IMG/VR virus record: IMGVR_UViG_3300030329_001987
Span: 1-29,171 of that record
DNA: 29,171 nt
Origin: a virus
Reading direction: 5' to 3' (one strand)
Shown one piece after another: positions 1 through 29,171 of the stretch; position 1 is the stretch's first letter, and every line of letters starts with the position of its first letter. Position numbers and translations under genes: made by a program. The notes beneath the pieces are model-generated. The model was not told the origin of the DNA. It saw only the letters and a list, made by a program, of their open reading frames with translations, and searched no databases.

Positions 1-54
1 CGACAGTTCTCTCCATGTAGATTCTGTTGTTAGCTTGGGGGGACTATCAGTCAT
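1..54 (-). CDS. Start of an unrecognised gene, cut by the window edge
   Basis: Reading leftward from the ATG at 54-52, eighteen codons stay open to the edge and begin MTDSPPKLTTESTWRELS. It is the next gene after the small minus-strand operon and lies 71 bases beyond that operon's last stop codon. No clear Shine-Dalgarno sequence precedes the ATG. The fragment is too short to assign a role, and it may not be a real gene. Confidence 0.35.
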   Translation of the reverse strand, partial: MTDSPPKLTTESTWRELS

Positions 55-85
55 TGTTGTATAGGAAATAAGAGGTCTGTTATTG

Positions 86-127
86 AATTCCCCTTTGGTT
101 GTTCCCTCGTGGGGGTGTGGGGGAATT
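86..127 (-). terminator. Inverted repeat at the end of the small-gene operon
   Basis: AATTCCCC (86-93) pairs perfectly with GGGGAATT (120-127), with a short inner CCC/GGG pairing in the loop. The repeat overlaps the stop codon of the 126-290 gene and precedes the next gene leftward. There is no U-run after it on the minus strand, so it may be a processing or stability hairpin rather than a classical terminator. Confidence 0.4.
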
Positions 128-290
128 AAGGATTTGTTGGGTAACGACTACCAAAGTTTGTTACTACCCATTCTTGTATTGCTTGTGATGCAATATCAGC
201 TATAGGTACTTTGTCATGTGTAGACATAATACCTAACTTTTTGTAGGCATCATCAGGTACAAGAACATCTTTTATCTTGTAATAAACCAT
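126..290 (-). CDS. Small hypothetical protein (54 aa)
   Basis: This is a 54-residue protein beginning MVYYKIKDVLVPDDAYKK. The start at 290 was chosen because it overlaps the upstream stop as TAATG, the junction used repeatedly in this genome; a start further upstream would run into the neighbour. It is mixed charged and hydrophobic with no signal peptide or membrane segment. The DDAYKKLGIM and IADIASQAIQEWV stretches look helical and could suit a small ribbon- or helix-type DNA-binding fold, but this is only a guess. It is the last gene of the 1428-126 operon. Function unknown. Confidence 0.6.
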   Translation of the reverse strand: MVYYKIKDVLVPDDAYKKLGIMSTHDKVPIADIASQAIQEWVVTNFGSRYPTNP

Positions 291-586
291 TAGTTTAACC
301 CTGAGTTCCAAAGCATTGGTGGATCTTTTGGATCATCAACAAAGCTTCCATCTTTAACTTCTAATCCTGTTAAAGGATCAACTCCTGACCATTCACTTGG
401 ATCAGAGTTATACATGGATTCCTTATCTTTCATCCAATCTGGAAGCATATCATCAGTTACTTCTTGTTTAAAATACTGATTTTCTTGCTCAGCCATGATG
501 TTCATTCGTTCTTCATGTTTATCTGCATCTATGAAAAGGTTATCGACTTTGATTTCCTTGTCATAGTTTGTGTCTGATTGTTTCAT
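290..586 (-). CDS. Acidic hypothetical protein (98 aa)
   Basis: A 98-residue acidic, soluble protein rich in Asp, Glu, Met and Lys. Its C-terminal half carries DPSEWSGVDPLTG and DDPKDPP, low-complexity and probably disordered. The ATG at 586 overlaps the previous gene's TGA as ATGA, and its own TAA overlaps the next start, so it should be translated by coupling. No family recognised. Its place among tiny minus-strand genes suggests an early, host-directed role, which is inference only. Confidence 0.65.
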   Translation of the reverse strand: MKQSDTNYDKEIKVDNLFIDADKHEERMNIMAEQENQYFKQEVTDDMLPDWMKDKESMYNSDPSEWSGVDPLTGLEVKDGSFVDDPKDPPMLWNSGLN

Positions 587-852
587 TTGATTTCTCCTAA
601 ATTAGGAACAGTTACTGAAGCTGGTTCTTTAAGTGAAAATGTCACTTCAAATTCATCTGTATAATCCAGATAATTTTTAATGTTGATAGGACATTTATTC
701 AACCATTCTTGAAACTCTTTATAAGGATCTTTTGCATCCTTATTGGAATAACAAACATAGTCTTTAAGATTGTGTTCAGGAAAATCAATCTCATAGTTAT
801 CGAGATTTTTCACTCCAGGAGGGAGTGGTTCTTTGAAATGATCTTTAGTCAT
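583..852 (-). CDS. Hypothetical protein (89 aa)
   Basis: An 89-residue soluble protein, MTKDHFKEPLPPGVKNLDNY onward, ending in a beta-rich segment around FEVTFSLKEPASVTVP. The start at 852 has a strong Shine-Dalgarno sequence (GGAGGT) inside the end of the previous gene, and the junction is TAATG. Two cysteines (CYSN, NKCP) do not form an obvious metal site. I do not recognise the family. Confidence 0.65.
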   Translation of the reverse strand: MTKDHFKEPLPPGVKNLDNYEIDFPEHNLKDYVCYSNKDAKDPYKEFQEWLNKCPINIKNYLDYTDEFEVTFSLKEPASVTVPNLGEIK

Positions 853-1031
853 TAAGTTACCTCCACAGTGTCATAGATTTCTACATCATCACTACTAATT
901 TCTTCGTAACGATGGAAATCTGCTTCAAGTTTTTGCTCTGCTAATGCAGTAGCTTCTTCTTTAGTTTCTGCTTCATATGTGTAGCCATAATAGGTAAGAC
1001 ACTTTGCATAAACTCTAAATTCTTTAGTCAT
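852..1031 (-). CDS. Small hypothetical protein (59 aa)
   Basis: The 59 residues begin MTKEFRVYAKCLTYYGYTYE and then form an acidic helix (AETKEEATALAEQKLEADFH) and an acidic tail. The frame fills the whole gap between two coupled neighbours, starting in an ATGA overlap at 1031 and ending in a TAATG overlap at 852, which strongly supports it. The pattern (short beta strand, a YGYTYEAET turn, Ala/Glu helix) is common in small phage proteins of unknown role. Confidence 0.65.
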   Translation of the reverse strand: MTKEFRVYAKCLTYYGYTYEAETKEEATALAEQKLEADFHRYEEISSDDVEIYDTVEVT

Positions 1032-1279
1032 GTCATTACTGGTATAAGTTCTTGATGTGTCTTTGAAGGTTTATTATTGAAGTGCCATAAAGCACCTCCA
1101 TCATTACCTTCATCATCTTGTTGTGGTATTAAACAAGAACCATCATCTAATTGCAAAACAATTGGTCTTTTATACCAATCCATTTCAGAAGCTTCTTTTT
1201 CACTTAAATAAGAAATAGAAATAATTGTTTTACCTTTGAGTTGTTTACTGACTCTATTGAGCCATTCTTTTTCAGTCAT
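1028..1279 (-). CDS. Hypothetical protein (83 aa)
   Basis: An 83-residue protein beginning MTEKEWLNRVSKQLKGKTI. It shows a helix, then beta strands (IISISYL, PIVLQLDDGSCLIPQQDDEG), and ends in a His/Pro-rich tail. The strand-turn pattern LQLDDGSCLIPQQDDEG resembles small beta-barrel proteins of cyanobacteria and their phages, without a firm match. Both ends overlap neighbours by ATGA, placing it in the 1428-126 operon. Confidence 0.65.
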   Translation of the reverse strand: MTEKEWLNRVSKQLKGKTIISISYLSEKEASEMDWYKRPIVLQLDDGSCLIPQQDDEGNDGGALWHFNNKPSKTHQELIPVMT

Positions 1280-1428
1280 GAAGTCATCTCCTTTTGATAC
1301 TGTTGCCAGCGTAGAAAACTACTCTTTGTTGTATTCTTTGGTAAGAATTTACGAGTAGGATCTTTCTGAGGATAGTTAGTCATCTTTCGTTTTCTATTAA
1401 TCTTTGATGCTTTTGATTCCATAAGCAT
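1276..1428 (-). CDS. Small basic protein (50 aa), first gene of the operon
   Basis: A 50-residue, strongly basic protein (MLMESKASKINRKRKMTN then KDPTRKFLPKNTTKSSFLRW). A good Shine-Dalgarno sequence, AAGGAG, sits about five bases before the ATG at 1428. The TGA overlaps the next gene's ATG. The size and charge fit a nucleic-acid-binding peptide, but no family is recognised. The 85 bases between it and the plus-strand gene at 1514 must carry divergent start signals, but I see no consensus promoter there. Confidence 0.6.
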   Translation of the reverse strand: MLMESKASKINRKRKMTNYPQKDPTRKFLPKNTTKSSFLRWQQYQKEMTS

Positions 1429-1513
1429 TTAACTCCTTGGTTGTAAGTGAGGAAAACAGTTTAGCGTCATATTTAGGACGGATAAAATAGTTAGATACAT
1501 ATTGAAAGTAATA

Positions 1514-1792
1514 ATGAACTTCCAACAAGTATTAGGCATATTTAAGAAGAAATCACTTGCACCAGCAGTTGACGCAACAGGTCGTCCACTCCTCCAAAGA
1601 AATCCTGGAAGAGCATACGTATCTGGTGGATCACTACCACCACAAAGACCTATTAATACATCAGCAACAGTTTCTCTCACACCAAAAGGTGTAGGAAAGT
1701 TACCAATGAGTGGCGGTCAACAACAAGTAATGCAAGTAATATCTACAGATCCAGCTGTACTTAGACAGTTAGCAGATAAAGGAATAATTTAA
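1514..1792 (+). CDS. Small Gly/Pro-rich, possibly virion protein on the opposite strand (92 aa)
   Basis: The plus-strand frame from ATG 1514 gives 92 residues. FQQVLGIFKKKSLAPAVD is followed by a Gly/Pro/Ser-rich middle (RNPGRAYVSGGSLPPQRP), a Gln run (GGQQQVMQV) and a helical end (DPAVLRQLADKGII). Codon choice matches the late genes far better than the antisense frame does. A TTG at 1502 is an alternative start. It is flanked by minus-strand genes on both sides and so has its own transcription signals. Composition resembles small structural proteins of the late region. Function unknown. Confidence 0.6.
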   Translation: MNFQQVLGIFKKKSLAPAVDATGRPLLQRNPGRAYVSGGSLPPQRPINTSATVSLTPKGVGKLPMSGGQQQVMQVISTDPAVLRQLADKGII

Positions 1793-1953
1793 ATACTGGG
1801 ATCATGTACTTCGACTTACATGACGACTTACATAGATGCGTGGGGATGGATACAAACATGCAGACCTGTATCATCTCCTTGTGTACCAAAACAAAGAGAT
1901 CACATCTAATGCCCAGCTACGCTAAGCGTTTATAAAACCTGGGTGATAATACG
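1793..1953. other. Convergent intergenic gap with direct repeat and cruciform
   Basis: This gap lies between the 3' ends of converging genes. It holds a direct repeat, CGACTTACAT at 1812-1821 and 1824-1833 (12-base period), and a two-level inverted repeat: CCCAG 1912-1916 with CTGGG 1939-1943, enclosing ACGC TAA GCGT at 1919-1929. The inverted repeat could stop transcription from either side. No open frame here looks coding. Confidence 0.45.
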
Positions 1954-2190
1954 CTACGAGGGGGTGAGGGGTGCAGCAGCTAAACGATGTTGTGCATGTT
2001 TAGATAGCTTCCCTGTTCCTTCATGTTGTATCCAGTAATAATAGAAGCTACGACCAATCTTGTTCTTTTCCTTAACAACTTCAGTTACATAACCGTAAAT
2101 ACGTTCATTACTAAAGTTGGTAGATGTATGTGCCTTTTTATACACACGATCTTTTAATTGGAAAGTTTGTCCGACTGGCTTGTTGGTCAT
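1954..2190 (-). CDS. Small SH3-like/KOW-like cyanophage protein (78 aa)
   Basis: A 78-residue protein whose first 65 residues read as a small beta barrel: FQLKDRVYKK, then YGYVTEVVKEKNKIGRSF, then YYYWIQHEGTGKLSKHAQHRL. The layout (valve-like turn, GRSFYYYWIQ strand, terminal HAQHRL) matches a family of small SH3-like proteins I associate with marine cyanobacteria and their phages; this is from memory of the pattern, not a search. The Pro/Ser tail after AAAPL is extra. It follows the structured region at 2239-2529 and converges on the plus-strand gene. Confidence 0.6.
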   Translation of the reverse strand: MTNKPVGQTFQLKDRVYKKAHTSTNFSNERIYGYVTEVVKEKNKIGRSFYYYWIQHEGTGKLSKHAQHRLAAAPLTPS

Positions 2191-2238
2191 AAATTCAAAA
2201 TATTATTATTGGATAATCATAATAAAAATTAACGAAAA

Positions 2239-2529
2239 TGACAAAGCCCCTGGAGATTAAACCAAGGGCTTTGAAATGGGGAGAAAGGACTTGCTTGTAT
2301 TACCTTTAACCAGAGTGCTCAACCTACAGCGTTAGTAAGAATACTCTGGAACCTCTGCTCCTGCTGGTGTGCAGTTCATCAACTCTAGTCTCCTAGTGTT
2401 AATGCGAGTACCACCTCTGAGCTATGAGTCTAGTTGGTTCGGCAGAGCCATAGGCCATTACTAGAACTCCCATGCCAAGAGTCCGTCAACTCTCAACTGA
2501 TATAACATAGCAGAGAATAGAGAGTTATA
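2239..2529 (-). ncRNA. Candidate structured noncoding RNA or long leader
   Basis: There is no credible open frame over about 290 bases, and GC content is higher than in the neighbouring genes. Several complementary pairs nest: GCAGAG 2442-2447 with CTCTGC 2353-2358; CCAGAGT 2310-2316 with ACTCTGG 2343-2349; CTGC 2361-2364 with GCAG 2371-2374; CAACT 2380-2384 with AGTTG 2432-2436. The leftmost hairpin (2242-2273) followed by a T-rich stretch on the minus strand would end such a transcript. It could instead be a long 5' leader of the 1954-2190 gene. No known RNA family was recognised. Confidence 0.45.
2242..2273 (-). terminator. Terminator-like hairpin
   Basis: CAAAGCCCCTGG (2242-2253) and CCAAGGGCTTTG (2262-2273) form a 12-pair stem with one mismatch and an 8-base loop. 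On the minus strand it is followed by TCATTTTCG and then AATTTTTATT, a loose U-rich tail. It lies between the 2530-3006 gene and the 1954-2190 gene. The same stem sequence (AAAGCCC/GGGCTTT) recurs in the leader at 4413-4439. Confidence 0.5.
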
Positions 2530-2547
2530 TCATTCAATTGATATAAC
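2524..2547 (-). repeat. Perfect AT-rich inverted repeat over a gene end
   Basis: GTTATATCA (2524-2532) and TGATATAAC (2539-2547) are perfect complements with a 6-base loop. They span the stop codon of the 2530-3006 gene. A third copy of the GATATAAC half lies just left, near 2499-2506, and AACTCTC/GAGAGTT (2488-2494, 2520-2526) forms a further inverted repeat. It may be a stability hairpin or a protein-binding palindrome. Confidence 0.45.
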
Positions 2548-3006
2548 GTAACGAAATTCATACTCACCAGTATCAAAACATGCGTTTGAAGGAAGCTTTG
2601 GTCGGTTAGGACATAAATCATGATAATATCCTTCCCAGTCTTTTCCATAGATAAGAGCAGAGTCTTCATCAGATGCTCCTTCTAATTGAACCCATTTATC
2701 TTGAATACGTTCATTATCTTTCATAGAACCAAGATTGATGTCTATGCAACATAATGAACCAGAATTTTCAAGTCCTTCAAAATAAGGAAATAGTAAATAA
2801 GTAGGTTTAAGCCATACATGCCATAGATAAATCACTGGGTTATATGGCTGAGTTTGAAAGAATAGATCTTTAATGTTCTTCTCTGGGTCATAAACCTCTG
2901 GAGGAAAAACACCACGAACTTTATCGACAAGATCTTCTATAGAAAAGAACCTTTCTCTAAAAGTACTTTTACGAACTTTTAAGATCTCAAATGTACTTGA
3001 GGTCAT
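2530..3006 (-). CDS. Hypothetical protein (158 aa)
   Basis: A 158-residue soluble protein rich in aromatic residues and Asp: FSIEDLVDKVRGVFPPEVYD, LWHVWLKPTYLLFPYFEGLE, KDWEGYYHDLCPNRPKLPSN, GEYEFRYVISIE. No membrane segment or signal peptide. Four cysteines are spread as CC, LCP and ACF and do not form a regular zinc motif. The start at 3006 overlaps the previous stop by ATGA. I do not recognise the family. Confidence 0.65.
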   Translation of the reverse strand: MTSSTFEILKVRKSTFRERFFSIEDLVDKVRGVFPPEVYDPEKNIKDLFFQTQPYNPVIYLWHVWLKPTYLLFPYFEGLENSGSLCCIDINLGSMKDNERIQDKWVQLEGASDEDSALIYGKDWEGYYHDLCPNRPKLPSNACFDTGEYEFRYVISIE

Positions 3007-3194
3007 TTAGATGCCTCCTGTTCTTTGATGTACTCATCAAGTTGTTGATCTTCATGAGCAGCTTCAGCAAGAACTTCAGCAGCATCATCTTTGGCATTTA
3101 AATCAATGCCTTGAAATTGCCCACAATCACCAGCATCAAGAGTAGAAGATTTTGGTTCAGGCATTTCAACATCATTCCAATTAACTTGGTTCAT
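3003..3194 (-). CDS. Small acidic protein (63 aa)
   Basis: A 63-residue, very acidic protein (MNQVNWNDVEMPEPKSS, then KDDAAEVLAEAAHEDQQLDE helix, ending EYIKEQEASK). The composition is typical of phage proteins that mimic DNA or bind a basic host partner, but nothing specific supports that. It is coupled to the downstream gene by ATGA and preceded by the double-hairpin leader at 3195-3276. No Shine-Dalgarno sequence is evident before the ATG at 3194. Confidence 0.55.
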   Translation of the reverse strand: MNQVNWNDVEMPEPKSSTLDAGDCGQFQGIDLNAKDDAAEVLAEAAHEDQQLDEYIKEQEASK

Positions 3195-3276
3195 GATTAA
3201 ATTTGCGATTGAATAATAACCTGTCTCATCAGGGTAGGTGGGTTAGTTCCTACCGACTCCCCGAAGGGAGTTTCGA
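3195..3276 (-). promoter_or_regulatory. Two-hairpin leader (UUCG hairpin)
   Basis: On the minus strand ACTCCC-TTCG-GGGAGT (plus 3256-3271) makes a perfect six-pair stem with a UUCG tetraloop. It is followed by GGTAGG/CCTACC (plus 3233-3238 and 3249-3254). It lies between the stop of the 3277-3639 gene and the start of the 3003-3194 gene. It belongs to the set of paired hairpins found in most gaps of this gene group. Confidence 0.6.
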
Positions 3277-3639
3277 CTATTTAGCCATAGTCTTTACCTT
3301 TTCAGTTGTACTGGTTACTTCAGGTTTACCAAGTCTTTCAACAACTGCATATCTCAAACGCATTTCAGGCATTTTGAGTGTATGTAGTACTCCTTCTTGA
3401 TCAACATAGTGATCTCTAATAGTGCGTCTATCAGCACTACCATGGAAGGCGACTTGTCTACCTTGAAGTTTGGCACCATCTTTATGAGCTTTATAAAGAC
3501 CGTTCTTACTTCTAGCAAAAACCTTGAGGAGACTATCATCAAGATCGCTAGAGATAATTTCGATCTCTAACCACTCATCATTTCCGTTCTTAGCTAAACG
3601 AACGTAGCTGATGTTTCCAGTACCTTGTACGGTAAGCAT
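3277..3639 (-). CDS. Hypothetical protein, weakly SSB/OB-fold-like (120 aa)
   Basis: The start at 3639 (MLTVQGTGNISYVRLAKNG) was chosen over an upstream in-frame ATG because that extension would translate the hairpin leader at 3640-3744. The 120-residue product begins with short strands, has KVFARSKNGLYKAHKDGAKL and GRQVAFHGSADRRT segments, and ends in a charged, Thr/Lys-rich tail. The order of strands, central basic region and flexible tail recalls single-stranded-DNA-binding OB folds, but the tail lacks the acidic tip of bacterial SSB. I hold that assignment weakly. Confidence 0.6.
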   Translation of the reverse strand: MLTVQGTGNISYVRLAKNGNDEWLEIEIISSDLDDSLLKVFARSKNGLYKAHKDGAKLQGRQVAFHGSADRRTIRDHYVDQEGVLHTLKMPEMRLRYAVVERLGKPEVTSTTEKVKTMAK

Positions 3640-3744
3640 GGTATTAAGTTGAATTGTGTTGGAGCCTATCCCAATCGTGTAGGCAGAGAGGATGAACCTC
3701 TCAGGGAGCCAACCCTTTCGGGAATGACTCCAGGAGAGAATCAA
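3640..3744 (-). promoter_or_regulatory. Three-hairpin leader
   Basis: Three stems lie back to back (plus coordinates): GCCTA/TAGGC at 3664-3684; GAGAGG-ATGAA-CCTCTC at 3686-3702; and GGAG/CTCC (3705-3708, 3728-3731) around CCC/GGG at 3713-3722, where the minus-strand loop is GAAA. Next to the downstream start is the motif TAAGTTGAATT (3645-3655, plus), also found at 5174-5184. The gap separates genes 3745-4371 and 3277-3639. Confidence 0.6.
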
Positions 3745-4371
3745 CTAGATTTCCACGTTCTTAACCCTCAATATGAAAGAGTTAATAGCTTCCTTCAAAG
3801 CATTTGACCAAGCCATTAAGACAGGTAAATACTTATTCTGGAAGTCGGAAACTAGATCGTTCCATTCCTTTGTATGATCTTTGAATCGAAGAATGAAATC
3901 ACTCTGGTAGCTAAGAGTATCAGTACCTAGAAGAGGAATTTTACGGACATGAGTAGCTTTATGCTCCCATTCGGCAGCAACTTCTTTAACCAGTTGAATC
4001 TCTTCATCAGCAAGAGCTAGTTTGTTCTGATCTTCTGCTTGTTGAGCTTTAAGCTTGTCGCATTCAGATCGAACTTTAACTAACTCTGCTTCGAGATCAT
4101 TTCTGGTATTTATCAGTCCTGTCTTTACCTCTTCAATGCACTTGATCTTATAAGCATGAGCAGTTTTCATCTCTGAAAGACCTTGCTTAAGAGAATCATT
4201 TTCAGCTTGTAAGACTTTGCATTCCTCTTGACTACCTTTGTAATCATCTTCTGATTCGTTCAGAAGAGCATAAAAGAGTTGTTTATCACCAGAGATATAC
4301 TCTGGATGAGTAAAGTCAATGTCGAACTTGTCAACAAGCTTTTGCTTCAACTCTTTCTTAGCTTTGTTCAT
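3745..4371 (-). CDS. Coiled-coil protein (208 aa)
   Basis: A 208-residue protein. Residues 1-50 are mixed (LKQKLVDKFDIDFTHPEYIS). Residues of about 50-135 form a long Glu/Lys/Leu coiled coil (CKVLQAENDSLKQGLSEMK, ELVKVRSECDKLKAQQAED, KLALADEEIQLVKEVAAEWE). The last 70 residues are globular and helical with aromatic residues. This is an elongated oligomeric protein, perhaps a scaffold or host-takeover factor. The start at 4371 overlaps the second copy of a direct repeat, ATAGAACAAG on the plus strand (4370-4379 and 4385-4394). No enzyme motif. Confidence 0.65.
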   Translation of the reverse strand: MNKAKKELKQKLVDKFDIDFTHPEYISGDKQLFYALLNESEDDYKGSQEECKVLQAENDSLKQGLSEMKTAHAYKIKCIEEVKTGLINTRNDLEAELVKVRSECDKLKAQQAEDQNKLALADEEIQLVKEVAAEWEHKATHVRKIPLLGTDTLSYQSDFILRFKDHTKEWNDLVSDFQNKYLPVLMAWSNALKEAINSFILRVKNVEI

Positions 4372-4448
4372 AGAACAAGTAGGTATAGAACAAGCAGGGC
4401 AGAACCCTGCAGAAAGCCCACCATTACTGGAAGGGCTTTGAGAAGGGA
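4372..4448 (-). promoter_or_regulatory. Two-hairpin leader
   Basis: AAAGCCC (4413-4419) pairs with GGGCTTT (4433-4439), and GCAGGG-CAGAA-CCCTGC (4394-4410) forms a perfect second stem. The first has the same stem sequence as the terminator-like hairpin at 2242-2273. The gap lies between genes 4449-4682 and 3745-4371. A 15-base-period direct repeat (ATAGAACAAG) adjoins the downstream start. Confidence 0.6.
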
Positions 4449-4682
4449 TCAGAGATTACATGACATTTCCTCGTAGTAATTCTTCATGCATTCCAATATA
4501 TCTTTGACACTTAGATGAGGTTCTCTATGGAACGGCTTAGTAGCCGCTACAAAAGCTTCACCTCTATTATCTAATTTCCAGTAAGACATAAAGCTTGCAT
4601 CTGGATTACTAACGGAATATTCAACCCAGTCATCTGATGTTGTTTCTGGGTAACACCATGGAAGATGTTTGATAGTAGCCAT
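4449..4682 (-). CDS. Hypothetical protein (77 aa)
   Basis: The start at 4682 (MATIKHLPWCYPETTSDDW) is preferred over an upstream in-frame ATG, which would translate part of the leader. The 77-residue product has YSVSNPDASFMSYWKLDNRG and a C-terminal helix, LSVKDILECMKNYYEEMS. It is aromatic-rich and soluble. Family not recognised. Confidence 0.55.
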   Translation of the reverse strand: MATIKHLPWCYPETTSDDWVEYSVSNPDASFMSYWKLDNRGEAFVAATKPFHREPHLSVKDILECMKNYYEEMSCNL

Positions 4683-4778
4683 AATAAATAAGGGGCTAAA
4701 GGACAAGGGGAAGCGACGAACCAAAGGTTCGGAGCAATGAACCCCTCAGTCTGCCTCCGAAGAAGCAGAGGGAGAGGA
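4683..4778 (-). promoter_or_regulatory. Two-hairpin leader (UUCG hairpin)
   Basis: CTGCCTC-CGAA-GAAGCAG (4751-4768, plus) forms a seven-pair stem whose minus-strand loop is TTCG closed by C-G, the classic stable tetraloop. CGAACC-AAA-GGTTCG (4717-4731) is a perfect six-pair stem. Both lie between the stop of the 4779-4931 gene and the start of the 4449-4682 gene. Confidence 0.6.
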
Positions 4779-4931
4779 TCAAGATTTAATGAAACGTATA
4801 AGAGATTGTAATAACCTCTTACGTGTCTCAATCTTGCGATCAATTAAAGATCTTTGATAGCGATCTTCAATGTCAGACCAACTAGAAAGAGGATGGTTAT
4901 AAGACCAATAAGATTTAGTTGGTTTATGCAT
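4779..4931 (-). CDS. Small basic protein (50 aa)
   Basis: The frame from ATG 4931 encodes 50 residues: MHKPTKSYWSYNHPLSSWSD, then a strongly basic helix (DRYQRSLIDRKIETRKRLLQ) ending LIRFIKS. The helix is amphipathic and could bind nucleic acid or a membrane. The ATG follows the previous gene's TGA by two bases. An overlapping longer frame in another phase reads through the leader and looks like a shadow. Confidence 0.5.
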   Translation of the reverse strand: MHKPTKSYWSYNHPLSSWSDIEDRYQRSLIDRKIETRKRLLQSLIRFIKS

Positions 4932-4933
4932 GA

Positions 4934-5014
4934 TCATTTTCCATAAGCATTAATATTCTTGAGGAATATATAAAGTAGAACGATCACACATATAAGAACA
5001 ATGAACGAAGTCAT
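4934..5014 (-). CDS. Tiny membrane peptide (26 aa)
   Basis: A 26-residue peptide, MTSFIVLICVIVLLYIFLKN followed by INAYGK. Nearly the whole first part is a single hydrophobic span with a short basic and polar end. A Shine-Dalgarno sequence (GAGGT) lies eight bases before the ATG at 5014, in the 10-base gap after the previous stop, and the next gene starts two bases after its TGA. The spacing and hydrophobic profile support a real small membrane protein; its role is unknown. Confidence 0.5.
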   Translation of the reverse strand: MTSFIVLICVIVLLYIFLKNINAYGK

Positions 5015-5024
5015 AGGTAATACC

Positions 5025-5174
5025 TCAGTTAATTAAAAGATTGAAGGGATAAAAAGGATTCATAAAATTTGCCCAATTACCATGGCACATCCATAGACGA
5101 ATAACTCCACCTATACATGCTCCAATCCCAAAGCTAATCCAAAGATCAGCAGTAACGTATTTGAAATAGTTCAT
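5025..5174 (-). CDS. Small membrane protein (49 aa)
   Basis: Starting at 5174, the 49 residues contain one membrane-spanning segment at about 11-29 (LWISFGIGACIGGVIRLWM) with a GxxxG-like pattern, then an aromatic tail (NFMNPFYPFNLLIN). A longer in-frame ORF begins upstream but would translate the hairpin leader, so the internal ATG is preferred. It is followed after 10 bases by the 26-residue membrane peptide. The pair could act together at the membrane, for example in superinfection exclusion or lysis control; that is a guess. Confidence 0.55.
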   Translation of the reverse strand: MNYFKYVTADLWISFGIGACIGGVIRLWMCHGNWANFMNPFYPFNLLIN

Positions 5175-5241
5175 AAGTTGAATTAATACCACTCTCAGTG
5201 AGTGGCAATACCGAAGTGGGGGAGTTGCACCCCCGATCTGG
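5175..5241 (-). promoter_or_regulatory. Two-hairpin leader
   Basis: CCACTC-TCAGT-GAGTGG (5189-5205) and GGGGG-AGTTGCA-CCCCC (5218-5234) are perfect stems. Between them the minus strand reads GGTATTGCCA, close to the GTATTGGCCA in the leader at 5440-5527, so the two elements look related. TAAGTTGAATT (5174-5184, plus) adjoins the start codon. Confidence 0.6.
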
Positions 5242-5439
5242 CTATGATCCAGACACTTCAGCACCTCCCTTTAAAACCTGAAGGTTTAAATGACACTTGG
5301 GAGTAGAAGGTTTGATTAAATCAGCAGTCTTGACACGAGTGTCATATACCCACTGGCGTACCTTATCGCCTGTGTTATCATTCTCTATAGAGTTAGCAAC
5401 AGCACGTAGAGAAGATACCAATCGAGATTTGATAGACAT
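5242..5439 (-). CDS. Small hypothetical protein (65 aa)
   Basis: The ATG at 5439 is chosen because GGAG lies seven bases upstream of it; an in-frame ATG at 5451 has no such site. The product begins MSIKSRLVSSLRAVANSIEN, a basic amphipathic helix, followed by DKVRQWVYDTRVKTADLIKP and a tail ending GGAEVSGS. No known domain. Near its 3' end the minus strand carries CTTCAG...CTGAAG around GTTTTAAAGGGAGG, resembling part of the leader upstream of the same gene. Confidence 0.55.
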   Translation of the reverse strand: MSIKSRLVSSLRAVANSIENDNTGDKVRQWVYDTRVKTADLIKPSTPKCHLNLQVLKGGAEVSGS

Positions 5440-5527
5440 AAAAGTCTCCATGGGTGGCCAGCCCTAGTGTTAATGGCCAATACTGAGAGAGGAGAGTTGA
5501 ACTCCTCTTTAAAACCCACTCAGTTAT
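5440..5527 (-). promoter_or_regulatory. Two-hairpin leader
   Basis: AGAGGAG-AGTTGAA-CTCCTCT (5488-5508) is a perfect seven-pair stem. It is enclosed by ACTGAG (5482-5487) and CTCAGT (5519-5524), with TTTAAAACC on one side. A second element, TGGCCA (5455-5460 and 5474-5479), is a self-complementary pair around CCTAGTGTTAATG (5463-5475), a 13-base string that recurs exactly at 2392-2404. Confidence 0.6.
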
Positions 5528-5722
5528 TTAGAAAGGACAATCAGGTGGACAAACCCAAAGATTCTGATAAATAAATACACAATCTGTTTCCCATTCTTCA
5601 AGCTCAGAATTAATATGATCTTGAGCTTCTTGATAAGAATGGAAGACACGTTGTGGAAAATAATCCATTGATTCTGCATACTTATGTTCAGGCTTGATGA
5701 GAGTTTGATAAGTGATAACCAT
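5528..5722 (-). CDS. Small hypothetical protein (64 aa), first gene of the group
   Basis: A 64-residue protein, MVITYQTLIKPEHKYAES onward, with FPQRVFHSYQEAQDHINSEL and an aromatic, Cys/Pro-rich end (LWVCPPDCPF). A good Shine-Dalgarno sequence, AAGGAG, precedes the ATG at 5722. The FHSYQEAQDHINSE pattern recalls small phage proteins in which a short strand is followed by an 'EAEAHI' helix, but there is no firm family. It is the first minus-strand gene left of the candidate origin region. Confidence 0.6.
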   Translation of the reverse strand: MVITYQTLIKPEHKYAESMDYFPQRVFHSYQEAQDHINSELEEWETDCVFIYQNLWVCPPDCPF

Positions 5723-6189
5723 TGAGTAGCTCCTTAAGTTGAGTTGAATAAAGAGGTGGACTTACCTGTGAATCTCCACAGTGCCAAGGTAAACACAGTT
5801 CTATGCGAACTATATTCCAGCGAGATTCTCTCCCCAATTTCGGGCACGATTGTGGAAAAACGTGGGAAATCTGTGGAAAACCTGTGAAATTTACCTGGAA
5901 CTGCTGACAGACTCTCTAGCGACGAGCCGAAGGCTCGGAGCGGTGTGTCCTTCCATCTATTAACTACAGACTGGCTAGTAGTAATTTGATGGTGCCCCCT
6001 CTTCCTTTTTTTTTTCTCTGCGGATGCAGATACGGGAGGGCGGTGGGAGACTAGTTAGGTAATTTTGTACCCTATTTGGGCTGTACACGGCCCCTTCTTT
6101 GAACAAAAAGTCTAATTTTGTACTAAAAATCCCTAATTAGCCCAAGAATGGAGCCAAAAAGCTGCTTTATTACTTTTAATATCTACGAA
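5723..6189. other. Gene-free control region, candidate origin
   Basis: No plausible gene in about 470 bases. It contains phased GTGGAAA repeats (5851-5890), a hairpin CGAGCC-GAA-GGCTCG (5923-5937), a run of ten T at 6006-6015, a hairpin GGGCTG-TACA-CGGCCC (6078-6093, one G-T pair) and a repeated TAATTTTGTAC (6060-6070 and 6112-6122). It lies between the stop of the 6190 gene and the first gene of the hairpin-leader group, close to the switch to plus-strand late genes. Replication start, early promoter cluster or both are possible. Confidence 0.5.
5851..5890 (-). repeat. Phased iterons containing DnaA-box-like TTTTCCACA
   Basis: On the plus strand GTGG/GTGA cores start at 5852, 5862, 5873 and 5884, spaced 10, 11 and 11 bases, one helical turn apart. 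Two copies read exactly TGTGGAAAA (5851-5859, 5872-5880), which is TTTTCCACA on the minus strand, the form I know as the cyanobacterial DnaA box. Each core is followed by an A-tract, so the array may also be bent. This supports an origin or initiator-binding site. Confidence 0.55.
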
Positions 6190-6396
6190 TTAATTCTTCT
6201 TCTTAAATTTTAGTGTTGCTTTAACAGCTTTTTTAAATGAATCTTCGTCTGGAAGTTCAAATGCTAATTCTCTTTTGGCAGTATTAATAAAATCTTTAAC
6301 TGCAAGGTCATCATCTCCTGCAACAGACATTTCTAGAGCTTTCTCTTTTATTGCTTCCATAGCTTGCACTCTTTTAGCTCTGATATTCGGGTCCAT
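6190..6396 (-). CDS. Small charged helical protein (68 aa)
   Basis: A 68-residue, almost entirely helical and highly charged protein: MDPNIRAKRVQAMEAIKEKA, then DDDLAVKDFINTAKRELAFE, then EDSFKKAVKATLKFKKKN. The basic C-terminus suggests nucleic-acid contact. It is divergent from the late operon, with about 100 bases between the two starts, so the shared gap probably holds promoters for both strands. No clear Shine-Dalgarno sequence precedes the ATG. Family unknown. Confidence 0.6.
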   Translation of the reverse strand: MDPNIRAKRVQAMEAIKEKALEMSVAGDDDLAVKDFINTAKRELAFELPDEDSFKKAVKATLKFKKKN

Positions 6397-6496
6397 TTTT
6401 ACTGTCTTTGTCTTATTTACTCATAATAATGCCACTATTTCTTAGATTTATGAAGAATAGAATGATGAGAAGGAAAATATTTTGAAATAAGCTGAT

Positions 6497-9307
6497 ATGG
6501 CTGTCGCTGCTGCTGATTTTTACACATATGCTAGAGCTACTGGTACTCCACTACCTCAAAGTAAGAAAGAAGAGGCACAATTAGCCCCAGCTGTGGATAA
6601 ATGGAAAAAAAGTAGACTTAGTAATAGAAATGCATCACAAGAAAATAATTTATCAGATACTACGTGGTATACACCAGGGGAAGCAGCTGGATTAACAGCA
6701 GCATTGGCTGGTATTGGTGCAAGTGTTGTTGCCGCACGTAATCCTAACGTTAGAAGAGATCTTGCAAACTTAGTAAGACCTGGTAAAGCAGTATCTACTA
6801 ATGTTGGTGGTATTAAACAAGATTTAAATGTTGAACCTGTAACTATAAAAGTAGATGATGCGGTTACTTGGGATGATGTAAAACAAAGGTCTACTCCTAA
6901 CTATGAAGTTGTAGAAAAAGGTGGTGCTGGTGTAAGAAGTGATTTTACTCAACCAGTTGTTGAACAAGAAGTAAAGACTTTTAGTCCATATGATTTCATT
7001 GTGGAACAAAAAGCAGTAGATCCTGAAACTGCTTATGTTGCTCAACGATTAAGAGAATTACAAACAGGTCCAAAAGCTTTGGAATCCCTAGCTGATGAAC
7101 AGATAGACGTTATCCGTGGAACTGTTGCAAATCCTAAAATATATCCTGAAACCACAAGTGAGATACGTAGACAAAATGCTCGTGCTCGTGCTGTTTTAAC
7201 AGAAGAAGCTGATCTTGTTAGAAAAGAGCTTTTATCTGATCAAAGTCTTAATGCAATAGATGCAGCAGAGGATCAAGAGACTGGAAGAGTTGTAAGACAA
7301 CTACAAAGAAATGAAGATATAGATCAAAATGCAGTTGCTCTTGGAGAAGAACAATTTGAAGCTCAAGGTATTAAAACAGATCCTATTGATGCAGTTGCTG
7401 AGTCTTTACCTGATGGTCCTCCTGTTATCCAAAGTGAACAAAGAGTTGGCTTATCTGCACAACCCACTGCTCAAGAATTTTTAGAACAAACGAAATTAGA
7501 AAAATTATCACAATCCCCAATTGCTGAATCTATAGCGATGGAAAGAGATGAAATAGTTTCTCAAATGGGTGAAATGGGTATAACAAAACCTAAACCTTCA
7601 ATTATTGAAACAGAACTTTCTAGAAGACTTGGAAAAGAATCTTATTTATATGGTCCTTCTTATACACAATTAAAAAATCAAATAAAACTTGGCAGTGAAG
7701 ATCCTAGATTTCTTACTAACTTAGATCAAGAAACTAAGTATGTAGGTGGTGTTGAACTTCCTATTGCAGTAAGGAATGTTTTTGATAATACAGCTACTGG
7801 TTCAAGACAAATTAAAGAACCTTATATAAAACCTGAATTAGCACAAAAAGCAGATTTAGATTATAGACAAAAGATTTCAAATGCACAAGATTGGAGTGGT
7901 AAAGCAAGATTAGAGATTCATCAACAATTAAATCCTTTAATTAAACAAACAGATGAATTATTAGAAGAACAAAATATGCTTTTATGGTCTTTAAATAATC
8001 AAGGAAGTAATAGAGAATTAGCACAAAGATTAGGATTAGTTAATAAAGAATTAAAAGAAAATCAAAATAATATTAATTATTTACAAGGTCGATTAGATAG
8101 TGTGGCAGATACTAAAGAAAGGTGGATAGGAGGAATAAAAAAATGGACACCAACAACATTAACTGATTGGAAAGGAGAAGGAACTGTAGTTAGACCTAAA
8201 CCTCAATTAGCTAGAAATAAAGAACTTATTACGGATGAAGGAGATTCTTTATCTTCATTAAATCAAGCAACACAAAGAGTTACTGATATAGGTCCAGAAG
8301 ATCTTGAAATTGTTCCAGGTGGTTTACTAACAGGAGGCTATCCAAAAGCAATAACTAATGTTCCTAAGACTGATATTTATACAGGAGCTGTAGAAAGTCC
8401 ACTTCAAATTGCAAGTGGAACAAGTATTCGAGGTATGGGTGGTACTGATTTAGATAATAAATATGTTGCATCAATACAAAAAGGAACAGGAGGAGATTTT
8501 GTTTCTAAATATATTGGTAATAAAGAACGTATTTTAACTAGAGGAGGAAATATATTACCTAATACGGGAGCTGCTAAAAATGTTCCTTCTGGAAGTTTAG
8601 TATCATATAGAAAACCAGCAGGAGAAGCCCTTAGTAAAGATTTAAATATAGCTGTTACAGGAGGAAGAACATATGATAACTACACAGAATTATCTCAAAG
8701 CTTAGATCAAGCAATTAATCAATTAAATCCTGCTGAAGGTACAAACATAAATATTATTGCTGGTGGTGCTAAAGGAGCTGATGCATTAGCTGAAAGGTAT
8801 GCAAAAGAGAGAAATTATGGATTAACAGTTAAACCTGCTGATTGGGATCAATATGGTGATGCTGCTGGTCCTATAAGAAATAAAGAAATGGCTAAATTAG
8901 CCGATGTAGGTGTGGCATTTGAAGGAGGTAAAGGAACACAAAATATGATTAAAACTATGGGAGAACAAGGTAAGCCCCTATTAAATACTGCGGAGATTCA
9001 AGAAGCTACTCCTGCAAGAAGATTATCTGTTCAACAATCAGAAGTAATTAGAAAATTAAGTGATCCTAATTGGTTGACAAGTAAAGGAGTAGATTTAAAT
9101 AAAACAACACCACAAGAACAAGTTGCTCTTTATTTAAAATCTCAAGGTATAACACAAACAACTCCTAGTCCATCTGTTGTACAAAATGAATATGTAAATT
9201 TACGAGGTAATAAAGTTGAATTTAACCCAGAAACAGAGTCTAGAATAGTAGGAGGTAAATTCGAAACACCTCTTCAATGGCTCGAAAAAAGAAAGAGGAA
9301 AAATTAA
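6497..9307 (+). CDS. Large virion-type protein with a SLOG (YspA/DUF2493-like) domain (936 aa)
   Basis: The 936-residue product begins the late operon. Residues 1-100 include a short hydrophobic Ala/Gly segment (AAGLTAALAGIGASVVAA). The middle is hydrophilic, with a coiled coil at about 490-540. Residues of about 716-830 match the SLOG/DUF2493 plan: LNIAVTGGRTYDN, IIAGGAKGADALAERYA, ADWDQYG, AAGPIRNKEMA (789-799) and FEGGKGTQNM (808-817). That family is known as a Rossmann-like nucleotide- or ligand-binding fold, often encoded alone in phages. Here it sits inside a large protein whose neighbours look like virion components. Whether it is packaged is inference. Confidence 0.8.
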   Translation: MAVAAADFYTYARATGTPLPQSKKEEAQLAPAVDKWKKSRLSNRNASQENNLSDTTWYTPGEAAGLTAALAGIGASVVAARNPNVRRDLANLVRPGKAVSTNVGGIKQDLNVEPVTIKVDDAVTWDDVKQRSTPNYEVVEKGGAGVRSDFTQPVVEQEVKTFSPYDFIVEQKAVDPETAYVAQRLRELQTGPKALESLADEQIDVIRGTVANPKIYPETTSEIRRQNARARAVLTEEADLVRKELLSDQSLNAIDAAEDQETGRVVRQLQRNEDIDQNAVALGEEQFEAQGIKTDPIDAVAESLPDGPPVIQSEQRVGLSAQPTAQEFLEQTKLEKLSQSPIAESIAMERDEIVSQMGEMGITKPKPSIIETELSRRLGKESYLYGPSYTQLKNQIKLGSEDPRFLTNLDQETKYVGGVELPIAVRNVFDNTATGSRQIKEPYIKPELAQKADLDYRQKISNAQDWSGKARLEIHQQLNPLIKQTDELLEEQNMLLWSLNNQGSNRELAQRLGLVNKELKENQNNINYLQGRLDSVADTKERWIGGIKKWTPTTLTDWKGEGTVVRPKPQLARNKELITDEGDSLSSLNQATQRVTDIGPEDLEIVPGGLLTGGYPKAITNVPKTDIYTGAVESPLQIASGTSIRGMGGTDLDNKYVASIQKGTGGDFVSKYIGNKERILTRGGNILPNTGAAKNVPSGSLVSYRKPAGEALSKDLNIAVTGGRTYDNYTELSQSLDQAINQLNPAEGTNINIIAGGAKGADALAERYAKERNYGLTVKPADWDQYGDAAGPIRNKEMAKLADVGVAFEGGKGTQNMIKTMGEQGKPLLNTAEIQEATPARRLSVQQSEVIRKLSDPNWLTSKGVDLNKTTPQEQVALYLKSQGITQTTPSPSVVQNEYVNLRGNKVEFNPETESRIVGGKFETPLQWLEKRKRKN

Positions 9308-9537
9308 TGGCTGATAAAAAGAAAAAGGATAAAAAGAAAAAAGATTGGATTCCTTCTGCAATCAAACGTCCTGGTGCTTTCACAGCTAAAGCAAAAAAAC
9401 GTGGTATTACATCTGCTCAACTACAAGAAAATGTTTTATCTAATCCAGAGAAGTATGATAAGACTACAGTTAAGCAAGCCAACTTACGTAAGACATTAGT
9501 TGGTCTTAATAAAAAAAAGAAATCTAAGGAATCATGA
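9307..9537 (+). CDS. Small basic protein with PGAFTAKAKK motif (76 aa)
   Basis: The start at 9307 overlaps the previous stop (TAATG) and has AGAGGAAA upstream; an in-frame ATG at 9277 would overlap the 936-codon gene by 31 bases. Lys-rich ends flank a conserved-looking core, WIPSAIKRPGAFTAKAKKRG, followed by a helix and QANLRKTLVGL. This core is widespread in short basic phage proteins of unknown role, often among structural genes. Packaging-associated DNA binding would fit the charge, but no function is established here. Confidence 0.75.
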   Translation: MADKKKKDKKKKDWIPSAIKRPGAFTAKAKKRGITSAQLQENVLSNPEKYDKTTVKQANLRKTLVGLNKKKKSKES

Positions 9538-10187
9538 AAGACCATAGGTTAGAACTTGGAAGGTATATAACTAATCCTTTTAACCGAAGAGGAAAGATTG
9601 CTAAACGTCTAGACTTTGAAGATCTATTTTCTTCAAAAGCAGCAGAAGGCGAATACCCTTGGAACCCTTCACGATTTACAAGACGAGATTTATTAAAGAG
9701 ATCACAGACACGAAAAACTACATTAAACCCTGATTTGAACTTTGTAGGAAATTCTCCTTTCTTTGATCAAAATCCTGATGCAGTTACATCTGACTATGAA
9801 GTCTTTGATGGTGTTGGTAGATTTAATCGTCCTATGGATTATGACTTTGAAGAAGGTAGAGGACGTACTAGACAAAGACCACAAGATCAACCTGATTTTA
9901 GTTATGAATGGTTAGAAGCTTATAATATTAGTCCAACATTAAATCCTGGAAAAACTGCTAAGAACCCAATGCCTCGCATGCGTAACCCTGATCCAAATGG
10001 TTACTTAATGGCAGCAGCAGAAAAAGATGCAAAGAATGAAGCAGAAGATAATGTTTCAGTTGCTCAATTATTAGAAAGAGGTGATAAAGTTGTGACGCAA
10101 CAAAAGCAAGCAACAGAAGAATTAGAAGGATCAAAAGCAGAAGCAGAAGCTAGGGATACTCCAGATAAAATAGAAGGAACGGGATAA
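9534..10187 (+). CDS. Hypothetical virion-region protein (217 aa)
   Basis: A hydrophilic 217-residue protein. The N-terminal half is rich in Arg, Asp, Phe and Pro (RYITNPFNRRGKIAKRLDFE; NPSRFTRRDLLKRSQTRK), and the C-terminal 60 residues form an Ala/Glu/Lys helix (AAAEKDAKNEAEDN, QATEELEGSKAEAEARD). No membrane segment. The ATG at 9534 overlaps the previous TGA as ATGA. Position and composition suggest a structural or assembly role. No known family. Confidence 0.65.
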   Translation: MKDHRLELGRYITNPFNRRGKIAKRLDFEDLFSSKAAEGEYPWNPSRFTRRDLLKRSQTRKTTLNPDLNFVGNSPFFDQNPDAVTSDYEVFDGVGRFNRPMDYDFEEGRGRTRQRPQDQPDFSYEWLEAYNISPTLNPGKTAKNPMPRMRNPDPNGYLMAAAEKDAKNEAEDNVSVAQLLERGDKVVTQQKQATEELEGSKAEAEARDTPDKIEGTG

Positions 10188-10191
10188 ATAT

Positions 10192-10734
10192 ATGACTTTA
10201 CCTCAGGGATTGAAAGGAAAATTATTTAAACAAATAAGAAGAGTTCCTGGTGGTACAGGCTTCTTACAGAAAGGTGGTGCGGATTTAATTGGACAATCTT
10301 TACCAGGTGGAATAATAACTGGAGCATTAACAACTTTAGCTACTGGTAATCCTTTAGCAGGAGCATTAGTAGGAGGAACTGACGTAATTAGTAGTTCTTT
10401 ATTAGCAAGAGGATTAGCAAGCGATAGATTACGTCAAGGTTTAACAGGTATTGCAGGAGGAAAAGATATTAACTTGGCAGGTAGATTTGTAAAAGCTGTA
10501 GATCCTAAGACAGGTCAGTTATTACCTAAATTTTATCAAGCAAGTATGCCACAAAACCTTGCAATGTTGACAGGTAGTGTTGGAGCAACATTAGGAATTG
10601 AACCTCTCTTTTATCCTCAAAATTCAGTGCAACAACAACAGTTAGCACAGATGAAATATATGAATAATCTAAATCCTCATACATCTCATGGAACCATGTA
10701 TCAATTACAAGGTATCCCAATGAGATCGGTGTAG
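10192..10734 (+). CDS. Gly-rich hydrophobic protein, probably internal virion (180 aa)
   Basis: A 180-residue protein with a long Gly/Ala/Leu segment at about 29-75 (LIGQSLPGGIITGALTTLAT; GNPLAGALVGGTDVISSSLL) having glycine-zipper spacing. The C-terminal part (FYQASMPQNLAMLTGSVGAT) is also hydrophobic, then a Gln/Met-rich tail. Such proteins next to head genes are often ejected with the DNA and enter membranes; that role is inference. It starts five bases after the previous stop. Confidence 0.65.
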   Translation: MTLPQGLKGKLFKQIRRVPGGTGFLQKGGADLIGQSLPGGIITGALTTLATGNPLAGALVGGTDVISSSLLARGLASDRLRQGLTGIAGGKDINLAGRFVKAVDPKTGQLLPKFYQASMPQNLAMLTGSVGATLGIEPLFYPQNSVQQQQLAQMKYMNNLNPHTSHGTMYQLQGIPMRSV

Positions 10735-10743
10735 GAGGATATT

Positions 10744-11787
10744 ATGAGTACTGCAGCCGCTAAAGCTAAAGGTTTAGGTCAAGAAGTATTAGAAAGTATT
10801 TACAACAAAATAAAGGATACAGAATTTGGTAAAGAAGCTTCTACTGGATGGGCAGGAGCGACTAATTTACAAGAAGGCACAAGAGATTATAGCCATTCAA
10901 TATTTGATCCACGTTTCTATACAGGCTTAAGAAAAGGATATAAGGGTAAACCTGTTTACAGAGATGGAAAAATAGTTGATTATGACATAACAAAAGCAAG
11001 AGCACCAATCAAAGTAGAAGAAAAACCTGCACAATTTTTAGGTGCTTATGCTAATCGTCTACTAACAGATGTTGGTGAAGATTCTACAAGGAAAATTTAT
11101 TGGCACTATAACCATCCAATGCCTATATCTGATCAATTATCAAATGTAATTATTGGAAAAGAAAATACAGCTAAATTAAAAGATCCAAAAACATTCACTA
11201 ATGTACAAAGATCAGCTATTAAATTAGCTGCTGTAGGTTTACCTGTAGGTGCTTCTTTAGGTCATTTAGATGTTACTAATCCAGGAGAACAATTTAGACC
11301 TAAAGGTTTTAAACAAAAATATGCACAAGAAGGTTCGGAAGACAGAAGAGAAACAGCACAAATTGGACCTGAATTAGTTGATCGAGTTGCTTTAGGAAGA
11401 AGAGGTAGACCTTTGAAATATGCAACAGCTAAAGAAGATATTCCTGATCTAACACCTAAAAGATATGGCGATTATATGCGTCATGCTTACCAAAACAAAG
11501 GTTTAACTGGACTTGGTTTACTTAAAGGAACAATGTCTAATTTACAAGGCTATCCAGAAGTAACTGTTATTGGTTTCCCATTTGGATTGCAATCAGCAGG
11601 AGCATTAGCAGGTGGAAGTTTAGCAATGAAAAACGCTTTAAGTCAGCCTAATTTAAGAACAAGAGGAATTGCAGGTAGAGGTTTTGCTGGAGGTGTTGCT
11701 GGTGCTGCTGTGGGTAAATTAACCAACATGGCAATTGCATCTGCTAATCGTCCTAAATATCCTTCTACTCTTGAATATTATGGCTGA
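10744..11787 (+). CDS. Hypothetical virion-region protein (347 aa)
   Basis: A 347-residue protein with a strong Shine-Dalgarno sequence (AGGAGG, 10733-10738) that overlaps the previous stop. The first 240 residues are hydrophilic (YSHSIFDPRFYTGLRKGYKG; GQ- and K-rich loops). Two Gly/Ala-rich segments, near 158-175 (KLAAVGLPVGASLG) and 275-335 (GFPFGLQSAGALAGGSLAMK; GRGFAGGVAGAAVGKLTNMA), look membrane-active. It fits the group of candidate internal or ejection proteins from 10192 to 13961. No family recognised. Confidence 0.65.
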   Translation: MSTAAAKAKGLGQEVLESIYNKIKDTEFGKEASTGWAGATNLQEGTRDYSHSIFDPRFYTGLRKGYKGKPVYRDGKIVDYDITKARAPIKVEEKPAQFLGAYANRLLTDVGEDSTRKIYWHYNHPMPISDQLSNVIIGKENTAKLKDPKTFTNVQRSAIKLAAVGLPVGASLGHLDVTNPGEQFRPKGFKQKYAQEGSEDRRETAQIGPELVDRVALGRRGRPLKYATAKEDIPDLTPKRYGDYMRHAYQNKGLTGLGLLKGTMSNLQGYPEVTVIGFPFGLQSAGALAGGSLAMKNALSQPNLRTRGIAGRGFAGGVAGAAVGKLTNMAIASANRPKYPSTLEYYG

Positions 11788-11834
11788 TAAAATAAATACA
11801 ATGATAAAGATTAAAGTGAAGGTGGTCATCTGAT

Positions 11835-12545
11835 ATGGTTCAAATAAATCCTGGTAATTATGGTGCTATTGTCAAATACAATAGAGGAGGAGATTTAGTT
11901 CCTTGGGAAGAAGTTATAAATGTAACTAGTAAAACAGCTAAGAATGCTCCTATTGACAATCCTTGGTGGCTTTTGTCAGGTTTGAATATGGGTCAAAATG
12001 TAAAAGATTTTGGTCAAGGGTTTAGTAAGTCAATGGGATTGAATAATGTAAAACTCCCTGGGTTTGCAAAAAATATTACAGCTAAAGGTTTAGGTGCAAC
12101 AGCAGGTCGTTATCTTCCTTACGCTCCTGTTGCAATGAATGTAATGGAAGGAGATTTAGGAGGGACAGTACAATCAGGTCTAGGTACAGTTTTAGGTGGA
12201 ATAGTAGGTGGTCCACCAGGAATGTTAATTGGTGGTTTATTAGGAGAACCTGTAATTGGAGGAGCTATGAAGTTAGCTGATCCATGGTTAGGTTTTGGTG
12301 ATCCATCTGATCCTTATAGTGGTCGAGAAGGTTTCCATCTATTTGGAAAACCAATGAGTCAGATTGAAAAAACAAAACGAAGACTAAAAAGAGCAACAGA
12401 TATAAATGCACAAGTAATGAAAAAGTATCAAGATATTTCTTTAGAAGGAGCTATGAAAATGGCAAGTGTTGATATGTTAAATAGACAAATGGCTAACATC
12501 AGTAGTCTGATGAGTACTGCCATGTCTAATCCATACGGGAGATAA
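11835..12545 (+). CDS. Gly-zipper protein, probably internal virion (236 aa)
   Basis: A 236-residue protein with a central glycine-zipper stretch (GGTVQSGLGTVLGGIVGGPP; GMLIGGLLGEPVIGGAM) at about 113-152. Polar segments lie on either side, and the end is Met-rich and helical (MKMASVDMLNRQMANISSLM). GGTGG-like sequence before the ATG at 11835 may serve as Shine-Dalgarno. The profile suits a protein that inserts in a membrane or oligomerises inside the head. No known family. Confidence 0.65.
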   Translation: MVQINPGNYGAIVKYNRGGDLVPWEEVINVTSKTAKNAPIDNPWWLLSGLNMGQNVKDFGQGFSKSMGLNNVKLPGFAKNITAKGLGATAGRYLPYAPVAMNVMEGDLGGTVQSGLGTVLGGIVGGPPGMLIGGLLGEPVIGGAMKLADPWLGFGDPSDPYSGREGFHLFGKPMSQIEKTKRRLKRATDINAQVMKKYQDISLEGAMKMASVDMLNRQMANISSLMSTAMSNPYGR

Positions 12546-12550
12546 GAACA

Positions 12551-13411
12551 ATGGTAGCTAATTATTCTTCTAGTCCTTTTATATCAGGTAGTCAGTTAGG
12601 TAATCTTGATGGTCTTTTATTATCACAAGTACCAAACAATAAAGAAAATAAAAAAGAGAAAAAAAAGTTAAATCCTCTGCAATGGTTAAGAGAGAAAATT
12701 TTAGGTGCTCAAGGCATGACTGTTGCTGAAGATGGTCAAGTTGTCGGTTTAAATACTGACACGAAAGGAGTTATTAATACTGATTCTTTATTTAATTCAA
12801 CTGGATTAGGTTTAAATTTTGCAGGATCAGATTTAGGTCAACTTTATAATGTTGCTCCAGGTACTTTTGCAAACTCTACATTTACAACGGATACTAATTT
12901 ATTTTCTAGTCCTGTAGAAACAGGCTCAGATGTAGCAAAATATTTTACACAAAAGATGCCTTATACAGCTTCTCTTGAAAATTTATTTATAACACCTGAA
13001 GGCAAATCTGCTGGTATAACTGGGTTTGTTACTAATAATAGTGCTATTGCTAATTTAAACCCTAATAAGAAGAAAGATGGAGATGGAGATGGAAAGGGAG
13101 ATGGAAATGGTGACGGTAACGGTAAGGATAAACCACAATTTAATTTACCAGACATGTTAGGAATGCCTGTAGACGAATATATGAAGCTATCAGAAGAGAT
13201 GGCTAATCGAATGGCTAACAAAGCAGCTTTTCGTGCAAGTTTAAAAGATGCAGCTGATTCTTTATATCAAGGTGGTAGAGGTGTAGGTGAAATTGGATCA
13301 GCGATTGGTACACAACAAGTAGCTGCTGCACAAGCTTTAAAACCTGCTGATTTATTAACACAGTTTAAATATATGCCTTATAACAGTTCGTTAGGACGTT
13401 TACTTGGATAA
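12551..13411 (+). CDS. Structural-region protein with Asp/Gly Ca-binding-like repeat (286 aa)
   Basis: A 286-residue protein. A Lys-rich stretch (NNKENKKEKKKLNPLQ) is followed by a Gly/Asn/Thr-rich middle and then an Asp/Gly repeat at residues 176-194 (DGDGDGKGDGNGDGNG), encoded by near-perfect GATGGA hexamers at about 13076-13125. The spacing of Asp and Asn resembles calcium-binding loops of the DxDxDG type. The C-terminal 85 residues are helical (PVDEYMKLSEEMANRMANKA) with a Gly-rich turn. Function unknown; it may be a virion protein with a flexible, possibly metal-binding hinge. Confidence 0.65.
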   Translation: MVANYSSSPFISGSQLGNLDGLLLSQVPNNKENKKEKKKLNPLQWLREKILGAQGMTVAEDGQVVGLNTDTKGVINTDSLFNSTGLGLNFAGSDLGQLYNVAPGTFANSTFTTDTNLFSSPVETGSDVAKYFTQKMPYTASLENLFITPEGKSAGITGFVTNNSAIANLNPNKKKDGDGDGKGDGNGDGNGKDKPQFNLPDMLGMPVDEYMKLSEEMANRMANKAAFRASLKDAADSLYQGGRGVGEIGSAIGTQQVAAAQALKPADLLTQFKYMPYNSSLGRLLG

Positions 13412-13469
13412 ATGAATAGTATTGCATGTATTAAAATAAATAAGAGAAATACGGAGCTAGATAAATAAT

Positions 13470-13961
13470 ATGGCGGGCTTTTTAGCTAGTGCTGCTTTTG
13501 CTAATGCTGCACCAATCATAGGGGCTGGTGTTTCGGGTTTATTTGGTTTAATGGCAGGAAACCGTCAAGCTCGTGCTGGAGCAATGGCGGCACAGTATGG
13601 ACGACAAAGTTTTTTAGATAAGTTACAAGCAGATCGAGATGCAAATATCCTTCAGTTAGGACAAGCGGTTCAAGGTCATGCAATGGCTAAGGACATGTTG
13701 AAATATCAACAAGGATTAGCATTTAACGAGATGAAAAAAGCTCCCGAATTTGCAAGTTTATTAGGACAAGCAGGAACAGAGATAGAACGACGAAAACGAA
13801 ATTACTTTTTTGAACCTGATAGTAAACGACAACGATTAGCAAATATAGGTGAAAATAATTTTGGTACTTTATGGGGTGGTTCAACAGCTGACATGTTTGG
13901 TCCAACAGGTAGACAAATGGCAAAAGAGGCAATGGCTAGAGAATACAGGAGGGCAGCGTAA
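13470..13961 (+). CDS. Ala/Gly-rich internal virion-like protein (163 aa)
   Basis: The N-terminus (MAGFLASAAFANAAPIIGAG then VSGLFGLMAGNRQARAGAM) is a hydrophobic helix of about 30 residues followed by a long, Gln/Ala/Met-rich helix (AVQGHAMAKDMLKYQQGLA). This plan, a hydrophobic start then a long amphipathic helix, is that of T7 gp14-type internal virion proteins, though I see no direct sequence match. Its TAA overlaps the next ATG (TAATG). Confidence 0.65.
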   Translation: MAGFLASAAFANAAPIIGAGVSGLFGLMAGNRQARAGAMAAQYGRQSFLDKLQADRDANILQLGQAVQGHAMAKDMLKYQQGLAFNEMKKAPEFASLLGQAGTEIERRKRNYFFEPDSKRQRLANIGENNFGTLWGGSTADMFGPTGRQMAKEAMAREYRRAA

Positions 13962-15019
13962 TGGGCGGTAAGACAGTTATTGAGGCTCCTAAGCCAGCAC
14001 CACCAGATCCCAGAGTTGGTGAATACTATGATGCTCAAACCATGGCTGGAGAGCGTGGAGAGTATCAAGATTGGCTAAAAGATTTACAATCTTATCAAGG
14101 TGCAATTAGCAAATCAAAATCAGGTCAAGCTGGATACGATGCTTATAAATCAAATATAACTAACCAGATGAAATCTGGATTATTAACTTATTCACAGGCT
14201 GCACAAAAACTTACTGATTACAGTACTAAACATGATTTAAAAGGTACAAATATTGCTGCAATGAAGCCTGGAGATGATCCAAGGCAATATTGGACTAAAT
14301 CAACAAAACCAACAGATTTTACAACTGTTCAAGATTACACATTAGATCCAACATGGTCTAGTTGGAATCTTCAAGATGACTTAACAGGTCTATCTAATAT
14401 TTATCATGGTGGAGGAGTAGATGATGATTCAACTCCTGATTTTGATGAAAGTTTAGGTATAAAAGGTACAAAAGATAAATCACATATTCAATCAGCTTAT
14501 AAAGAGTTATTTGGAGAAGATATTAGTGCAGCTGATTTAACAGCAGCTCAAAGTAATTTCAAAAGTGGTTATTTTGGAAGTATTGCTGATTACAAAGACT
14601 CATTAACAGGTAGTCAAAAATATAAAGATAAATTCCAGCAAAGTTACTTAGGAAATTACTATGACACAATGTTCGGAAAAGAACAAACTGATTCCGAAGG
14701 TAAGAAGACTGGAATACGTACCTTTAAATTTGATAGTAAGTTATTACCTGGATATAGTGGTGATTTAGGAGATAGAACAGGCGTAACAATAGCTGATTTT
14801 GATGATGAGTTTGCAGGAACTCCTCAAGAATTACAAGAACATATCAATAATATTAGAGATACACGTCAATTCTTATTTAGTTCTGGTTTACAAAATCTAC
14901 AAGGAAATATTGATAAAGAAACTCAAAAACTTAAAAATGAAGGTGGTAAAGAAATTGCAAGAGTTACACAAGAAGGTGGTATTTATAAAAGCGTAGTTGA
15001 TGCATTTAATTTCTCTTAA
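13961..15019 (+). CDS. Hydrophilic virion-region protein (352 aa)
   Basis: A 352-residue soluble protein rich in Asp, Lys, Tyr and Ser, without membrane segments. The N-terminus is Pro-rich (IEAPKPAPPDPRVGEYYD). The middle has repeated Tyr/Ser/Lys helices (YKELFGEDISAADLTAAQSN; GYFGSIADYKDSLTGSQKYK), where SQKYKDKF-like repeats suggest an elongated structural protein. The C-terminal part is a coiled coil (LQNLQGNIDKETQKLKNEGG). It is coupled to the previous gene by TAATG. No family recognised. Confidence 0.65.
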   Translation: MGGKTVIEAPKPAPPDPRVGEYYDAQTMAGERGEYQDWLKDLQSYQGAISKSKSGQAGYDAYKSNITNQMKSGLLTYSQAAQKLTDYSTKHDLKGTNIAAMKPGDDPRQYWTKSTKPTDFTTVQDYTLDPTWSSWNLQDDLTGLSNIYHGGGVDDDSTPDFDESLGIKGTKDKSHIQSAYKELFGEDISAADLTAAQSNFKSGYFGSIADYKDSLTGSQKYKDKFQQSYLGNYYDTMFGKEQTDSEGKKTGIRTFKFDSKLLPGYSGDLGDRTGVTIADFDDEFAGTPQELQEHINNIRDTRQFLFSSGLQNLQGNIDKETQKLKNEGGKEIARVTQEGGIYKSVVDAFNFS

Positions 15020-15044
15020 TTTCTAGAAATACACTTGCTATAAT
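15020..15044 (+). promoter_or_regulatory. Extended -10 promoter candidate
   Basis: TGCTATAAT at 15036-15044 is an extended -10 element (TGn plus a perfect TATAAT). It lies 26 bases before the ATG at 15071, just after the stop of the preceding gene, and is preceded by the palindrome TTTCTAGAAA (15020-15029). There is no good -35 hexamer, as expected for an extended -10 type. It could drive the small-gene and terminase block separately. Confidence 0.5.
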
Positions 15045-15070
15045 TATTTTAGTCTCGAACAATTATAGAA

Positions 15071-15244
15071 ATGACAACACCTGAAGGACAAGGAACTGGT
15101 GATGACTATTTTGATATTGACAAGTTCCAACAGTTATTAAGTAAGCTTGAAGCTTCTAAAGGTCGTCAACAACGTCAAAAGTCTTTAGAAGGACGTAAGG
15201 ATACATGGGCAGCTGGTCTTGCCAACATGATGAGCAACTTCTAA
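15071..15244 (+). CDS. Small protein, paralogue of its neighbour (57 aa)
   Basis: A 57-residue protein. Residues 9-24 (TGDDYFDIDKFQQLLS) match the opening of the next gene's product (VDDWFDLDKYRQAAG), and both then have RQQR-type basic segments. This indicates tandem duplication and divergence. It lacks a Shine-Dalgarno sequence but follows the promoter-like TGCTATAAT. The position before the terminase genes suggests a packaging or assembly accessory, which is inference. Confidence 0.6.
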   Translation: MTTPEGQGTGDDYFDIDKFQQLLSKLEASKGRQQRQKSLEGRKDTWAAGLANMMSNF

Positions 15245-15267
15245 ATTTCTTATAAGATTTATTTGTT

Positions 15268-15516
15268 ATGGCTAGTTCAGTACCACAAGGTCAAACTGAT
15301 GTCGATGACTGGTTTGATTTAGACAAATATAGACAAGCTGCTGGAGTAGCCTACGAATTTTCCAAAAAGAAAATGGAGACTGCTGGTGAACAAGACAGAA
15401 AAACCATCGGTGAAAAAGGCCGCCAACAAAGAACGTCCGCTGAACAAGAACAAAGTTTCAGAGAAAAAGACGAAAAACGAGACTACGATCAGGCGCAACG
15501 AGCTTATAGATATTGA
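15268..15516 (+). CDS. Small charged protein, overlaps the small terminase (82 aa)
   Basis: An 82-residue protein. DDWFDLDKYRQAAGVAYEFS is followed by a long charged helix (KKKMETAGEQDRKTIGEKGR; SAEQEQSFREKDEKRDYDQA). The last 131 bases overlap the next gene in another frame. In that overlap the composition is noticeably richer in G and C than around it. The start at 15268 is the only reasonable one. The N-terminal motif is shared with the 15071 gene. Confidence 0.6.
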   Translation: MASSVPQGQTDVDDWFDLDKYRQAAGVAYEFSKKKMETAGEQDRKTIGEKGRQQRTSAEQEQSFREKDEKRDYDQAQRAYRY

Positions 15517-16003
15517 GCTGTTTGATACTTGGGTTGATAATTTAGACGCATCAACTCAAGAGTCTTTTTCTTCATTCGCTTCTGATAACTATTCAGTGAT
15601 CGAAATATATTTGTATTCTCGATTCCTTGGGTATCGGGGATCTATTACTGCGTGTAATCTTTGGATTAAAGATCATTATAAGAAACCAGATCATCGAGAA
15701 AAACTTCTCTTTGAAATAGATGCAATGCAAGAAGATATTCGTAAATTAAGAGCTGATGTAGAAACAGGTTTAGTTAAACGTGATGCAGGTGTTGCACGTA
15801 TAGCATCTATGCAAAAAGAATTACGTGGTCATATAGATCAAGTTGAGAAGTTTACGAATACAAAAGATAGAAAAGGATTATTGATGGCTGGTGCAGATCG
15901 AGCTATTAGAGAATTAATGTTTATCTTTAAAGATGACCCAATTGAAATTCCTTTAGAAGAAGCAACAATGAGTGTATGGGCAAGAATGCAATTAGAAGAA
16001 TAA
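15386..16003 (+). CDS. Probable terminase small subunit (205 aa)
   Basis: The GTG start at 15386 has GGAG seven bases upstream (15375-15378). A basic N-terminus leads to a probable helix-turn-helix region (DNYSVIEIYLYSRFLGYRGS, ITACNLWIKDHY), then a long helix (LLFEIDAMQEDIRKLRADVE) and a helical C-terminal part (ADRAIRELMFIF). This order (DNA-binding head, coiled coil, oligomerisation tail), about 930 bases before the large subunit, is the usual plan of TerS, which recognises packaging sites. No exact family match is visible, so the call rests on plan and position. Confidence 0.6.
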   Translation: MNKTEKPSVKKAANKERPLNKNKVSEKKTKNETTIRRNELIDIELFDTWVDNLDASTQESFSSFASDNYSVIEIYLYSRFLGYRGSITACNLWIKDHYKKPDHREKLLFEIDAMQEDIRKLRADVETGLVKRDAGVARIASMQKELRGHIDQVEKFTNTKDRKGLLMAGADRAIRELMFIFKDDPIEIPLEEATMSVWARMQLEE

Positions 16004-16046
16004 GTAAGGCTAAAATAGTTTATATAAGAGTTTTAAGTGAGAAAAG

Positions 16047-16712
16047 ATGGGAGCTGCTGCAAAGGTTGTATCTAACATACCTATAGTTGGTGACGTAGTT
16101 CAAGCTGTTGCCGCACCAGTATCTAAAGGTAAATGGATTAGTAAAGGAGATAAAGATCCTAATAAGTTAGCTTATCAATGGTCAGTTAAAAAAGAACATG
16201 AGAAGTCAAAGAGTCGTGCAGGTGAATCAGAAGGTAGAGGAGCATTTACAGGAGATATAACTGATTGGGGAGCAGTTTCTTCAGCAGCAAAAACAGCAGG
16301 AGATACAGGTGCTTCTGCCTATGTCACTAAAGCAAATCAATCAGATGCTCAAAGAAGAGCAGAATTAGAAAAACAATTAAAAGCAACAAAACAAAGTTAC
16401 GATACAGCTACTCAAACAGCACAGCAAAACTTAGCTGCTGAAATGGCACAGAATCAAGTAGGTGGAATTGCAGGTTTAACAGAAGCTCAAAGAGCAGCAA
16501 ATGAAAGAGCTAAAGTAGCTCAAGGTTCTAAAGATGCACCTGTTAATTTATTTGGTACTAAAGGTGACGTAAAAGTTCCAGGAGATCCTGGCTATGGAAC
16601 AATGGAAGATGAAAAAGAAAAAGAAAAATTTGGTTTTAAAGGTGTAAATGATCCTAATTTCAAAGACTTTTTAGCAAGCTTAAAAGCTAAAAAAAGTGGA
16701 GATTTTAACTAA
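16047..16712 (+). CDS. Ala/Lys/Gln-rich virion-region protein (221 aa)
   Basis: A 221-residue protein. It opens with a short hydrophobic segment (AAAKVVSNIPIVGDVVQAVA) and continues hydrophilic, with a coiled-coil stretch at about 100-150 (RRAELEKQLKATKQSYDTAT; QTAQQNLAAEMAQNQVGG). Its end is GxPGYGTMEDEKEKEKFG plus a Lys-rich tail. The start at 16047 follows GAGAAAAG. The VVSNIPIVGDVVQAVAAP opening resembles membrane-interacting starts of internal virion proteins. Function unknown. Confidence 0.6.
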   Translation: MGAAAKVVSNIPIVGDVVQAVAAPVSKGKWISKGDKDPNKLAYQWSVKKEHEKSKSRAGESEGRGAFTGDITDWGAVSSAAKTAGDTGASAYVTKANQSDAQRRAELEKQLKATKQSYDTATQTAQQNLAAEMAQNQVGGIAGLTEAQRAANERAKVAQGSKDAPVNLFGTKGDVKVPGDPGYGTMEDEKEKEKFGFKGVNDPNFKDFLASLKAKKSGDFN

Positions 16713-16879
16713 TGGCTAAAGGTAAAATGCCTCCTCAATTAGTTGAGTATTTTAAAAAGAAAAATGCCAAAAAAGAGGATGGGACAGAAATGAATGATAA
16801 AGAAAAACGTAAAGCAGCATTAGATAAAGCTCGTAAATATCAAGAGCAAAAAAAAAATCAGCCAAAAAAAGATAAGTAA
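16712..16879 (+). CDS. Small basic protein, MPPQLVEYFKKK type (55 aa)
   Basis: A 55-residue, Lys-rich protein starting in a TAATG overlap at 16712. MAKGKMPPQLVEYFKKKNAK is followed by a charged helix (EKRKAALDKARKYQEQ). The PPQLxEYFKKK core is a pattern I associate with tiny basic proteins encoded near the terminase in marine phages. It probably binds nucleic acid or packaged DNA. Function not established. Confidence 0.65.
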   Translation: MAKGKMPPQLVEYFKKKNAKKEDGTEMNDKEKRKAALDKARKYQEQKKNQPKKDK

Positions 16880-16906
16880 TTCAGACTGTGCATGTAATCA
16901 TTAGTT

Positions 16907-16923
16907 AGTATTAAAGTAATACT
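16907..16923 (+). repeat. Short AT-rich hairpin before terminase
   Basis: AGTATTA (16907-16913) and TAATACT (16917-16923) form a perfect seven-pair stem with a three-base loop. It lies in the only gap ahead of the large terminase gene and ends 13 bases before its GTG start. It may stabilise or restrain translation of the terminase message; it is too AT-rich for a confident terminator. Confidence 0.4.
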
Positions 16924-16936
16924 TTGATAATTTATC

Positions 16937-18463
16937 GTGCCTTCTTATACACATCTTGCATATAGACGTAATGCGAAGGCGGCTGCACGTAATCAGCAAA
17001 TAAAGAAACCTAAAAATTTAGAAGATTTAAAAAAGGCAAGAGATGATTTTGGTTATTTTTGTGATTATGTAGCTGATAAACCTCCTGCTTATCATCATCA
17101 AGAATGGAATAGAAAATTTGTTACTAATGAAGATAGTAGCTGTTTAATAAAAATTGCTGGACCAAATATAGATCTATTAGCCCCCCGTGGTTCTGCTAAA
17201 TCAACTGTTCTTGGTTTATTAACTGCATGGGCTATTGGTATTCATACACAAGCTGGTCTTCCATTACAAGTTCTTTACCTCTCATATACCGTTGATATTG
17301 CTCGATCTAAATCAGCAACGATTAAACGTATTATTGAAAGTAAAAGATACCAAGAAGTATTTCCTAAAGTACGTCTACTTAAAAACGTTACAAGTAATGA
17401 GTACTGGTCAATTGATCATAAATTTGCAGGTATAGATACCACTGGTGAAGAACAATTTACTTTATGTGCTGCTGGACTAAAAGGTTCTGTGACTTCTAAG
17501 CGTTCTCATCTCGTGATGATAGATGATGCTATCAAATCAGCTGCTGACATTTCTAATCCTGATATTCGTAAAACAATGCAAGAAAATTGGAATGCAGTTA
17601 TTGCTCCAACTATGTTTGAAGGGGGTCGGGCTATTTGTCTTGGTACTCGGTTTAGACATGATGATATTCATTCCACTACCTTTAACGAACAAAATAATTG
17701 GACACAAATTGTCCTTTCTGCAATACAAAATGATCCTAAAACAGGTGAAGAAAAATCATATTGGCCTGAAATGTGGTCCCTGGAATATTTAAAAGAAAAA
17801 AAACGGCAATCTCCGATTGCCTTCTCTTTCCAGTATATGAATCAAGTCGTTCGCCAGAATGAATTATCGCTTGCACCTGAATTGATTGTCAAAGCAGAAA
17901 TAGCAACTGAATTTGATACGTTAGGAGTGGGGGTAGACCTGTCAGCAGGAATAAGAGAAAAGAATGATTATACGGTAATGGTATTGGGGGGAAGAATCGA
18001 AGATCGAATTCATATCATTGATTACAGACGCATACGAGTTATGGGTAATTTAGAAAAACTTGATGCATTAAAAGAACTGTTAAATGATTGGTCGATATTA
18101 GGAATGGATCAAAATGGTTTATATTATCCAACGCATTCTACATGTGATATATGGTCTGAAGCTGTACAATACCAAGCATCATTAGAAGCAGATTTTAAAC
18201 GTATTTGTTTAAATCAAGAAAGCTTATATAATTTATTATGGCATCCAGTTAAAGGTTTTAGAGGAGACAAATTAGCTAGATTCCGTGGAATTATGGGTAT
18301 GTTTGAAGATAGAAAAATTATATTTAACCGCTATAGAAACTTTACAAATATGTTTGAAGAATTAACTAACTTTGGTGTTAGTGGACATGATGATTGTGTT
18401 GATGCATTAGTTTGGTTAGTAACTGGATTAATGAAGAAAGGTTCGCTACAATTAGATTTCTGA
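16937..18463 (+). CDS. terL: Terminase large subunit (DNA-packaging motor ATPase/nuclease, 508 aa)
   Basis: This is the motor that pumps DNA into the capsid and cuts the concatemer. Residues 79-90 (DLLAPRGSAKST) form a Walker A motif with Lys88. Residues of about 192-198 (LVMIDDA) form Walker B with Asp196-Asp197. The C-terminal RNase H-like nuclease shows VGVDLSAGIREKNDY (Asp334) and GHDDCVDALVWL (Asp485, Asp486, Asp489). The length, 508, suits the family. Translation starts at GTG 16937, with no obvious Shine-Dalgarno sequence. A putative small subunit lies upstream and the portal downstream. Confidence 0.93.
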   Translation: MPSYTHLAYRRNAKAAARNQQIKKPKNLEDLKKARDDFGYFCDYVADKPPAYHHQEWNRKFVTNEDSSCLIKIAGPNIDLLAPRGSAKSTVLGLLTAWAIGIHTQAGLPLQVLYLSYTVDIARSKSATIKRIIESKRYQEVFPKVRLLKNVTSNEYWSIDHKFAGIDTTGEEQFTLCAAGLKGSVTSKRSHLVMIDDAIKSAADISNPDIRKTMQENWNAVIAPTMFEGGRAICLGTRFRHDDIHSTTFNEQNNWTQIVLSAIQNDPKTGEEKSYWPEMWSLEYLKEKKRQSPIAFSFQYMNQVVRQNELSLAPELIVKAEIATEFDTLGVGVDLSAGIREKNDYTVMVLGGRIEDRIHIIDYRRIRVMGNLEKLDALKELLNDWSILGMDQNGLYYPTHSTCDIWSEAVQYQASLEADFKRICLNQESLYNLLWHPVKGFRGDKLARFRGIMGMFEDRKIIFNRYRNFTNMFEELTNFGVSGHDDCVDALVWLVTGLMKKGSLQLDF

Positions 18464-18491
18464 TTTAGAATAAAGAAAAAGAGTTAGTCCA

Positions 18492-18785
18492 GTGGGACCA
18501 GACTATCTGACACTTTTATTAACTGCTATTATTTCTTCTGTTACAGGAGGAGGGTGGATAGCAAGTAAAGTTTTAGATAGACATCGAGAACGGCTAAAAG
18601 ACTCTATTCAAAATTTAGAAAATCAACGAATGCGTATTAATGCATTGGAGGAACATGTGAACAGAATGCCTTTGGAATATGTTTTAAAAGTTGATTTTGT
18701 TCGGGAACTACAAGATATGAACGATCACTTTAGAGCAATTCATAATAAGCTTGATAAGCTAATGGAAAAGCTTATAGAAAAATGA
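18492..18785 (+). CDS. Membrane-anchored coiled-coil protein, holin/spanin-like (97 aa)
   Basis: The GTG start at 18492 gives 97 residues. A membrane span at about 5-24 (YLTLLLTAIISSVTGGGWIA) is followed by a coiled coil (DSIQNLENQRMRINALEEHV; FRAIHNKLDKLMEKLIEK). A short N-terminus, one hydrophobic helix and a charged helical tail is the plan of XhlA-like haemolysins, i-spanins and some class III-type holins. Position next to terminase also occurs for lysis genes, but no endolysin is visible here, so the role stays open. Confidence 0.65.
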   Translation: MGPDYLTLLLTAIISSVTGGGWIASKVLDRHRERLKDSIQNLENQRMRINALEEHVNRMPLEYVLKVDFVRELQDMNDHFRAIHNKLDKLMEKLIEK

Positions 18786-18964
18786 CTTACATACTGGAAT
18801 TAGAAGATAATGCTTTTGGTGACTTATGTATTAGTTTTCCTCCTGAAATTACAGATGAACTTCAATGGGAAAGAGGAGATCATTTAGAATGGGATATTAA
18901 AGGTATTGGAATCATTTTGACTAAATTAAATGATCCAAAAGGTTACAAAGTACAAGAAGAGTAA
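18782..18964 (+). CDS. AbrB-like small protein (60 aa)
   Basis: A 60-residue protein starting in an ATGA overlap. It reads as a swapped-hairpin AbrB fold: ILELEDNAFGDLCISFPPEI, then TDELQWERGDHLEWDIKGIG, then IILTKL. The pattern 'P.EI...L.W..GD.LEW......I.L.KL' is that of SpoVT/AbrB and MazE DNA-binding domains, and equivalent short proteins are common in cyanophages. DNA binding is possible; neither dimerisation nor a target can be seen. Its presence in the late operon is unusual for a regulator. Confidence 0.7.
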   Translation: MTYILELEDNAFGDLCISFPPEITDELQWERGDHLEWDIKGIGIILTKLNDPKGYKVQEE

Positions 18965-18991
18965 AATAGATTTATATATTGAGTAATAAAA

Positions 18992-19534
18992 ATGGCAACG
19001 ATAAGAGCACCTCTTACAACAGGACTAGGTAATGAACAAGGAATGGGTTGGGTAGGAAGTGCTATACCTGTTGTACCTATTGGTTATGGTGGTCAACAAG
19101 GATTAATTAGTCATCATTTAAATCCTTATTTGACTCCTGAAGGTAATGTAACTGTTGAAGGTTTGCAAAAAGCAAGAGAAAATCAATTTAATGAAACAGG
19201 ACAACCTTTAGGAACAGGTTGGGGAGAACCAAGTGGTGCAGAATTACAACAGATAATAGAAGGACAAAATCAATCAAGTAATATACCAACAGCAATACCT
19301 CAAAGTGGAACTGCTTTTCCAATAGGAAATGTAGGCTATCAAATAGCTCAAGCACCAGCAGGACAACAAACACAAACAAGTAATTTTTTAAATCCTTTAG
19401 ATTGGTTTAGTGGTAAAAATCAACAAGTATTAGATGAAGTTGAAAAAGGAAAATATAAAGGAGGAAAAGGAGGTGCTCTAGACAATTATCTTAAAAACAG
19501 AAATGACTTAATTAATGCAATTGAGAATATGTAA
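18992..19534 (+). CDS. Gly/Gln-rich virion-region protein (180 aa)
   Basis: A 180-residue protein, low in charge and rich in Gly, Gln, Pro and Thr (TTGLGNEQGMGWVGSAIPVV; IGYGGQQGLISHHLNPYLTP), with a more charged C-terminus (NPLDWFSGKNQQVLDEVEKG). No membrane span or enzyme motif. It lies between the AbrB-like gene and the portal. Probably a head-region structural or assembly protein; no family recognised. Confidence 0.6.
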   Translation: MATIRAPLTTGLGNEQGMGWVGSAIPVVPIGYGGQQGLISHHLNPYLTPEGNVTVEGLQKARENQFNETGQPLGTGWGEPSGAELQQIIEGQNQSSNIPTAIPQSGTAFPIGNVGYQIAQAPAGQQTQTSNFLNPLDWFSGKNQQVLDEVEKGKYKGGKGGALDNYLKNRNDLINAIENM

Positions 19535-19538
19535 TTGT

Positions 19539-19685
19539 ATGAAACTTAAAAAGCTGGTCAAACAAGCAATAAAGAAACCGAAGCTTTTTACTAAAGAAGA
19601 GCTACTCTATTTTAAGAGATGGCTATATCTTAGGAAACAAACCAAAGCTGCTAAAATCATTAAAAGGAAAGAGGAAAAAGACTAA
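19539..19685 (+). CDS. Small basic protein before the portal (48 aa)
   Basis: A 48-residue, strongly basic helical protein (MKLKKLVKQAIKKPKLFTKE; LLYFKRWLYLRKQTKAAKII). The TAA overlaps the portal ATG (TAATG), and AAAGAGGAAAAAG before the portal start lies within it. Coupling to the portal supports it as a real gene. It may bind nucleic acid or act in head assembly. Function unknown. Confidence 0.6.
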   Translation: MKLKKLVKQAIKKPKLFTKEELLYFKRWLYLRKQTKAAKIIKRKEEKD

Positions 19686-22030
19686 TGGCTACTGACGCTA
19701 AAGCCCGTCTTAAAGAAATAATTGACTCTTATCTTGAAAGAGATGGAGGAACTGGAATTGATACTGGAATTGTAGCTTCTCATTTAGCTCAAATGAGGCT
19801 TTTTGGTATTCGTCAAGGAGTTGAATTTTTTCCTGCTCAAGATAACTTTGGTAATCAAAGAAAAGATTTTATAGATCGAGTAATTAAATATAATCAGCTT
19901 GAGTCTCGATTAGACTCAATTTGGGATTACTATCTATGTGATGGGCAAGGATTGTTTTATATTCGTCCTACAAATACAAATTATCGTTTATATTTTTTCC
20001 GTAAACATGAATATAGAACTTATTACAATTTAGATGGAGAATTAGATGAAGTAGTAATTATCTATAGTTATAAAGTTAAAAAAGGTCTAGGTGGAGAACA
20101 ACCTATAGCAGATGCTTCTTTAACAGGACAAGACCCAACTCAAAAACAAGGTAGAAAACGATATATAAGACTTTCAATTAAAAGGAAAGAAATTACAGAA
20201 ACACATGCAGAACATGAAATAACTTTTGATGCTCCTTATCCTTCTGCTCCAGGTAAAACTAAAGAACTTAAAAATACATTAGGTTTTATTCCTTGTGTAG
20301 AAATTTTTAATAACCCAAAAGGCTTTTCACACGAGGGTTCTGGAGAGTTTGATGCTTTAGCAAATCATATTTGTACGCATGATGAAATGATGCAAACCAT
20401 GAGAAAGAATGTCACTTTCTTTGGTAATCCAACATTACTTTCCTCTAGACCAAAAACAGATCTTGTTGAATCAGGTGGAGAAGCTAGTGTGCAGCGTCCA
20501 TCAATTGCAGCCAACTCAGGTTTTGTTGGATTAGGACCCTTAAGTTCTTCTCGTTATAAATCTGATCCCGTTTCCCGTGGTGTTGATGGACAAATAAGAG
20601 TACCGAGAGTTATAGCAAATTTAGAACCTAATGATCGTGTGGGATACATCGTTCCTGATGCGATTACTGGAGATCAAAATTCTTTCTCTAGACAGTATCG
20701 AGAAGAGATTCGTACTGCTTTAGGTGGTGTTGATGAACTCTCAATTTCAGCAGGAGTAACAGCTACAGAATATAAATCATTATTTGGACGTGTTGCAGCT
20801 ACATCTAAAAAGAAAGCAAAAGCTATTTATGACTTTGGTTTATCTCGTTGTTTAGAGTTAATTATTTTCCAAGAAGAAAATATGTTTAAAGAGAGTTTAG
20901 CTGCTGCTGCAGGATTAGAAAAACCTCTTGAATTACCTGATAATGCTAGTGAAGAAGATACAGCTTTATATGAAGAAGCGAAAGGAATGTATGATACTCA
21001 ATTAAAACAAATTATAAAAGCTTGTTTACATACACAACAGATACCACCAGGGGTTACAGGATTAATTCCTGATGGAGATGTCACTATTCAGTGGCGATGG
21101 ATGGGACCAGTCTATGAGGACTCAACTCAAGATACTTTGAACAACTCAATTGTTGTAAGAAATTTACAAGAATTAGGGGTAGATAGCATAGAAGCACTGA
21201 AATATCTCTTTCCGTCCAAGACGGATGAAGAAAGAGCAGCAATGCTTTCGGGTTTCCCATTCAGGATGGTGAACGAATTACAGAGTGCATACTCTCAATT
21301 CGCAAAGTTAGTGGGGGGAATGATGCAGACTCCTCACCCACAATCACCCGACTTACCTATGGCAGCAGATCCCCGTCTCGATCTGACACCATATCTGTAT
21401 CGAACATTAGAGGCACTTCAAAAGGAGATGAGTTATGCAGGACGCTACCGTCCAATCGACCCCACCGACGAGCCAAGCACCAGCAGCCGTCGCTCCGAAC
21501 AGCTACGTGGCGGCAGCTCCAGCAGCTCCACAGGCGGTTCAGGCAGCACCAACACCGTATCAAGTGGGTACCAGCTTCCCACAGGCGGTACCTCAGGCAG
21601 CCCCCAGCTACCAATCAAGCCCTACTCAATACGCCCCCCAATCCCCGACGACCTCGGAGCCGCAGTCGAATCCTTGGGAATCGGCGTTCAACAAGGTAGT
21701 AGGAGTACTGAGCGCACCAGTGCAATCCCCGTTCCAGGGTCAACAATCGCAGACAGCGACACCACAGTATACCCAGGCAAACTACGGACAACCCAGTCCC
21801 CAAGCTATGCCTCAATCGGCTCCGCAGATCTCGCCTCCCAGCCAGATCTCATCGCCCAACTCTTCCCAAACATCATCGAATCTCTCCTCGCAGGAGCTAG
21901 ATCAGATTCAGGCAGTGGTAGGGATGAGCAACGAAAGCCGTCAAGTGATGGACGCATTCGGGATCGAGGCTCCAGCAGTACTAAACCAGTACGCAGTAAA
22001 CCTCGAAGGGATGCTAGACAACGCAGTTGA
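19685..22030 (+). CDS. Portal protein with long overprinted C-terminal extension (781 aa)
   Basis: The dodecameric head-tail connector through which DNA enters. Identity rests on size, position between terminase and scaffold/MCP, and portal-like composition: VEFFPAQDNFGNQRKDFIDR, LESRLDSIWDYYLCDGQGLF and a clip/wing-type region with many aromatic residues. The first 581 codons are a usual portal length. The last 200 residues (Ser/Gly/Arg-rich, such as GGSSSSSTGGSGSTN and KPVRSKPRRDARQRS) are encoded by the same bases as the scaffold start. The frame has no stop before 22030, so this tail must be made whenever the portal is translated to the end. Confidence 0.8.
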   Translation: MATDAKARLKEIIDSYLERDGGTGIDTGIVASHLAQMRLFGIRQGVEFFPAQDNFGNQRKDFIDRVIKYNQLESRLDSIWDYYLCDGQGLFYIRPTNTNYRLYFFRKHEYRTYYNLDGELDEVVIIYSYKVKKGLGGEQPIADASLTGQDPTQKQGRKRYIRLSIKRKEITETHAEHEITFDAPYPSAPGKTKELKNTLGFIPCVEIFNNPKGFSHEGSGEFDALANHICTHDEMMQTMRKNVTFFGNPTLLSSRPKTDLVESGGEASVQRPSIAANSGFVGLGPLSSSRYKSDPVSRGVDGQIRVPRVIANLEPNDRVGYIVPDAITGDQNSFSRQYREEIRTALGGVDELSISAGVTATEYKSLFGRVAATSKKKAKAIYDFGLSRCLELIIFQEENMFKESLAAAAGLEKPLELPDNASEEDTALYEEAKGMYDTQLKQIIKACLHTQQIPPGVTGLIPDGDVTIQWRWMGPVYEDSTQDTLNNSIVVRNLQELGVDSIEALKYLFPSKTDEERAAMLSGFPFRMVNELQSAYSQFAKLVGGMMQTPHPQSPDLPMAADPRLDLTPYLYRTLEALQKEMSYAGRYRPIDPTDEPSTSSRRSEQLRGGSSSSSTGGSGSTNTVSSGYQLPTGGTSGSPQLPIKPYSIRPPIPDDLGAAVESLGIGVQQGSRSTERTSAIPVPGSTIADSDTTVYPGKLRTTQSPSYASIGSADLASQPDLIAQLFPNIIESLLAGARSDSGSGRDEQRKPSSDGRIRDRGSSSTKPVRSKPRRDARQRS
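21435..22030 (+). other. 596-base dual-coding overlap (portal and scaffold)
   Basis: The same strand is open in two frames (+1 apart) for 596 bases. G and C, especially at third positions, are much commoner here than in neighbouring genes. The change begins near 21170-21300, before the overlap, and ends abruptly at about 22030, the portal stop. Either dual coding has shaped the composition, or a GC-rich segment was acquired by recombination. Confidence 0.7.
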
Positions 22031-22433
22031 ATGGGGTAATAAAGCAGCAGATACTATAAAAGGATATGCAAAGTTTTCTGTAAATGAGCATCAAGAGAAT
22101 TTAGCTTATAACGAAATTCTTACAAACCCTGATGTTCTTAGTGATTACACATTGAAGTTCTTCGGTCCAGAAGGTCCTCATCCTGTGTATGAAAACGAGC
22201 AACAATTAGAGACAAGAGGATACCCAACAGCACCTGCTACTCAAGGTGCAAATGCGTTGGCACAGCCTGGTCAAAATTTCCCAGCACCTCCTGCAGCTGC
22301 TCCACCACAACAGCCAGAAAATTTCTGGGGAAGTTTTAATGAGCAAATGGCTCGTGACCCTCAGAATGCTTGGAAAGTATTAAACCAAGCACAGCCACAA
22401 ACAGTACAAAATAAATTGTTTGTAATGGAGTAA
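21435..22433 (+). CDS. Probable capsid scaffold protein, starting inside the portal gene (332 aa)
   Basis: A 332-residue protein just before the MCP, as expected for a scaffold. The ATG at 21435 has AAAGGAG (21421-21427) seven bases upstream. Residues 1-150 are Pro/Ala/Gln/Ser-rich (APAAVAPNSYVAAAPAAPQA) and overlap the portal. Residues 150-250 are helical (SSQELDQIQAVVGMSNESRQ; YAVNLEGMLDNAVEWGNKAA). The end is again Pro/Ala/Gln-rich (FPAPPAAAPPQQPENFWG) and lies outside the overlap. Matching composition of both ends supports the early start; Met164 (21924) is the main alternative and would leave a 107-base overlap. Confidence 0.72.
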   Translation: MQDATVQSTPPTSQAPAAVAPNSYVAAAPAAPQAVQAAPTPYQVGTSFPQAVPQAAPSYQSSPTQYAPQSPTTSEPQSNPWESAFNKVVGVLSAPVQSPFQGQQSQTATPQYTQANYGQPSPQAMPQSAPQISPPSQISSPNSSQTSSNLSSQELDQIQAVVGMSNESRQVMDAFGIEAPAVLNQYAVNLEGMLDNAVEWGNKAADTIKGYAKFSVNEHQENLAYNEILTNPDVLSDYTLKFFGPEGPHPVYENEQQLETRGYPTAPATQGANALAQPGQNFPAPPAAAPPQQPENFWGSFNEQMARDPQNAWKVLNQAQPQTVQNKLFVME

Positions 22434-22434
22434 T

Positions 22435-22484
22435 ACTTATTAACTACTAGTACTAATTAAGGTGCTAGTAGTTTACTAATAAGT
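22435..22484 (+). promoter_or_regulatory. Long bipartite hairpin between scaffold and MCP
   Basis: ACTTATTA (22435-22442) pairs with TAATAAGT (22477-22484), and the directly following ACTACTAG (22443-22450) pairs with CTAGTAGT (22465-22472). That makes sixteen pairs interrupted only by a four-base bulge (22473-22476). It starts two bases after the scaffold stop. No U-run follows, so it may be an RNase-processing or 3'-stability element that uncouples MCP from the portal/scaffold message. Confidence 0.55.
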
Positions 22485-22530
22485 AATAAATTACTCACTG
22501 TTAAAATACTAAGTTAGATAAGGCATGCTC

Positions 22531-22570
22531 ATGTCTGACTCTTTCGCCCGTTAATTAAAACTTCAGACAT
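22531..22570 (+). promoter_or_regulatory. Hairpin abutting the MCP ribosome binding site
   Basis: ATGTCTGA (22531-22538) and TCAGACAT (22563-22570) are perfect complements. The stem ends one base before the strong Shine-Dalgarno sequence GGAGG (22572-22576) that serves the GTG at 22588. Placed this way it keeps the ribosome site open and could protect the 5' end of a processed MCP mRNA. Confidence 0.5.
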
Positions 22571-22587
22571 TGGAGGTATAAAACCAA

Positions 22588-23742
22588 GTGTTTATTGATA
22601 ATGATTTCCCCAAAATTTTAGGGGCCGAGCTTTACAGACCTCATCCTGGTTATATCGCAGAGATGGCAGTCGAACCAGTAGTGGTACACGACTTCACTCG
22701 CCAGCCTGGACAAACTGTTCAGCTAGATCGTTACAAGTTCTGGGGTGCTCCTGGTACAAAGGACAGCCGTGAGCGTGTAGCTGATCAAACTATTGGTACT
22801 GCTAATAGCCGTAATATCACAAAGGAAAAGGTACTTGTTGTACTTAAAGAGTACACAGGTCCTGCAGATCCTGGTGATACTACTCAAGCAAGTACTTTTA
22901 AAATTGCAAGAGAAACTCTTGTAACAGCTCAACGTCTACTACTTGACACAGGGAACCTTAATATGTTCCATCAGTCAATAGGTAGTTTGACCCTTTTGGA
23001 TGACTACAGACGTTGGAGAGACAGAGTATTCATTGATGAACTAGCTAAAGCAGAAGCCAATGGTGCTGCTTCTACTAGCCAAGGTGGATATTATTTCGCA
23101 GATGGAAAGACTAAGGATGCTTCTGGACGTATTTCTTATTCTGCTACTGAAATTACAAATACTAAGCAACAATTCTCAGTTAAAACTGACTTGCTAAGTG
23201 TTGTTAAGGATTTACGTAAGCGTAACGTTCCTACATATGCAGACGGTCTATATCGTTGCATTTGTGATCCAACATTCATGATGCACTTACGTCGTGACTC
23301 TGACTTCAGAGAAATCGCACGTTATGCAGGTGCTCCTGGACAAGGCATGTATATGGGCAACCCTATGGTTCCTAACAATGCAAGCTTCTATCAAGGACCT
23401 CAAGCTGGACAAGCTTTCTTCCTTGCTGGTGAGCCTGTAATGCCAACAGGTGTACAGTTTGAAGGTGTCAAGTTCTTCGAGTCTACAAACTTCCCAACTA
23501 AGAGTATCACTTCCTCCTATAACGCTGGTGGTGCATATGCTTCAAGAGAAGTTGCTCAAGGATACTTCTTCGGACCTCAAGCAATTGGTGTTGGAATTGG
23601 TGGACCTAATGCACAAGTTCTTATTAATAATAATGATGACTTTAGCAGATTTATAATACTGATTTGGCAGTTGTACGCTGGGTTTGAGATCCTTAATAAA
23701 GATTTCGTAACTACAGGATTTAGCTTCGTTCCTGACGCTTAA
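22588..23742 (+). CDS. Major capsid protein (384 aa)
   Basis: Main shell protein of the head. It is called from its position after the scaffold, length (384), strong GGAGGT Shine-Dalgarno sequence and codon use biased to TTC, TAC, CGT and AAG compared with neighbours, as expected for the most abundant phage protein. The sequence has a short N-arm (FIDNDFPKILGAELYRPHPG), an extended-loop region (VQLDRYKFWGAPGTKDSRER), long helices (LLSVVKDLRKRNVPTYADGL) and RCICDPTFMMHLRRDSDFRE, a typical capsid 'SP..M..L....F' segment. Translation begins at GTG. HK97 fold is inferred. Confidence 0.83.
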   Translation: MFIDNDFPKILGAELYRPHPGYIAEMAVEPVVVHDFTRQPGQTVQLDRYKFWGAPGTKDSRERVADQTIGTANSRNITKEKVLVVLKEYTGPADPGDTTQASTFKIARETLVTAQRLLLDTGNLNMFHQSIGSLTLLDDYRRWRDRVFIDELAKAEANGAASTSQGGYYFADGKTKDASGRISYSATEITNTKQQFSVKTDLLSVVKDLRKRNVPTYADGLYRCICDPTFMMHLRRDSDFREIARYAGAPGQGMYMGNPMVPNNASFYQGPQAGQAFFLAGEPVMPTGVQFEGVKFFESTNFPTKSITSSYNAGGAYASREVAQGYFFGPQAIGVGIGGPNAQVLINNNDDFSRFIILIWQLYAGFEILNKDFVTTGFSFVPDA

Positions 23743-23788
23743 ATTCACTGCTTATTTGATAATTAACGATACAATTTTGGAGAAATAA

Positions 23789-24607
23789 ATGGCTTATTTG
23801 TCTTCTAAAAAAATCTTTCCAGGAAACTGGGCAGAGCCTCTAAACGGTTGGTATAAAAATATTGATACAACTGATAACAGCACAAACGATTCATCTGCTG
23901 GTGGTCCTACTGCTGTTCTAGCTGTACCAGGATGGAAGTATTTCCAACAACGTGGTTATGCTGAAGTAACTGGTAAAGTCGGTGCTAAATGGAACGCTTC
24001 TGACGTTATCGTCCCTTCTCCTTATAGAAATGACGATACACGTACAGATATTACAGGTATGGTTGTAGGAGGTTCTGCTTCTAATCCTGCTTATGTATAT
24101 CGTGCTGCTGCTTCCGTAGCATCTGGTTGGGATGATGGACGTGTTGCATCTGGTGTTTATACAGATACTGGAAACGTTATTTCTTTCGGACGTAGCAACG
24201 GTGGAAACCCAACAAACAATACAGTAGTTGCTGAAGCTTGTGCTCAAGCAAACATTGCTTCTACTGTGGATGGAACAACTGATGGTGGCTCAAATGCTAT
24301 CTTCTTTGCAGGTGGTTCATCTAACGTAAGTACAGCTCCTATTTACTATGCAAGTGGTACAGCAACAGGTGGTGCTCTAGAAGATTCAACTTCTCACTAT
24401 CAAGTAGCTGCTGATACAACTTGGAAAGTATTCACCAAAGATGGTGCTAATGCTACTTCAGCTGTAGACGGAGTTTACATCTCTGATGCAGATGCAGATG
24501 CTGGTAAGAAAGGATACATTGTTGTTGAAGTTTGCTACCTTCAGCAAGATGATGCTCCTGGTTATGCTGATATTGAGCAGTACTTAGCTAACCGTACTGT
24601 TTCTTAA
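23789..24607 (+). CDS. Abundant capsid decoration-type protein (272 aa)
   Basis: A 272-residue protein rich in Gly, Ala, Ser, Thr, Asn and Asp, directly after the MCP, with GGAG before its ATG and the same favoured codons. WAEPLNGWYKNIDTTDNSTN and WKYFQQRGYAEVTGKVGAKW open the protein. A long beta-rich, Asn/Thr/Gly region (GRSNGGNPTNNTVVAEACAQ; DGVYISDADADAGKKGYIVV) follows. No enzyme motif. The most economical reading is a capsid decoration, stabilising or head-fibre protein, made in large amounts. A hairpin directly after it separates it from the next gene. Confidence 0.6.
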   Translation: MAYLSSKKIFPGNWAEPLNGWYKNIDTTDNSTNDSSAGGPTAVLAVPGWKYFQQRGYAEVTGKVGAKWNASDVIVPSPYRNDDTRTDITGMVVGGSASNPAYVYRAAASVASGWDDGRVASGVYTDTGNVISFGRSNGGNPTNNTVVAEACAQANIASTVDGTTDGGSNAIFFAGGSSNVSTAPIYYASGTATGGALEDSTSHYQVAADTTWKVFTKDGANATSAVDGVYISDADADAGKKGYIVVEVCYLQQDDAPGYADIEQYLANRTVS

Positions 24608-24621
24608 TTTTTGAGTTAAAC

Positions 24622-24650
24622 TAGGATCAGAAAGTAAAATTCTGGTCCTA
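24622..24650 (+). terminator. Eleven-pair hairpin ending at the next start codon
   Basis: TAGGATCAGAA (24622-24632) pairs with TTCTGGTCCTA (24640-24650): eleven pairs including one G-T, with a seven-base loop. The stem ends at the base before the ATG at 24651, so it would cover that gene's ribosome site. CTTTTT lies a few bases on, so it could also attenuate transcription after the capsid pair. No Shine-Dalgarno sequence is visible for the next gene. Confidence 0.55.
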
Positions 24651-25067
24651 ATGACAACTCTTTTTAAACATAAGAAAACGGGTGCAAGAGTTAAAGTTAT
24701 AAGTGAATTAGACAATGGCGACTGTTTTATGGTAGAAGACCAGGACAGTCGCATTTTTTATGCACAAAAAAATGAATTAGAAACTGATCCTGAAGGAACT
24801 AAGAAAGTAAAAACATTACAAATAAAAGATAAGGCTGCTAAAGAGGAACCTCGTGATTTTCCTCCTGATATGAGATTAAATATTAATGGAGCTACAGCAC
24901 AAATGATTGCTGATCATATTAAAGGAATTGGTCTTAAAACTGCTCGTGAAATTAAAGATCTTCAAATGTCATTATCAGGTGAAAAGTTTGCAAATTTAGA
25001 ACAATTAAGACAAATAAAAAGAGTTGATTGGGATTCTGTTATTGCAGCTGATTTGATAAGAGTATAA
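24651..25067 (+). CDS. Helix-hairpin-helix protein (138 aa)
   Basis: A 138-residue protein. The first 45 residues are a small beta domain (FKHKKTGARVKVISELDNGD). After a charged linker, residues 76-135 form a ComEA-type helix-hairpin-helix: LNINGATAQMIADHIKGIGL, KTAREI, then FANLEQLRQIKRVDWD. GIGxKTA is the DNA-phosphate-binding hairpin. HhH domains bind DNA without sequence preference. In the head/connector region it may contact packaged DNA ends or act as an adaptor. The hairpin upstream implies low or regulated translation. Confidence 0.72.
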   Translation: MTTLFKHKKTGARVKVISELDNGDCFMVEDQDSRIFYAQKNELETDPEGTKKVKTLQIKDKAAKEEPRDFPPDMRLNINGATAQMIADHIKGIGLKTAREIKDLQMSLSGEKFANLEQLRQIKRVDWDSVIAADLIRV

Positions 25068-25089
25068 TATAAAAAGAGATTTTTTTATT

Positions 25090-25194
25090 ATGGCTCCTCA
25101 AGGTCCTGGAACATATGGTTCAAAAGTAGGTAGACCACCTAAAAAAGGAACTAAAAAAACAACTGCAAAGAAAGGAACAAAGAAAAGTTATTAG
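25090..25194 (+). CDS. Tiny basic protein, GPGTYGSKVGRPPKK type (34 aa)
   Basis: Only 34 residues: MAPQGPGTYGSKVGRPPKKG followed by a Lys/Thr/Gly tail. The GPGTYGSKxGRPPKK block is a pattern I know from tiny basic proteins near capsid genes of marine phages; GRPPKK resembles an AT-hook. It has a purine-rich AAAAAGAGAT before its ATG. It is probably a nucleic-acid-binding virion or assembly component; unproven. Confidence 0.65.
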   Translation: MAPQGPGTYGSKVGRPPKKGTKKTTAKKGTKKSY

Positions 25195-25229
25195 GATTAA
25201 AATAAAAGATAAGTTTAATGAGAAAATGA

Positions 25230-25691
25230 GTGCAATTATCTGACTTTGATAAAAGTAGGGTCAGGTATCACCTGGGCTATTTTACTGTTTCTGTTCCAGC
25301 TGGTGATTATGCCAGATTGGAAGAAGCAATGAATACTGTTCCAGATTCTTATTTTTATGACAAGATTGCTCTTCAAATTGGACGTTGTGATACCGCTGAA
25401 AAGAAAACTGAAGTAGCAACTTCTCCATCAACACGTTTAGAAAGTATTGCTGGTGACGTTGATAGAACAATTAGATCAAGTAATGCTAAAGAAGCCTTAA
25501 AAGTTTGGGATGATATTTATCTTTATGAAACAAATAGACTTGCTGCTATTTTGTATGTACCTAATTTTAAAGATCCAGAACAAGCAAGATATAGATACGA
25601 TAGATCTGGAGCAGAATTTATTCAATCATTACCAGGTCCAGCTGATACAGCAGTAGGATCTAGAATGGTATTAGCAGAAAGTTGGAGATAA
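25230..25691 (+). CDS. Probable head-tail connector-sized protein (153 aa)
   Basis: The GTG start at 25230 is needed because nearby ATG triplets are in frames that stop at once. It encodes 153 residues with LSDFDKSRVRYHLGYFTVSV, then a helical region (DSYFYDKIALQIGRCDTAEK; NAKEALKVWDDIYLYETNRL) and a C-terminal Tyr/Arg part. Size, helical content and place after the capsid genes suit a neck or adaptor protein. No direct family recognition. Confidence 0.6.
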   Translation: MQLSDFDKSRVRYHLGYFTVSVPAGDYARLEEAMNTVPDSYFYDKIALQIGRCDTAEKKTEVATSPSTRLESIAGDVDRTIRSSNAKEALKVWDDIYLYETNRLAAILYVPNFKDPEQARYRYDRSGAEFIQSLPGPADTAVGSRMVLAESWR

Positions 25692-25694
25692 ATC

Positions 25695-25976
25695 ATGGCT
25701 ACTTTTTCTAGTTATTTAGGTTCAGGTTGGTCCCCAGATGGTTTAACAGACGTTTTCAATGCAAAATTACCTGGAGATTATATACAAGCAGGTAGAGTTT
25801 ATAATCCAGGAGGAACATGGGCAATAAATAGAGGTTATGCTTCAAAATTTAAACGAGATCCAATTGATATGTTTGGTCAATTTATGTCAATGAGAAATAA
25901 TCCTGAAAAACTTATAGAAGATGAAATTAAAAAAGGTTCTCCTGATTTTGTTTTAACTAATATGAGATTTAAGTAA
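25695..25976 (+). CDS. Small structural-region protein (93 aa)
   Basis: A 93-residue protein, MATFSSYLGSGWSPDGLTDV onward, with a Gly/Tyr/Asn-rich first half (KLPGDYIQAGRVYNPGGTWA) and a charged second half (NNPEKLIEDEIKKGSPDFVL). Three bases separate it from the previous stop, and its TAA overlaps the next ATG. Role unknown; probably a connector or virion component by context. Confidence 0.55.
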   Translation: MATFSSYLGSGWSPDGLTDVFNAKLPGDYIQAGRVYNPGGTWAINRGYASKFKRDPIDMFGQFMSMRNNPEKLIEDEIKKGSPDFVLTNMRFK

Positions 25977-26110
25977 TGAAATTAGCAGGACAAGGAAAAT
26001 GGAATAATATCTTACATGATTCTTTAAGTAAAAAAGAACAAGAAGAAAACGATCATATTATTGAAGAAGGAAGAGACGCAGAAATACAATTTATAAGAAA
26101 ACATTTATAG
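25976..26110 (+). CDS. Tiny charged protein (44 aa)
   Basis: A 44-residue protein, MKLAGQGKWNNILHDSLSKK followed by EQEENDHIIEEGRDAEIQFI and RKHL. It starts in a TAATG overlap at 25976. Acidic and basic residues alternate in a helical pattern. Role unknown, but the coupling and continuous late-gene codon use support translation. Confidence 0.55.
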   Translation: MKLAGQGKWNNILHDSLSKKEQEENDHIIEEGRDAEIQFIRKHL

Positions 26111-26144
26111 AGCCTATAATTAAAGAAAATTAGTGTGAATAAAA

Positions 26145-26942
26145 GTGTCATCAACCTCTACTAATAAACAACCCCTATTAGTTGATCGTCCACTATTTGA
26201 CTCAGTTAGAGTAACGACTCAGACAGTTGGTCAAGAATCAAGTAATACTTTATTTGTTCAAGGTGGACAAGCTCCTTCCATCCTTGTTGATATGGATGCA
26301 GCTTTAAGTGAAGATAATAATAATGGAGGAGTAATTGATTCAATACAAATTACTAGAAATGATAAGTATAGAGGTAATGATTACGTATTAGATTCCACTA
26401 CATCAGGAACAGCTTCTTCTTTTGTTAGTGGACAAATTATTTATGCTAAAGATTCTCAACAATCTGCAGTTACAGCTGTTAAAAACGCAGGTAATAAATA
26501 TTATAAATTTATTGGATCAACTCCTGTAACAGGTTTAATTAGTGCTTTCGATTTTACTAATACAGCTACAACAACTGGATATACAGATTTAGGTCTTGTA
26601 CGTGGTAAACAACCTGAAGTAACTTTTGTTTTCTATCAAACAAGAGGAACTACAACACCTATTCCTGCATCTGGTGATTACAATATTCTTTTCTCAAAAA
26701 CAGTACCTGCTGAAACTACGGTTTGTGATTGTTCAGATGTAATGCCACATCTTGCTACTCCAGGCATTCATTCCTCATATGCTTCATCTACTGGAGATAC
26801 AAGAGCAGGATTACCTGTAAGAAATAGAGGTATTTATTTAGAACGTGGTGATCGTTTATATGTGGGTGTTTATGCAGAAGGAAATAATTCAGCTGGATAT
26901 GCTCCTGGTGCTAACGTAACTGCTCAAGGCGGCTTCTTCTAA
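26145..26942 (+). CDS. Beta-rich virion structural protein (265 aa)
   Basis: The GTG start at 26145 opens 265 residues rich in Thr, Ser, Gly and Asn: VRVTTQTVGQESSNTLFVQG, IDSIQITRNDKYRGNDYVLD, KQPEVTFVFYQTRGTTTPIP, and YLERGDRLYVGVYAEGNNSA near the end. The closing 'ERGDRLYVG' strand is common in phage beta-sandwich virion proteins that cap or decorate the capsid or tail. No enzyme motif. It is coupled to the next gene by TAATG. Confidence 0.6.
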   Translation: MSSTSTNKQPLLVDRPLFDSVRVTTQTVGQESSNTLFVQGGQAPSILVDMDAALSEDNNNGGVIDSIQITRNDKYRGNDYVLDSTTSGTASSFVSGQIIYAKDSQQSAVTAVKNAGNKYYKFIGSTPVTGLISAFDFTNTATTTGYTDLGLVRGKQPEVTFVFYQTRGTTTPIPASGDYNILFSKTVPAETTVCDCSDVMPHLATPGIHSSYASSTGDTRAGLPVRNRGIYLERGDRLYVGVYAEGNNSAGYAPGANVTAQGGFF

Positions 26943-28483
26943 TGGCTTCAGGGTTCGGAAGCTTTTCTACTTTCGATAAAAAATTTAAAAATAATGCTTA
27001 TAAATTTAAACCTATAAAAAACGAATTTGGAGGAAGTAGTCCTGAGTCGTTATATACAGTTAATAGAGAATCATGTTGGGCACGATGGAGAAGAGGCTTT
27101 GAATTAGCTACAGCATCGTTATATCACAACTCATTTGATTATCCCTTTAAGTATCGTATTCCGCTTCCTACAGGCGTTCCTGGAGCCTCTGGAAACGCTC
27201 CTGCTATTCCAGGTGTATTTAGAGGTTTTCCTACAAAGAATAAAGAATTAGGAGTTCATTGGGCAGGTGTACGTGTAGCAGGTAGTCTTCGATTTGATAA
27301 TGTCTTAGATAGTAGTAATGTTCGAGCATCTATTGCTTCAGTAACAGAAGATAATGAATTCTGGTATGTACAACTTGCAGGAACTTGGAGTTCAACTAAT
27401 CCTCTTCCAGCTCCTTTATTTATTCCTATTGCAGGTACAGATGGAATTAAACCTACAAATGGTGAGGTAATAGAAGATCGAATTATTGAACCTGAAGGAG
27501 TTCCTATTAATAGAGGAACAATTAATCCAAATACACAAACTAGATATGGTTATGTACAAGCAGTTTTAGCTGATGTTAATCCAAACACAGGTTTATTAAA
27601 ACTTAGAAAACGTGGTTCTGTTGAAGCAACTCCTGACCAAATATTAGTTACACCAGCAACTAGACCTCCAAATGTAGGTCGTTATTTTATGACAGGTACT
27701 CGGTACTATTGCACTTGTCAGGATTTTACTCGTCGTCAATACGCTTATATATCATCCTTGGGTCAAAGGTCAGGTCCAAGATTTCCAAAAACAGGAGTAG
27801 CAACACTAAAACCTGGACGTTACGAAGTTATGACGGAAGCAGGTAAAGTTGCTAACCAAGCAATGACTAATGCTTTAACTAACAGGCAATTAGAAATTGT
27901 TGCTCCTGCTGTTGAATATGAAATACCTCCAACAACTGCAGCTACAAGTAGTACGGTATTAGGAGCTACTAGAGATAACCCAGGTGTATTTAGTGACTTT
28001 GGTGGTGTATATCTAAGAAGTGGAGCTGATCCTTCTCTTCCAGGTGCAAGATCTGAAGGCTTACCTGACTTTGAAGATTATAAAGCAAAAGATAATGTCA
28101 TTACATCTTTGACTGACAGATGGAGTCCTACTCTTGATGAGTTTAGATATTGCAAACATATTTATTCAATGAAATATGAAGAAGGTGTTTTTCCTCCAGA
28201 ACCATCCGATATACCTGTTGAAATAAAAGATATTGTTGCATGGGAACAAAAACTTGTCGATCAAGTTGAAAAAGATCAACAAGGAGCTGCTGCGAATATA
28301 AACAGATATGGATTGTCTTATATGGATATACCTCCATTTAATTGTCAATCACCAATGATGGTTCAAATGATGCAAAAACTATTTAACATTCCTTCTACTT
28401 TTGTAAGACTACAAAATTTCACTATGTATGATAAAACTGGAAGAGCATATACACCAGCACAAGGAGGAACTCCTACGACATGA
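26942..28483 (+). CDS. Virion structural protein with split SWIM-like Cys/His motif (513 aa)
   Basis: A 513-residue soluble protein. Early residues (CWARWRRGFELATASLYHNS) and a long beta-rich middle suggest a large structural protein. Residues 255-266 read YYCTCQDFTRRQ (Cys257, Cys259) and residues 402-410 read RYCKHIYSM (Cys404, His406). Together these fit CxC...CxH of a SWIM zinc finger, but with about 144 residues between the pairs instead of the usual 6-25. The end is PFNCQSPMMVQMMQKLFNIP. Coupled to its neighbours at both ends (TAATG, ATGA). Metal binding is inferred from the motif alone. Confidence 0.65.
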   Translation: MASGFGSFSTFDKKFKNNAYKFKPIKNEFGGSSPESLYTVNRESCWARWRRGFELATASLYHNSFDYPFKYRIPLPTGVPGASGNAPAIPGVFRGFPTKNKELGVHWAGVRVAGSLRFDNVLDSSNVRASIASVTEDNEFWYVQLAGTWSSTNPLPAPLFIPIAGTDGIKPTNGEVIEDRIIEPEGVPINRGTINPNTQTRYGYVQAVLADVNPNTGLLKLRKRGSVEATPDQILVTPATRPPNVGRYFMTGTRYYCTCQDFTRRQYAYISSLGQRSGPRFPKTGVATLKPGRYEVMTEAGKVANQAMTNALTNRQLEIVAPAVEYEIPPTTAATSSTVLGATRDNPGVFSDFGGVYLRSGADPSLPGARSEGLPDFEDYKAKDNVITSLTDRWSPTLDEFRYCKHIYSMKYEEGVFPPEPSDIPVEIKDIVAWEQKLVDQVEKDQQGAAANINRYGLSYMDIPPFNCQSPMMVQMMQKLFNIPSTFVRLQNFTMYDKTGRAYTPAQGGTPTT

Positions 28484-28710
28484 CTGAACCTAAATTTGGA
28501 GATATTGTTGATACGAATTTTATTTATTCTGAAGAGCAAAGAAATGTAAGAAAATTTGGAGATAGTGAAGTTCAACTTAGTGGTCAACCAGCTACATATC
28601 ATGCAGGAGATGTTGTACATATGCCTTATAAATCAACAGAAACATCAACAATAGAAGCGATAGGATTAGCATGGTCTGGTTTTGCAAATGGTGTAAATCC
28701 TGCCGATTGA
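28480..28710 (+). CDS. Small structural-region protein (76 aa)
   Basis: A 76-residue acidic protein (MTEPKFGDIVDTNFIYSEEQ; DVVHMPYKSTETSTIEAIGL) starting in an ATGA overlap with the preceding gene. The SGQPATYHAGDVVHMPYKS part looks like beta strands with turns. It is the last gene before psbA and probably the last of the structural operon. No family recognised. Confidence 0.6.
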   Translation: MTEPKFGDIVDTNFIYSEEQRNVRKFGDSEVQLSGQPATYHAGDVVHMPYKSTETSTIEAIGLAWSGFANGVNPAD

Positions 28711-28734
28711 ATTATTAATTGTATAGTTATATTA

Positions 28735-28753
28735 AGCCTTTTGTTGAAAGGCT
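28735..28753 (+). terminator. Hairpin upstream of psbA
   Basis: AGCCTTT (28735-28741) and AAAGGCT (28747-28753) form a perfect seven-pair stem with a five-base loop, 24 bases before the psbA start. A short A/U-rich tract, not a clear U-run, follows. It may weakly end the structural operon or protect the 5' end of a psbA message. Confidence 0.45.
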
Positions 28754-28777
28754 AACAAACGTCCTTATATTATTAAA

Positions 28778-29171
28778 ATGGCTACTGCTATAGACGTTAG
28801 GGAACGAAGTTCCTTAACAGGCTGGCCTGAGTTTTGTGAGTGGGTTACATCTACAAACAACCGTTTATATGTCGGTTGGTTTGGAGTATTAATGATCCCT
28901 TGCTTGCTAACAGCAGTCACTTGTTTCATAATTGCGTTTATCGCTGCACCTCCCGTAGATATTGATGGAATCAGAGAACCAGTTGCAGGATCATTCCTGT
29001 ACGGAAACAACATCATATCTGGAGCAATCGTCCCATCCTCTAACGCAATCGGTCTTCACTTCTACCCAATCTGGGAAGCTGCAACCATCGACGAGTGGTT
29101 GTATAACGGTGGACCATATCAACTCATTGTGTTCCACTTTCTCATCGGTATCTCAGCTTACATGGGACGCC
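28778..29171 (+). CDS. psbA: Photosystem II D1 protein, partial (cyanophage psbA)
   Basis: D1 is the reaction-centre subunit that carries the special pair, tyrosine Z and the QB quinone site, and it turns over quickly in light. The first 131 residues are present: [19 protein letters not shown], then conserved D1 blocks [80 protein letters not shown]. Phage copies are known to sustain photosynthesis during infection. The reading frame is intact to the edge; the C-terminal two thirds lie outside. Third-position C use is higher than in neighbours, consistent with host origin. Confidence 0.97.

Follow-up and report, generated by a model that had tools for sequence, protein, structure and literature searches.

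Portal gene and putative scaffold gene of S-EIV1-like cyanophages share about 200 codons read in two frames

The window analyzed here, a 29-kb viral record taken at its full length of 29,171 nucleotides, contains a portal gene whose last 596 bases also form, one frame over, the beginning of a second gene. We consider it very likely that this is a true dual-coding overlap, in which the stretch encodes both the tail of the portal protein and part of an inner head protein, most likely the scaffold, made from its own start. Comparison of homologous loci indicates that purifying selection acts on both proteins across the overlap. Judged by its sequence the fragment belongs to an S-EIV1-like cyanophage, with Synechococcus phage S-EIV1 as the closest isolated relative (77% identity over the portal core), and its gene order runs from the terminase large subunit through small ORFs to the portal gene, the overlapping ORF and the major capsid gene. 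The features concerned are as follows.

16937..18463, plus strand: terminase large subunit gene, upstream of the portal gene (508 aa; phrog_38, E 4.1e-75, and Pfam Terminase_6C)
19685..22030, plus strand: portal gene, 781 aa (ORF; core residues 1–583, overlapped tail residues 584–781)
21421..21437, plus strand: ribosome-binding site AAAGGAG and inner ATG of the putative scaffold gene (AAAAGGAGATGAGTTATG, invariant)
21429..21431, plus strand: scaffold-frame TGA two codons ahead of the ATG (from the sequence; within the invariant motif; bars frameshift entry from upstream)
21435..22433, plus strand: putative scaffold gene, 332 aa (ORF; 58-sequence alignment; between portal and major capsid genes; residues 1–198 overlap the portal gene, residues 199–332 are single-coded)
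21435..22030, plus strand: very probably dual-coded region, 596 nt (purifying selection in both frames with two fake-frame controls, synonymous profiles, composition)
21669..21701, plus strand: conserved scaffold-frame block NPWESAFNKVV, scaffold residues 79–89 (PWESAFNKV invariant in 58 sequences)
21800..21889, plus strand: conserved portal-frame block PSYxxIGSADLxSQPxxxAQLFPN and the following helix, portal residues 706–735 (portal alignment)
22588..23742, plus strand: major capsid protein gene, downstream (phrog_1357 major head protein, E 2.1e-17)

Beyond the major capsid region, positions 24651–25067 encode a 138-aa protein whose faint similarity to helix-hairpin-helix domains falls short of the cut-off (Pfam HHH_3, E 5e-4).

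Geometry and conservation of the overlap

The ORFs confirm the original prediction that two frames stay open over 596 bases, with a Shine-Dalgarno sequence at 21421–21427 and an inner ATG at 21435. The prediction had put this start at portal codon 581, which is wrong, as the A of the ATG is the middle base of portal codon 584 (TAT), three codons further. The inner frame is shifted by +1 from the portal frame, 7 nt separate the GGAG of AAAGGAG from the ATG, and the portal frame closes with the TGA at 22028–22030. The shared stretch carries 198 portal residues together with residues 1–198 of the putative scaffold (hereafter scaffold), about 60% of its 332 residues.

Homologous loci were sampled by three viral-contig scans from different members, one bacterial-genome scan and a phage collection, giving 234 loci with a portal homologue, some of which are repeat fetches of one contig; the viral-contig scans list the best 80 matches. 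Both frames are open in every one of the 112 distinct loci that hold both genes in full, where the overlap measures 536–638 bases, and AAAAGGAGATGAGTTATG is identical in all 233 loci reaching the site. The synonymous choices around the start (Q579 CAA, K580 AAG, E581 GAG, S583 AGT and Y584 TAT) are invariant in 122 loci, and among comparable codons further upstream the number of invariant ones is 0 of 121. A pattern search of viral contigs for a TAT to TAC change, which would keep the peptide and abolish the ATG, gave no match, and the pattern for a GAG to GAA variant of the ribosome-binding site matched 80 loci listed, with no portal relatives among them. A portal stop near codon 581, which had been named as grounds for rejecting the overlap, occurs in 0 of the 112 complete loci. 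The portal frame is shortened in one contig only (retrieved as both L107 and L293), where a TAG at codon 644 lies 9 bases from the contig end and the scaffold frame is normal; an assembly end is the simplest reading of this TAG, and a real truncation of the portal is possible. The end of the portal gene is labile, with eight stop positions among 112 loci, and the scaffold start is fixed.

It is clear that the openness of both frames lies far beyond chance. Random redraws of the scaffold codons, weighted by the codon usage of these genes, give a portal frame that averages 8.7 stops and is open in none of 5,800 draws; when the portal-tail codons are redrawn, the scaffold frame averages 3.0 stops and is open in 6% of cases (none for the window itself). 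Of the 1,925 sites at which T would introduce a portal stop codon, 0 have T, with 639 expected. The overlap also differs in composition, with a GC content of 60.6% (sd 2.0) vs. a portal core ranging from 34 to 49%.

Conservation is also seen upstream of the inner start. Over 21155–21434 (portal codons 491–583) silent divergence falls sharply, from about 0.45 to 0.17, and codons 497–505 are almost fixed. A third overlapping frame can be dismissed here, since the other frames all carry stops in most loci, and so can RNA structure, given a mean z of −1.8 for the bases leading up to the start codon, compared with −0.9 to −1.8 in control windows. The search for a promoter, terminator or Rfam element found none above chance; recombination or a DNA or RNA site is a possible cause.

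Selection in the two frames and alternative readings

Synonymous-site variability in both frames over 21435–22030, the check that had been proposed, bears out the overlap, as silent divergence in the portal frame, about 0.45 over the core, is about 0.09 across much of the overlap, and that in the scaffold frame drops from about 0.4 outside to about 0.17 inside. To separate the frames we ran a four-class substitution analysis on 50 disjoint pairs, drawn from 104 distinct loci. The rate of change is 0.38 where a site is silent in both frames; sites silent only in the scaffold frame change at 0.15, giving an omega of 0.41 (0.30–0.58) for the portal tail, and sites silent only in the portal frame change at 0.085, giving an omega of 0.23 (0.16–0.32) for the scaffold N-terminus, where the intervals come from resampled codon columns rather than lineages and are therefore somewhat narrow. 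The same code applied to the portal frame extended past its stop returns an omega of 0.96 (0.74–1.56), and applied to the scaffold frame extended upstream into the portal core, 0.81 (0.73–0.93), which reveals a slight bias towards values under 1 that stays well clear of the observed omegas. Scaffold-synonymous changes that create a portal stop have a rate of 0.009 in the overlap vs. 0.388 in the control. Counts at fourfold sites, made pair by pair and independent of the column resampling, give 0.132 in the overlap vs. 0.280 outside for the scaffold (47 of 50 pairs) and 0.058 vs. 0.363 for the portal (50 of 50 pairs).

Taken together, the two open frames, the omegas below those of the controls and the avoidance of stops argue that both the portal tail and the scaffold N-terminus are very probably made and that both are selected. 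The claim that the portal tail must also be made thus fares well, as an omega of 0.41 points to a tail that is very probably made and used, while the proposed counter-case of a scaffold frame free of selection before 21924 does not hold, with strong purifying selection indicated there by the omega of 0.23.

The selective load is uneven along the overlap, and the conserved blocks in each frame sit where the other frame is relaxed. The scaffold-nonsynonymous rate is 0.011 in the PWESAFNKV region, and around scaffold residues 121–140 the constraint is reversed, with a portal-nonsynonymous rate of 0.073 vs. a scaffold-nonsynonymous rate of 0.243. As measured by these rates, the main load of the two frames falls on different stretches. 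The earlier description of both chains as low-complexity is largely apt, but each also holds well-conserved blocks.

Several readings in which the stretch serves only one protein, or none, were weighed against dual coding. If the scaffold frame alone mattered, the portal tail would be read by default after loss of a stop and its sequence would be free, which suits both the labile portal end point, with its eight stop positions among 112 loci, and the finding that the portal frame is the less constrained of the two. The four-class analysis contradicts this, since even the upper bound of the portal omega (0.58) stands well apart from the 0.96 obtained past the stop, and portal residues 706–735 are strongly conserved exactly where the scaffold frame is relaxed, so we regard a free tail as very unlikely. 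The converse, that the overlap is translated in the portal frame alone, with scaffold synthesis beginning at 21924 or near residue 193, follows the GenBank annotation of S-EIV1 with its 133-aa product AHV82225, but it is contradicted by the scaffold-frame omega, by the invariant Shine-Dalgarno sequence and ATG and by the conserved block at residues 79–89, and we give it next to no credence.

The extreme conservation around the inner start might instead reflect a programmed frameshift that fuses portal to scaffold, in place of or besides separate initiation. However, any upstream +1 shift would end at the invariant scaffold-frame TGA two codons before the ATG, a −1 shift leads into the third frame, and the strong ribosome-binding site makes a shift unnecessary; such a fusion is highly improbable. 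A nucleotide-level signal, be it RNA structure or a DNA site, would account for synonymous conservation that extends to about 280 bases ahead of the overlap, in a stretch lacking any open third frame. For the overlap itself this is contradicted by the stop avoidance and class-by-class pattern, which track the codon structure of both frames, and in addition predicted folding up to the start codon is no different from control windows and no Rfam family matches, which leaves this explanation barely tenable.

Identity, synthesis and origin of the two products

The upstream gene product is identified as a tailed-phage portal protein from family matches, the top structural matches and gene position. 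Residues 1–735 match phrog_20475 (head and packaging, E 1.5e-282), 41 of 57 family members match the phrog_64 portal (best E 4.8e-4), and the top Foldseek matches of the portal model are portals (E 2.6e-4, on a low-confidence model), with the gene flanked by those for the terminase large subunit and the major capsid protein. The structure prediction for the full portal (mean pLDDT 39) is too poor for detail. Its tail, in which Gly, Ser, Pro and Arg abound, is predicted to be mostly disordered, with one possible helix near residues 716–738.

Scaffold genes usually lie between the portal and major capsid genes, and scaffolds are poorly conserved in sequence. The inner gene ends at 22433, ahead of the major capsid gene from 22588, and encodes an acidic, Ala/Pro/Gln-rich chain whose model (mean pLDDT 50) has a predicted disordered N-terminus and predicted helices at 179–230 and 297–325. 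We label it a putative scaffold on the strength of its place before the major capsid gene, this composition and the predicted C-terminal helices, and from sequence and model together the capsid scaffold is most likely the second product. The original assignment as scaffold is thus plausible in gene place, acidity and predicted helices but finds no family match: comparison with PHROGs, Pfam and PDB gave no significant match and no known scaffold family, and a structure search with the model returned nothing. The absence of a scaffold family match and the low confidence of the model would also suit a 332-aa product that is real and overlapping yet is another head protein, e.g., a minor capsid or head-completion protein. 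We hold this to be possible though unlikely, given a gene place typical of scaffolds, a C-terminal half predicted to be helical and the acidity of the protein overall.

With the inner product taken as the scaffold, ribosomes reading the portal gene to 22030 would add the 198-residue Ser/Gly/Pro/Arg-rich C-terminal tail, and second ribosomes would start at the ATG at 21435 through the strong AAAAGGAG site, one frame over, and make the N-terminal 60% of a partly helical head protein of 332 residues. The inner gene's own start is read from its sequence as the invariant AAAAGGAG, the 7-nt spacer and the ATG. Since portal-reading ribosomes would run through the inner start while others are recruited there, the two products would be coupled on one message, and the nested start may thereby couple the amounts of portal and scaffold. 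In known portals the C-terminus faces the prohead interior; if it does so here, the tails would sit in the scaffold core. The net charge is +5.5 for the portal tail, about +8 for its last 40 residues, and −7.6 and −9.1 for the scaffold parts, and these opposite charges, calculated from sequence, fit a tail that points into the prohead with its basic end in contact with the acidic scaffold. A bolder proposal, which we regard as rather doubtful, is that the tail is a de novo domain which arose when the scaffold gene was read through in another frame, and that it binds the very protein it overlaps; a single stretch of DNA would then specify both partners in the prohead core as well as the proportion in which they are made.

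Which frame is older is not separated by codon usage, as both are about equally atypical, and composition fits either order, since a shift of one base turns Ala/Pro/Gln codons into Ser/Gly/Arg codons. With moderate confidence we favor the portal tail as the newcomer, since the portal end is labile and the scaffold start fixed, the predicted scaffold helix 179–230 runs across the portal's stop, and the solved portal chains among the matches are mostly 390–565 residues long, with no room for such a tail. The overlap would then date from the loss of the portal stop codon, which let translation of the portal continue into a scaffold gene already present. An outgroup without the overlap was not found in the phage collection, the bacterial genome contigs (whose one match carries the overlap) or the best 80 matches listed from each of the three viral-contig scans.

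S-EIV1 annotation and comparison with known systems

Long out-of-frame overlaps of two large morphogenesis genes are unexpected in tailed phages whose genomes are not short of space (79 kb in S-EIV1), and this one is fixed across a large, widespread cyanophage lineage represented by hundreds of environmental contigs. In marine viromes, 3.3% of the cyanophage content belonged to the group holding S-EIV1 (PMC5332604). The depth of the alignment permits selection to be measured in both frames, and the overlap offers a testable case of a structural protein gaining a new domain by overprinting.

S-EIV1 (KJ410740), the only isolate found, has the same gene order and inner start and a 77% identical portal core, with a portal ORF of 767 aa and an inner frame of 325 aa. 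It differs in being annotated without the overlap, as portal AHV82224 and a stub, AHV82225, that keeps only the last 133 of the 325 scaffold residues, which illustrates how some 60% of a head protein is lost in standard annotation. The S-EIV1 major capsid gene (L001 15248–16474, corresponding to KJ410740 60784–62010) is annotated as two hypothetical proteins, one of them on the opposite strand; the homologue lies at L001 15323–16459 on the plus strand with 83% identity. The S-EIV1 terminase large subunit (L001 8544–11084, 847 aa) has an insert of about 330 residues (about 201–530) that the window's terminase (508 aa) lacks; it starts with Cys, ends with HNFIANGFNVLN before a Cys, and looks like an intein.

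In lambda, the scaffold gene Nu3 starts within the upstream head gene C in the same frame, and thus Nu3 shares C sequence. The nested scaffold start is common to both arrangements, but the present one lies in the portal gene and is read in a frame other than that of its host gene. Functional phage genes also overlap out of frame on one strand in lambda Rz/Rz1 and in the microvirus phiX174; Rz1 is a short lysis protein and phiX174 has a tiny ssDNA genome, whereas the partial overlap described here, about 198 codons long, joins two large head genes in a tailed phage. An HNH endonuclease hidden in a phage methylase insertion (PMC11855218) is likewise an out-of-frame ORF within a tailed-phage gene, but it is a mobile inserted element rather than a lineage-fixed overlap of two structural genes. 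A search of the open-access literature found no report of an overlapping portal/scaffold pair. Overprinted viral gene pairs (PMC8227390) also draw two proteins from one sequence with the load split along the overlap, and the portal/scaffold split resembles the segregated overlapping helices of HIV-1 (PMC9119678), again two proteins from one sequence; these cases come mostly from viruses of eukaryotes, and no portal/scaffold pair was found among them. We judge the overprinted gene pair to be of a known kind, and its place in the portal and scaffold genes to be unusual.
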